Below are positions 1 through 64,000 of a stretch of DNA of 64,000 nt, piece by piece. The translations under genes and the position numbers were made by a program. The DNA is taken from positions 620,001 through 684,000 of the forward strand of contig NW_020289977.1 in assembly GCF_003144245.1 (NCBI RefSeq). Reading direction: 5' to 3'. The notes under the pieces are model-generated. The model was not told where the DNA came from, did no database searches, and saw nothing but the letters and a program-made list of their open reading frames with translations. The DNA is from Jaminaea rosea (lineage: Eukaryota; Basidiomycota; Exobasidiomycetes; Microstromatales). Each line of letters begins with the position of its first letter. The stretch's first letter is position 1.

Positions 1-1
1 G

Positions 2-1294
2 TTCTTGGAAGCGGAGAAGAGACGCAGGGAGGTCGTGGGCGAGGAGGAAGAAGAGGAGGACGAGGATATGGACGTGGTGGACTTAAGAGCACCGCGCTAC
101 GATCGTCCACGCTACGATGATGACAGCTCGAGCGACGGTGACGGTTCAGAGTACTCAGATGATAGTGACGAGGAGGACGATGAGGACGAGTACGACACCA
201 ATGCCTCGTCACGCGACCCAACTCCACTGGACAAGCAGCAGCAACGTCGACGCCCCGCAGCAACGAGCGTCAACGGCGCGAGTAGAACAGGCAGCAATGG
301 TCCAGCAACGCCGACGCGCAAGCTCGCACGGGCCGATCCTTACCATTCATCTGGTGACGAGATGGACGTCCTCCACGGCGTCAAGCCAGGCAGCACGCAA
401 GAGTTGGACAGCTTCCGGCGGGATATGGAGGCGAAGAAGGCCAACATTGAGCGCCTGCTGCAGGTTCGCGAGAGCAGCAAGGAAGACGGCAGTGCTCCGC
501 AGAAGGGCATCATGGTGCACGACACGAGCTTGAGCGGCAACGAGAACCGTAGCGCCAGCATCTATCTCGACGCATCGGAAAGCAACGCTGCGGAGCCCCT
601 GTGTGGCCTTGGCAATTCGCTGCCCTACTCGAATGTCCCTGGATTGGCACAGCTACTTGGCTTGCCCGATCCCGTGGAGACGGCCGACGACGATCAGCGA
701 GAGGAAATGGCTGTTCAGGCTGCGGTGATGGACGAAGAAGGTCTGGACACGCCGAGCAAGAGAAGGAACAAACAGGGCACTGCTTCGGAGAGGCCTCCAC
801 GTCACTCGACTCCACCGCCACCTGGTCTCCAGCAGACGTACCCGCCTGCGGCGATTCACCAAGCTGACCACTACCGGCAGCTGCCTTGGCAGGCATCGAT
901 GTCCCGTCAAGAGCTTGAACCCCCCTCGTCTGCAATGGGTTTCTCTGCTACCTATCCGTTGCAACATCAAGCGCATCAGCAAGAACCACAGCCGCCCGCA
1001 AACGGCTACCATGACCACTTCGCCCCTCCCCCACCGCCCCCAGCTCCCGTCTTTTCCGCCGGGACAGACTCGTCATCTCAGCACAATTTATACCAAGGCA
1101 CCCCGTCCTCACCAATTGCACCGATGGCAGCCATGGGCAAGAGCGCATCGCCTGAAGTCGGCCACGGAGCGAAGATGCAGCACCAGCAGCCGGGAGCATC
1201 GATTGCTGGGAGGGCGATGATTGTCAATGGACAGTTGAGCTGGGGCCAAGAGCTCGAACCGCCGCCGCCCCCGCCGCCCCCGCCGAGGTGGTAG
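2..1294 (+). CDS. C-terminal part of an unidentified acidic, proline-rich protein (5' partial)
   Basis: The reading frame is open from the left window edge to a TAG at 1292-1294, so at least 430 codons are present and the true start lies outside the window. The product starts with a Glu/Asp-rich stretch (about residues 10-65), followed by Ser/Gln/Arg-rich low complexity. A more regular segment with a likely helix (around TQELDSFRRDMEAKKANIE) follows near residue 130. The C-terminal half is rich in Pro, Gln and His and ends in a run of prolines ([14 protein letters not shown]). I recognise no catalytic motif or named domain. The composition suggests an intrinsically disordered nuclear or scaffold protein, but that is only inference. 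The next gene (VPS20) converges on it from the other strand. Confidence 0.75.
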   Translation, partial: FLEAEKRRREVVGEEEEEEDEDMDVVDLRAPRYDRPRYDDDSSSDGDGSEYSDDSDEEDDEDEYDTNASSRDPTPLDKQQQRRRPAATSVNGASRTGSNGPATPTRKLARADPYHSSGDEMDVLHGVKPGSTQELDSFRRDMEAKKANIERLLQVRESSKEDGSAPQKGIMVHDTSLSGNENRSASIYLDASESNAAEPLCGLGNSLPYSNVPGLAQLLGLPDPVETADDDQREEMAVQAAVMDEEGLDTPSKRRNKQGTASERPPRHSTPPPPGLQQTYPPAAIHQADHYRQLPWQASMSRQELEPPSSAMGFSATYPLQHQAHQQEPQPPANGYHDHFAPPPPPPAPVFSAGTDSSSQHNLYQGTPSSPIAPMAAMGKSASPEVGHGAKMQHQQPGASIAGRAMIVNGQLSWGQELEPPPPPPPPPRW

Positions 1295-1460
1295 AACTGC
1301 GCAGAAAAAGCAACATCGCCGTCGTCCTATCAAATAGCTCGTCGTGTCTTCTCCTGTCGGTGCTCGCCAAGACAATCCAGCGCACACGATCTTTGTCCTG
1401 TCGTCACTGCATGCGTTGACTCATTAGTATCATGATGCCCTTCCACGCCCCTCGCCGTCA

Positions 1461-2191
1461 TTACGCAAGGACAGCCTGCCTTTCTTCTGCCTTCTGCGGC
1501 TCCCTTGACTCCTCTGTTCTTGTCTCTCCCTCCCGTACAGACGCGACGGGCTCCGTAGTGGGCGCATCTGGCAGCTTGACTTGCTGTGGCTCCTCCTGCA
1601 CCGTCTCCCCCCTCTCCATCCTAACCTCGGCTTCCAATCTCTCCATCTCTCCCTTCACCTCCTCTTCCTCCTCTACAGTCATTCGACTGGCAAGGGCCTC
1701 ATCCACTTCTCGCTGATACGCCACGCCAGCAGCAGTCTCGTCCATCAATCTCTCCACGGCCTCAGGGTTGAGCTCCTTGTGCAGCTCTTTGAGCACCTCG
1801 TTTCCGCGGGAGAGACCGGCGTATACGCTTGCTTGGATCTGGGTGAATTCGATATTGGAGACGAGGTCCTCTAATGTTCGCAGCTGAGAGTCGGTCTTGG
1901 TTAGGATGGATCGTTGGTATTTGCCTCGACGCAGGGCAGAGAGGGCACGAGCTTTATCGCCTCGAGCTAGCAGTTGGCGAGCTGCGGACCGTTCTTTGTC
2001 CTCGAGGAGAAGGAGCTGCGCGTGTATATAAGTGGGTGAGTGAGCAGCAGCGGTAGCAATCTTTCCAGTTGAGAGCGAGCTCTGCGCACCTTCTTCTGGT
2101 ACTGGCGAATGCGATCTCTCTGAAGCTTGAGGTCCAATACGGCCCGGTCGTGCGAGGTGACTTTGGGTGGCTTGGAGCCTGAGGCACCCAT
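1461..2191 (-). CDS. VPS20: ESCRT-III subunit Vps20 / CHMP6
   Basis: Two exons, 2191-2090 and 2015-1461, joined over a 74-nt intron (GTGCGC...CGCAG), give 218 residues, close to the usual ~220 of the family. Vps20 links ESCRT-II to ESCRT-III and nucleates Snf7 filaments on endosomes during multivesicular body formation. The N-terminus MGASGSKPP fits N-myristoylation at Gly2, a known feature of this subunit. It runs into the basic helix LDLKLQRDRIRQYQKK, then a conserved Snf7-fold core (LRRGKYQ; LEDLVSNIEFTQIQ; NEVLKELHKEL). The acidic C-terminus contains VKLPDAP, which resembles the MIM2 motif that binds the Vps4 MIT domain. The exon junction keeps spacing with human CHMP6 as I remember it, which supports the intron. 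RPT5 lies upstream on the same strand, 314 bp away. Confidence 0.93.
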
Positions 2192-2505
2192 TGTGGCGAA
2201 GTCAAGATGATGATGAGACAGATGAGAAGAGTAGTCGAGGAGAGGGTGTCAGGGCGATCGCGGAGCGCAATGCCCCTTTGTGGGCAAGAGCGCTTGGAAT
2301 TGATGGGATGGCGAAGGTGCAAAGGATGGAGAGCAACACAGCAGCCGTCCGCATCGGACTGGCACGACGTGTGGCGCACGGACGGCGGGCGGGCGGAGAC
2401 GAGCAGCCAGTCTCAGTCACGACATCACATGGCCAAGCCACGCTCATGCTGGATCTGCTCTGATCATGGTGTATTGCATTGCCACCTCTCCCTCTGCTCT
2501 TCCCT

Positions 2506-4069
2506 CTACGCAACATAGAACAATGGGTTAGCCTTCTTGGCCTGCACCTCCAGAATGCCCCCCATGTAATGCTCATGATCAAGGACCGTCGCTCCTTCCC
2601 TCAATGCAATCATTCCCGCCTCAACACAGACTGCCTTCAGCTGCGCACCATTCATCTCATCTGTACTGGCAGCGAGCTCGTCAAAGTTGACGTTGCTGCC
2701 TACCGCCATCTTGCGCGAATGGATCTCCATAATTCGAGCACGCGCGCTTTCCCCAGGCAGAGGGAACTCGATCTTGCGGTCGAGACGACCTGATCGGAGA
2801 AGGGCAGGGTCGAGGATGTCGATTCGGTTGGTCGCGGCGATGACCTGCCGAGACGAGGAGAGAGAAAGGGGAGTCAGTCACAGTGGCGGCAAGGGTGCAA
2901 GGAGGCCAAGGCATGCTCACCTTGATTCGCGAGTCGGACGAGAAGCCGTCCAGCTGGTTGAGGAGCTCCAACATGGTCCTTTGCACTTCACGATCTCCCG
3001 ATTTGTCCGAGTCGAAACGCTTAGTACCAATGGCGTCAATCTCATCGATGAAGATGATAGCGGGAGCCTGCACAGCGCGGGATAGAGAGACGCGTTTGTC
3101 AGCTACTGTGCAACCTTCTGTCTGTCTCGCCTTACACAGACTTACCTTCTCTTTCGCCAGCTCAAATGCATCCCTGACAAGCTTTGCTCCATCACCAATG
3201 AACATCTGCACAAGGGATGGTCCTGCCAACTTCAAGTAACACGCCTTGGTCTGAGCCGCGCATGCTCTAGCCAGCAAAGTCTTTCCCGTACCCGGCGGAC
3301 CATACATCAATGCTCCCTTAGGCGGCTTGATGCCCAAGTTTTTGAATCGATCCTCCTGCTGCATAGGCAGCACAATTGCCTCTACAAGCTCCTCGACCTG
3401 CTTGTCCAGCCCACCAATATCGCTGTAGGTCTCCGTCGGTCTCTCGTCGACCTCCATGGCCTTGACGCGGGAGTCGTACTCTGCGGGGAGCTTGTCGAGT
3501 ACCAGATATGAATCCTTGTTGACGCCGATAAGGTCGGCGGGCCGCAAAGAGTGAGGGTCGACGAGCCCGATGATGGGGAGGAAGATGGTTTGGCGTGTAG
3601 ATGTCTTGATGACTGCGCAGCGTGGCTCCTTCTTCCCTGCCTTTCCCCCGACTGTACCACTGCTGCCAGCCGCATCAGTCGGTTTTGCCAGCGAAATACT
3701 GAGCGCTGCCCCACTCTCTGGCGCATCCTCGTCGACGTCGGGGTCAATGTCGAGGATCTCTACCACGTTGCCGACGAGGAAGGGCAGAATCTTGTTCTGT
3801 CTGATCTTCTCTGCGTTCTCTTTGACCTTTTCCCTCATAGTTGCCTGCTCGTGGCTGAGCCGCATGTTCTCAGACTTCATGATCTTGACATCGTTGTCGA
3901 GGAGTCGTGTACGGGTGAGGATCTCGTCTGTGGGGGCGTTGAGAACATCGTCTGGAATCTGAGGCGAAGCGGGGCGTTCTGGCTGAGCAGGTGCGGCAGC
4001 GCCATCTGCTGGTGGTGGTGGTGCACCCGCGCCTGGAGCGGCGGATGATGATGGATCTGCGGAGGACAT
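2506..4069 (-). CDS. RPT5: 26S proteasome regulatory ATPase subunit Rpt5 (PSMC3)
   Basis: Three exons, 4069-3146, 3067-2921 and 2844-2506, give 469 residues. The introns are 78 nt (3068-3145) and 76 nt (2845-2920). Rpt5 is one of six AAA ATPases in the base of the 19S particle that unfold substrates and open the 20S gate. Visible in order are a disordered Ala/Pro N-terminus, a coiled-coil segment, an OB domain, Walker A GPPGTGKT, Walker B IIFIDEID, the arginine-finger region ([16 protein letters not shown]) and the AAA lid. The start ATG at 4069 precedes [11 protein letters not shown] and is the last Met before the conserved part. The first intron has no in-frame stop and a length divisible by three. 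The last residues read NPLFYVA, one residue longer after the Tyr than the usual hydrophobic-Tyr-X end. It is divergent from the M50B-like gene, with 319 bp between start codons. Confidence 0.96.
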
Positions 4070-4388
4070 GAGGACGAGGGTACAACACGCAGAGTGTGAT
4101 GATGGTGCGAAGGTGCGAATGTATGCCAGGCGGACAGACGACGGAGATGACGACGCTCTCGAGCCGCGTGGACTTGAGTGGAGCCAGTCGACGTTGCCGT
4201 GGCCACGCGAGCGAAACAGGCACACGAGCGGACTGGCCGTCGAATGCACTGCCCCTGCCGACTAGGAGGCCGTCGAGGAGCCAACCAACACACCTTAATT
4301 CAGTCAAGCGACATTCGACATCCAACGTCTCGCCTCACATTCACCTACCATCAGCACGCTCGCTCCTTCACCAGATACCATACCGACC
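4070..4388. promoter_or_regulatory. Divergent intergenic region RPT5 / M50B-like gene
   Basis: These 319 bp separate two divergent start codons and must contain both 5' leaders and a shared or back-to-back promoter. I looked for the yeast Rpn4 box (GGTGGCAAA) on both strands and did not see it. The right half is pyrimidine- and ACC-rich, as is usual for a leader. No other element was recognised. Confidence 0.5.
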
Positions 4389-5437
4389 ATGCCCTCCTTG
4401 TGGCCCTTACCCTTTCTGGGCCGTAGCGTAGAATCAGGCTACGACCCTGTCCTCGCAGCAGAATTCGATGGTCCCTCGTCCTCCCCATCATCTTACCTTC
4501 ATACCCTCACCCGTCGAGCAAGTCGTATAGATCCAACAGCAGACCAACGAACTATCATCATCGTCGCCTGCGTATATGCCGTCGTAATTGCAATCCTCTG
4601 GCATTTCCCTATCCTCAAATACTCGCTCTACGGCTTCAAGCTCCTCACCGTTGGCATGCACGAATTCTCCCATGCCTTTGTGGGCTTGATTACGGGTGCA
4701 AAAATTGAGTCGATCAAGCTCGAGCCAAATGAGGGAGGAGCTACAAGGATGAGAGGAGGGGTGGCATGGTTGACTTTACCTGCTGGGTATTTGGGCTCAA
4801 GCTTCCTGGGCGCAGCGATGATTGCTTGTAGCTTCGATATCAGGGCGAGCAAGGTCATGAGCATTGTGCTGGGCGTCATCTTTCTAATGACCGCTTTCTG
4901 GGCGAGGAGAGATTGGCTGTGAGTGATCGATTCTCGTTCAGATAGAACCGCCCAAGGCTGACATATCCCTGTCACACCGCACAGCACGCTGCTCGTCCTC
5001 TTCATCACAGCGGGCATCCTCGTTGCCTTCTGGTTCATAGCGCACGGTGTCGCTCTCCAATTCTTTGTCCTCTTCGTAGGCGTCATGAGCTGTCTCTACT
5101 CGTAAGTGGCGCACGGTAATGCCCGAGAAGACCGTGTGGAGCTGACTCTCCGGACTTCTCTTCCCACTCGACTCCCACTAGCGTATGGGATGTAGCCGAA
5201 GATCTGGTATTCCGCAAAGTCGAGGAGTCAGACGCATCAGCCTTCTCTCGTCTCGTGGGCGGCCCACCACAACTCTGGGGCGTATTTTGGCTCTTCATCT
5301 CCGTCGTCTTCTTTGCGGCGGGGCTCGTCATTGGCATCGTCGCTTTCAAGGAACCGCTGAAGCAGCAGCAGAGCGAGGACTTCCTGAATACGAGGAGAGG
5401 GCTCAGGGACGATTTTGTCGTGCTCAGGCCGCGTTGA
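4389..5437 (+). CDS. Peptidase M50B-like multipass membrane protein
   Basis: Three exons, 4389-4918, 4985-5101 and 5182-5437 (introns 66 and 80 nt), give 300 residues. After a soluble N-terminus of about 50 residues, a first membrane helix (IIIVACVYAVVIAILW) is followed by the zinc-binding-like motif HEFSH within GMHEFSHAFVGLITGA. Several further hydrophobic segments follow (LGSSFLGAAMIACSF; VMSIVLGVIFLMTAF; TLLVLFITAGILVAFW; a long FFVLFVGVMS segment; LFISVVFFAAGLVIGIVAF). This layout matches the fungal M50B-like family, related to site-2 proteases. The second metal-ligand motif typical of active S2P (N/LxxPxxxxDG) is not obvious, so proteolytic activity is uncertain. A role in membrane-protein processing is inference. 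The gene converges with bL27m, 114 bp away. Confidence 0.85.
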
Positions 5438-5551
5438 ATGTGCGCCGGGAATTTTTGTAGATAGGCAGCGTGCGAGATTGATCATGGACAATATAATCCA
5501 GGCTGAAGTGCTGACGAATCGATGGCATTGAGCTGCAGAGCAATCGCCTGC

Positions 5552-6463
5552 TCACGCTCGCGGCGCTGCTTCACCGACACTCGCGGCCTCCGGCGCGACG
5601 AATGTATGCTCATCCTCCTCAGCCTCGTGCGCATCGCGTGAGTCAACCACAATATCATCCTCCATCCGATCCATAGTCCTCATCTCAACCTCCTCTTCCG
5701 CAGCCCTCATCTCCCTCTCGTACGCATTCATGTCCACCTTCCTGTCCGCCTCGGGCAGCCTCCTCTCATTGACTTCTCCCCACGCTCGGGGCAGGACACC
5801 TTCCTTCTCGAAGACGATGCCCATATACCTTCTGCCCTGCTTGCGACGAGGGGAGGAAGGGTGTGCGCGACGTTCCAGCTCTTGTGGCATTGCTCGGCTG
5901 CGGGAGAGGGGGCTGATTGGTTGGCCTATGCCAGGAATGAGAGGCATCGTCGGGTGAGAGGAAGGCGTCGACGCGGAAAGGGTTGAATCGGCGGGCAAGG
6001 GGGAGGGTTGGTAGAAGCGGACGTAACCTGCTTGAAGGGCGTAAAGAGTGTGGTCACGGCCTATGCCGACGTTCTGACCTGGGTGCCAGGAGGTGCCGCG
6101 TTGTCGCAGGAGGATCTCGCCTGCTTGAACGTATTGACCTGCGCAGCAACGATGATCCCGAGGACGGAGGATCGAGTCAGCGGAAGAGGAGACGCGGACC
6201 AGCTGCTGATGCTTCAGCTACTCACCACCATATCTCTTGACGCCCAGCCTCTTTCCCGCACTGTTCCTGCCATTCTTTGTGGTGCCTCCGGCTCTCTTGG
6301 TCGAATTGCGCACCTGGATCGAGCCGCCGAAGCTGAACGAGGGAAGCGCCGTCGACGATTCCGACGAAGGGCCAGCCAAAGCCGAGCTGGACGCCACTGC
6401 GGGCGTAAAGAGCTGCTTGGCCAGCGAAGAGGTTGATGACGAGGCTCGCGACAGCCAGGACAT
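5552..6463 (-). CDS. Mitochondrial large ribosomal subunit protein bL27m
   Basis: Two exons, 6463-6226 and 6138-5552 (intron 87 nt, GTGAGT...GCGCAG), give 274 residues. bL27 sits near the peptidyl-transferase centre of the mitochondrial ribosome. The N-terminus [19 protein letters not shown] is an Arg/Ser-rich, acid-free presequence. The bL27 core is clear: [27 protein letters not shown], continuing across the splice into [20 protein letters not shown] and then [22 protein letters not shown] fungal-type C-terminal extension of about 150 charged residues follows, ending in an acidic tail ([13 protein letters not shown]), as in the yeast protein Mrp7/MRPL27. The splice falls within the conserved KRYGG-Q motif, which fixes the junction. 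Confidence 0.95.
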
Positions 6464-7457
6464 GTTGATGTGGGGCGTGGTGGTTATGGCAAGAAGATGT
6501 AAGTGAGCACCTCTGATGCGTCGCCTCTCGGCAGCCCAAGGGACTCTCTCCATCGAGGCCCGGCTCCGCGCGCTCTCTTGGCCGCCTGTCCGCTCACCGC
6601 GAGATTTTTGAGCCAACGAGCAGCCGCGTCTCCTTCTTCCTTTCTCACCACGACAGTCGAAAGATGGAGATCAGGGGGCAACTCCTACTCCATCATCCTC
6701 CGCCTGAACGGGCTCGTGAAGCTCGGTGCTCTAACGGGCTTGCCGAGTGTCTGAGCGAGAGGCCCATCTCCTACTGAGGAGGGGCTTAACCCTGGCGGCG
6801 ACTTGTTCGATTAAACCCCCTTTTGTCTCCTCCTCCCACGCGAGCTAGACTTGACTTGCTGGCTCATTCTCTTCCTCTCCTATACCAAAGGCTTCTTTTT
6901 CAGGCTCGAGGTGCTCGTCCTTCGCCAGGGTAGCGTCGTCGATCGCAGGGTCACACCTGATTGATCCGACGTTGCTTCGGTGGGGGGTCAAGCGGGCGCT
7001 TCATTATGGGTCGGATGGGTTGCTTGGGAGTTGCAAGGGGGTGTAGTCGGTGGGTCTCGTCTTCGTGTGGCGAGGAGGGATGGTCGGGGGCCCTGATTTC
7101 ATTGCATAGGGGGTCAGTCACTACGTGACCATTCCTCGGCTTGTAACAACCCAGGGCCCGACATTTGTGCGCAAGCGAGCAATTTCATTCAAAAGATCAT
7201 GATCATCATTCGTCTAGCAGGCATTGAACACGAGTGAAAAGAAAACGCTGCTTTCACAGCTGGTGGTCCCGATCAGTCGCCATGTACATGAGCAGATGAA
7301 TGAAGAGGCATTGACTCTGGAGCGAGATGCGTACGACCCATGTGCGATTGGAGGCTACAGATGCTGCGGGTCTCCCTTTCTCACCACTCGAGTCCATTCT
7401 CATTCGCCTTCAAAGCTCTATCCTGCCGTTGCCATTTTCACCGCCTTTCTCGCCGCT
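6464..7457. other. Intergenic region with no recognised gene
   Basis: This is about 1 kb between the 5' end of bL27m and the 3' end of the eIF2A gene; both lie on the minus strand. It should hold the bL27m promoter on its left side and the eIF2A 3' UTR on its right. A TTCGATT near 6806 resembles a tRNA B box, but the flanking bases do not pair. Small reading frames here lack an ATG or have unconvincing composition. I see no repeat or RNA gene. Confidence 0.5.
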
Positions 7458-9577
7458 CTAGCTCAGATCAGCCAGCTCCTTCCTCAACTCTGCCTCATTC
7501 GCAATCTTGAGCACCTGCGTCTGCTCCAGCTTCTCTCCGGCATTCCTCCTCGCCTTCAGCTCCTCGATCGCCTTGAGCTTCTTGGTCAGATTGCGCAACC
7601 TCTTGTCGAGCGCACCAGCCTCTGCGCTACCACCTACTTCGGCTGCGCCTGATGCTACGGGTGCAGACGGCTGCTCGGATTGAATTGCAGATGCTGGAGC
7701 GGCTTGGTCGTTTGGCGTTGGGGTCGAAGTACCACTGCGCTTCGCCGCCTGCGCTGCCCCCTTCTTGCCACCCTTGGGCCCCGTAGGCGTTCCCGGAGCA
7801 GGCGTACCCGGCTGGCTGTTGCCCCTCGAAGACGAAGAGGATGCCCCAGGCACCTGTCTTCTTCCTCCCGCACCACGCGCTGCGGCCGAGTGCCCGTTGG
7901 AGCCAGGTACGGTTCGTGCGGGGCTGCTACTGCTGCTCATCATGATCTTCCCGTCTTCATCGCGCTTGTAGGCGTCGCTCGCTGCGGCGCCCCTCGCTCC
8001 GGGCGGGCGATACGCGCCTGTTGGCCTCTGCGGCTTGGCTGCGACCTTGTCCAGCCATTCCTTGGCCGTGGGGCTCGGTGCAGGCGGAGAAGGCAGGGCA
8101 TCGGGGAAAGCGGGAGGTTCCCTTGCTCCAGCGTCGGTAGCCATCTTGAAACCTGGCCTCCAGCCGGCCTGATAGAGCTCGTCGATCATGTCTACGTGGA
8201 TGAGATTCCCCGTGCAATGCCAGATCTTGACTCCGTTCTCTACTCTTAGCCTCGGACTCAATGTAGCGCAGAGCAGATACTCGCCGCAAGGACTCCACTC
8301 CAGCACGCTGGAGTTGCTCGCGTCAAAAGTGAAAAGCTTCCCTTTGCTCAGCTGCTGACGGTCCCACACGTCGACACTCCCGCTCAGATTGCCGAAGCCT
8401 GCCAAGCAGAAGAGACGTCCCTGCGGGTTGAATGCGACTGTGTTGCGGGCAGCCGTGCCGAGCTCTGCGATGACGTTGACACGGAAGCTGAACAAGGTAG
8501 CCTTGGCGGGCATATAACCGTAGATGACGATGAACTCGCGGCCGTTGGTCGACCATTCGAAGTCATGAATGGGTCCCTCCTTGTCCAGCGAGACACGACA
8601 GTCGAAGTCGCCGCGAGCAGACATCATGTAGAGGTTCGTCTCGCCATAGTAAGACTTGTTTGTGCGGTCCACGTCGGTCGAAGTCATGAAAAGGAGAGAT
8701 GTGCCAGCGCGGTTCCACTTCATCTGGATCTTGTCTGCCTTGAAGAAGGTCTTTTGCGAGATGGGCGCCGGCGGCTCTGGCGGGCTGGGGATGAGAGAAG
8801 CCAGGGGGTAGACTCGCACTGATGCTGGTGCTCCCTTCTTCTCCCCGCAAAAGACGGCCACAACAGGCTTGCTTCCCGCTCCCAGCTCGTAGCTCGTCAT
8901 GCCCTCGAGCCTCAGACGTCCAACGACGCCCTTGTCCTTAATTGCGTCTGGCTCAAAGATCTGCAGCTCCGTGGATACTTGGCGAACGAGATGCGTCTCC
9001 TCCTCGTTGATCTGCGGATGGCAGCCCTCCTGCGACTTGCGCTCCCAAGCGCCAACCTCTGCACCATCGCTCGTTCTCCAGAGCTTGAGGTTGGCCACAT
9101 TGTTGCCTTCTGCGTCCTTGAAGGGACGCTGCCAGGTCGAGACGTATCCGCCGCGAGGGGAAAAGGCAATATCTACGACACGGGGGACCTCAATGGTATG
9201 CGCGCGTACGGATGAGGTGGGGTCTGCGGTCGAGAGGAGGAGAAAGCTGTGCGAGAAGGAGGACCAAGAGTGGAACGTGAATGGCTGCCCTTGCATCGGT
9301 CTAGCTCTGCTACGCTCACTACTCACTGCTTCTCCATTGCCATGGCACACCACCTACCATCCGGGCTATACTTGAAGACACGCGTAGGGTTGGAGCTGTC
9401 TGCCTCTTCTCGATCAAAGCCGGATACGGGAGCAAAGGACGGTGGACCCGTCATAAGGCCAATGGACTTTTGTGAGCGGTCTGCGAAGAGTGGTGTGCAA
9501 AGGGCCAAATCAGCATCGCTCTAGCAAAACAGCTACCTATATATCTACGCACAAGCCCATTGTGAAGTAGAAGCCAT
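7458..9577 (-). CDS. Eukaryotic translation initiation factor 2A (eIF2A)
   Basis: Three exons, 9577-9553, 9480-9327 and 9246-7458 (introns 72 and 80 nt), give 655 residues. eIF2A is a WD-repeat protein able to deliver initiator tRNA in alternative initiation. The tiny first exon encodes MASTSQWA and splices to YRSQKSIGLMTGPPSFAPVSGF, the usual N-terminus of the beta-propeller. Later blades are recognisable by RVVDIAFSPRGGYVSTWQRP, PIHDFEWSTNGREFIVIYG, NTVAFNPQGRLFCLAGFGNL and SSVLEWSPCGEYLLCATLSPRLRVENGVKIW. The C-terminal third is Ala/Pro/Gly-rich and ends in a charged helix (LRNLTKKLKAIEELKARRNAG), where factor and mRNA binding has been mapped in relatives. Splice sites were chosen because they restore the propeller in frame. 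Confidence 0.94.
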
Positions 9578-9984
9578 GACGATGCTAGGACTCGCAACGA
9601 TGAGAAATGATGACGATGTGGTGGAGCAAACAAGACGAGAACACCAAACGAGACCTTCTGGCCGTGGAGTCGGACGCTTCATCGCCCAGCCCGCCCTCTG
9701 GCACTCGACTCTCTCTCTCCCTCTGGCCGCCCTCGGCGTGCGCGCGACTCAGACCAAAGTCGAGATGAGACGACAAGGGCTCGGAGACTTGAATTGGATT
9801 GCCAGGCGGGCACAGACCCTCACTCTGTCAACGCAACACGGCCGCCCCGCACCACACACGTACACGCACACCAAGAGTGGAAGGTCGTCAGGACTTCTTT
9901 TCTCATCATCCTCGAGCCCACCTGCCTCACGTATCCTCTTGACTGGCTGGCCAGCAAAAGTCTCTCTCAGCGCCGCCAACCACA
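9578..9984. promoter_or_regulatory. Divergent intergenic region eIF2A / L-type lectin
   Basis: These 407 bp lie between two divergent start codons. A pyrimidine-rich tract (CTCTCTCTCCCTCTGG, about 9710-9725) and an ACACACGTACACGCACACC stretch near 9852 are the only low-complexity features seen. It should carry both promoters; no specific binding site was recognised. Confidence 0.45.
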
Positions 9985-11212
9985 ATGCTCTCGCGGAGCA
10001 GTACAATACGAACGCTGGCTTATGCGCTCCTGGTCGCTCTTGTCCTCCTCGTCCAGTCCTTCGCAGAGGCGCAGAACAAGGGTCCTCAGTACGACTTGGG
10101 CAGCGATGCCTTTGTACCTCTGAGGACACATAGCATATATGCTCCTTACGTTGAGTCGACGCTGCAGAATCGTTTCTGGGATTACGGAGGCGACAGTGAG
10201 TCTGCGATGCCAAGAAGCCTTCCTCGTCCTCACACGACTGACCTTCCTACTTCCCCTTCTTGCCGACTCCTCGAGCAGCAATCATCGACACGAATCGTCA
10301 TGTACGCCTGACGCAAGACAAGGCTCACCAGATTGGTTGGCTCTGGTCACGCTTGCCGATCCAGGCGGCTAACTACGAAGTGCAATTCGAGTTCAAGGTC
10401 GATGGCCAAGCAACGAACACGTACGGAGATGGCCTAGCGATGTGGCTCACAGACGAGAGGGCACAGAGTGGTCCCGTCTTTGGATCGAAAGACTACTTTA
10501 CTGGGCTGGGCATCTTCTTTGACACTTTCGCCAATGCGAGACATGTGAGTTCGCACGCAGGGCTTGCATTGCGCACTCAGGATGTCGTCTGACCCCGACC
10601 TTTTTGCCCCTCTGTAAGCCCTACTCCTTCCCTCGTATCATGGCGATGCTAGGCAATGGCGTGGAGAGCTATCGTGGCGACAAGGACGGTGCGAACCAAG
10701 AGCTGGCCGGGTGCAGCATCGATATCCGTCGCACAAGAGTTGCTTCCAAAGCCAAGCTCACTTTCGTACGAAACGTCTACCTCGAGCTGCAAGTCCAACA
10801 CTCCGAATGGGACGAGTGGGAGACATGCTTCAAGCTCGAAGATGTCAAGCTGCCAGAGCGCCCTTACCTGGGCTTCTCTGCCTTGACTGGAGACGTGAGC
10901 GATGCGCACGATGTCATCAGCGTATCGAGCAGTAGCATCGTGTACAAGGAGCGAAGCTACGCTGAGTTGGAGGCAGAGAGGCGAAAACACTTCCCCAAGG
11001 ATGGGAGCAAGTCACCATACGACAAGTCATCGAAGAGTAGAAGCGGCAAGGGCCTCTTCTCCTCAACAGGAGGATTCTTGGCAGGCTTCTTCCATGGACT
11101 ATTCACGCTGCTGTGGTTCCTGGTCAAGTGGGGCTTGGTTGTGGCTGTCATTGCTGGGCTGGGAGTCGTCTTCTTGCGATGGAGGAAGGCGAGGGATGCA
11201 AAGCGCTTCTGA
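9985..11212 (+). CDS. L-type (legume-like) cargo lectin of the VIP36/Emp47 type
   Basis: Three exons, 9985-10195, 10279-10544 and 10619-11212 (introns 83 and 74 nt), give 356 residues. Such lectins bind high-mannose glycans and carry glycoproteins between ER and Golgi. There is a signal peptide (TLAYALLVALVLLVQSFAEA), then the lectin fold: IGWLWSRLPIQAANYEVQFEF, GDGLAMWLTDER, GLGIFFDTFANARH, and the strand CFKLEDVKLPERPYLGFSALTG, followed by DAHDVISVSS. One membrane helix (LLWFLVKWGLVVAVIAGLGVVFL) leads to a short basic tail ending AKRF, which resembles the KRFY export signal of VIP36. The second intron's acceptor has two overlapping AGs (GAGCAG, 10274-10278); the CAG was chosen. Confidence 0.92.
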
Positions 11213-11646
11213 GCGGAAGTCAATGGGCAGTAATGATCAGAATGCCAAATGGCATCCGTCACAAAGTGTAGCTCGTCGCGCTAATGTGCAGCTGTGGTAT
11301 CAAGAATCGGTCGTGGAAGTGGTGGTAGTGCTGAGTGCTTAGAGCCGGACCCTGAGAAGGCGTTGAAGGGAAGGGCCCGCTCGCTCGCCCGCCCGTTTGG
11401 TTGGTCGCACGACGACGGCGCCGGCAGCGGCGATTCAAAAGCAAAGCGTCGAGTGGACCGGCGCATGAGTGGAAGTCGAGTCGGTGGGTCTTGCCGGCTC
11501 GGCTGTGAATTTTGGACTGGGAAGCGCAGTGAGCGGGGTTGGACCTTCTTGACTTCCTTTCCATCTCTTTGCCTTCAATTTCTTATTCCCGAGCTCACAT
11601 TCGTCTGTCCGCCTTTGACTCTCTTTGCTGCTACATCACCATCATC
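11213..11646. other. Intergenic region upstream of ketopantoate hydroxymethyltransferase
   Basis: These 434 bp hold the 3' end of the lectin transcript and the promoter/leader of the next gene on the same strand. The region GCTCGCTCGCCCGCCCG near 11379 is GC-rich. The last 100 bp are C/T-rich and end with TCACCATCATCATGG around the start codon. No coding feature is supported. Confidence 0.45.
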
Positions 11647-13205
11647 ATGGCCAGCACTTCCTCGAGGACCCTGGAGCGCGCAGTCAGGAGGGCTTTGCAA
11701 CCCATCTCGCCCTTTTCCTCTTTCGCGTCGACGTCGGCATCGGCAATACCGGCATTGTCTACCCCACCTCCCTCTACCTCGTCGTCCGCACGTCGAGTAC
11801 CGGCCACATCGCAATTCCACACCTCCGCTCGCAATTGCAGCGCTTGGCCGGCCGGTGTTGATGCCGAGGATGGCATGCATGCTACCATGTCGTCATCATC
11901 TGAGTCTGTCGAGGGAGGTGGAATGGTCGGCGGGTCTCAGGAGCGGAGATCTACACGTCTCCAACAGTCGGCGCCCATTGATCGCACCGATGCTGGTAAC
12001 AGTAAGACCAGGCAACAGCTCGAGATGCCCAAAAGTCGCCCACCAAAGTCAATACCTCATCTTATGGAAATGAAGAGACAAGGGCAACCAATGTTCGTGC
12101 TGCCGTACCACTGCCTCTTTTAGCCAATCTCACTAACACTGTCCTCACCTCGCATCCTCTATTACCTCGCAGCGCCTGCCTCACAGCCTATGACTATCCT
12201 TCTGCCCTCTCTCTCCGCCACGCGGACATCGACATCTGCCTCGTAGGCGACTCCATGGCCAACGTCGCACTGGGTCACTCCTCCACCCAGTCTCTCACGT
12301 TAGAAGCAACAATTCACCACTGCCAAGCAGTCTACCGCGGCCTCTTCTCCCCTTTGCTGTCAATCTCTCCCAACACTCCTGGAGCCCCGCTTCTCCTGGC
12401 AGACGTCCCCTTTGGCACCTTCCAAACTTCCGAAGAGGAAGGAGTTAAGAGCGCAGTAAGGCTGCTAAAGGAGGGAGGAGTCGATGGAGTGAAGATCGAG
12501 GGAGGGGCAGAGATTCTTCCCCTCGTTCGACGCTTGACCAAGTTTGGTATTCCAGTCATGGGTCACCTAGGTCTTCAACCACAACGCGTCTCCTCCTCAG
12601 CAGGATATCGTCTCCAAGGCCGAACGGCAGACGAAGCCTACACCATCCTGTCCGAGGCACTCGCCCTACAAGAAGCCGGAGCTTTCAGTATTGTGCTGGA
12701 GTGCATACCGAACAAGATTTGCGAAGTGGTAAGCAAGGCACTTCGTATCCCTACGATTGGAATTGGGGCGGGTCCGAAGGCTGATGGCCAGATTTTGGTT
12801 ACGAATGATATACTGGGAGAGATCACCAGCCCTTGGCATGTGGTTGCTGGCTTGGCCAAGGCAGGAGTAGGAGAAGTACCAGCCCTCCAACAACCAGCCC
12901 CTCCTGGTCCCAAATTCGTGCGCAATTTTGTGGACGAAGTCCTCTCTGGGCGCGTGCAGCCTCGTAGTAGCAGTGGTGAGGAGGACAATTTTGCCTCCCC
13001 TGGTCCTGCAGCTGAGGGGTCCGCTCCAGTCGCAGCTTCATCGGGGCCTACTGGAATTGGAGCGATCCGCATGGCCGCCATTGAAGCCTACGTCGATGCA
13101 GTGAGGGAGCGCTCCTTTCCCGATGCGGAGCGTGAGGGGTACAAGATCAAGTCGGCTGAGCTGGCCGACTTTATGAAGAGGGCGGGGCCGCTTTTGCAGG
13201 GATGA
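11647..13205 (+). CDS. 3-methyl-2-oxobutanoate (ketopantoate) hydroxymethyltransferase, mitochondrial
   Basis: Two exons, 11647-12092 and 12173-13205 (intron 80 nt, GTTCGT...CTCGCAG), give 492 residues. The enzyme (PanB; Ecm31 in yeast) transfers a hydroxymethyl group from methylene-THF to alpha-ketoisovalerate, the first committed step to pantothenate and CoA. The N-terminus (SRTLERAVRRAL, followed by Ser/Thr/Arg-rich sequence) is a good mitochondrial presequence. The barrel is spliced together at GQPI-ACLTAYDYPSAL. Conserved blocks include CLVGDSMANVALGH, LLADVPFGTF, GVDGVKIEGG, VMGHLGLQPQ, GAFSIVLECIP and IGIGAGPKADGQILVTNDILG. A Ser/Glu/Pro-rich insert near the C-terminus (about residues 405-435) is not part of the bacterial enzyme. 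ATG 11647 is in good context (ATCATCATGG). Confidence 0.95.
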
Positions 13206-13347
13206 GCAGCGGGGCAAGGACCGAATACCAGGGCATGAACAGAGCAGAGGGAGAAGCGCTCAGTGTAGAGACGGATCGCAAGCACAACAGAATCAACTAA
13301 TCAATTCTTGATATTGTGTATATGTCGTGAGACCGAGAATCGCAACA

Positions 13348-16300
13348 TCAAAGTCCCATCTGCCCAGCTGCAGCGTCAGGCGGCCACGGCAGTCCACCGG
13401 CATATCTCGGCACAGGGTTCGGAGGAGGCGGTGGTGGCGGGCGATGATGGCCTTGCCCCGGCCCCTGCGCTACTGGCTGCCCACCCTGCTGCCCTGCTTG
13501 CTGATCTCGTCTCTCCTGCTCCGCCCGCGCCTGCGCCGCCTGCCTAGCATACATGAGCATCGCGAGCGCCGAGAGGCCAATGACGATCATCGCGCCCTCA
13601 ATCATCGCGTCCGCTTCATCATCACTGACGCCTTGGCTCCCATCATCGCCCGGAGCACCCTCCTCATCACCTCCACGAGGCTCGCGCAGGTTGTATCCTT
13701 CTGGCAGGTGCGGATCGGCCCCTTCCTCGAACCCGTCTGGCCCACGATGTGCCCCACGAGCAGGTGTGCGCGCCCGCTGCTGCTGCTGTTGATGCTCCCG
13801 CTGCGCTTGGTTGCGCTGATGTTCCTGCCTCGCCGCCCTGAGCAAGTCCTCCTCGGCCTCGGTATACCCTTGACCCCCACCAGCCCCCTCAGCCCCACCA
13901 CCAGCCCCCGCAAATACCCCATAGCCTGTGTACCCCCCTGTGCTGAAAAGCTGCACCGCGCTCTCTTCTCCACTCCAGACTGTGGCAAAGAAGGCTCGAA
14001 TGTGCAGGCGAACAAGAGAGAGCATGACGGGCAGGTAGGCCTCCGCGTTGATCTCGAGCGCCATGTCGTAATAGCGCTTTGCGAGGTGAAAGTCTCGACG
14101 GGGTACGCCTAGGCCTTCCTCGTAGAGATGGCCCATATTCCAGTAGGCGAGGGCGGAGACTTGTCGATCGGCGGCTGCTGCGTAGCAGGCCATGGCTTTC
14201 TCGTAGGACGGAGAGGGCGAAGCGAAAGGGCGAGGGCTGCTTTTCGAAGAGGATCGCGAGGTGGACGTGGCGTTGTAGTCCTGCGCGGCTTCCGCTGACG
14301 CTCTGGCTGCTACGGCCGCCTCTGATCTCGAGGGCGCCAAGCCTACGCCATGATAGTAATAGTCGCCCATCTTGACCAGCGCGTCCACATTGCCCTGCGC
14401 AGCCGACCTGGTCCAGTAAATCAACCCTAGTCTGTCGGTCGCAGGTTCCTCCCCCACGCGCTCCGGGCTCGTCTCTCCTTTACTTCTCCTCCCTCCCACC
14501 CGTCGCAGACCCTCGACCAGGCCCGGAACTTTCCATGCCCTCTTGTCTCTGTCCAAAATCCATGCGACATTGTTCTCCGCGGCCTCGTCCCCACGCTCGG
14601 CTGCCATACTCCACCACAGAAGAGCCCTCTTCCTATCCCCGAGCTCCCAAGCTCGCATGCCGCGATGGAAAACAGGAGACTCCCAGTCACCACGCTCAGC
14701 GGCAGTCTTGAAGTGCAGAGCAGCGGCCGAGCAGCGCTTTCCTTCGTCCGTACCGAGGAAGGCTTCTGCTGCTGCGGCTCCCCCGGATGGCGAGCCGCCA
14801 GTAGCGCGTAGCGTAGCAAGAGCGCGGCGGTATAGGTCTGCATTCGCCGTGGCGAGCATGAAGTGACCCTCGAATGGGGAACCCCACGCAACCGCGTGGG
14901 CGAAATGGCGCATAGCGCCGGGAAAGTCTTTGGTGTCGAAGTGTAGCTTGCCCAATGCCGCGGAGGCTTCAGCATGACCGTTGGGGCCGCCAGCTTTGAT
15001 TGCCTTCTCCCACGCGTCTACTGCGCCTTTCCAGTCGGCGACTCGACCCTTGCCCTGCGCCTTGCCTGTGGTAGCAAGGGCAGCTTGCTGATCAGGCGCG
15101 AGTCCCTGGCTCCGCATCAGGCCATAGCCGTAGTAGCAGTCTCGATCGCCTGCATCAATACCGCGCCAGAACCAGTACCAGGCGCGAGCGTAATCGATCT
15201 CAACTCCCTCGCCGCGCAGATACATGCGGCCGAGCAGGGCAGCAGCAGCGCCTGCATAGATGGTGGTAGCTGGCTCGGCTGGCTGTAGTACGAGGTCCTC
15301 TTCGACTCGCTGCGCTCCTGCATTGGCACCACCAGTAGCCGCACGTCCCATCACTCTTTTCCCTCCTACCATCCTGAGGTGCGCCACATCGACCGGCCAG
15401 ACCTGCCTCGCGACTCGCAACGCTAGCTCTCTCGCCCTCACGTAGTCGCGCTCCACTCTTCCCGCGCTCTCACTGATTCCGTAGATGGATCCCAGATAGT
15501 AGATGCGTGCGAGTCGCATCATGTAGCTGATTGATCCGCCAGAGGCATGATAGCTGTAGAACTCCAGCAAGTCGCCCAGCCTCGAAGAGGAAGGGTCACC
15601 CCTCCCTCCTGCTCCTGCAGCCTTATTCTGTGATGAAAGCAACCCGCTGCCCGGCAGAGAATGGAGTGCAGCCTGTACTGCGGGCCTATGCGCCTCCCAA
15701 CCCGTGCTGGCCGCAGATGCCCCAGGCCCATATGCCCCTCCTGCTAAGTCGGAGAGACGTAAGTGCGTGTAAGGCGGGGTGAGCCCACCAACCGGGCCGT
15801 CCTTGTATCGCGCCCAGGAGGAGTTTGCTGCGCGCGAGTACCATTTGAGAGATTCGTCGCAGTCGACCGGTGTGCCGATGCCTGCGTGGTGCCTGTACGC
15901 GAGGGAGAGCATCGAGCCGTAGTCGCCTTGACGGGCTGCGAAGGTGTGGTGGAGGAGGGACTGCAAGGCGCGAAGGCAGGTGTGAGTAGGAGGCGTCAGC
16001 ATGCTGTCCTGCCTTCTTGAATGCTCGCAACTGCTCACCAGACTCTGAGCCTGTCCCGGGAAGGCCTCTGGGACTTCCGGTGCTCCCCAAGCGTTCCAAA
16101 TCTCCCTCGACCCCTCGATCCAACCAAGCAAATTCCTAGCACTCGCGTTCCCCGGGCTAACCACATCGACCATCTCATTCAGGTAGGGCACGGCCATCCA
16201 AGGGCGAGGTTCGGCCCCGTGCGTCCCCAGAACATGATGCTGCGCCAGCACCCAGAGTGCGTCAGGCGAGCCGCGTTGCGCTGTCGAGGCTGGAGGATAG

Positions 16301-17184
16301 GCCGAGTAGTTGAGAAGGGCGAGAGCTTCTTGTAGGTTAGCGCAGGCCCTCTCGTGTTGCCTGCGTCGGGCAGCGCGACGTCGCCGTCCCATGGAAGTAG
16401 AGGAGATCCATCGACGCACGACGTGGCTGAGGTCGAGGGTGTTGCTTTCTTCGCCTGACCCGCTTCCATCGGAGGCCGATAAGTCAAGGAGGAAGGGACC
16501 ATGCACTACGTGCTGACCTTCATGCATTTCCCACTCTGGCCAGAGCTGAGCAGCTCGCTCTCCTGCCCATTGCCTCGCATTCCCAGATATTGGTGCGTTT
16601 CCCTCCCGATGCTTCGATCCTTTAGCATAGAATGGTCCCCCGCCCTGCCTGCTGTGCGCCGAGTCTGGATGCACGATGCCCAGCGTCTGTAAGAGCTCAG
16701 CACATCGTTGCCAGTAGGCTGCAAATATGTGCTGAAGCCGTATCGAGAGACGCATCATTGTGCCTATCGGACCCCAGGAGGTCAGAAAGGTGAAGTAGGG
16801 TGAAAGGTCTGACAGCTTGGTGCGGGTCGCCGAGAGGTGGCGACTATTTCGCGAGCTGGTCTCGGTACCAGACTGGGATGACGACTTGGAATTCACGCCA
16901 TGCTGTTCGGATCTATCGGAAGAAGATGAAGCCGGGGGTGAAGAGGAGGAAGAGGTTGTGGAGTGGGCGAGGACGACTGGATCGATGATACCTCGCAGTA
17001 AGACGAGAGCACGGTCGTACGCCTCGGTGACGGTCAGATTGCTTGACGCGACGTCGTCGTCGCTGTGACCAAAGGTGGTTTGTGGGCCATGATGTCCTGC
17101 AGACTGGGAATCTGAAGGCTGAGCAGCTGCTACGAAGAGGGTGAGGAAGAGGGAGAATGCAATGGCCACGAGTGGCCACCTCAT
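13348..17184 (-). CDS. HRD3: Hrd3/SEL1L-like ERAD receptor with Sel1 repeats
   Basis: Two exons, 17184-16039 and 15960-13348, give 1252 residues; the 78-nt intron (GTGAGC...CTTGCAG) is in frame and stop-free. Hrd3 sits in the ER membrane, recruits misfolded luminal proteins and stabilises the Hrd1 ubiquitin ligase. ATG 17184 begins a signal peptide, MRWPLVAIAFSLFLTLFVAA. Sel1 repeats are visible, e.g. GDYGSMLSLAYRHHAGIGTPV, ALLGRMYLRGEGVEIDYARAW, EASAALGKLHFDTKDFPGAM, NVDALVKMGDYYYHGVGLAP and ALAYWNMGHLYEEGLGVPRR. Near the C-terminus a Gln/Arg-rich segment precedes one membrane helix (MIEGAMIVIGLSALAMLMYA). A Pro/Gln-rich cytosolic tail ends the protein. The protein is longer than yeast Hrd3 (~830) because of Ser- and Gly-rich inserts. 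The gene is divergent from NCS6. Confidence 0.9.
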   Translation of the reverse strand: MRWPLVAIAFSLFLTLFVAAAQPSDSQSAGHHGPQTTFGHSDDDVASSNLTVTEAYDRALVLLRGIIDPVVLAHSTTSSSSSPPASSSSDRSEQHGVNSKSSSQSGTETSSRNSRHLSATRTKLSDLSPYFTFLTSWGPIGTMMRLSIRLQHIFAAYWQRCAELLQTLGIVHPDSAHSRQGGGPFYAKGSKHREGNAPISGNARQWAGERAAQLWPEWEMHEGQHVVHGPFLLDLSASDGSGSGEESNTLDLSHVVRRWISSTSMGRRRRAARRRQHERACANLQEALALLNYSAYPPASTAQRGSPDALWVLAQHHVLGTHGAEPRPWMAVPYLNEMVDVVSPGNASARNLLGWIEGSREIWNAWGAPEVPEAFPGQAQSLVSSCEHSRRQDSMLTPPTHTCLRALQSLLHHTFAARQGDYGSMLSLAYRHHAGIGTPVDCDESLKWYSRAANSSWARYKDGPVGGLTPPYTHLRLSDLAGGAYGPGASAASTGWEAHRPAVQAALHSLPGSGLLSSQNKAAGAGGRGDPSSSRLGDLLEFYSYHASGGSISYMMRLARIYYLGSIYGISESAGRVERDYVRARELALRVARQVWPVDVAHLRMVGGKRVMGRAATGGANAGAQRVEEDLVLQPAEPATTIYAGAAAALLGRMYLRGEGVEIDYARAWYWFWRGIDAGDRDCYYGYGLMRSQGLAPDQQAALATTGKAQGKGRVADWKGAVDAWEKAIKAGGPNGHAEASAALGKLHFDTKDFPGAMRHFAHAVAWGSPFEGHFMLATANADLYRRALATLRATGGSPSGGAAAAEAFLGTDEGKRCSAAALHFKTAAERGDWESPVFHRGMRAWELGDRKRALLWWSMAAERGDEAAENNVAWILDRDKRAWKVPGLVEGLRRVGGRRSKGETSPERVGEEPATDRLGLIYWTRSAAQGNVDALVKMGDYYYHGVGLAPSRSEAAVAARASAEAAQDYNATSTSRSSSKSSPRPFASPSPSYEKAMACYAAAADRQVSALAYWNMGHLYEEGLGVPRRDFHLAKRYYDMALEINAEAYLPVMLSLVRLHIRAFFATVWSGEESAVQLFSTGGYTGYGVFAGAGGGAEGAGGGQGYTEAEEDLLRAARQEHQRNQAQREHQQQQQRARTPARGAHRGPDGFEEGADPHLPEGYNLREPRGGDEEGAPGDDGSQGVSDDEADAMIEGAMIVIGLSALAMLMYARQAAQARAEQERRDQQAGQQGGQPVAQGPGQGHHRPPPPPPPNPVPRYAGGLPWPPDAAAGQMGL

Positions 17185-17517
17185 GGTGTGACTTTGTCTC
17201 TCCCGTGCTTTTGGTGCTGTCTTGTCTAGAATTGGCCAGTGGCTGGTTTCATGACGAGATGAGGAGGGCGCGGCTGTCCGCAGAGTGTTGGTTTGATGAT
17301 GATGATGACCAAGTGACGACGTGGAAGTCCAATGTGACGATTGCATCGATTTGGAGCCTCCGCCTTGGATGCGCTCGCCTCGTCTCGCTCGGACCTCGTC
17401 TTTCTCCGCCCACACACACGACTGCAGGACAGACAACGAGAAGAAGAATTTCAACACTTTTGATTTCTCATCCTCACCCTTGGCTCGCTTCCACTCATCA
17501 GGGGCAAGTACCAAAGG
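17185..17517. promoter_or_regulatory. Divergent intergenic region HRD3 / NCS6
   Basis: These 333 bp separate divergent start codons. A GATGATGATGATGACC run occurs near 17294 and a C/T-rich leader (TTTCTCATCCTCACCC) just before NCS6. No unfolded-protein-response element was recognised by eye. Confidence 0.45.
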
Positions 17518-18771
17518 ATGCCACCTCGTACCTGCGCCCACTGCAATGCAGCAAAGGCAGTACTCCGCCGACCCAAGACGGGTCTACTAGTCTGTCGATC
17601 ATGTTTCTTCCTCGTCTTCGAGACCGAGGTCCATGAGACCATCTTGGCCTCTAACCTCTTCTCTCGCGGAGACAAGGTGGCCATTGGCGCTTCAGGCGGC
17701 AAAGACTCTACGGTTCTTGCCTACGTCATGAAGACCTTGAACGAGAGATACGACTACGGCTTGGACCTCTTCCTGCTCAGCATCGATGAAGGCATTACTG
17801 GATATCGAGACGATTCGTTGGAAACGGTCAAGCAGAACAGTTCCGAGTACAACCTCCCACTCAAGGTGCTCAGCTACAAGGATCTCTATGGATGGACGAT
17901 GGATGACATTGTGTCTACGATCGGCAAAAAGAGCAACTGCACCTTCTGCGGCGTCTTCAGACGGCAAGCATTAGACAGGGGGGCAGCACAGCTCGGCGTC
18001 GACCACATCGTTACAGGCCATAATGCAGACGATATCGCAGAGACGGTCCTCATGAATGTGCTCAGGGGCGACATAGCAAGGCTGTCACGCTGCACAGAGA
18101 TTGTAACACAGACTCCGGCCGGCGCAGGAGAGTCAAAGGGATGCGGTGGCGGTGGTGGTGACCAGGAAGACGAGGACGAAGTAGACCCAGCATCAGCAGC
18201 CGTAGATTTCCTCGGCATCAAACGCTCCAAGCCCTTCAAGTACGCCTATGAGAAGGAGATTGTCCTTTACGCCTACTTCAAGTCGCTCACCTACTTCTCA
18301 ACCGAGTGCATCTACTCGCCAAACGCTTACCGCGGGTATGCTCGCGCGTACCTCAAGGACCTGGAGGCGATTCGTCCATCTGCGATTGTAGATATCATCC
18401 ACTCGGGCGAGGCGCTGCGTGTTGGTTGGCAGGGAGAGGACGAGGAAAAAAAGGGAAAGAAGGACAAGAAGAGTACAAACGGCTCTGCTGCGGCAGACAC
18501 GCCAAAGTCAAAGTCCCTTACGGCCCCTACAGCTGCCAAGGGTGCAACAAAGCAGGTCCAGACGACGTGCTCGCGATGCGGCTATCTGACGTCGTCAGCT
18601 GATGGGCTTTGCAAGGCTTGCCTCCTGCTCGATGGACTCAACAAGGGCGTAGCGGGTATGGGCATCAACTCCAAGCCCTCCAAGACGGCCAAGCTAGCCG
18701 CCACCAACGGCGAGGAGCAGAAGTCGCGGCCCTCGCCACAGACGCTCAGGGCGGCAGCTTCCGCCTTTTGA
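17518..18771 (+). CDS. NCS6: Cytoplasmic tRNA 2-thiolation protein Ncs6/Ctu1
   Basis: Single exon, 417 residues. Ncs6 with Ncs2 adds the 2-thio group of mcm5s2U34 in Lys, Glu and Gln tRNAs, using sulfur from the Urm1 pathway. The N-terminus has a zinc-ribbon-like CAHC...CRSC pair, then the PP-loop [14 protein letters not shown]. Next come [52 protein letters not shown] and the TtuA-family block [18 protein letters not shown] second zinc-binding cluster ([18 protein letters not shown]) lies near the end. Two low-complexity inserts, one Gly/Asp/Glu-rich (about residue 205-225) and one Lys-rich (about 310-350), interrupt the core. The 3' end faces SPA2. Confidence 0.96.
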
Positions 18772-19204
18772 GGCAAGGTGCGACCGGCGTGGTCCCCTTT
18801 CAACACTACATCGCCTCGGTTTCTCATATGTAGCACTATTCATTCATCGACGTAGACGATTCTTCCCTGAAATATCAGCGTGTACACATGTCTCACCGGC
18901 ATCGAGAAGTAGTCTGGTCCTGCGTGACGACGCTCCTTCCACCTCTCGCTGCTCGTCGGCAAGTCTAGCGCGAGTGCAGTGAGCAAGCGTATAACGATAG
19001 ATTCGATCAGGTAAACGAGAACGAGAAGGATCAAGAGTCGATAGAGTACATGAGCACCGGAGCAGTAGCGATAGTAAGCTAGCTAATCAGAGACGTCGAG
19101 ATTGACCCTACGATGATGCCTTGAATGTGATGCCCACAGGACGATGCAGGCCGCCCTTCTTCCCCTCCCGAACGTCCGCCAGCCTCTCAGCAAGTCGAGC
19201 GCAC
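18772..19204. other. Convergent intergenic region NCS6 / SPA2
   Basis: These 433 bp lie between two convergent stop codons and should hold both 3' UTRs. A hydrophobic minus-strand reading frame (18840 to about 19080) without an ATG was examined and not called. Nothing else is evident. Confidence 0.45.
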
Positions 19205-22200
19205 TCAGCTCAAATCATACTCGCTCCCATCATCACTATACTCCTCACGCCCCCCATTCTTGACCGCCTGCGCAAGAGGTGAAGATGGCATCTGCTTGCC
19301 TGCCCCTCCGGCAGCTGCAGCAGATGAGACGTCCACGGCATTCAAGTGCCCATTGAGCGCCTTCAGACCCTTGGCCACCCCATAGCTTGCACTTGCCATC
19401 GCGCTCTTCGTCCCCTTGTCAAAGACCTCCTTCGTCTGCATCTCCGCTAGCCTATCGCAATTCTCCTGCAGCTCGGCAAGGATCTCCTCGCCTTCTCCCT
19501 GCCCACCGGTTTCTCCCAGGTTCTCGCGCGAAATGGCGACGATGCTCGAAGCGATTGTGGTGATCTGGACCAAGTTCTCGTTGAGCTGGTTCGCCTGAGC
19601 ACCTTCGCGGATAGCGGATAGGAGGGCCTGGATTGAATGAACGATGGCTTCCGTTTGGACCTCGATGTAGTTGCGCAGCTCCGCCCAATTCTCTTCATGG
19701 GAGCCGGTGTCCTCCCCGCCATTGGCACCAATGAGGCTGTTGCGAGCTGCGGGGGACATGCCTGAGTTGGGGAGGCCGCGCGCGGGAGAGACACCCGAAA
19801 GGCGTGGACCGTTGGCACCAGCTGCTCCCGAGCCGGCGAAGAAGGACGTCGACGATTGTTGCGAATGGTTCCCACTGAGCTGGCGTGCACTGCTGGCTCC
19901 ATTCACCGCGCTACTAGCGTTGCTGACCGGGCGGCGCGGCGGACTGCTACTGCTACTGGCCCCGCCTCCCCATTGGCTGCGAATATTGCTCAGGTCCGTA
20001 CGAGGCAACGCAGGTATCTGGTCCCCACTCGTGCTCCCTCCGCCGGGCGTCATTGGTGGACCGCTGGCAGGGCCGTTGTTGCTGGAGTTCGAAGCAATGC
20101 TTGCCGCCCTTGAACGATGCCCGTTCTGCCAACTTCCATTGCTCGGCACCCGCACGGGTACCACCCCGCTCGTCGAGCGATAACCTACGGGTGAGTAGCG
20201 ACCGCCTGCGCCGACTCCGCCAGGACCCGCATTGCCCTTCAGAGTGCGAGGGGAGAGACGATCTGACATGTTGTCGTTTGCTCCATTGAGACGGTCGCTC
20301 AGTGGGCCGGAGAAGGAGCGTAGCCCTCCAGCAGAAGAAGGACCGTTTCCTCCGCCGCCGGATTTAAAGACCGAATCCGCGCTGCGGGGCTCAGTGGGAG
20401 TCATGGGTACGGAGCGGGCGGAGGCCGGGCCGTTAGTCGTGCTGATGTGCAGCGGTTTGAGTCCTCCAGGCGGCAAGGTGTTGCCAGAGAAGTGCGCCTC
20501 GTATTGCTCCTTTTCTGCTGCGGTGGCTGGGCGAACTTTCGCGAGCTTGACCATCTCCACTACTGTCATCGAGACGTGGCTCGCCGCGGCGTCGAGGAGG
20601 CTCACGGGAGACATGCCCTTGGCCGAAGCGTGGTTGCGGCAGGCTGTCATGAGATTGTTGAGCGTGGTAGAGATCTTGGGCTTGAGCTGGCCAATCGACT
20701 CAACGTCGCCATTCGCAGCGGAAGTGGGCATCTGCTCGTACTTTGCAACGTCGTCGGTGACGAGCGTGGTGGCGAGCACGACAGCCTTCATTGAGGAGAG
20801 GACAGTTGAAGGGGTCGTCGACCTCGCGGCAGCGAGCAACTCGTCGATGGAGGTCTGGAAGGCCGTCACGTTTACGTCGGCAATTGCGCCGCCCGCTGTG
20901 GGCCTGAGGAACTCTTCCTCCACCTTGGGCTGAGCGACAAGGTGTTGCGAGGTTGCTTTGTACTGGCGGAGCTCGGTCCTCGCCTGCTCGTACTTGCGCT
21001 TGAAAGTCTGCACTTGAGCATTGAGGTCGCGTACCATCGCCAGGTCCTGATCCTTCTCTGCCACCAGCTCCTCGATGCGGCCCGAGAGCTGCTGGACCTC
21101 GTTGACGAGCGACTCGACCTCTTCCCTCAGCTCCTGCACAATCTGACTCTGCTGGGCGAGTTCTTCCTGCATTCTCTCGACCTCCTCCGCCCCGGCGCCG
21201 CTGTTGGAAGCCATTGCCCGCTGCAATTCCTCCTGTGTCGATTCAAGCCGGCCATGAGCATCCTGCAGCTCTCGATGCTTTTCATCGTGCTGACTTCTCA
21301 GCCTTTGAGACTCCTCATGGACATCTCGAAGCTGCTGGGCATGCTCGGAGCGGAGCCTATCCCTCTCGGCCTCCACGCCCCTCAGAGCCTCCTCGTGCTG
21401 GTCGCTCTTCGATGCGTGCTCCTTGAGCTCAAGGTTGTGCGTCTCCAAAGCGGTGATGCGCTGATTGAGAGTCGCGATCTTGAACTCGTAGTCGGAGCGC
21501 AGCTTCTCGACGCCAAACGGTGCGGATCCATCGAACGAGCCACCTCCACCGCCAAGCATAGGGCTCGAGACGCTCTCAGTTCCAGGACCACGACTGGCTG
21601 CGTAGCCGTTGAAGAAGCCGGTGCCCACAGAGCTGGCCTGGCTGTACATCGTGCTCCTGTTGTCATTATGGTCATCTGCCGTACTCTCCTCGGCGCCATT
21701 TGGCGGTGAGCCGTGAGTTGGAAGCTCGCTCGAGCGCTCGCCGCCTTGGAAGTTGACTGACACATCCTCGTCTACCAGCGTCGACTTCTTCGGCACAATG
21801 ACGTCGCTCGTCGCTACACCTCGATTGCCCGCGGCTTCCTGCTCCTCGCGCTGTTTTTGAGCGGCAGCCGCTTCCCTTTCCCTGGCAATGGCGTCTGGCC
21901 TGAACTCCTCTTTCAGCTCAGGAAAGCGTCTCTCCAGCTCAAAGAAGACATCGGAAGAGAGATCTTTGAAGCGCGTCTTGGGCAGAGTGGCCAGCTTTTG
22001 TCTCGCCTGGTTGCGCTTCGGATGGAACTCATCACGGACGGCGAGGTGTGGATTTGAAGATGTCGACTGCTCACGAGCATTGGTAAGGCGGCGCATCAAT
22101 TCGTCGTAGACGTCCGTCGAGAGCTCAGTGAATTGCTGCTTGCTGAGACGCGTGAGCTTCTCCCGAGCATTGGACCGAGGGCCCGTTTGGTCCTTTGCGA

Positions 22201-22663
22201 GATGGCTACGGAGGAAATTCAGGAGCTCCTGGTAGTGGACCCTGCCCACGCGTCGGATTTCCTCTGTATCTGGCCGTTGTCTTCGCATTCGCGTGGCTTG
22301 CTGAGTGGGCGATGGCGAGGCCAGAAGACCTGGTTGCGGTTGCTGTTGTGACGCTGATGACTGGTAGCTTGGCTGCCTCTGCGGCTGCTGTTGCTGCTGA
22401 TAGGACATAGACGACGATGCAGGCGGTGAAGATGGCAACGTGCTAGATGACGAGGAAGCGTACCTCTGCTCGCCCTGCTGCTGCTGCTGCTGCTGCTGCT
22501 GTTGTTGAAAGCTGCCGCTCACGCCGCCGCTTGAAGGGATGCCAGAGCCAAGAGCGGACATCGGATAAGGTGAAGTGGGTGAACGAGGACCGGAGGAGGT
22601 GTTGAGGGAGAAGTCGGGCACAGCTCTAGCTATTGCGGGAGGCGGCATGACTGCATGGGACAT
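19205..22663 (-). CDS. SPA2: Spa2-like polarity scaffold with SHD/GIT repeats
   Basis: One long exon, 1152 residues. Spa2 is the polarisome scaffold that gathers formin regulators and MAPK components at hyphal tips and bud sites. After a disordered, Gln-rich N-terminus with an 11-residue polyQ run, two Spa2-homology (GIT) repeats are clear: VHYQELLNFLRSHL...LSTDVYDELMRR (about residues 143-200) and QKLATLPKTRFKDLSSDVFFELERRF (about 230-255). A long coiled coil (about 390-580; heptads around EELAQQSQIVQELREEVE) follows. Then comes a helical segment (VTDDVAKYEQMP...LLDAAASHVS), a Ser/Gly/Pro-rich linker and a conserved C-terminal helical block (WAELRNYIEVQTEAIVHSIQ). The order matches Spa2 rather than animal GIT proteins, which also carry an ArfGAP domain. 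Confidence 0.92.
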   Translation of the reverse strand: MSHAVMPPPAIARAVPDFSLNTSSGPRSPTSPYPMSALGSGIPSSGGVSGSFQQQQQQQQQQQGEQRYASSSSSTLPSSPPASSSMSYQQQQQPQRQPSYQSSASQQQPQPGLLASPSPTQQATRMRRQRPDTEEIRRVGRVHYQELLNFLRSHLAKDQTGPRSNAREKLTRLSKQQFTELSTDVYDELMRRLTNAREQSTSSNPHLAVRDEFHPKRNQARQKLATLPKTRFKDLSSDVFFELERRFPELKEEFRPDAIAREREAAAAQKQREEQEAAGNRGVATSDVIVPKKSTLVDEDVSVNFQGGERSSELPTHGSPPNGAEESTADDHNDNRSTMYSQASSVGTGFFNGYAASRGPGTESVSSPMLGGGGGSFDGSAPFGVEKLRSDYEFKIATLNQRITALETHNLELKEHASKSDQHEEALRGVEAERDRLRSEHAQQLRDVHEESQRLRSQHDEKHRELQDAHGRLESTQEELQRAMASNSGAGAEEVERMQEELAQQSQIVQELREEVESLVNEVQQLSGRIEELVAEKDQDLAMVRDLNAQVQTFKRKYEQARTELRQYKATSQHLVAQPKVEEEFLRPTAGGAIADVNVTAFQTSIDELLAAARSTTPSTVLSSMKAVVLATTLVTDDVAKYEQMPTSAANGDVESIGQLKPKISTTLNNLMTACRNHASAKGMSPVSLLDAAASHVSMTVVEMVKLAKVRPATAAEKEQYEAHFSGNTLPPGGLKPLHISTTNGPASARSVPMTPTEPRSADSVFKSGGGGNGPSSAGGLRSFSGPLSDRLNGANDNMSDRLSPRTLKGNAGPGGVGAGGRYSPVGYRSTSGVVPVRVPSNGSWQNGHRSRAASIASNSSNNGPASGPPMTPGGGSTSGDQIPALPRTDLSNIRSQWGGGASSSSSPPRRPVSNASSAVNGASSARQLSGNHSQQSSTSFFAGSGAAGANGPRLSGVSPARGLPNSGMSPAARNSLIGANGGEDTGSHEENWAELRNYIEVQTEAIVHSIQALLSAIREGAQANQLNENLVQITTIASSIVAISRENLGETGGQGEGEEILAELQENCDRLAEMQTKEVFDKGTKSAMASASYGVAKGLKALNGHLNAVDVSSAAAAGGAGKQMPSSPLAQAVKNGGREEYSDDGSEYDLS
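22475..22507 (+). repeat. CTG/CAG microsatellite coding for polyQ in SPA2
   Basis: Nine CTG units (22475-22501) and then two TTG, read on the minus strand as two CAA and nine CAG codons. They give the 11-Gln run in the disordered N-terminus of SPA2. It is the longest pure trinucleotide run noticed in the window. Confidence 0.9.
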
Positions 22664-23923
22664 GAGTTATGGGAAGCGCAAAAGATGATGAGGCCGGTAG
22701 AAGCGGTAGAGGCCAGCTCAACAGCAAGATGGTGCACCAGGCAGGGTGCGACAGGTGGTGAGCCGTATATTGTAGTACCTCTGCGCCCTGTGAGCCTTCT
22801 TTGAGGGATTGAGACTAGAGAGCCTGCTCTGGATGCGTGCGTGAGGCCTCTCCAACGGCCGCAAGAGCACGACGGCGATGATGATGAAGTGGTAGTGTTG
22901 GCTGAGTGACTGGCACGACCCTGCGCGCTGCTTCGTCGATCGGCCGTACTATGGGAGCAGGTGAAGAAAGCAAAAAGCAGTTGTTGGGCGCAGGCGCAGG
23001 TGGGTGGTAGATTGAGTAAAAGGATGGCAAGCAAAGTGCTTCGAGGGACTAGGGAGGACAAGAGTTGCGGAAAGCGACGGCAGCGGCAGAGTCGGTCCAC
23101 GAGGCGGCGGCGACGTGTGGTGGGTGCGTGGGTGCGGTGCGAGGCAATTGAGAGCGCCAAGGCATCTCTGTCTGAGTGTGTCCGTGGGTGCGCGAGCGGG
23201 CGAGCGCACCTGTCAGAGCGACAAGCGGACGGGGCGCAGCGCAGCAGCAAGGCCGAGGAGTTGGTGGCTGGGACAAAATCTCGCGCAGATTAGCCGCCAC
23301 GACAACAGCGAGCGAGCTAGCAAAAGGAGATGAGGGTCAGAGAGGGATGAAAGGCAAAGAGGCTCGAGCGCCAGGGATCTCTTTGCGGACGAGAAACGAG
23401 TAATGAGAGAAGCGAGAGTACGCGCGAGTGGCAGTGAGGGCAAGGGGATGCTAGGATGGGCTGCCGCATTGGTACCATGTACGCTCAACTACCAATATGG
23501 CCCGCCATGGTCGCTGCCCGATTTTGAGTCGAGCCGCGTCGCGTTGCACCCTCGTCGAAGCCTCGGCGCGGTGCAAGGGGGAAAGGAACGGGTAGGCGAG
23601 AGCGCGAGCGTGCTGACTACCGCCTTTGCCACGCACGTCAACGCCGAGGTCACCGCTACAACGACACGAGCGACGAGCAACAAGCAGCAAGTAGCAACAG
23701 AGATAGATACTCGAAGCAAGTAGCAACCAAGCCCGTTTCCTGAGCTTTAGCTGTCGCTGTAGGATCCAAGTCAAGCTCGCAGCGCACCACTTTGTACCAC
23801 ATCCTGTTTGGAGCACTGCGAGCAACGCCTCGTCGCTTACGGCTAGGCTCGACCCTCGTAAGGCATCGGTCGTCCGCAAGCAGCGATATCTTGCTCAGAC
23901 TTCGAAACTGGTGGCTCGGTATC
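22664..23923. promoter_or_regulatory. Divergent intergenic region SPA2 / REX2
   Basis: About 1.26 kb separates the SPA2 start codon from the first ATG of REX2. The part next to REX2 (23744-23923) is an open frame continuous with REX2 exon 1 but has no ATG; see findings. The rest is GC-rich with several Arg/Ala-rich chance frames on both strands. It is long for a promoter in this genome, so an unrecognised leader intron for either gene is possible. Confidence 0.45.
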
Positions 23924-24607
23924 ATGTCGCTACCACTGGGCGGCTACAGCCCTATCCCTCCTCCACCTGCGAGCCGCAAGCTCAACGTGCGCGATGGACC
24001 CCTTGTCTGGATCGACTGCGAGTGAGCAGGCGCGAATAGGGATGAAGCGTGCCGCCCTGGAATGCTGACTCGTCTACTGATCGCCGCCAGAATGACCGGA
24101 CTGGAGCCCTCAGACCGCATCATTGAGATCGCGGTCATCGTCACGGACGGCCAGCTCAATCCGCTCGATGAAGGGGTGGCGTACTCGATTCGCACGCCCA
24201 AGCCCGTCCTCGACGCCATGGGCGAATGGTGCGTGACCACGCACGGCAACTCCGGCCTGACCGCTGCCTGCCTCAATCCTTCCATCTCACGCGACCACGC
24301 CGATGTGCGAGCGGCCATTCTGGCCTACGTCATCGACCGTGTGCCAGACAAGAGGGTGGCCTGCTTGGCAGGGAACACTGTGCATGCCGATGCTGTCTTC
24401 TTGAAGCGGGAAGCGCCGGAGCTGATTGAGCACCTACACTATCGTATCGTGGACGTCTCGTCGATCAAGGAGATTGCGAAGCGGTGGTATGGGGGTGATA
24501 CGGTCTGGAGCAAAGGAAAAGCAAGCCATCGTGCGCTCGATGATATCAGGGATAGCATCGCTGAGCTGAAGTACTACAGACAGAAGATATTCGTCAAGAA
24601 TGTGTAG
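23924..24607 (+). CDS. REX2: Oligoribonuclease (Rex2/REXO2, DEDDh 3'-5' exonuclease)
   Basis: Two exons, 23924-24021 and 24091-24607 (intron 69 nt), give 204 residues from the first ATG. The enzyme degrades 2-5 nt RNA remnants; in yeast and humans it acts largely in mitochondria. The DEDDh motifs are visible. Exo I is LVWIDCE-MTGLEP, the Glu codon being completed across the splice. Asp/Glu-rich helix IIEIAVIVTDG follows, then exo II LAGNTVHADAVFLKREAPEL and exo III SHRALDDIRDSIAELKYYRQ with the catalytic His. Length matches bacterial Orn plus a short tail. From this ATG the protein has no obvious presequence, but the frame stays open for 180 nt upstream and encodes an Arg-rich, leader-like peptide. 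Confidence 0.95.
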
Positions 24608-24768
24608 GATCGCCGGACGCTCCTGTTGTAGCATGCTCCAATTGCCAAGCGTCCGTGGATGACTAAGCAGTCGTGCAATATTTCTGGTCCGTATCGTCGC
24701 TTTCCGTCGCTTCTGCCTGCGTCTCGTTCGGCCAGTGATTCCTGCATCTCTATTCGCTTCATCATACA

Positions 24769-26043
24769 ATGGGCGGCTCTTCGAAGGATCATCGGTAAGC
24801 ATTAGGTTGTTGTTGAGATTCTCTGTTCGGTATCAGAGCGACTCACATCCTCTAGTTTCCTCTCTTGCACAGAGACGTCTACTACCGTCAATCGAAGATT
24901 GATGGCTATCGTGCGCGATCAGCGTACAAACTACTCCATCTCGATGAGCAATTCAACTTCTTTGGCCAGCAAGAAACATACACCTTAGAAAAGAGCTTGA
25001 ATGAAGAGCTTGAAAGTCTGCGGCAGCTGCGAGAGAAGAGAGGCAGCGCCAAGGATGTCGACGAGGACGACCTCGCTAGCTTGGACGAGGAGATTGAGGA
25101 GTTGCAGGACACACTCGAGTACGCCTCGAAGCTACCATCGAGCTCCACCTCACCTGTTGCAACACCACAGCGGCCAACCCGAGCTGTTGACCTCTGCGCT
25201 GCTCCCGGCTCATGGTCGCAAGTCCTCGTGCAACGTCTTCCCCCTGCCTCTCGAATCGTCTCTGTCGACCTCCAACCCATGGCTCCAATCCCTGGTGTTC
25301 ACCAAATCCTAGGGGACATCACCACAAAGCTCACTGCCGAGGCCGTTGCACATGCTCTTGCTGGGAGCGAGAAGAGCGAGGCAAAGGCGCAGCTCATTGT
25401 ATGCGATGGGGCGCCCGACGTGACGGGCATTCACACGTTGGATGAGATGCTTCAAGCTCAGCTGCTCTTGTCGGCATTGCAAATCACAATGAGGCTTCTT
25501 GAGCCAGGAGGGACATTCATTGCAAAGATCTTCTGCGAGGGTGGAGCGACGCTCAGTAGAACGGGCACCGTCAAGGCCTCGCAGGGAAGTAGCACCGCGG
25601 CGGCGATGGATGTGGGAGTAGCGAAAAAGGGGGACACTTCTGCGCTTCTCGTCAGTCAGATGAGGACCCTCTTCGAGCTGGTGGACGTGGCTAAGCCGAG
25701 GAGTAGTAGGGCAGCGAGTCATGAGCATTTCATAGGTGAGTCTGATCGAGCATGAGGACGCAAACATCTCCTGCAGCGAATCTGGCACTGACCTTTCCTA
25801 CCACCCTCTGCACCACTCTCAGTATGTCGCAACTTCCGGCCTCCACCTCAACTTATCACCCGTCAAGCCTTGGCTACCCCTCTTCACGACCTGGCAAAGC
25901 AACATCTCGCTAAGCTTGCGGCAAATCCTGGTGATGAGCAGCTACGCGAGCTGTCGAAGGTGACAGGTCTCATCGCGGGGGGCGATCTGTCTGCCTGGAT
26001 GGAGAGGCCGGTAGCGCCGAACGCAAACACGGTACAGTTGTGA
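24769..26043 (+). CDS. TRM7: tRNA 2'-O-ribose methyltransferase Trm7/FTSJ1
   Basis: Three exons, 24769-24794, 24873-25735 and 25823-26043 (introns 78 and 87 nt), give 369 residues. Trm7 methylates the ribose at positions 32 and 34 of tRNA anticodon loops (Phe, Trp, Leu) with partner proteins. Exon 1 codes MGGSSKDHR and joins to DVYYRQSKIDGYRARSAYKL with the first catalytic Lys. The SAM site is VDLCAAPGSWSQVL. The other K-D-K-E residues lie in LIVCDGAPDVTG, GGTFIAKIF and SHEHFIVCRNF. A charged insert (about residues 35-90) is predicted to be helical and is absent from the short bacterial RrmJ. Converges with the vWA gene, 63 bp between stops. Confidence 0.95.
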
Positions 26044-26106
26044 TTGTCAGAGGCAGTACAGTGCCGTTCGGGAGAAAGCATGCAATGGATGTTGTCACCG
26101 TCGTCA

Positions 26107-28017
26107 TCATGATCCAAAAGCCGAGGGGAAGCCCATTGGTCCCCCTGGTGGCGGGTAGGGCTGCTGCCCCTGACCTGGGTACGAGGAGGAAGGTGGCTGC
26201 TGTCCTGGTCCCCCAGGGTACGGCGAAGCATTGGGTTGCGGCATGGCGAAGCCGCCTACTCCTGGTGCTCCGCCCTGGTGCGGCTGCTGTTGTGGGTAGC
26301 TTGACTGTGCACCACCACCGAAGCCCCGCGAGTGGTCGCTGTACGGAGGAGGCGCTGCGCCGCCATAGTATGACTGCTCAGGTGGGGCACCATAGGCTGA
26401 CGCTTGAGGTGGGTAAGGAGCACCGACGCCGCCTTGTGGAGGGTAGGGCGAGTTGTTTGCCGGAGGATAGCCGCCGCCTGGGTAGCCACCTGTTGCAGGA
26501 GGATAGCCACCCTGCTGGTGCTGCTGCTGAGGAGGGTAGGGAGCTCCTGTAGCTGGAGGATATCCTGCACCGCTCATCTGGGAAGCGGGAACACTACCCG
26601 CTGCCGGCTCCCTCCCCGGTGCTACCCCAGCTTGCGCCATTGCCGCATCCCTCTGAGCAATCAATCTCTCCTTGTCCTTTGCGAAATGCTTGGCCTTTGC
26701 CTCCCTTTCGTTTTCTCTCCTCATGCTCTTCTTTGCCGCTCCAGGTGGCTCGTCGCTGGCGTCGTAACCAGAGTCAACGGCGCCAAGCAACAGCTTGAGG
26801 CAATGCAGATCTGGTGTGAGGTCTACGCCAGTCTGCGCCTTGACCTGCTTGGCTTCAACGCGGATGTCGGAGACGACGTCTACAAGGTCGCCTATGGCTG
26901 GATGGTTGTCGATAGAATCGAGCCAGTCTTGTGCCTCAGAGTCGTTGCCTACTGCGGCAATGGTGATTGAGAGGGCGTCCTCGCCGTATTGCGTCTTTTT
27001 GAGGCGCGATTTGGCGTCCTGAATTACCTTGACGATACGCTCCCCACTCTCCGTAGGACCAGTGGGTCGGCCGTCGGTAATTATGATGGCGAGAACTGGC
27101 TTCTTGAGACCTTGACCGCTCGAAAGCGGGTTAAGGAGCAAAGGTCGAATCAACTTCTGCTCCAAAGCCTCACCCAGGGGCGTAGCGGGCCCCGAGAATT
27201 GGCAAGCTTTGACCAAGCTCTCAGCCTCACTAGCAGAGTGAATGCGATGCCCTCCTGGGGCATTCATCCAAGCGCATTCCATACCATCTGGATCCAGCCT
27301 ACCCGCCGCATCCGCCGATCGCTTCATGATCTGGCGCAAGGCCTCGATGCGTAGCCCTTTCTCAGAGTTCATGCTGGCCGAGTCGTCCAGGAGGAACATG
27401 ACATCAAACAAGGCTAGCTTGACGAGGTCTTGGGCGAGAAAGGGGGGCATCTCCCATGATTCTCCGAGTGAGACCAGAGTCCCAGAGGAGGCCAGTTGAC
27501 GGGCGATGCGCTCGCAGGCGGCCCAGTCGTAGAAGGGATACAGATTTTGGTCGGCGACTGTTGCTGCGAGGAGGCGCGCGATTAGACGCCAGTCGCGCAG
27601 GTCCGACCAGAGGATGTCTCCGCTCTCCTCGGGCACGAGGGGTGCTGGCGCTTGCTGATGATGATGTTGGTACGCGTATGCTCCAGCAGCCGCAACGGCC
27701 GCGGCGCCGGCTCCCCCAGCTGCCCATGCAGCATAGTTGTGGCCTTGTTGACCAGGCTGCTGCTGCTGCGCTTGAGTTGGCGGCATTGGGCTAGTAGTAT
27801 GGTGCTGAGCAGCCTGCTCGATCCTCAGCTTTTCCTTTTCCTTCTCCCTCGACTTTGACAACTTGTACAGCGCCAAGCAGGTCGTGCCTACGAGTCCGGC
27901 GATGAGGAGCTTCTTCTTGAAAGTCATGCGGCCATGGCCGCTGGTCGAGTAGCGGTGAGCCTTATCGGAGCCATAGCTGGGGTAGCTAGAGTGGCCCTGC
28001 GTGAGCTTCTTGAACAT
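26107..28017 (-). CDS. Membrane-anchored von Willebrand factor A domain protein with Pro/Tyr-rich tail
   Basis: Single exon, 636 residues from ATG 28017. A basic N-terminus is followed by one hydrophobic helix (KLLIAGLVGTTCLALYKL, about 36-53) and a charged stretch. Next come Gln- and Ala-rich linkers and a helical block (DLRDWRLIARLLAATVADQN). The vWA domain (about 203-420) has an intact MIDAS (FLLDDSASM) and the strand LAIIITDGRPTG. The last 150 residues are repeats of GYPP/PYPP and include a PPPYSD motif that could bind WW domains. vWA domains with MIDAS bind partners through a metal ion. The specific role is unknown. The topology suggests a tail facing the cytosol, but this is inference. 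Frames upstream of 28017 lack an ATG. Confidence 0.85.
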   Translation of the reverse strand: MFKKLTQGHSSYPSYGSDKAHRYSTSGHGRMTFKKKLLIAGLVGTTCLALYKLSKSREKEKEKLRIEQAAQHHTTSPMPPTQAQQQQPGQQGHNYAAWAAGGAGAAAVAAAGAYAYQHHHQQAPAPLVPEESGDILWSDLRDWRLIARLLAATVADQNLYPFYDWAACERIARQLASSGTLVSLGESWEMPPFLAQDLVKLALFDVMFLLDDSASMNSEKGLRIEALRQIMKRSADAAGRLDPDGMECAWMNAPGGHRIHSASEAESLVKACQFSGPATPLGEALEQKLIRPLLLNPLSSGQGLKKPVLAIIITDGRPTGPTESGERIVKVIQDAKSRLKKTQYGEDALSITIAAVGNDSEAQDWLDSIDNHPAIGDLVDVVSDIRVEAKQVKAQTGVDLTPDLHCLKLLLGAVDSGYDASDEPPGAAKKSMRRENEREAKAKHFAKDKERLIAQRDAAMAQAGVAPGREPAAGSVPASQMSGAGYPPATGAPYPPQQQHQQGGYPPATGGYPGGGYPPANNSPYPPQGGVGAPYPPQASAYGAPPEQSYYGGAAPPPYSDHSRGFGGGAQSSYPQQQPHQGGAPGVGGFAMPQPNASPYPGGPGQQPPSSSYPGQGQQPYPPPGGPMGFPSAFGS

Positions 28018-28391
28018 TGCAGCCGAGGATAGGATTGAGATGGAGGGGGAGGGGAATGATGAACCAGAAGTGGAGTTATGTAGTCTTTCTCCACGAGCAG
28101 GGTCCGCGGCGTCACGATTTGCATCTGAGAGGCTGAGATGCTGCTGCAGCTCTTCCGCGCCCGCACGGACGTCGCGAGCACAGCCTTGGCCTGGCCTCAG
28201 TTGAGGCGGGTTCAGCACAGCCAAGGCGAGGCGAAATCAAGGCCCGTCCCAGCAGAACGCCCACGCTAGACGAAGAGGTGCCCGATTACAACGAGGCAGA
28301 GGGCGTTCTGATGCAATGTTCTATCATGATACAATGATGAAGCTTCCCAACATTCGGTGTCTCCAGTCATGGCGCCCTCGCCCATCTCCCG
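28018..28391. other. Intergenic region between SEN2 and the vWA gene
   Basis: These 374 bp lie between two minus-strand genes. They hold the SEN2 3' UTR on the right and the vWA promoter/leader on the left. No RNA gene, repeat or conserved motif was recognised. Confidence 0.4.
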
Positions 28392-29953
28392 TCACCCCCT
28401 CATCCTCGCCGGAACCCACCGTCTCAATGAAACTTCCGTGACGCTGTGCAGCTTCCCGTCCTTCAACCCCTGAACCAACCCTTCGGGCGTGCACAGAGCC
28501 TCTCCCATCCCTTCCTTCTCGAGTCTCTTGACGGATGGAATCGTAACATGCGCCAAGACGAGCGTCTTGAGCACTTGGGTCTGGACGCGATTCATAGTCG
28601 AGAACCACACCCAATCTCGATCCCCTCCGGCCGGGTGTCTAGGGAAGGGACTGGACGCTTCGTCCTCTTTATCCTCGTACACAGGGACGACGACGACTGC
28701 GAACTCTGCGTGGCCGAAGACGGGCCCACGCTTGTAGAGGAGGAAGTCAGCGCAGAATTTGATGCCGGATTTGACCGACCAGCCGAGCGAACGGTAGTGG
28801 TGGTAGACGATGTAGGAGAGGAGGTAAGGATTGTCCGGCCGGGCGAGGGTTGAGGAAGGGTTGAGGGTACGGATGGGTAGAGGCAGGTGAGAGGCAAGTA
28901 GCTGCAGGTAGAGGGAGGAGAGGGAGATCGAGTCGTCCTGGCGAGGAGAGAAGGAGGCAATGTCAGCACTCGCCGTGATGAATCGATCTCTGTCGCGCGC
29001 CTTCTCACCTGTTGAGTTCGTACATCAAGTACGCCCAGCATTCCAGCAAGGAAGAAGACCTCATAGGGGCTGAGGTGTAGGTACTCCATATCTTCAACCT
29101 CAATATTTGCCTCCTCCTCTTCAAGGCGCTTCTTCTCTTGCGGCGTCAGATCCCTCTGCACCTCATCATCCTTCTTCGGGCCCAGATAGATCAATCCAGG
29201 GATGTGCTTGCCGTACTCTTCCTCGACTTCTTTGCCGTCGTCCCCCTCTTCTTGCATCTCCTTCTCTGCTTTCGCCGCGAGGATCTTTTCCTCTTCCACA
29301 GACAGCGTACCACCCAAAGCAACGATGCCGTCCGGCAACTGCTGCCCAGCCTTGACGGCCAGCCTAGCCCTCTCAATTTTGGCATGCAGTCTCTCTTTTC
29401 TCCTGGCTGCGATCAACTCCTCGGGCGTATATGCCTTCATGCCCCTCTCCCTTTGCAGCTTGACCCGCTCCTCATTGATCTTACGAGCCCGCCAAGTGGG
29501 CTCAGAGCGACTCAGCGAGCCTTTCCCGAAGAAGCCAGCATCCCAAAGTATGCGTGCCGCACGAGTTTGAGAAGCGATGCGTGCTTGAGATTCGAGGGAC
29601 GCAGGGCCTGCTTTCAGGAGGTGTGGTGGTGTCACCTGCACCCAGACTGAAAGTGTCGTCGGGTCGAGGTAGCCGACGAGGAGGTCATCTTGCTCGTCTT
29701 TGACGTGGGCACTACTTGTGGCAGCGTCGGAGGTGAGACCTGGCAGCCATGCAGCAAACCACTGAGCCCAACTGGTAGGCTGCTTTGCCTTTTGCTTGCC
29801 GTGAATGGGTGTGACGACATCGACGGGTAGCGGCCTAGCGTATCTCTGATTCTTGGCCTGACTCGCCCGCTTTCCCGTGATATCATTGCCTCCTGCTCCT
29901 CCAGCAGGCTTAGGCCCCGGTGGCGGGCGACGATGTCTTCCTCGAGGGGGCAT
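28392..29953 (-). CDS. SEN2: tRNA-splicing endonuclease catalytic subunit Sen2
   Basis: Two exons, 29953-29009 and 28937-28392 (intron 71 nt), give 496 residues. Sen2 cleaves the 5' splice site of intron-containing pre-tRNAs in the Sen2-15-34-54 complex. The N-terminal half contains GYLDPTTLSVWV, WDAGFFGKGSLSRSEPTW and a charged Lys/Glu-rich region. The nuclease fold starts at LHLSPYEVFFLAGMLGVLDV. After the splice come YHHYRSLGWSVKSGIKF and LLYKRGPVFGHAEFAVVVVP, which hold the catalytic Tyr and His. The catalytic Lys is in VLKTLVLAHV. All three catalytic residues are present. The gene is divergent from NPT1 with 219 bp between starts. Confidence 0.94.
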
Positions 29954-30172
29954 TGACGGTGATATGCTGAGACGATGGCTGACGGATACGATGGATTGGC
30001 GTCGAGGGGAACGAGATGCGCCTTGTCCTTTTCGCTCTCTCTCACATCCAAAATCTCGAGTCGAGCAGCGGACACGGAAGCGCGCCTCGAGTGGAGTCAT
30101 TCCAATCAAGCCGCCTTGACTACTTCGCAACTCAGCCTTGGATCCTGCCCAACATCAACGAGGCAAGCAAGC

Positions 30173-31873
30173 ATGGCAAGCTCAAAAATGGCCTCGGGTG
30201 GGCACAACATTAGGCCTGTGCGCAGCATACTGGACTCGGATCTCTACAAGTTGTGCGTGTTTATCGCCTTCAGCCCGCTCAACTCTGCATTTACTCAACT
30301 CTCTTCCCCCCCTTCCTGATCAGCACGATGCAACAAGCCATCCTTCTTTCGACCCTCGAAGACCCACCAGTCTCCTATCGCTTCACAAACCGTTCAAAGA
30401 ACATGAAATTTACGCGCCGATGTGTCGAGCAGATTCAACGCTGCATTGACGGGCTGTCGCAGCTGGCCCTCAGCGACGAGGAACGCAACTGGCTCGCAAC
30501 CAGGTGCCCCTACTTTCGAGAGGAGTATCTATCCCACTTGGCGCAATTCAGATTCAGGCCAAAGGAGCAGGTCGAGTTGCGCTTCGTTCCCGACAGCGAC
30601 GACGAGGGCAGGGGCGACATAGAACTCTCCGTACAGGGGAAATGGTCGGAGGTCATCCTCTACGAGGTGCCCCTCATGAGCATCGTTTCCGAGATGTACT
30701 TCCGCATCGTCGATACCGATTGGAAGATGGAGGGGCAGAGAACGCTAGCAAAGGAAAAGGCAAGGCGACTCGTCAAGGCAGGCATCAGATTCTCTGAATT
30801 TGGCTCACGCAGAAGGAGGTCGTACGACTCGCACAAGTACTGCATCGAGGGACTAATGGCCGGGCAGGCGCAGGAGGAGAGCGCTGCTGCACATGCCGCC
30901 TCGTCATCTTCCTCAATCGCCAATGAAGGCTTCTCTGCTCCCTCTCAGCCCAGCACTGCCGGCGCACTAGGCAAGCTCTTGGGTACCAGCAATGTTCACT
31001 TCGCCCAACTCTACGACCTCACACCAATGGGCACTGTCGCTCATGAATGGACGATGGCCATTGCCGCGCTAGAAGGGTACGACCACGCAAACTTGAACTC
31101 CCTGCAATACTGGGATCAAGTCTATTCCTCTCCCTCTTTCGTTCCCAACTCCCCCGCGCACGACCTCACCATCGCCCTCACCGACACATTCTCCACCAGC
31201 GTCTTCTTTGGTGATCTTTTGAGCACAAACGAGGGGAAGGAGATTGCAAAGAGATGGAGAGGACTGAGGCAGGATAGTGGAGACAGTAAAGCCTTTGCCT
31301 GGAGGGCAAGGGATGTCTACAATGGCTTGGGGGTCGACCCAAGGAGCAAAGTGGTAATCTACTCGGACGGATTGGATGTGGATCGATGCGTTGATTTGCA
31401 GGAGTATTCTAGGGAGATCGGCATCGGGGCTGGATTCGGTGAGCAGGCATGAATGAGGATGAGAGTACAAAGAGGCGTTGATTGGCTAATGACGATACTC
31501 TCCATCTTTCGCACCAGGCATCGGCACCTTCTTGACCAACGACTTCCGCCAATCAACCCCATCACCAGACGACTTGCAAGACCCGGATGGTCCGCCGCCC
31601 TCCTCAGACCTTCCAGTGTCCAAGCCCCTCAACATCGTCATCAAGCTCTCCACTGTCAAAGATCGTGCGGCCGTTAAGATCAGCGACGAGTTGACCAAAA
31701 ACACCGGGGATGCCCACGAGATAGAGATGGTCAAGAGGAGGTTCGGCTTGACGCAGGAGGCGATGGAGAATGGAGATCAGCCGGCGGGGGTGACTGGTCA
31801 GGAGGAAACTGTTGTCAAGGTGGGGAGGAGGCAGGGCGAGGAGGATGACAAAGTACCTGTGGAGGATGCTTGA
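30173..31873 (+). CDS. NPT1: Nicotinate phosphoribosyltransferase (Npt1)
   Basis: Three exons, 30173-30252, 30324-31438 and 31518-31873 (introns 71 and 79 nt), give 516 residues. The enzyme converts nicotinate and PRPP to nicotinate mononucleotide, the entry step of NAD+ salvage, using ATP. Conserved blocks: SILDSDLYK-FTMQQAIL across the first splice, VSYRFTNRS, FSEFGSRRRRSYDSH, TSNVHFAQLYDLTPMGTVAHEW with the phosphorylated-His-type motif, WRGLRQDSGDS, VVIYSDGLDVDR and GAGFGIGTFLTNDF across the second splice. The C-terminal tail is Glu/Lys-rich. A Ser/Ala-rich insert (about residue 210-240) interrupts the central part. ATG 30173 is the first of two in-frame Met codons (MASSKM). Confidence 0.95.
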
Positions 31874-31944
31874 GAGGAGAGACGTCACCCAGTCATTGCG
31901 AGAGAAGCTGAATGATATCATTTGACTGGAATGCGGAAGCTACA

Positions 31945-34509
31945 TCAAGCAACCTTTTGCTTCTTGGCCTGAGGAGCCTCAGCTCCCTCTGCCTCGGCTT
32001 TGGCCTGCTTGCGCGCCTTCTTCTCTTCCTTGCGACGTCGCTTGTCTTCCTTGCTTTCCTCATTCTCCTCGCCGTTGCGATTCGGCTGCTCCAATTTGAC
32101 AGCTTTCTGCTCCACAGCGTCGGCTGACGCAATGCTGCCGTTCACAGCAGGAGTAGAGACAGGCAGTGGGCTGCCTTCTGCCGAAGACTGACCTTCAGCA
32201 GCTGCCTTGGCAGCCTTTGCCCTTTCCTTCTTGCCCATCCTCTTCTTTGCTGGCGGTCTTTCCCCACCGTCTGCACCATCCGCCTTCCTCTTCTTGTACC
32301 CGCTATCCCTCACCCTACCCTCGAGTGCTGCAGCCCCAGCATCCTCCTCGCCTCTGTCAAGCTTCCTCCTGAACTCCTTGAGCCGGCGATTGAGCTCCTT
32401 CGACCTCTTGCCCTCCATCCTCTCCGCACCCCTTCTGTAAGGCTGCATCTGCTTCAAGCCAACGACATCGTTGAGGTCCTTGTCGTCGGCAAGCAGGATT
32501 TCCACGGCGGACATGCCGTAATTCGTCTTAGGGACGGTGGTGTAGTGGAAGCGCGTAGGAAGGTCGCCGCCGATCACGTCTTCGTAGTCTAGGTCGCGGT
32601 ACTGTTCAACGAGGCGGGCAGCCGCAGCTTTGCGCTCTGCGTCAGTCTGAGGAAGCGGTTCGACGGGGCCTGTCGAGGAGGAGGCGATAGGGTCGACGGT
32701 AGTAGTAGCGCCAGTCTTCTCTGCTCGCTTGGCCTTTTTCTTGAGCTTCTTGCGCTCCTTCTTTGAAAGCTTCCCGTCATCAGCAGCCTCATCGTCCACC
32801 TCGCCATCGGCACCATCGAGGAAGTCGGCATCCATGTCGAGGTCGCCCTTCTTACTCTTCTTGCCTTTAGTCTTCTTCCCACTTGCTGTAGCTTCTGCTT
32901 CCTCCTTCTCTTCATCCGCTAGGATGTCGTCGATATCAATATCGTCCGCCCAAGTTGGCTTGCCTCCCTCGCCCATGTCCACCCCGTCATCTCCCTCCTC
33001 GTCATAGTAGGCATCCCCGAATACCGCCATCATTCGGTCATGCGCTTCAGGATCAAAGTCGCCTTCCAACTTGTCGGGGTCGAAATCAATCCTGTGACTC
33101 CCAGCCGCCTCTCTCAATTGCTTCAACTTCTCCCTCAGACCTTTGCGCTGCAGATCTCTCATCCTATCCAGCTCCTGGCGCTTCGCAAGCTTCTCAGCCT
33201 CTTTACGAGCTTTGCGCTCCTCGCGTTCCTTCTTGCGCTTGTCCTCCACTCGACGAACAGAATTCTGCTGAGCGTCCTTGCCGCGGGCGTATGAGGTGAC
33301 TTGAGCGGGGGCAGCGCCGGCTTCTAGAGCCTCGTAGCGGAAATTGAAGGCTTGCTCGAAGGCTTCGGCTCGATTGTCGAAGTCATCTTCTTCATCGTCG
33401 TCGGACAGAAGCTGAGCCGCTTCGGCATCCCAGTCACGTGGTGCATCTCCGTTGACTGTGGCTTTGGCAGCGGTGGACGGTTGACCATTTTCATCCTCGC
33501 TCTCTTGCGGTCGCGCTGGACGACGCGTGAGCTTTGGCGCTGCGTGCGGCTTGTCCATCCATCCGCGGTTGAGTATGTAATTCATGAGAAAGTCCTCGTT
33601 GGACTGCGCCTCACTCTTGGCTGATTTGCGTTGCTTCTTCTCCTTCTTGATGCTTGTATCTGCGGCTGCTGTGCTCGGCTCTGTCTCTTGCTCGGCGGCG
33701 CTAGAAGATGGGCCCGCTGCTGGTGAAGATCCCGCGGCCTCGTATCGCAACGCCTCTCGAACAGCCTGTTGCGCCTTCTTGGATCCCAGATTGGCGAGCA
33801 GGTATTTTCTGTAGGCCTCTGGATCTTCCTCATTATCCTCGTCCCGACGGGTGAAAAAACCATCTGCCGCCTCGCTCTCCTCGTCATCTCCAATCGTATG
33901 GAAAGCCTGCGTGACCTGCTTCCGCAGGGCCTCCTGCTCCTGTACGTGGGACAGAGGTTGTTGGCCCTCTTGATCCTCGTCATCCATCTCGTCCTGCCTC
34001 GTTCTTGAGGTCGTCGCTTCCGCCAAAGCGGCTGCGGGGTCCTCTGCCGTCTTCATCAGGTCCCTCATCCTTTCCCTCTGGTAGTCGGCCAGCGTCACCT
34101 TCTTTCCCACCTTCTCACGCGTAGCTTTGGGGAGCAACGCCGAAGCAGCGGCGAGGGCCTTCTCCTCATCGAAGACGCGCTTCTCTGAATCGTAGATGGA
34201 AGCATCTCCGCTGCGGATCTTGGCCAGTGTACGCAAGATGGCAGCGTCCACCTCTGCTGTGACTTGCTCACCTTCTTCGTCTTCCGTCTCATTATCGCTC
34301 GAGTCGTCTTCGTCTTCATCATCATCATCGTCCCTCGCGACTCGATTGCCAGCAAGGATATCGGCGGCGGCAGCCCCGTACTTCTCTTGAAGGCGATGCA
34401 GTTCGGCTCGCTCATGGTTATGCTGGAAACGAGAGGCGTAGCCTTCATTGATGTTCAGAGTACCACTTCCTGAGGCTTCTGGCTCAGGACTGCCGCCGAA
34501 TAGGTCCAT
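31945..34509 (-). CDS. KRI1: Ribosome biogenesis protein Kri1
   Basis: Single exon, 854 residues. Kri1 is a nucleolar protein needed for early 40S assembly together with Krr1. It is highly charged. MDLFGGSPEPEASGSGTLNI leads to the N-terminal conserved part (LHRLQEKYG; VTLADYQRERM), and long Asp/Glu clusters and Lys/Arg blocks follow. In the centre is the Kri1 signature QSNEDFLMNYILNRGWMD and a helical Lys-rich region (RRVEDKRKKEREERKARKEA). The C-terminal Kri1 domain reads DLPTRFHYTTVPKTNYGMSA...ILLADDKDLNDVVGLKQMQPYRR. The end is Lys-rich, suited to nucleolar targeting. ATG 34509 is the first in frame. Confidence 0.93.
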   Translation of the reverse strand: MDLFGGSPEPEASGSGTLNINEGYASRFQHNHERAELHRLQEKYGAAAADILAGNRVARDDDDDEDEDDSSDNETEDEEGEQVTAEVDAAILRTLAKIRSGDASIYDSEKRVFDEEKALAAASALLPKATREKVGKKVTLADYQRERMRDLMKTAEDPAAALAEATTSRTRQDEMDDEDQEGQQPLSHVQEQEALRKQVTQAFHTIGDDEESEAADGFFTRRDEDNEEDPEAYRKYLLANLGSKKAQQAVREALRYEAAGSSPAAGPSSSAAEQETEPSTAAADTSIKKEKKQRKSAKSEAQSNEDFLMNYILNRGWMDKPHAAPKLTRRPARPQESEDENGQPSTAAKATVNGDAPRDWDAEAAQLLSDDDEEDDFDNRAEAFEQAFNFRYEALEAGAAPAQVTSYARGKDAQQNSVRRVEDKRKKEREERKARKEAEKLAKRQELDRMRDLQRKGLREKLKQLREAAGSHRIDFDPDKLEGDFDPEAHDRMMAVFGDAYYDEEGDDGVDMGEGGKPTWADDIDIDDILADEEKEEAEATASGKKTKGKKSKKGDLDMDADFLDGADGEVDDEAADDGKLSKKERKKLKKKAKRAEKTGATTTVDPIASSSTGPVEPLPQTDAERKAAAARLVEQYRDLDYEDVIGGDLPTRFHYTTVPKTNYGMSAVEILLADDKDLNDVVGLKQMQPYRRGAERMEGKRSKELNRRLKEFRRKLDRGEEDAGAAALEGRVRDSGYKKRKADGADGGERPPAKKRMGKKERAKAAKAAAEGQSSAEGSPLPVSTPAVNGSIASADAVEQKAVKLEQPNRNGEENEESKEDKRRRKEEKKARKQAKAEAEGAEAPQAKKQKVA

Positions 34510-35100
34510 GATGGTGATGCTGAGGGAGTGGCGTGAGGATAGGTGCAAAGAAGGAGCAAAGCTGCACTTCCGCTCCCTTTCCTTCGTAGACCAAAATTCT
34601 CGGTCGAGCGCTCAGAGACGCCCTGTTCCGGGCCACGTGGCCACGTCTTTCCTTGTGCAACTCTCCGTCTCATCACCGCTTTGTCTCAGTTCAGTCAGGT
34701 TCACTTGTCGATTCAATACTGAAAGACGTGGACGCCGTACATGGCAGCCGCTCGAGAAACAGCGAAAGTAGTGCGAGCTGGAAGGGCATCAAATGATTTG
34801 TCGCGAAAGAGTAAAAGCAAGGGGAGAGAGAGGGACAGAGTAGGCCCAACGGAGTGGCCGGTACGCGGAGAACAACGATGCGTAGATGACGCGGGTGAGA
34901 TGAGACAAGGTAGTAGCACTTAAGTGTTCGAGAGATGACTTGACAGATGAGACAGGAAAAAAGAAGGTGGAAGATGAGGCGTTAGAGCACCGCGCAGGTG
35001 CACACGGCGCTAGCAAGAAGCAGCAAGTAGCGGAGGATGAGAGGCGACCAAAGATGTCGAATGATGCCGCTGTGACGATGGATCTCCGCAGCAATCGCGT
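34510..35100. other. Intergenic region between the PAK kinase and KRI1
   Basis: These 591 bp separate the 3' end of the PAK gene (right) from the KRI1 start (left), both minus strand. They should hold the KRI1 promoter and the PAK 3' UTR. A GAGAGAGAGGGACAGAG purine tract near 34823 is the only low-complexity feature. No gene is supported. Confidence 0.4.
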
Positions 35101-37711
35101 CTACTTCTTGTTCTGATCTCTTGCCGCCTTGATGAGCGGAGCCAATGTCCTCAGATCCGCACATTTCGCCAAGAAGGGATGCCTGAGCATACCCGCTGCA
35201 TCAGGCCTCTTCTCGGCATCGACTTCCAAGCTCGAGTGGAGGAAGTCGAGGAAGCCTGGGGTGAGATTCTCGGGATTGTTGATCTTCGGCGTACCGTGTG
35301 TTGCAATGAGGTAGAGGGCACGGAGCGGGTTCTCGTTGAGGTAGGGAGGTTCGCCTTCCACCATTTCAATGCACATAATGCCGAGAGACCAGATGTCCAC
35401 CTGTGGGTGCGCAAGGACGAGGGGGGAGTGAATGTCAGTGGTCTCGCAGTCAATCTCGCCTCTCGTCTCCCGTGGTAGCACGCCTCACCTTCGGTCCATA
35501 CTCCTTGCGCGTGACGACTTCCGGAGCCATCCAGTACGGCGTCCCTACCATCGTGGTCCTCTTCGCATGCGCCTCACCAATCTGCGCACAGAAACCAAAG
35601 TCCGTCAACTTGATATCTCCCTCCATGCTCAGGAGAATATTGTCCGACTTGATGTCGCGATGGATGACGGCATGCTCGTGCAAATGCTTGAGCCCCTCCA
35701 ACACCTCACGGCTAACGGCTGCAATCTGGCCTTCAGTCATGATGTTGCAAGTAACGACGTCGGTGAGGGACCCGCCCTCCATGTACTCCATGACGACCCA
35801 GAGGTCCCCCTTGAAGAGGAACGAGTCGATGAAGTTGACAATGTTGCGATGTCGCGACTCTTTCATGACGAGAATTTCGTTGATAATGAGGTCCTTCTTG
35901 GGCTGCTGCTCGAGGTTCATCTGCTTGATCGCCACGCTCACATTTGTGCCGACTTGATAGGCCGTGTAAACGCCGCCAGAGGCCCCTTGCCCGATCTTGA
36001 CAAGGGAGCGGTACAGCTTTGTGGGGTCGGCATCGGTACAGATGGCTTGAAGGCGAGCTATCACCTCCGAGTCCTTCATTGTGCTCTTCTTGGTTTCTCG
36101 CCTGCGAGGCGCGGCACCTGGCCCACTGGAGCTACTTGCCGCTCCGCCGCTGCTCTTGGAGACCTTGGTTGAGCCTGAAAGCTGGGATGACGACGACGCG
36201 GCAGTAGGTGGAGCAGGAGCTTGCCGCGGTGGTGGCTGCATAGTGCCCTTGGTTGCCGCTGCTGTCGCTGCCGTCTGAGGTGAGGTCTTCTGCTGCGAGA
36301 GCCTTCGCACGAGCTTCTCGGCAGGTGATGGACCCTTGGAGGGGGGAGCTGGGGCTGGGCGAGATGGACCAGCTGTCATTGCTGCCTCAGAGGGTCTTCT
36401 TGATCCCGCTGGCGGAACTGGCGCTGCTCTTGGCTTCTCGTACTGTCCCCGCGCAGGTAGTGTGCCTGCTACGCCAGGAGCGCTCTCAACATTGGCAGGG
36501 TTGACCTTTCCCTGCTTTGCGTCACCAAACTTCTTCCAGACGGCATCCTCATCGCCGACGTGCTGAGTAGCATCTTGGTAGAAGGCAACAATGTCCATGA
36601 CCGCCTGTGGATTTGCTTCCTGATCTTGCTTGGAGATGCCCGAGTCCTGCAGGAGCTGCTGCCACTCGCGAGGCAGGCCAGTGAACTCGCCCGTGTCCGA
36701 GTTGAAGCCGACGTGGGTGAGATGAACGGGGTCGTACGGCGTCGAGATCTCAATCTTCTTCTGTGGCTGAGAGAAGACGTCGCTCATGCTGTTGACGAAG
36801 CCGCCAAAGACGCTCTTGAAAGTGTTGCGGCCCCCTCCTGCGCCAAAATCTCTGGAACGAGCAGATGATGCAGACGATGAAGGGCCGCCTCCCCCTGACC
36901 CGCTACCACCGCCGCCGCCGCCGCCCCCACTAGCAAAGTGCGCCTGCGCTCCCATTGACGGGCTGTGGTGATTGGAGCCAATTTTCGGTGAGCTTGGTGA
37001 AGAGCTGTCACCGCCGTGTGCCGAGTTACCAAGAGACATTGTCTGCAATGAGCCTGCGAGAGGAATATTCGAGGTCGACATTGATGGGCCGGTCATTGGA
37101 GGCGCGCCCAGTCGTACGCCAGGAGCTGCATGATGGCGATCGGCATCGGCCGTCATCGAACGCTGTGGTTCGGGAGGGGCAGGATGAGATGGTGTCACCG
37201 TGGTATAGCCGGCCTCGGGAGTAAATGGTAAGGAGTTCTGGCCAGTTGACTTGGCAGGTAAGCCGGACGATGAAGGATTAGCATAGTTGCGATACGAACC
37301 AGCGATGTACGAGGAACGTTGAGCGGCTGGCTTTACGGCGAATGACTCGGAGGGACGAACGAAGGCCGAAGTACTGGTATTGATGTTCGATGATCCAGGC
37401 GGTCGAGGTGCGCTGCGCTGAGGGACGAGATCGTGGCCGGAAGTAGATGAGGATGGTCCCGACGATGCGCCGCCATTGAGGGGTACATTTCCATTGGTAG
37501 CGTAGCCTGTGGAACCGGTCACACCGCTGACCTGGTCGGACGGCATTGCTGCTGCGTCGTCGGTGAAGTTGGCGATGGGCGAGTAGAGTTCCAGCAGCTG
37601 ATCTCTAGAGTCGCTCTTTGGCAGCTGAGAAGTGGATGCGCCCAGTGGCTGCTGGTATCCGTCGTCGGCCTCGCGAGGCGAATGCAGCGGTTGATGCGGT
37701 TGCCCTGACAT
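35101..37711 (-). CDS. p21-activated (PAK/Ste20-type) protein kinase
   Basis: Two exons, 37711-35489 and 35400-35101 (intron 88 nt), give 840 residues. PAKs act downstream of Cdc42/Rac in polarity and mating MAPK signalling. The N-terminal half is disordered, with Ser/Gly/Pro runs including an eight-Gly tract. A CRIB/PBD motif ([17 protein letters not shown], about residue 320) follows. The kinase domain (about 565-815) shows [40 protein letters not shown] and [11 protein letters not shown]. The second exon supplies [20 protein letters not shown]. No PH domain precedes the CRIB, which points to the Ste20/Smu1 class rather than Cla4. The C-terminus [15 protein letters not shown] resembles the Gbeta-binding motif of Ste20. 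Confidence 0.93.
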
Positions 37712-38720
37712 TGTAGAGTGACGTCAAGACACGGACAAGTTGGTCAAGAGGGTGGTGGTGTGGTGTGGAGTTGGTGTGGAAGCAATGCAGTGCAGATATG
37801 GCAGCAGCACCCAGCACGAGGGAGAGGAAGACGAGGCGGCAGCCGACGAAGCGGCAATGAAGTGATCTCTCTTTGGAGGAGCGGCCGTTGTCGATGCGAG
37901 CGATGACCAGAGGGCGAGGGTAGAAAGCGCCGTGATCCTCGTCGTCGTCGGCTTCGTTGTCGTGTCGTTGATTGCAACTCTACTTGCCGTCTAGCTTTTC
38001 GTTGGGCTCGCAGCCAGGAGGGGAGATGGACGAGTGGATGCGAAGAGGCAAAATGCGTTTGATGCCAGGCCGTCGTCGATCCCTCGTCTCGGCGGAGGCA
38101 GCCAGTCACACTGAGACCAGAGGGCGGACTGGCGGCGCTGGACAGACAGACCGTCTTAGTCTAAGGGGGGCCGGATGCAGGAGAGAGCAGACAAGCACCA
38201 GCGAGGGCAAAGGGAGTAGTCGAAGGGGTAGGTGATGCTGAGAGCGATAGTCTCAACAGATGGTGGGTAGGCAGGGTCACACCACACCACGCCACACCCA
38301 ATCAAGATTGCAGGGGTCCCCATATGTTATTCGGTCGACCCTGCGGATGTGATTGTCCACTTATCCTTGCCTCGAGGGCAGGCCACCTCGCCTCGGGGTA
38401 CGCTTCGTCGTGGTGATGCAAAGCAATGCCGAGCCGTAAGCGCCACTGCATGTTCTTGCTACCCATCATACGCCGTTGTCATCGGGAACGCAAGCCCCTG
38501 GCCCTTTGATGAGGCCCTCTTGATCGTTGGGACCGTGGCGGAAGGGCGAGATTGGACGTCAGCTTCCTCACCTCGGCCGAGACTGCCTCATCGAGAGAAC
38601 AACACTCGGGCGTGGAGGCGACGGAGGGCGTTGACCAACATTTCGCTTTCCTCTTCTTCCTAGCCAACTCTTTCTCGCTGCTGCTGCTGCTGCTGCTTTT
38701 TGCACGCCCTTCTCCTCGCC
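37712..38720. promoter_or_regulatory. Divergent intergenic region PAK kinase / CSE1
   Basis: This 1.0-kb stretch lies between divergent start codons. An ACCACACCACGCCACACCC run near 38281 and a (CTG)6 run at 38678-38695 just before the CSE1 ATG are visible. No coding sequence or RNA gene was recognised. Confidence 0.45.
38678..38695 (+). repeat. (CTG)6 microsatellite in the CSE1 leader
   Basis: Six CTG units end 25 nt before the CSE1 start codon, so they almost certainly lie in the 5' UTR. Length variation here could affect leader structure, but no effect can be read from the sequence. Confidence 0.8.
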
Positions 38721-41700
38721 ATGACAGACATCGGTCAGCTCTCGTCTCTACTGGAGAAGACGCTTGACACCAATCCGACGAATCGAGCTGGAGCTGAGCA
38801 GCAGCTTACGAGCCTATCAACGTCGAACCCTTCTCACATTTCGACGTTGCTCCAGATCATTGCGGCTGCAGAATCACCCATTCCCATTCGATTGGCAGCA
38901 GCGATCCATCTCAAGAACATCATTCGCTCAAGATGGGATGCCGATGATGCGCACGACGCAGGGCTGCCAGTTGTAGACGAAGGAGCCAAGGCTGCGCTGC
39001 GAGAGAATCTTCTTCCCCTCCTACTGTCGCTCTCTCACCTCAACAGCCCTGCGCCGCTCCCGCTGCGACTACAGCTCAACACATCGCTTTCCCTTGTAGC
39101 ATCACATGACTTTCCACGCCTCTGGACTGGCCTCTTGGACGATATCATCAGCAATGTAGCTTCGCCGAACGCAGACCTCGGCGTCGTCCAGGCTTGCTTC
39201 TCAACGCTGCATGAGGTGACAAAGAGCTGGAGAGGCCAGTTCAGGAGCGACAAGCTCTACGAGGAAATCAATTTTGTCCTGGGCAAGTTCGCGCCCCTTT
39301 GGTGGACTGGCATACAGGTGAGCAATTCGGAGAGCTGACAACTCTAATGACGATGGGCAGGCTAACTTTTAAAACATCGTATATGCAGGCCACTCATCAA
39401 GCTCTGCTCGACCCATCGACACCTGCTTCACAATTTGCGCCTCTGCTCAGCATCCTGCATACCTACATACTCCTCTTCTACGACCTCTCATGCCAGGACT
39501 TGCCGCCTCTCTTTGAAGACAACATCGCTCCCATCTCCGAGCTTCTCCTCCACTGGCTGTCATATACACCAGAATCGTCGCGCCTCCCACCCAATGACGA
39601 TGACGACAAGCCAGACGAGCTTACCAAAGTTCGCGCAGCAGTCTGCGAGGCCGCCGAGCTGTATGCACAGCGCTATCTCGACGCGTGGGAGCCGCAGGTG
39701 GCGGGCTTCGTCCAGGCGGTGTGGGAGATGCTGGGCAAGCTAGAGGGCAAGACGGGTGGAAAGTACGATGGCTTGCTGTCAAAAGCGCTCAGCTTTTTGA
39801 GCGTCATTGTACGACAGCCATCACTTCGGCACCTCTTCTCATCAGCAGAGGGAGGAGCTGGTGTGATGGAGTCCCTGGTGCAGCGCGTCATCCTGCCCAA
39901 TGTTGGCATGAAGGAGAGCGAAGAGTGAGTACGAAGGCGAGAATAGCAGATGCCTCGAAGCCATCTACTGACCAAGCTCCTTCCTCGCTCTTGCAGGGAA
40001 ATGTTCGAGGACGAGCCGCTTGCATGGGTCAAGCGCGAGGTTGAGGGAAGCACAGAGACGGACACTCCACGCCTCTCATCACTAGCGTTCCTGCGCTCTC
40101 TCCTCGAGCACTTCACGCAAGAGATCACCGGCATCATCTCAAGATACATTCAGACGTATCTTGAACAGTACACCGCCAACCCCCCGACCGAGTGGCGCAA
40201 AAAGGACGCAGCCATCTGGCTCATGACGGGCGTTGCGGCCAAGGGCTCCACTGGCCGACACGGCGTCTCGCAGGCATCTACGAACAGCCTCGTTGACGTG
40301 GTCGACTTCTTCTCCAATCACATTTTTGCCGATCTGCAAGCATCAGAGGGCAGCGTCAATCCTATCCTCAAGGTTGATGCTATCCGTTACCTACACACTT
40401 TCAGGAATCAGCTCACAAAAGAGCAGCTCCTCAGCGTCCTCCCTCTCCTCGTCCACCACCTGCAGAGCGACAATGTTGGTATCGCGACCTACGCCTCCAT
40501 CGCTGTCGAAAGCATCCTCGTCATCCGCGGCCCGAACAACTCTATGCTGTTCACACCGGAAGATGTCCAAACCTTCGCTGAGCCCACGCTCCTCGCCCTC
40601 TTCGGGAAGATCGAGGCTGGCGAGACGCCAGAGAAGGTCGCAGAGAACGAATTTTACATGAAAGGAGTCATGCGCGTCTTGACCACAGGACGTGAGCAGG
40701 TAGCAAGCAAGGTCCACTCGGTGCTCCTTGACCACCTCGCCAAGATCATCAGCATCATCGCCAAGAATCCTTCAAATCCACGCTTCTCCCAATTCGCTTT
40801 CGAGTCGGTGGCTGCGCTTGTGCGATACGCACTCGCGGCCGACCCGGCAAGCATTGCGCGATTCGAGGAGCTGCTCTTTCCCCCCTTTACAGCCATCCTT
40901 CAGCAGGAGGTAGCCGAATTTGTCCCTTTCGTCTTCCAGCTCCTCTCACAGCTGCTGGAAGCCCGCCAATCGCAGGATGGGCAGCTTCCAGCGTCGTACC
41001 AGAGCTTGCTGCCGTCACTGCTCACTCCGACGCTCTGGCAGTCAAGAGGCAATGTGCCCGCTCTCGTGCGCCTGATGCAGGCCTACCTCACCAAGGCGTC
41101 AGCGGCCATGGTGGCCAACAACCAGATCTCGCCCGTATTGGGCATCTACCAGCAGCTCATTGCGAGCAGGATCAACGATGAATTCGGCTTTGAGCTGATG
41201 CAAACCGTCTTCGAGACCGTCGACGAATCGGCATTGCAGCCCTTCAAGTCAGCAGTCATGACCCTCATGCTCACCCGTCTGCAAAACTCCCGCACGGACA
41301 AGTTCGTGCGCGGTTTTGTTGGCTTTGTGGCCTCCCTCGCCCTCATCAGGCGCAAAGGCAATACCTACCCCGAAGCCACCTTCCAAGCATTCGACTCTGT
41401 CCAGCCCGGCCTATTCACTCAGCTCGTGCAAGGTATCATCGCGGCAGAGGTGCCTAAGACGACCGCTCGACGCAAGCCCCTCGTGGTCGTCGGACTCGGT
41501 CGCCTCCTCACCGAGTCGCCCTCTATGCTTACTTCCGAAGCCCTCGCCCCTGTCTGGGCACCGCTACTGGGCGCCCTCGTCACCCTCTCCCGTGACTCGT
41601 CCATCGCAGCTAAGAGCATTGAAGCCCAACAAGCCGAGGCTGACGAGGTGTACGCGGAAGAATGGGAGGAGCAGAACACTTTCCAGGCTGGCTTCTCCAA

Positions 41701-41929
41701 GCTGGCAGCAAGTGCACCGAGAGGCACGGAGGCGAGGGACGTCGTTGCTGTCAGGGAGGTGATGGGAGCAGACTCCGGGAAGGATGTGGGGGAGTGGCTT
41801 GTTGAGCAGGTCGTCAAGGCGAGTCAAAGGCAGCCGGGCAGATTGCAGGGTTTGCTGGCGGGTATGGACCCGAAGGCGGGTCAGGCAATGCAGGCGATGC
41901 TGGCGCAGAAGGGCCTGAATATCGCGTAG
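38721..41929 (+). CDS. CSE1: Exportin-2 / importin-alpha re-exporter Cse1
   Basis: Three exons, 38721-39317, 39389-39924 and 39997-41929 (introns 71 and 72 nt), give 1021 residues, close to yeast Cse1 and human CAS (~960-970). Cse1 with RanGTP returns importin-alpha to the cytoplasm. The HEAT-repeat superhelix is recognisable: AAAIHLKNIIRSRW near the importin-beta N-terminal region, YDLSCQDLPPLFEDNIAP, the splice ESEE-MFEDEPLAWVKREVEGS, RKKDAAIWLMTGVAAKG, VDAIRYLHTFRNQLTKEQLL, AKNPSNPRFSQFAFESVAAL, PFVFQLLSQLLE and WQSRGNVPALVRLMQAYL. These blocks align along the whole length with CAS. A second possible acceptor for intron 1 (GGGCAG ending at 39360) would leave a 43-nt intron and break the frame. 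Confidence 0.96.
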
Positions 41930-42015
41930 ACAAGCGCAATGACAATGCTGTTAGTATGATTTCGGAACGTCTGCGTAGCTGCTACGACAATAGAATATCC
42001 GCCTCCAGTCGTTGT

Positions 42016-45000
42016 TCATTCCCCCTCTTTCTGCTTGTGACCCTTTCCCTCCCCCTCTCCACCCTCGCGCTGCTCTCTCTTCTTTCTCGTGTTTCTTTCA
42101 ACTCTAGCTCTCCTTGCCTCCTTCGCAATCATCAGCATCTCTGGGCTGAAGACCATCCGCGACCGGGCCTCTTCCCGCCTCCACGCCTCGCTTATAACCT
42201 GTTGTCGCTGCTTCACGACGTCCAACCAGATCTTCGGGGGATCGGTCCGTGTCTCGCCCTGGCCGCTCGCCCGTAATTGGGCCATGATCCTGTCCTCCTC
42301 CAACAACATACCCACCTCCTCGTTCAGCTCGCGCAACCTCTCCTGCCGGGCAATGCGTCTCAGCCGGCGGGCTTTGATCGTCATGGTGATGCGAATGGGC
42401 TGGCGCGGCTTGAAGCGCAGGAGGGGAACGTTGTAGTATGACGGGGGGATGAGTGAGCCGGAGGGGAGAGGTCGAGGTCCGCGAGGGGCACAGGCTGCTG
42501 GTGGTGGGCGCACCTTGCGCATCTGACTGCGGGACTTGAGGCGGGCTGAATGCTGGCAATGCTCCTTGCGGATGCGGACAAGAAGGCGGGAAAACTGCTC
42601 GCGACTTGGCGTCTCTTCTTGCGAATCATTGGCATCCTCGCGGCACAGAGCAAGGAGCTCCCTAGCTTCTGTCACAAGTGCTCTTGCTGCAAATACGGAT
42701 CGCTTGACGTACTTGCCGCGCTTGAAGCGGATGCGAAGCCACTGCCTGACCATATCGGCATTCCCGGTCGACGCGAACCTAAGAGGCAGTTGCTGAAGGA
42801 GACCACGGTAGAGGGTCCAAAGCACCTCGAACTTCCCCTCTCGAGTGGCGTAGAAGGGCGATGGAGAGCGCACGGTGCGTGGCATCGAGGCGATAAGGTC
42901 GTCGATGCTAGCGGCTGGTATGCTGTACGGCGCAGCTGCGCTGGATGGGCTGTGGGTTGAGAAGGCGGCTGATGAGCCACTAGCTCGACGGCGCTCAGCC
43001 GCAGAAGGCGACGTCGGTAGGCCAGTGGCTGAGCGAGGCGTGCGTGCGCTCTTGCCCGCAGACCCGGAGGCCCATCGCTTTGTTCTCGAAGCAGGTTCGG
43101 GAGGCGAAAGTGCCTTGGCCCGTCTCTCCAGAGCCCGAATCTCATGGATGTCGTCTGACGCCTGCGCCTGCAAGTACAAGATACCTCGGTCGCCAAGACT
43201 GCGGTGCTTCTGATCCGAAGGCTGATAAGGAGGGTGAACCGCCCTTCGGTGCGGCTTCGACGTCGTCTCGTTGTTGGATGCCACCTCCTCCATCGCCCTC
43301 CCATCACGATGGAGGGATCCCCCATTCGTCTTTGCCAGGATCTGATGAATATCGAGTGCCTCGCCCGTCGGTACCGGCTCCGTCTGACTGGGTGTCACGC
43401 ACGGATCGTCCACCTCCTTTCTCAGCACCTTATCCAAGTCCACCTGCGCGAACCACGCCACCCCCTCGGGCAACCCCTCCATCTCCAGCTTGAAAGCAAA
43501 CATGGCTCTCGTCCACAAATTTGCAATCTGGAGCGCCAATGCGGCGCGATGCGCGTCCTCTTCACGGGCGAGGTAGCGCACCTCGTCGTGCACGCTGAGC
43601 ATGAAGCGGGCGGAGATGTCGTAGATGCGACACAGGTGGTCCATGCTTGTTATGAGGAGATGCAGGTAGTCTACCCCGCTTGATTGAACAACCCAGTTGA
43701 TGCGGGACGGCATGAAGTCACCGCCGCCACCGCCTAGGTCGGAGCCATTGCCATTACCGTTGCCATTGACATTGGTTTGGCCGTTGCGCCCGCGATGACC
43801 CTGCGACTTGGGCAAGAACTTGCGAGATAAGGCCGCAGTGATCCCGCAGTCGAGCGCAGGCGTCCGAGGATGCTCGCTCAGCGCAACATCTTCCAGCTTG
43901 TTGAACACAAATGACTCTGTGCCGCCGAACCAGAATTTACGACCGAAGTACTCGGGCGAATGCGTGTTTGTTCCTTTTGTCGAGGCGTACAGCTCCTTTG
44001 CCAGTCGGGTAGCCTCTTCACCAGGCATCGCCGGGTTGGCTTTGAGCAGCAGCTGCGTTGCATGTCTGATTCCCGCACCGTAGATGCGCGAGTAGTTGAA
44101 GACCTTGGCTTGATTCCGGCTCGTGCCGAGGATGCTTGCTGTCTTGCTGTGAAGGTCCGTACCAGCTGACTTGGTGCCTTCCAACGTCATCCAGCCAATG
44201 GCAGTGGCGCCGTGCACGCCAAATTGGGCATCACCCATCACTGAGCAGATCCAGAGTTCTTCAGAGTCCACATCTGCGCCGACGATGACCCATCCTGGGG
44301 GTGCCTTGACCATCGACTTGAGCTCGGAGCCCACGCGGTTCTTCTTCGCATTCGAGGCAGTGAGCCACGTCTTCTCGATTGCTCGGCGGGTGATCGTGCC
44401 CATCGTGACTACCTGTGGTAGGATGAGACCTTTGCGCCGCGTCTTCTCCTTCTCGCCACGCCGCATACCGCTGGCACCTAGACCGAATTCCATCTTCGAC
44501 CCGCCTTCGCCATCCCACACAACCATCTGATTTGCCACACGATCTCGCACGCCAATCCAGTAGCTGCACTGTGCATTGAGATCGAGGGCATCGCGTGCGG
44601 CGCGTTTGCCTAGCTCTTCAGGGTGCTCACTGCGCAGGGTTCCGTCTTCGAAAAAGGCCATGAAGCTCTTGCTGAAGGGACTGCCCACATTCGAGTCCTC
44701 GCCGGCCGTGTGTGGGACCTTGTAGAAGAGACTGGGCGAGTTGAAGTTCTCTGACGCCGCCTTGAGCGCTTCATCCGCTTCGTGGGTGAAGATGAGCGGC
44801 TTCTGCCGTGTGCTGAAGGCTTCTTGCTCGTGCGGGCGATGCATGTAAATCCAGCCATGCTCTCTGCTATGGAAGAGAGGGCATTGCCGCCAAGATACCT
44901 TGAGCAGGAGCGGGGCAATCCGGGTGCGAATCGTAAGTTCCAGCTGGCCGGTCGCTGACTTGTACAGATCCCAGTACCAACGGGGCCACGTCTCCGAAGA

Positions 45001-47223
45001 GGAATCAGGATCGATCTCTTCTGGCGGGCTGACGGGGGACCAGTCTAGGCCATCCATGCGTTGTGCGAGGGTCGCATCCTCTTGCGAGCGAGCGTAGACG
45101 AGCTCTGCTGCGTGTCGCAGCTTGTCTGCGATGTCCTCCTTGCTGGACTTTGAGCGCACGGCGTCGAGAACCGCTTGACCCTCCTCGCCCAAGTCCGAAA
45201 CCACCTCCTTGCCGGTAGCAGACGAGAGAAAGCCTTTGCTGGTCGGCATAGCGCTCAGCTGCTCCGTGCCAGCCATCCACTTCCCTTCTTCGCTCTGCGA
45301 GATACGCTCGCCATGGAGCGAAAGCATGAGAACGAATGGCGTGATCTTCTGAGCCGTCGAGGGTGCGCGTGCGCCGAGGACGTACTCGCGGTACCACTTC
45401 GGCACAGTCTCGACCTCTTCTCCGTCACAGCCCGGCTTAGGCTTCTTGGGCTTTTTCGGTGACCAATCGAGTTGGGAGAGCCAAGGGTCCACCTTCCACC
45501 ACTCGGGCTCGGCTTCGGCACGCCTCTTGTGCTCCTCTCGTAGCTCTTCGGCGAGCGAGATCAAAGCTTGACGCACTCCCTTGAGGGCATCCTCGTATTT
45601 GACGTCGCATCGTTGCTGGTACTCGAGCCATTCGTCATCGACGGGCAGGATGGGGCTGCCGAGGCCAAGCACGCCAGCAAAGGTGGCTGGATGAGGGCAA
45701 GTCTCTCTGAAAGCTGGGAGGACCTTGGCGAAGACGGCGTGCGTGGCGGAGACATCACGAGCACAATAGGAGAGGAGCGTGTCGAGCTCGTCGAGGATGC
45801 CTTGACGGGACGTGCCATCAACGAAGTGATTGCGCAGATCTTTTGGCAGGTGGATGCCACAGTGAAGGGCGGCAACTTCTGCAAGAGAATTCGTCGAGCT
45901 GATGTCTTGCCATTGCAAGCCATGTCGAGGGTCTGAGTCGCCATCATCGCTCATGCCGTCCTCATCAATGCTCGGCGTGGGGGACGGCGCGATGCGATCA
46001 GTCAAGGCGTCGAGATCGAGGCCCATCGAGACAAGCTCCGCGATCTCAGCGTCTTCGAGTCTCTCCCCGCCTAGCAGCTTGAGTACCTCTTGCCTCTGTT
46101 CATCACGCAGCTCCTGATCCAAGAGCAGCTTCTCTGCCTGTTTCTTTGCTCGGTTTCTTCGATATTGTATCCAAGCGGGTCGCTGCGGCGAGGAGATGCC
46201 GCGTACGGCGATGTGCAATGATTGGGTATCCATGAAGCGGGTCTTGCTGAGGGAGAGGCTGTACTCTTCGCGAATACGAGCGCGGTCGTAGCCTACATTG
46301 TGGCCAACGAGAAGGCGTGAGGTGCCCGTAGCAGGGTCGCCGAAGGGAATTAGGTGATCTTTGCGATCTGACTCGCCCATCAGCCAGGGGCTCAGCCATG
46401 CGTACCAGGCGTTGGGTCCGGCAGCTGTGGCCATGACTGGAAAGGGGCTTTCTGCAACCATGGTCTCGACATCGAAGACGAGGGCGGCATCATTGACGTC
46501 GGGATAGTCGACTGGCTGACCTTCGCCCAGTGTCGTCGCGTTGCCATCGCTGGATCGTAGCACTGGGTACTTAACCCAGCCAGAGACTCTGAGCCAATGC
46601 GGGTGTCGCGGCTCCATCATGGTGCGAAGCTGCGAGTCCATGCCGATCCATTGCAAAGGTGAGGGCCTTGCATCATCAAGTTGATGTTCTGCGTCTTGCG
46701 AAGAGGGCGGCGGCAAGAGTTTGGCTGAGGCTAGCTCTTCGGACAAGCCAAGCCAGGGCTGAGCTGCGTCTCGACCAATGGTCCAGAAGTGCTCGCCGAG
46801 GTCCTTGCCCTGAAGAGGCGGCAGGCGAAAGTCTGTAGAGGGGAGGATGGATGCTTGCGAAGGGGAGAGGCCATGATTGTGCAAATGCGCCTGGGAGAGG
46901 GAAATCGCATGTGGATGGAGTGGCGGCGTCCGCGCAGCTCCTGGAGGGAATACCTGTCGAGAGAATGAAGGGCAAAGAAGCTGGACACCAAGTGGATTGC
47001 GAGGGGCTACAAGCAGGCGAAGATGAGCTGATGATGACGACGATCATGATGATAATCCGTGGTTGCGCAGCAGCAACTCACCTTGGGAAGCTTTGGCCGT
47101 GTCATCATAAGTCATCGACGAAGATGCGACGGTGGCCTGGCATCGCCGCCATATGGTAGGAGGTCCAATGTATTGATGGCATCGTATCGACCCTTGACGC
47201 CGTACGAGAGCAGCATGTATCAT
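42016..47223 (-). CDS. MIP1: Mitochondrial DNA polymerase gamma fused to an LYR-type domain
   Basis: Two exons, 47223-47082 and 47027-42016 (intron 54 nt), give 1717 residues. ATG 47223 starts a presequence (MIHAALVRRQGSIRCHQYIG) and the splice leads to RNPLGVQLLCPSFSRQVFPP, the usual start of the gamma family. The exonuclease motifs are present: VFDVETM (about 231), VGHNVGYDRARIREEY and YCARDVSATHAVF. So are polymerase motifs A (VGADVDSEELWICSV, about 968), B (NQAKVFNYSRIYGAG) and C (SVHDEV, about 1190). The conserved part ends near residue 1284 (GEALDIHQIL). Without any stop the frame runs through a 160-residue Ser/Ala/Arg-rich linker into VLWTLYRGLLQQLP (about 1449), an LYR/Cup1-like helical domain, then SLIPPSYYNVPLLRFKPRQP and a Lys/Arg/Glu tail. 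Polymerase identity is certain; the LYR reading is by motif only. Confidence 0.93.
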
Positions 47224-47456
47224 CAATGGACCATGAGGGACCGCAGCCAAAGTGGGAGAGAGACTTGGGGGACCGAGACGTCGGATGAATAGATTAGCAG
47301 AGACGTGCTCGAGGGATTGCAAAGTCCAGCGTCTGCAGTCTGTCTTCCGCCCTCGACGACGGACGGACGGAAGGACAGACGGACGGATGGGCGCCAGGAG
47401 TCCAACCAACACTTCGACCTCCCCCGTATGCTTGCATTGTTTCCACGACGCAGACC
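47224..47456. promoter_or_regulatory. Short divergent promoter MIP1 / unknown gene
   Basis: Only 233 bp separate the two start codons. The segment contains an imperfect GGAC/GGAT tetranucleotide array (ACGACGGACGGACGGAAGG, extending from about 47355 to 47391). Both genes must share this region for initiation. Confidence 0.5.
47355..47391. repeat. Imperfect GGAC tetranucleotide array
   Basis: Repeats of GGAC with variants (GGAA, AGAC, GGAT) lie in the short divergent promoter between MIP1 and the gene at 47457. This is low-complexity sequence with no assigned function. Confidence 0.6.
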
Positions 47457-49075
47457 ATGACCGCGACAGACCACGCCTCATCATCATCAACATCATATCC
47501 CCCGCAAAGGTCAAAGCCACCTCCTGGTCAATTGCGCAGCTACCTCATCAGCACAGAGACGGACGCAGTCAGGGACCTTCGCCTCCAGATCACCCTCGAC
47601 GAAGGCGGGGGCCACAGTCGTACAACGCCTCTGAATCCTCCTCGCCCCCTCTACTTTCGTCAACGCACCCTCACACCTCGCGATGAGATCGTCGACCGCC
47701 TCGTAGATGCTGCGACTGGCAAAGCTTCTTGGACGATCCATCGCCCGACTAGAGGATGGTACCAGCATATACGCTCCCCGCTCCTCCCGCCTGGAGGATC
47801 CATCCCGCTTCGTCCTGCTCGACCTGACTTTGTCACGACCACGATGGGCGTGCAAGATCCAACCAGTACGCCTTTGACCTTTTCGCTCACTACAAGAGTG
47901 AATGAGGCGGCACTACCTAATTGCAAGGCGTGGATCGACGATGTACGCAAAGCAGAGGAGGCGGACATGGGCGTCGGTCACCGGGACGATCAAGATCAAG
48001 CAGCAGCTGAAGACTTCACAGCAGTCGATCTGAGTGGCAGTAGCGCAAACATCGCTCGACGCAGTGTCTCTGGTAGCTCTAGGCAGTCAAGCAGCCAATG
48101 GTCGCCAGGCCACGCAGCTCGCACTTCATCGGTCTCATCGACTCCGCAGCTTTCCCTCGACCCTGGTGCTGCTGGCGGCAACTCTCACGCTCGCCGGCGG
48201 TCCTCGAACAAGACACCAGCAGCCAGCCCGGACATGCGCAGGAAACAGTCAATACCAACGTTTGAGGGCGTACGAGAGGAAGAAGCGGGCGAAGAAGACG
48301 CGAATCAGCAGGCATGTACCATCCCGCAGGCACCCTCCCCCGCCTCCACGACCGCTTCTGCAAAGCCAGCCCAGTGCTATTTCCTTCTCCTCGACGGAGC
48401 TGCTCGTCTGCCTCCTCCGTCAACGAGCAGCGTCGCCTCCTCGCTCGCCCCAGGTCGCATCTCGGAAGGCTCTCAACGGCTGGGTTGGGCACGTTGGGCA
48501 TGGAGCTTAATGCCGGAGCCTCTACGTCCTCAATTGGCTTTTGACACGACGAAGAGCTTCTCAGTGCGATGGATCGAGGTCGCGGCCGCTGTGGCCGCAA
48601 GCGGAGTCAACGGATCTAACAGCGCTAGCAACGGTGCGAAGCCTGTGACGTCAGTTGAGGTAATGAGATACGAGGACGAAGGGTCAGGATGGTCATCGGT
48701 CTTCGATGGTCGCACGAGGGGCAGATTTGTCTTTCAAGAGGAAGCAGTCAAGGCACTGCGGATCGATCGAGCCTTTTGGATGGCGGTGCGTGCAGGCGAC
48801 GGCGACGGCGACGGCGACTAGATGTGGCCCTCATCGTTTCATCTGACCTTCAAATTCTCCTTGCCTCGCTGCGCATACAGGTCGGTCTGGCCTACCTCGA
48901 ATTCCTAGAGGAGCGAGATGTGCGTGTAGTAAGCCAAGGCCCAACCGCAATGCAACGCAAGGCATGGCGGCGCGAGTTGACGTCTTTGGCGTGCGCCACG
49001 CTGACCCTGTCCGCTCTTTCCCCCGTCTTGCTCGCTTCCTTTGAACAGGGCTATAACGCTGCCAGTGGAGGGTGA
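47457..49075 (+). CDS. Protein of unknown function, two exons
   Basis: Exons 47457-48785 and 48881-49075 (intron 95 nt, GTGCGT...ATACAG, phase 0) give 507 residues. I do not recognise the family. The N-terminal 180 residues look folded (LRSYLISTETDAVRDLRLQI; PPRPLYFRQRTLTPRDEIVD; ASWTIHRPTRGWYQHIRSPL; PLTFSLTTRVNE). A Ser/Arg/Gln-rich linker (about 200-310) follows. Then a second folded part (QCYFLLLDGAARLPPP; FSVRWIEVAAAVAASG) runs across the splice into FWMA-VGLAYLEFLEERDVRVVSQG. The C-terminus has a moderately hydrophobic helix (LTSLACATLTLSALSPVLL). If the intron were retained, the frame would add a Gly-Asp repeat and stop. Splicing is favoured because exon 2 stays open and has sensible composition. 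Confidence 0.78.
48795..48818 (+). repeat. (GGCGAC)4 hexanucleotide repeat in an intron
   Basis: Four perfect GGCGAC units lie just inside the intron of the unknown gene at 47457-49075, nine bases after the donor GT. Read without splicing they code for Gly-Asp repeats followed at once by TAG. Confidence 0.9.
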
Positions 49076-50422
49076 TGATGACGATACGAGGCCTCGGCGG
49101 GCAGAATCCCGTTGCATTTGCACAGCACCAAAAAAAAATCTAATGATACCCTCGTCGATATGCCCGCCCGCGTTACTGCCCCTCTGCCTGAGCCTGTCTG
49201 TCTTTCTCGCTCGCCCACTGGCTCGCTCATGGTACATTTTTGCCTTCTGAGTTTGGCCTAACCCAATCGCCTCCGGCACTTATTGGCCCTTACCCTTGCC
49301 TCTATCGGTTGATGCCACTAATCATTTTTCGTGCTACATGCATCCTTTGTGCTATGTGCGGCCACATCCTCACTACGGCGTCCAAGAGAGATGGCGTTAT
49401 CGACATTGATGTCCCGCCTGCTTTGACGGTTGGCATCCCGCCTCGGCGCCTCTTGCTTTGACGATCGTCGTCGTTGAGCAGGGGCCCCCTCTTCGTGAGC
49501 TGCACGCCTTTGTCCCTCGCAGCCAGTCTCGACCCTCGACGTCGAATCCTTGTCGACCTACGACGTGTCGTCTGCGCGAGCCGCCGCGAGCTGTGAACAA
49601 GGCGGAGCTTCGACAAGCAAGGGAGGGCGGGCAGGGACGAGAGGGGACGACAATGAGCCCTCTGCTTGAAATTGGCCGCGATCTTGAGCCCCTCGTGTCG
49701 AGCTCGAGCCGTTGTCCAACACTGCCGCTGCAAGCCTCCGCCGTCTGGCTGCCGATGTGAGAGAGGGGCGGGGAGGTGAGGGCCGAGGGAGGGAGGCTGA
49801 GCTGGGAGCGGGAGGCCACGACCGATTTGGCGCGCCGCGGTGCATGCATGCCTTGACCTTGACTTGAGAGCACTGAGCAGACCAACGCCGCCGAGGGCTT
49901 CTCGACCGCGAATGGGGGGTCCCTCGTCCCGTCGTCCGCTCAATGTGATGTGATCGACGCCAATGATGTCCAAGTAGCTCTTTGAATCCCCTCCCTCCCT
50001 ATCCTTCCTACCTCTCTTTCCCTCATCCTTCCCAGCATACCACGCACGCAAGCTCAACAGCCTGCTCCCTCATCATCACCGACGATCCCCTGGTCCCTCC
50101 CCCTGCGCCTCTCTGTAGCCTCTCCCCCCTTTCGCCGCTTGCCCGCTTGCCTCGACGCCCAATCACGCACAACGGTTCATACCGCCCGCCTCCGCCTCCG
50201 CCTCATCTCGATCCGCCACCCATTGAATGAAGTCGACCACGTACGAGTAGCCGCCCACCGTCGCCGCCTGCCCTCGAGGATCCTAGGAGCAACAAGAGCA
50301 AACCGCCCGACCCGCTAGCACGCAGGTAGCTCTGGTAGGCCAAGCCGCCGACGCCGCTCCTTCTTCCACCGCGCCTTCTTTCCAGCCTCCCCTCAATCCT
50401 TTTCCCCCGTGCTGCTACGAAG
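49076..50422. other. Long intergenic region upstream of the PPS1-like gene
   Basis: About 1.35 kb between two plus-strand genes. It has an A9 run near 49132 and, from about 49980 on, a strongly C/T-rich tract typical of a long 5' leader. No reading frame has convincing composition, and no tRNA or repeat was recognised. Most of it is probably promoter and leader of the phosphatase gene. Confidence 0.45.
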
Positions 50423-53400
50423 ATGGCTGCACCATCACTCCCTCCAGCATCGTCGCAGTCATCGTCTACTGCAGCCGCTGCAGTGTCCGTAGCCGCACCT
50501 GCTGCCAGCGTGTCCCTTCACCCGCTCGCCAGCCGCGGAGGACACCAATCCTCGACGATTGTCTCGGTCGAGATCCCTCAGCGAGGAGAGGCAGAAGACG
50601 ATCTTCCTGGCCTGTCAGAGCTCCAGGCGAGCCTCGACGAGGACTCACCAGGTGGACCCCTCGATTTCCGCCATCCTTCCACTCCTCGACCCTCTGCGCC
50701 GGCGCGTGAGAATGAGCAGCCTTGGGGAATAACGCATGAAGATCTGGAGCAGTATCCTGTCGTCGATGATAGGCCAGTCTTATGCACCTTTCTTGACGAG
50801 GACAGCTACCCGCACATCTTCCCCGTCGATGATGCTCCGCCGATCAGAGCAATGACGGTCCAGCAGTTGGTGAGCACGAGCTAAGTGATGGTGTCGATGT
50901 ATGCGTGAGCTAAGTCTTCTCCCTGTTTCACCCCCTCAGGCCGAGCTGCATTCTCACTACGCCTCACTCGATGTCCCACAATCCGTCGTCTTCCCCTTTC
51001 TCCATGGTGTCGATGGTACCAACCTAGCTCAAAACGTCTTCTTCAAGGCGCCTATCAGCGGCCAGCCAGCACCTAACTACCGCGGTCTTGCCATCGTCCG
51101 CGCAGACATGCCCACCCCAACGCAGCAGAGACGTCAGCATCGGGCGTCGTTTGCCGCGTCCAGCAGCAATCACTCGAGATCGAGAGCACACTCCATCGCA
51201 TCGTCGTCCGCAGGCAGCGAGGATGCTAGCAGGGCCTCGAGCGAGGGCGGACGCCATGAGATGGCCCCTTCGAGCTCAGTCACCTCCATCAACTCGTCAG
51301 TGGCATCCTCGGACCGCTCGAGCGCATCTCTCTTCTCCGCTGCCAACGATTCTGGATACAACACATCGCAGACGTCGGTCACGACGAGCTGTGGTGCAGA
51401 AGAAGCGCAACAAAAGCAACCTCACCAAGCCGCCTCACCTACCGAGAGCTGGGATCCTCAGCCGGAGCACTCGATTCTCAACTCGTCCTTCTACCCGGCC
51501 GAGCTCCTTCGCCCACCCGTCATGGTCAATCGCCGCTCGAAGAAGTCGTACCACGCAGTGCCCTGCTCCTCACCCACGCAAGACGAGACAATGGTGCAGA
51601 CTTCCTCCTTCTACCGGCCCGAGCAGCCAGACGGAGTCAATTTGCGCAACTTCAAGATTCAGAGCGCCAAGTACGCAACCGTCTCGGACATTGTCATCTA
51701 CTGCCCCGCCGGCTTCCACGAGGGTGTTCTTTGCCTAGCCAAGTGGTTCCAGGAAGCTCACGAGGCGAGCTGGCAGGAGAGGGTGGACCGTGGGCTCGGT
51801 GGACTTCGTTACAACGTCTTCATCGTCACTGAGCCCTTTGCAGCCTTCCAGCGCATTGCACCCCACCTCGTCGCAGTCAACGCCCATGGGACACCTCAGC
51901 ATCGTGTCGACTTTGTGGAGCGAGAGCGCGAAGAGATGCAACGCCTTACGGCCGCCTCGCCCATCGATGACAATGTCTGGCTGGGCTGCACGGGGGACAT
52001 GCCTGCATTCGACGATGAAGACGGAGACGCCGACGACTTGAGCGATGCAGAGAATCGTCAACTAAACCCTCATGGCTTCAGCATCTGCATTGAGTGCCAT
52101 GACTCTGCAGACGTGCCTGATGCACGCAGGCTGAGCCATGCTGCTCACTTCCTCGACGCAGTAGAAGCGACGGCTGTCTTTGAGCTCAACAGCAAGCAGG
52201 CCTTGCGTGACTTTGAGCAAGATGAAGGGACAGATGGCTCCAGGGGAAGGAGTGAAGCAAGGGGCCGTGTCGTAGACGGCAGCGACGATTCTCGCGCATC
52301 GTCTCTGTCCCTTGGCCCAAACGGCTGGACGCCAGCTCTGCCCAGTCGTCTGCAGAGCGGTGGTCTTAGACGCAAGACGAGCGAAGGACCAAGCGAAGGG
52401 GTCGCGAAGGCTCCCACGCCGGCTGTCAACAACATCGTTCAGCTTGAGTGCTCTTCGCTCAGCGGCCTCCTGCCTGACCGCGAGCAAGATCGCCTGCCCG
52501 GTACCGAGGTCGACCGTCAGCTTTCCCGAGTTGCAGACGCCGTCGTCAATGTGTGCGTCTGGCTAAAGAATCAGAGCGTGCCGGCCGCGACTCAAGCCGC
52601 CTCTCAACCGCAGCCTAGCAGTGGTGGCTTACTCGCGGGAGCACTTCGCAGTGTCGGCAACCACCATGGCCGCCACTCTGGATCTCAGTCACCCTCGTCA
52701 CCCAAACAAGCACGCTCTGTCCTGCCCTCGACACCGACCGCTAAGCGTCATCCTCGTCGCGTCCTCATTCACTGCGGCGACGGCTATACTGAGACGTCGA
52801 TCCTTGCGCTCACATACCTCATGTACGCTCGCGGTCTGTCGCTGCCCGACGCCTACCTTCATCTGCAGAACACGGCCAAGCGATCCTTCTTTGTGTTTGC
52901 CAAGGATGTGCCGCTGCTCAAGAAGCTCGAGATCCACGCCATGGCAATGCGACGTCGTGAAGCCGAGCAGTTCGAGGCGGCACAGGAGGCGGCACAGAGT
53001 CGCACTGCAAAGGCCAAGCACTCCTTCCCTTGGCTCAACTCGGACGAGAAGGAGGCAAGGCGCAAGGCAGGAGCGAGTCCTTCGGGTCGACGTGGCTCGA
53101 TGACCTCGTCTGAGCAACCTCACGAGCAAGGCAGCATGTGGGCTCGAGGACTGCACGGTCTCGTCTCTGCAGCCTCTGGCGGATCTTCCACCCTCAAGAA
53201 GACGCCGTCGAGCGCAGCTCTCGGCACGAACCTCTCGCCTACCACCAGCAACACTGGAGGCTCCACAAGCCCTCGCTCCGAGATTGCGCCACCCTCACGT
53301 GCCTTGACACCGACACCGCGAAGCGTCCGCCAGAAGCAGACCGACCACTCCTGGTTCCACGACCCGCGCTTCGAAGGTTCCTTCCCCTCACGAATTCTGC

Positions 53401-54350
53401 CTTTCCTCTACCTCGGAAACCTCAATCACGCCCTCAACCCGGCCATGCTTCACGCACTGGGCATTTCGCACGTTGTCTCCGTAGGCGAGTCAGCCTTGCA
53501 CCCACCTACCTCTTCGTCCACCACCGTAGCCAGCACCACGGGTGGCGGACCCGCTCCCAAGTTGCCTGCCGTGCCTGAGCCGGAAGTCCGCAACTCCCTC
53601 TGGAACGAGGAGCAGGCCGGGCGCATTTCCGTCCTTGACCTCAAGAACGTAAGCGACGACGGCATTGACCCTCTGCGATCCACGATGCGTCGAGCAGTCG
53701 AGTACATTGAAGCTGCTCGACGCAAGGGTGAGCGAGTGCTCGTTCACTGCCGCGTAGGGGTCTCCCGCAGCACGACCATCGTCCTGGCTTACGTGATGGC
53801 GCACCTCGACCTGACGCTGGTGGAGAGCTACCTACTCGTGCGCTCTCGTCGCCTGTCCATCCTGATCCAGCCGCACCTCCTCTTTTTCTGGGAGCTTCGC
53901 GGCTGGGAGACGTACGTCGCCTCTCAAAAGCTCAAGAGGGCAGCAGAAGATGCCATGCGTCAGGCTGGCGTGCAACTCGATGAGGCCGACCTCAAACGCA
54001 AGCCTGCCTTGTCCGCTCTCTCCCTCGAAACACGCCTCGACGACGTCGTCAACCCTACCAATGCCGCCGCTATTGCCTCGCAAGCGGCCAAAGTGGGCTC
54101 TTCTTGTGGCTTTCAGCATGCGCGCACCGCCTCCACCGCTAGCAACATCAAGGCCGAAGGCGAGCAAGGCTCCGATCTCGACGTGGACATCGGCCTCGGT
54201 GCCGGTTCACCGTACGGTTTCCAGGTCTCGGACGTCCACAAGAGGCCATTTGGCTCCGGCTCACCGAGTGGCATCCCGGCTGAAAGTCTCAGGTTGACAT
54301 GGGGTTTCCTCTGCCGTGAGATTGCAGCTTTGAACGAGCGCTACTTCTGA
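50423..54350 (+). CDS. Dual-specificity phosphatase, Pps1-like, with a degenerate second phosphatase domain
   Basis: Two exons, 50423-50869 and 50940-54350 (intron 70 nt), give 1285 residues. Yeast Pps1 is a large dual-specificity phosphatase linked to S-phase and cell-wall signalling. After a disordered N-terminus, a block typical of this group appears (WGITHEDLEQYPVVDDRPVL; SVVFPFLHGVDGTNLAQNVFF). A middle domain contains VLIHCGDGYTETSILALTYL (about residue 757), with the CX5R arginine replaced by Glu. The C-terminal domain starts at FPSRILPFLYLGNLNHALNP and has an intact active site VLVHCRVGVSRSTTIVLAYV, with Cys about 1086 and Arg about 1092. It ends with LLFFWELRGWE. Long Ser-rich linkers make it much larger than yeast Pps1 (807). 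Assignment to Pps1 rests on this domain order. Confidence 0.88.
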
Positions 54351-56463
54351 GCCGGTGTCGAGTCGCGACTCTGGGACCCTACGACAACAAACAGACCAAA
54401 ATTACTTCAGCATTCATATAGATGAGCGACCGCTCTGTCTCACTCCTTTTCAACACCATCCTGTTTCATAGGCTCCTCAACATCTGATCGGCTTCACTCC
54501 AGCATTATTCTCGACCATCTCTCACCGGCTCGGCCCCACCCCTTCAGTCACTCGAATGAACCTGACGAAATTGCGTCCCGACTACCTTCTCCTCGAACCT
54601 GGCGACAGCACACACGCAAGCACGCGCAGACGAACCAACGACTCAACACTCGCTTCCGACCATCTTCCCAAACATCTGTTCATACATACGCACACATGCG
54701 CCGCGCACTCGTCGTGTTGAGCGCGACGACTGCTGCCACGAATCACGATCTACGACCACCCCTACAGCCAGGCGGCAACCTGTCTCTTCCCTTTTGATCT
54801 CGAACTCGACGACGCGTCCCTTGTCTCGCGCCGGTTTCTCTTTTTTGTCATCTCGTCGCTCTCAGCTCCACACAATGTCACATCTTGAGCCATCGAAACA
54901 ACGATGCAGAGTGAGATCGCGACCCCGCAAGTCGTAGCACAGCGCTCTCACCTCGTTTCGTTCTCACAGACGTCAGCCGTCCCTTCGTCGCGAACGCTAA
55001 GCCAAGTCAACAATCGGCAGTCGCACTGGCAGCTCATCCGAGCCTATTCATTCGCGCGCAAGTGAACCCTCATCGTCGTACCGTTCCAGGGTAGTATGCT
55101 GTCACGCCGCGCTCGGACGTCTCGCTCGCTCTTCTCACGAAAGTCGTCGCAGGCGTGAACCTCGGCGAGCTGGCCAAAAGAGTTCCTTCTCCGCCTCGCC
55201 AGTCAAGCTTCGCAGTCAGCCCCGCCCGCTGTCCAACTCTCGAGGACAGGCGGCGTCGAGGGAGAGCAGACTTACTCATTAATGGTCCACACTCAGTCTC
55301 GATTGGAAGGCTGGGGCGCCTCTTCTGACTGGTTCGCCTACAAAGAGGCGGCTGGTGGCCGTATCGAATCAAGGTCAGCAAGCACCAACGAAGTCGCTGT
55401 CTTCCTGCCCTGGCCGCCGACGCGCCCATCCTTCTGTGCAGAAACAAACAGCGGAGACGCGGCGACTGGACCCGATGGAGTGCTGGTCTGGCCCTCGTCT
55501 TCGTCTAGCCGCCGTCTTGGCCCGATTGACATGGAATCAGCGACTGTCTGCGTCTACTCTTGCCATGCACTTGAATCTGGCCGCACGCATGTGAGTGAGT
55601 GGACCCTAGTCTTCCCAAAGGAGCGCGAGCAGGCACAGTACCAAGTCCACAGGCTCAAGAGATGAAGGATGTCCCGGCTCAATTCGATTCGTTGCGCAGC
55701 CGGTGCAGACGCGGGCTTCGACGCAGGGCTCCAGAGTCGTCGTCGCCGTCGTCGTCGGAGCGTCGCAGCATCATAGCACTGGATCTCTAGTAGCCTTCGG
55801 TACTTGTGTACTCGTTTGGGTGCGACTCGGAATCGTCAGCACCTCACATGTCTGGGCGAGCGCGAGTGGCCACAGTCGTGGTAGTGTGCACACGCAAGCA
55901 ACATGTGGCTTTGGATCGAATGGTCTTGAAGCTAGGGTCCTGTACGTCGCCGCGGTGTCTTGTGCCAAGTCTAAAGCTGGGCGCATTCCTGACGAGCATC
56001 AAAGCGGCGTGTGCGTGCGGGCGGGCGGGCAAGCGGGCGAGGAGTGGGCGCCAGTCCGCCGTGTGCCGCCGCCGCCGCCCAAGTTGGAGTCAGTCCCTGT
56101 CTGTGCCCTGCGCCTCGTCTCGGTCGCGGAGCAGGGGAGCGCGAGAGGGAGGAAACACATTGCATCCGAGGTCGGCGGAGGCAAAGGCCAGAGGACGATG
56201 AGGCGGGGCTTTGCTTCCTTCCCTCCCATCTATATCCTCGCCCATTCGCCTACACAGGTCACCACGGTCCTTTGTACTGTCTCTCTTCCTCTCTCTTTCT
56301 CTTCGCCCTCGTCGTCGCTGTGGGATCGCCAAATAAGAGCCACCTGGTCGCGTCTACCACATCCATTCTCTCATCAAACGCCCATCCATACGCGCGCGCG
56401 CGCTCAGGTCCAGCGCAATCAATAAAGGGCTGTTGACTGGTCCCCTAACATTCCGCCCACGCT
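54351..56463. other. 2.1-kb region with no supported gene
   Basis: This is the longest non-coding stretch of the window. The left part (54400-54900) is C/A-rich with many ACACGCA and TCTC tracts; the right part is GC-rich and ends in a C/T-rich leader with a (CG)6 run at 56391-56402. A plus-strand frame (about 55703-56425) was examined and lacks protein-like features. The region may hold a long leader of the F-box-like gene, a large promoter, or a non-coding transcript. Confidence 0.45.
56391..56402. repeat. (CG)6 dinucleotide run
   Basis: Six CG units lie about 60 bp before the start codon of the F-box-like gene, in the probable leader. Alternating purine-pyrimidine sequence of this type can adopt Z-DNA, but the run is short. 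Confidence 0.75.
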
Positions 56464-59400
56464 ATGATGGGCCTGCTTCGTCGCAAGCCATCGGCTGCCG
56501 AGGGCCTCAATGGCAAAGCCCAGGGATCGTCACCGCCGCCATCGAACGATGAACTCCTCCAACAACGCAAGCGCAACCCAGCTCCGCTGCCCGATTTGCG
56601 CCTCTCCGGCTTCGACATCGACAAAATGATGGGGGCTGCGGGCCTGAATGGGCGGTCTTCGCCCTCGCCATTGGTTACTACTGATGATGAAGACTTACCT
56701 GCTGGAGTGCAGAGAGACTACATCACCACGAAGGGTGGTAGCAGCGCAAGCAGATCAGCAGCACATACAGTGAGTGTACGCGTGCAAGATGAATTCGTTG
56801 GCTGAGTAGAGGGGCGTGCTGACTTTGCCCTCGACCCGCAGTCAATGCGCCCTTCCAACCCTCCCTCTGCCTACAGGGGCCCCGCCTCATCGGTCTCGTC
56901 GAGTGGCGCCTCGTCGTCTTCCACTCGCCAGCCTCATCCTCCCTCCGCTCGACCGCTGTCAAAGCAGATGCCGCGCATGGCATCCACTCCGCAACTCCAA
57001 CCGCCTCGCAACGCCGAACCGATGCCCGTCAGCAGGACAGGACCGTTGAATGCTCGCCGCTCGGCCACCCTCAGCTCAGACGACCTGCCAGGCTCTTCTG
57101 CCCAATCGTACCGTCGCGGACCTCCTTCGTCCGCCGAGAGCTACCTCACCGCAGACAGAGACCAAAATCGGACACGATCACAGCGCCCGACCTCTCCACG
57201 CTCTCCTCAACAGACGCCTCGCTCCCCTCAAACTACGCATCGCTCTCCACAGCCGGCCCATCACAGCCCGCGCTCCCCTCCCGCCCCAGGCGCTGGCCTG
57301 ATGGGAAAAATCGGCCGCGCTCTCAAGATGGAGAGTGAAGAAGAGCGCCGAGCTCGCGAGTGGGAAGAGGCACGCGAGCAGCAGAACCAATCGGATCGCA
57401 AGGAGAGATACGCTATCAAGGCTCTACAAGCGCAGGAGGAGGCTAGGCGCAAGCGCGAGGCGGAGGATGAAGTCAAGAGGAAGCAAGCCGCAGCTGCCCG
57501 GGCAGAGCGTGAACGTCGCTCCCGAGAGGCAGAGGCGGAGAGGTTGCGAGAGGAGGAGCGCAAGCGTAAGGCCGAGATTCTGCGCAAGCATGAAGAGGAC
57601 AGGAGACGCAAGATCGCAGAGGAGGAGGCTCGTATCCAGCGTGAGATCACTGCCAAGCGCAAGGCGGAGCAAGCCGAGCGAGCCCGTATGAAGGCCAAGG
57701 AGGATGCTGAGAAGGCGCGCTTGAAGGCAATCGAAGACGCAGAGAAGGCTCGTCTTCAGGCTATTGAGGATGAGAAGCGAGCTGTGGAGGAGGCCAAGCA
57801 GCGGTACGTGCAAGCGTTCGCAGATGGACATGCTGCCATTGCCGAAGAAGACCGATCGCACGTTGAGCGGGCACAAAAGGCTGCCGACGCTCGCGCCGAA
57901 TGGTATCGCGAGCAGATTGGGATCAAAGCTCAGCAGCAGCAAGGGCAGCAGCAGCAGACGTCTTCCGACTCTGGCGTCAGTCTACCCAGTAGCGGAGACG
58001 CCAATGATGACCAGACCCAAGCCATTGGCCCCGCGCCTGTGCGACCGCCGAGGAGGGCGATGACGGAGGGTCCCACAGTGCAAGGCGCTTTCGACATGGG
58101 CGTTCAGCGCTCGGCCAGTCAAGGGCAAGGTCCTCCTTCCCACGCCGGTCCACCTCCGCAGTCGCACGGCGTCCGTTTCGAAGACTCGCCCGAGCACATC
58201 TCCACGCCGATGCCCCGCGAACGCATGCCAGCTCTTCGCTTCACCTCCGCCTTGACAGTGGGCGCGCGCAATACCACCTCGGCTACTCCTCGCCACACAC
58301 TCAGCCTCGCACCGGCAATCAGGACTCCTTGGGGTACTGGTCTACCCTCTTTTGAGTCAACTCCTGCGCAATTGGCTGAGATTGCTCATCAAGCTGCGGT
58401 GGCCGATACGAGCGACCCGACACGGCCCGTTGCAGGACAGGGCTGGAGGAGCCACGGATTTGGAGATCCGCGCAAGATTAGCTCGCACTATCGCGTTATC
58501 CACGTCGACGATGTGCGCCTCACGAAGCGCAAGATTCAGCCCACTAAGCGCGAAAGTGTCTGCGAAAGCCAGATGGCCAGTTCGACCTCCCGCGATTCAA
58601 AGAGCATCGCCGACGAGATTGATGCAGCATTCGGCGGCGACGACACAGGCGACGACGCTGACAACGAGAGCGAGGCCCACTCCGAGTACGAGGAAGTGTG
58701 GGAGGAGTATACGCACGAGGTCTTGCAGTTCGACCTCTTCGAGCAAGTCTTCACACGTACCACGCCTGATGTGCTCGACCGCATCGTTGCACACCTCGAT
58801 TGCGCAGATGTGAAAGCGCTGCGCCAGACGAACAAGGAGGTTCGCTTTGCCCTCGACCACTTGGAGGGACGCGAGATCGTTCTGCGCCGCTTCCTCTCGC
58901 CGATTGGATACAAGTCGTGGAAGTCGGCTGCGCAAGAGAAGGATCCCCTGCCGCTCTCTTTCGCCGACGTCGAGGCTTTCGTACTGGCCGCCGAGATCAG
59001 CCCGGAGTACGCGCAAGTGAGCGTCGATTGGCTTCGCCACCCCCACGAGATGGATGCGCGGATGCCACGGCTAGCTCGCGCTTCCACTCGCTCTTACTCC
59101 CGTGTGCTCAGCCGCCTGCGCAACCAACCGGGCTACCGCGTGCCCGCCGCAGCAGTCGCAGCCGCTCTCAGCCCACGCAGCTCCAGCCCTGCCAGTCCCA
59201 GCACCACCTCTTCGCCACGCCACAACTCTCGCCTCCCTTTCTCCCCTCACCTCTCGCCGAATCTCTCTGCACCAAATGCGCCTCAGTCCCAGCTGGCCTC
59301 ACCTTGGAAGCCAGGCCGTGCAGCTCTGCACCGGGTCTGGGTGCCCACCAGCAACTCCATTTGGCAGACTGACGCCGAAGTGGCCCGCTGCGAGCGCGAG

Positions 59401-60396
59401 CTCTTCCTCGCAGGCTGCTGGTCTTTTCTTAAGCGGGGAGACATCGTGCACAACGTCGCCATGGGTGATGACGGCAGCAACGTCGGGCGCATGATCTTCG
59501 ACGGGCAGTATCTGCGCGACTTGTCCTACAACTTCGATCGGGCTGGGCATCTGCCTAGCTGGTTGAACATGTTCCTCTACTCGCCGGGCTACTACCATAA
59601 TGTGGTGCGAGCGTCGAACTCTAATCCTGTGGTTTACCTGGATATTCTGCCCTGGAGAGAGCAGATCATGTCTTCGCTCCGACTCGTGCAAGACCAGGTC
59701 GAGACCACGTCCGCTGCGGGTGCACGATACCGTATCGCCAAGTGGCTGTATCGTTCTGTGGCGCACGTCAAGGCCGGCCAGATCATCAGCGACGAAGGAG
59801 TCGTTTGCGCCGACGAGGGATGGGAGGGACGCATCGTCTTTGAGACGGAAGGTACGTCGGAGCATGCCAAGGACCTCGTAGCTAGATGTGCAGGCCCTTT
59901 GGCCACCCCGCAAGCCCGAGCTCAACTGCTCGCAACTGTGCTCGGTGGCGCAGCAGCGGCGAATGGAGCGGGCGCTGCCGCCGGCGCCGTGCTCAAGAAT
60001 CCTGCGGTACGCGACTCGCGCACGGGCAAGCGCGTCGAGGCACAGACGCCCTTCGCTGTGCTCAGGGACAGGTCGCGCCCTGGCTTGATCTGGTTGAGGC
60101 CCGTCATGCCACGAGAGAGTGTTCGACCCGAGCCCCAGCAGCAGCAACACCAGCACCAGCAAATGAGCCCACCTCAGCAGTGGCAGCGAGGTCCATCTCA
60201 ACACGCCGCCATGCAACGCCCACCGTCAGCCAACGGTCCTCTCGCAGCGCGCCCCTCTCCTTCGCAACAAGGACAAGCCGCAGCGCGCCAGTCTCAGCAA
60301 CGCCTCATGACCCCACCGCACCAGCAGATGCAGATGCAGATGCAGCCTCAAGATCAGCAACAGCAGCGCGTTTCCCCTGGTAGGGCAGCGCGTTGA
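56464..60396 (+). CDS. Large F-box-like protein with charged coiled coil
   Basis: Two exons, 56464-56769 and 56842-60396 (intron 72 nt), give 1286 residues. The N-terminus (MMGLLRRKPSAAEGLNGK) and the next 250 residues are disordered. A long Lys/Arg/Glu-rich helix with KAKEDAEKARLKAIEDAEKA-type repeats spans about residues 270-470. Near residue 735-790 lies an F-box-like segment (DLFEQVFTRTTPDVLDRIVA; LDCADVKALRQTNKEVRFAL). After it comes a folded C-terminal region (GYKSWKSAAQ; SFADVEAFVLAAEISPEYAQ; VWVPTSNSIWQTDAEVARCE; LFLAGCWSFLKRGDIVHNVA; LPSWLNMFLYSPGYYHNVVR) that looks conserved but is unknown to me. The tail is Gln-rich with a QMQMQMQ run. A role as SCF adaptor is inference from the F-box-like part only. 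Confidence 0.8.
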
Positions 60397-61889
60397 CGAC
60401 TCAAAGCCCCGAACATGGACTTATTTCCGAATCCCTCTCATCTACCCACTCCCTCCCGTTCCACTCTCGTCTTTCTGTATCTTTCCCCTCTCCCGCTCCT
60501 CGCTCACGCGCTCTCAGTCGCCGCCGTCGTTCGTCCTCGTACTCTGTTTTTCTTACTCGCATCAGCAGCCGGCCAGAGGCTTGTGTTCAATTCATGCATC
60601 CTTGCACCCACGGAGACTCGCCGTTGAGGTGGAAATGTCAGCGAAGTGCCAGCGCGACAGGCTTGCTGACAAACTGATACCACCTGCGCATGCGCAAGCA
60701 CTGGACAATCATTAACACTTGCCACCTTCTCGACGGCAGCCATCTCATCTCGAAAGTGGACGGCGCCGACGACCATACAGGCTCAACCTGGAGTCTGGCG
60801 AATGAAAAGGCAGCCGCAACTCTTCATCGTCCTCTACGGGCTGGCTGTGCAATCGTCGACGCTTAGCCCCGCACCCCACGGGGCCGCACTTTTCGATATC
60901 AGCCGTGACGACTGAGGACTGAGGACATCGTGCGCACTGGTAGAAGATCTCCTGCTTCGATGATGCGAGGTACCGGCACGGGCATGCCGAGAGCAATAAG
61001 CTCAGATGCTCAATCTCTCCGCTGCTGCTTGTTTGCCCCGCCGGCTTACCCTCACACCGCCAGGCTAAGATGATGAACCAGAGGAGGACGCCGACGGACG
61101 TTGGTGGGGGTATGTACGCGTCTCTCTAGTGGCTGCTTTGCCGTCTCATGACGAAGCTGCTTGCCGGCGGGTGATGAAACGGCTCCAAGGATCTGGTCTT
61201 GGCGTCACACGACGATGACGGCGGCGACGATGACGACGGCGCTGAGCTCTGCTTTCGTCCAGTTGCCGGCTTGGACACCGCACTCGTTGCGGTTGTCTCA
61301 CTCGAGCGACGAGCACGGCGTTGCTGACCAGGTGCTGCCTGCGTCTTAGGGTCGCGCCTTGCTACCATGACGACGCTCGACGGCCAGCCGCTTGCGCGCA
61401 ACAGGCAGATGGGCCAATGACGCACGAGAGCAGCGACGCGCAGCGGAAGCGGCGACTTGGGCCGGCATCCTTCTAATGCGAGCCCAGCAGCGCGCCGATC
61501 CACACACCCGGCCTCTGCGTGCGTGTCTCTGTTTTCTGATGTGCTCTACTTGCGGAACAAAATACCCCGTGGGCGATGAAGAGCGAGATGGTGCAGCGAA
61601 AGGGCACAACGACGACGGATGAGAACCACCGAGCGTTCCTGGAAACGGTGGGTTCAAGGCAGGCGACCCCACGGCAGAAGGATGCCAATGCAGACGAGGA
61701 AGAGATTTGGACGGGGGCCCAGTGACGGTGACTGTGGGTAGCGGGGCACCGAGGTCCAGTGCGCGACGGTCTTGAGCATTTGCATTGCGATACAAAAAGG
61801 GGCGCGAAAAGTGGTTGACCACTTGACTTCATCATTGTTCCGATCGCCACTCGAAAACATCATCTCGTCCTCCCCAACTCCTGGCCATC
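60397..61889. promoter_or_regulatory. Long region upstream of the sugar transporter
   Basis: About 1.5 kb between the F-box-like gene and the transporter. It should carry the transporter promoter, which in fungi is often long and carbon-source regulated. Several minus-strand frames (for example 61346-61822) are Arg/Ser/Pro-rich and not gene-like. GACGATGACGGCGGCGACGATGACGACGG near 61209 is low complexity. Confidence 0.45.
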
Positions 61890-63899
61890 ATGGTGTTCCA
61901 CGTACGAGGTAGCCCAATCGGCTACACCTCCGTTCTCATTGCGGTTTTAGCGTCAATGGGTGGCTTCCTTTTCGTGAGTCGAGTAGAGCAGCTTCTTTGT
62001 GACTCCGAAGCACTCGCTGAATCGTGAGACCCCCTCACCATCGGGCGAAAGGGTTATGACACTGGACAAATCAGTAATGTTGTCGCCTTTGACGACTTCA
62101 AAATTCGTTTCGCAACAGGTGCGCCTGACGCCTCAGGTATTCCGGTTAGTGGAGTTCCACTCAGTCGAAAGATTAGGTGCCATTGTGTCATGCTAACCCA
62201 AGCTGTCGTTTGCGCGCAATTTAGACGTGGAATGTTTGGCTGGAAGGATTGGTGGTTGGCTTTCTCTCCATTGGAACGGCGATTGGAGTAGTCCTTGGTG
62301 CACCTCTGGCAGACAGGCTGGGTCGAAGATGGGCTATGTCGGTCGAAGTCGGCATCTTCGTTATCGGCGTCTTGATCCAAGTAACCAGCTTCACGGAGTG
62401 GTATCAGGTCGCCATCGGTCGTCTCGTCACTGGTCTGGGTGTCGGCGCTCTGAGTGCCGCTGTGCCGCTTTATCAAAGTGAGACGGTACCGCGTCAGGTC
62501 CGTGGTGCTCTCGTCGCCACCTATCAACTCTTGTGAGTTGTCTCGTGTCCTCTCGGACGTCAGCCTTAGAGCTCACACTCTCTCCCTCTTGGTCTCTTCA
62601 GCATCACGTTTGGTATTCTGATCAGTTACTGCTTCGGAATTGGGACCCGCACACTGGCTCCTAGCTCTGCCACGTGGCGACTCCTCATTGCGCTCGGTAT
62701 CCCCTTCTCGCTCATCCTCGGAATCGGCATCCAATTCTGCCCAGAGAGCCCTCGATGGCTCGCCAAGCGCGGACGCTTCGACGAGGCCTATCGTTCTCTC
62801 GCGAAGGTCCGAGGAGCAGACCCTGGAGACGGCAATGCTTGGGTCGAACAGGAGTACTCGGACATTCTCGCCGGCATCGAAGCGGAAAAGCACCTTCCGG
62901 AGTCCACGTGGCTCGACTGCTTCAAGCCGCAGCGTCGCACGCTGTATCGCACCCTCCTGGGCATCATGCTACAAGCTGGACAACAGCTCACAGGCGCGAA
63001 CTACTTCTTCTACTATGGTGCGTGTACGAAACAGCCATCGCTCTGCTCTTACGTCGTGCTAACAGGCAACGCTTCTTGTCGCCAGGTACTCAAATCTTCA
63101 CCGGGGCGGGCATATCTGACTCCTTCGTCAGTCAACTGATTCTCGGCGCAGTCAACTTTATCTGCACGTTCGGCGGCCTCTACATTCTGGAACGTTTCGG
63201 ACGTCGTCGACCACTCATCTACGGCGCAGCCTGGATGGTCGTCTGGCTTTGTGTCTTCGCGGGTGTCGGCACGGGAGGCGATCCAGACACGTACGGCATC
63301 GCGGTCACTCAAATCGTCGCCGCGGTCTTCTTCATCATGGGCTATGCGACAACGTGGGCGCCTGGCATCTGGCTCTTCGTCGGCGAGTCATTCGCTATGC
63401 GCACCAGGGCAAAGCAAGCTTCCCTTGCTACATTGTCCAACTGGGTGAGTAGCTCGAGATCGAGATTGATGAAGGAGCAAATCGCTGACAGGACGTTTTT
63501 GATCAGGTTTGGAACTTCGCTATTGGCTTCTTCTCCCCGCCTATCAGCAACACCATTCAATTCCGTTACGGTTTCGTCTTCGCCGGGGCTAACGCGCTCA
63601 ATTTCCTCGTGGCCCTCTTCTTTGTCTACGAGACGCAGAACCTCACCCTTGAGCAGATCGACGAGATGTACAACTCGGGTGTACCAGCCTGGAAGTCCAC
63701 GAGCTGGGTGCCTGCGGGCTACGAGAGTCGCGAGCAAGTCAAGGATGCAGAGAAGGCCGAGGACACCACCGCTACTGGAGTGGAAGACCCCAAGCCTGAA
63801 TGGCGCACCAAGCCTGGCGACGAGGCAGAGGATGGCAAGAGGAAGGTCCCCAAGACTGTTGCGACCACGACGGAGTCTGCTTCGGGCAGTAGCGCGTAG
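61890..63899 (+). CDS. MFS sugar (hexose-type) transporter
   Basis: Six exons, 61890-61973, 62052-62144, 62225-62532, 62602-63017, 63086-63444 and 63507-63899 (introns 78, 80, 69, 68 and 62 nt), give 550 residues. It belongs to the sugar porter branch of the major facilitator superfamily in the plasma membrane. Helix 1 ends at MGGFLF-GYDTGQISN across the first splice. Signatures are visible: ADRLGRRWAM, VTGLGVGALSAAVPLYQSE, PESPRWLAKRG, LLGIMLQAGQQLTGANYFFY, YGTQIFTGAGISDSF, ERFGRRRPLIYGA and FVYETQNLTLEQIDEMY (the PETK-like block before the tail). The cytosolic C-terminus is Lys/Glu-rich. Substrate cannot be told from sequence; glucose or a related hexose is likely. Five introns make it the most interrupted gene here. 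Confidence 0.95.
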
Positions 63900-64000
63900 A
63901 GACTTGCCTCCAGAGGTGGCGTCGCTTTGATCGAGCGCATCAGACCTGGCTGCTGCTCCTCGCTCTCGGTTTCACGGCGACTGGATTGCCAGACGTTCTT

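Follow-up and report, generated by a model that had tools for sequence, protein, structure and literature searches.

What is an LYR-type domain doing at the end of a mitochondrial DNA polymerase? In the window analyzed here, a stretch of 64,000 nucleotides from Jaminaea rosea, the minus strand carries a gene (42016..47223; 1710 aa once spliced) that joins mitochondrial pol gamma and an LYR domain in tandem. The answer that we favor, with a probability of about 0.57, is that this gene encodes a mitochondrial tandem precursor that would be cut after import into a polymerase and a basic LYR protein.

All features of the gene are on the minus strand and are given in window positions. Exon 1 (47082..47223) contains the ATG and an Arg-rich N-terminus which, judging by its composition, is a probable import presequence. 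The first-pass annotation described one uninterrupted frame; this holds past the GEALDIHQIL motif, where the frame is open, but not from 47223, where codon 60 of the unspliced frame is a TGA. This in-frame TGA is taken out by a 75-nt intron (47007..47081, GTGAGT...TGTAG), splicing of which gives the junction ...SQ|APRNPLGVQ, the same as in the relatives P0002, P0007, and P0012. The GEALDIHQIL motif is located at 43336-43365, and the frame remains open for 439 residues beyond it (the earlier estimate was about 430), up to the TGA stop codon at 42016-42018; on base composition alone, a stop-free run of this length has P ~9e-7, and 15 other proteins can be aligned to the C-terminal region in the same frame. 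The same annotation took GEALDIHQIL for the usual end of the family, which does not hold, given that it is followed by a conserved fungal C-terminal extension of ~70 aa (43108..43317, SLHRDGRAM...LQAQASDDIHEIRALERRAKAL; the conserved part spans SLHRDGRAM...LQAQASDDIHEIRALERRA) that is recognizable also in P0019 and P0020, both without LYR, and has a mean pairwise identity of 0.55 among the 16 fused sequences.

By its sequence, the enzyme part is a DNA polymerase gamma (family A). The best stretch of the 3'-5' exonuclease domain is at 45709..46611 (PF18136, E 6.3e-84, 281.9 bits against a curated cut-off of 26.7), with what we take to be the exonuclease motifs at 46459-46476, 46282-46305, and 45751-45768, and the region of the presumed polymerase motifs A, B, and C (VGADVDSEE, RNQAKVFNYSRIYGAG, and LSVHDEVRY) is at 43573..44283 (PF00476, E 1.5e-12, 47.6 bits against a curated cut-off of 34.3). 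All 14 PDB matches at E 0.001 are pol gammas, and a single DNA_pol_A locus was found in the genome.

Past the fungal extension, a variable Ser/Ala/Arg linker leads into the three-helix LYR domain, which is followed by a conserved block of 34 aa and then by a basic tail; the segments VLWTLYRGLLQQLP and WLRIRFKRGKYVKRSVFAAR and the block SLIPPSYYNVPLLRFKPRQP that had been singled out previously are all present in frame. The LYR core (42634..42825) extends from VLWTLYR... to LALCRED and is delineated by profile, motif, and structural alignment. The Y and R of the motif are present in all 16 sequences and the L in 13 (V or I in P0004, P0005, and P0006); W..YR is invariant across the family, with a Phe downstream (F84, 15/16 sequences, absent from P0005). 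The three-helix core is of the LYRM type and aligns structurally to ISD11, which is also the best match of the family profile among solved structures, followed by MIEF1-MP. The percentages obtained from profile alignment (MIEF1-MP, 69%; LYRM4, 48%; SDHAF3-like, 42%; NDUFA6-like, 33%) are too close to separate subfamilies. The profile search that had been proposed as a check gave a divided result: the window sequence alone had no Pfam LYR match, whereas Complex1_LYR (PF05347) matched 10 of the 16 family members with E values of 10 or below (best 4e-6). In whole-protein scans with PF05347, the printed scores are all under the curated cut-off (best 24.0 vs. 24.8), and P0005, P0008, P0011, P0013, and P0016 have no row (P0014 left out). 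The assignment of the C-terminal domain to the LYR family, in frame with pol gamma as the first-pass annotation had it, is supported by the family profile, the motif, the fold, and conservation in several lineages. The best conserved block of the whole extension, SGSLIPPSYYNVPLLRFKPRQPIRITMTIKARR (42364..42462; mean pairwise identity 0.54), has the pattern SGSLLxPTxxNxPLPRxKPVQP and matched neither a Pfam family nor a solved structure; the charged, basic and mostly helical tail occupies 42019..42363.

The genome itself yielded no further copy of the LYR block, the one other match being weak (E 0.03) and containing a stop. Identification of the extension with the ISD11 of this genome was considered: the human LYRM4 segment found only an SDHAF3-like locus, and that weakly, and the yeast Isd11 query gave a short match at C17:333852-333965 (42% identity, E 0.02) where no gene could be read. 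ISD11 may thus be separate from the pol gamma extension in J. rosea. A Cup1-like (PF20263) frame lies elsewhere, at locus L001, and PF13232 yielded nothing above its cut-off. As a separate observation, the J. rosea genome contains a second tandem, DUF498 with LYR, in which the joint is similar to that of pol gamma-LYR.

The retrieved sequences show the pol gamma-LYR fusion to be conserved in one smut-like group of fungi. The LYR core together with the conserved block is carried by 15 of the 23 proteins retrieved in a search limited to the ~7990 candidates with the most shared words; the comparison with other species, which had also been proposed, thus finds the fusion in Microstromatales, Tilletiales, and further lineages. 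Ustilago and Malassezia are not among the named matches listed for the fused protein, which says nothing on absence of the fusion there. Stand-alone homologs were found neither with the extension alone (E 10) nor with the extension alignment (E 1), ~7990 candidates being scored in each case; because of this limited number and the many low-complexity words, this is weak evidence.

The linker (42961..43107) suggests how the two parts could be related. As noted in the first pass, it is rich in Ser, Ala, and Arg; it varies among relatives, the distance from the fungal extension to the LYR motif being 71 to 159 aa, and is hardly alignable. In 14 of the 16 linkers there is a F/Y-S-T type motif that resembles mitochondrial processing sites, although this motif was defined after viewing the sequences; in the window it reads AAF|STHS, with the putative cut at 42961/42960. 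In its strict published form, the consensus R-x-[FYIL]-[SA]-[ST] is present in five of the 16 linkers and a looser form with Arg in eight, the window having neither; in shuffles, which ignore relatedness, the strict consensus occurred 1.4 times on average and at most six times, with 0.75% reaching five. The presequence-like segment upstream of the putative site is basic and acid-poor in most sequences; in P0004, P0008, and P0015, 4-5 acidic residues precede the site and the segment differs little from the body of the protein (fractions 0.21, 0.09, and 0.16).

Because the joint looks like a built-in import-and-cut signal, we propose that one precursor is probably cut into two proteins. The N-terminal presequence would import the whole chain, the Arg/Ser/Ala linker would serve as an internal presequence, and the mitochondrial processing peptidase (with Icp55) would cut near (R)x(F/Y)|(S/A)T, to give a ~1396-residue polymerase and a basic, ~314-residue LYR protein with a net charge of ~+29. 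The LYR protein might bind acylated ACP and perform an assembly job in the matrix; the genome has 17 PP-binding matches as candidates for mitochondrial ACP. Given that MIEF1-MP is among the nearest characterized relatives and that the product is strongly basic, mitoribosome biogenesis comes to mind, but the mitoribosome as the target is a guess. The fusion would couple the supply of the LYR factor to the supply of the mtDNA replicase.

Alternatively, the LYR domain could stay attached and act in cis, such that bound acyl-ACP positions or regulates the replicase and mtDNA synthesis is coupled to mitochondrial fatty-acid synthesis. We consider this possible although unlikely: the covalent linkage is conserved across several lineages, the full processing consensus is missing from the window and the yeast Mip1 extensions are reported to influence the polymerase/exonuclease balance (PMC3303844), but the same study describes the distal variable 175 residues of the yeast extension as dispensable for mtDNA maintenance, and the mitochondrial tandems Rsm22-Cox11 and Arg5,6 are cut according to reviews. 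The first-pass annotation envisaged that the LYR part would serve the polymerase as an ACP sensor; we do not prefer this reading because a fast-changing, presequence-like linker with a recurrent processing-site-like motif separates LYR from the polymerase. Still more doubtful is a reading in which the LYR domain is retained on the polymerase, in some or all copies, and acylated ACP, as the read-out of mitochondrial fatty-acid synthesis, thereby gates mtDNA replication directly, the LYR domain and the block making up a thirteenth LYRM subfamily preserved solely in fusion with a polymerase.

The deposited J. rosea protein P0001 is identical to the window protein except for two stretches omitted by its model, 22 aa in the polymerase and ~121 aa including the LYR core. 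The latter corresponds to 363 nt (42618..42980), in frame, that we take as coding. Given that the LYR core is skipped in frame also by the deposited model P0017 (Tilletia horrida), alternative splicing could produce a polymerase-only isoform beside the fusion, making LYR output splice-regulated. However, the pieces skipped in P0001 and P0017 lie at different positions, the J. rosea 'intron' has the donor GTGGCT and the acceptor AAG, contains no stop and encodes conserved sequence, and 15 other models keep the LYR core; we regard this scenario as improbable and think that the in-frame 'intron' is a mis-prediction. That a basic helical extension should resemble LYR proteins by chance appears very improbable given that motif, profile, and structural alignment converge on the same 60-75 residues and that, among the best nine solved-structure profile matches, seven carry LYR protein names and the remaining two ('Predicted gene, 55359') cover the same LYR stretch. 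Least credible is the idea that annotation or chance read-through has joined two distinct genes: basidiomycete models do fuse neighbors (P0020 is pol gamma plus HAT1), but in the window a single open frame in the DNA runs from one part into the other, and 15 further proteins show this arrangement, with no Met separating the parts in two of them.

One message links the sole mtDNA replicase found in the genome to a protein of the acyl-ACP-reading family. If cut, the product would be a new natural tandem precursor in which internal cleavage by MPP can be studied, and the identity of the partner would hint at the matrix process that is coupled to mtDNA replication in these fungi; if uncut, it would be, to our knowledge, the first replicase with an ACP-binding regulator.

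The C-terminal extension of yeast Mip1 also follows the polymerase core and is comparable in the location of its proximal part; the distal part differs in that here it is an LYR domain, whereas BLAST of the yeast fungal extension is reported to have matched no known protein (PMC3303844). The accessible text of a Metarhizium Mip1 paper does not mention LYR (PMC11205540). LYR domains fused to other proteins, found in individual species or in small groups, are given in Table 2 of Angerer (2015); none of the nine LYRM fusions there involves a DNA polymerase, and the review deems all of them unreviewed predictions (PMC4381221). No description of a pol gamma-LYR fusion was found in the literature searched, and a prior listing is possible in the supplement of a 2024 LYRM survey (PMC11293456).

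The closest parallels to the proposed cut are S. pombe Rsm22-Cox11 (PMC4381221, PMC12375894) and yeast Arg5,6 (PMC8847149), each with two mitochondrial proteins per precursor, which these reviews report to be cleaved after import and to contain internal targeting-like segments; the processing-site-like linker suggests a cut tandem precursor of the same kind, with different partners and with cleavage as a prediction. With respect to the domain itself, LYRM4/ISD11 and MIEF1-MP are like the window domain in the Y-R and the downstream F, the three-helix core, and profile and fold similarity. They are small free proteins, whereas here the domain resides at the C-terminus of a DNA polymerase and is accompanied by an extra block and a long basic tail.

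The pol gamma-LYR gene lies on the minus strand of contig C3 (assembly of 16.6 Mb in 21 contigs), starting with an ATG at 47223 and ending with a TGA stop at 42016-42018. The first-pass annotation had proposed that the polymerase and the LYR-type domain share one uninterrupted frame. This is essentially right, but the frame as first read contains an in-frame TGA at codon 60, and removal of a 75-nt intron (GTGAGT...TGTAG, 47081-47007, minus strand) is needed to restore the frame, yielding 1710 aa. The resulting junction, SQ|APRNPLGVQ, has the same form in the retrieved pol gamma proteins P0002, P0007 and P0012, and downstream of the intron the frame is open through to the gene end. The exonuclease and polymerase domains are both intact, as had been claimed and as profile search confirms; this is the single DNA_pol_A locus found in the genome of J. 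rosea, a member of Microstromatales, Exobasidiomycetes, according to taxonomy look-up. A 659-aa plus-strand frame (39950-41929), which presumably corresponds to the C-terminus of a CSE1-like exportin, converges on this gene, with 86 bases between the end of the frame and the stop of the gene.

The sequence after GEALDIHQIL (43336-43365, minus strand) falls into four parts. Part (a), about 70 residues with a mean pairwise identity of 0.55 among the 16 fused sequences (the protein encoded here and P0002-P0016), is also recognisable in P0019 and P0020, both of which come without the LYR part; judged by sequence, it is the ordinary C-terminal extension of these fungi. Among the same 16 sequences, identity is 0.19 in the linker (b), 0.32 in the LYR domain (c), and 0.54, higher than in the LYR core, in the block of part (d), 34 residues at 42364-42462 (minus strand) with the majority form SGSLLxPTxxNxPLPRxKPVQPxxITMMIxxRR. 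After the polymerase's own C-terminal region, this block is the best conserved portion of the extension; profile searches matched it to no Pfam family or solved structure. A variable basic tail (identity 0.22) stands behind it.

The fusion to an LYR domain is real and conserved. A homologue search that scored 7988 candidates gave at least 23 proteins among the matches listed, 15 of which (P0002-P0016) contain the LYR core and the block, with a shortened tail in P0014 and P0015 and a missing N-terminus in P0010. Six (P0018-P0023) are without the LYR core, P0018 stopping just past part (a). In P0001, the deposited J. rosea protein, and P0017, the flanks are present and the core is skipped by the gene model. 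P0001, otherwise identical to our protein apart from stretches omitted by its model, lacks 42980-42618 in frame, a segment with zero stops whose protein is conserved in relatives; its GC by codon position is 0.59/0.54/0.64 vs 0.63/0.46/0.68 in the polymerase, i.e., coding-like at the third position with weaker periodicity. P0017 omits a different piece. We regard both omissions as mis-predictions, although a regulated isoform without the LYR core is conceivable.

The carriers identified by name are Parajaminaea, Sympodiomycopsis, Microstroma and three Tilletia species; those looked up in taxonomy fall within two exobasidiomycete orders, Microstromatales and Tilletiales, and Microstroma, we assume, within one of these. 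In a polymerase tree of 23 rows (our sequence and P0002-P0023), all carriers, P0017 and P0018 form one group of 18 (support 100/99), with carriers in each of five sub-lineages whose branching order is unresolved. One old fusion event would be the simplest reading of this tree. P0019 (1335 aa), which groups with Termitomyces and ends in ...AYGRFSTATTWPRYHPVTFER, has an FST motif at the position equivalent to the linker motif of the fused proteins; the fusion may resume there behind an intron and hence predate Exobasidiomycetes. The model of P0020 (1770 aa, Termitomyces) links pol gamma to the histone acetyltransferase HAT1 (PF10394, PF21184); annotation has probably merged two genes there.

The linker resembles an import signal. 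The motif [FYM][SACH]T occurs in 14 of the 16 linkers (2000 shuffles: mean 1.9, maximum 6; the motif was set post hoc and kinship ignored), and P0010 and P0012 have VRHSSTS and VRYSSTS, respectively, at the equivalent place. In most sequences, the 40 residues upstream of a hand-picked site are more basic and poorer in acidic residues than the polymerase body (median fraction 0.007; exceptions P0004, 0.21, P0008, 0.09, and P0015, 0.16). One report gives the processing site as RX(F/Y/I/L)|(S/A)(S/T) and describes internal cleavage of yeast Arg5,6 by the mitochondrial processing peptidase (PMC8847149). This strict site is found in 5 of the 16 linkers (mean 1.4 and maximum 6 in shuffles, 0.75% of which reach 5; kinship ignored) and a looser, Arg-containing form in 8, the J. 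rosea linker having neither. In P0008 and P0014, Met is absent from the stretch that separates part (a) from the LYR motif, evidence against independent translation in those two. The predicted free LYR product has a net charge of +19 to +42 across the 16 sequences, which would fit an RNA-associated matrix protein.

A second apparent tandem of mitochondrial proteins is encoded in the same genome (locus L003, 583-1773; contig C16, match 275087-275281), a 396-aa single frame with a DUF498 domain (E 4.4e-25 in profile search; NDUFAF3-like, we presume), a linker, TRSFSTSTRPRF, whose TRSF|STSTRPRF matches the strict site, and an LYR domain marginally over the Pfam cut-off (25.2 vs 24.8 bits). That two LYR proteins follow other mitochondrial proteins across a similar joint raises the likelihood of a habit of tandem precursors. 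The other LYR-type loci (L001, L002 and L004-L007), some below the Pfam cut-off, we take to be Cup1-like, SDHAF3-like, NDUFA6-like, LYRM5-like, NDUFB9-like and MZM1-like.

The first-pass annotation had envisaged an acyl carrier protein-sensing polymerase, and the fusion could be read as placing a covalent sensor on the replicase; the import-signal-like linker speaks against this. We propose instead that the polymerase and the LYR protein are probably made as one tandem precursor, which would then be cleaved. No description of this fusion was found in the literature searched, one supplement being outside its scope. LYRM fusions are on record in a review, with coordinated expression proposed as a possible benefit (PMC4381221), and Rsm22-Cox11 of Schizosaccharomyces pombe is reported to be cleaved after import (PMC4381221; also PMC12375894). 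Pol gamma-LYR would be a putative counterpart of this cut mitochondrial tandem.
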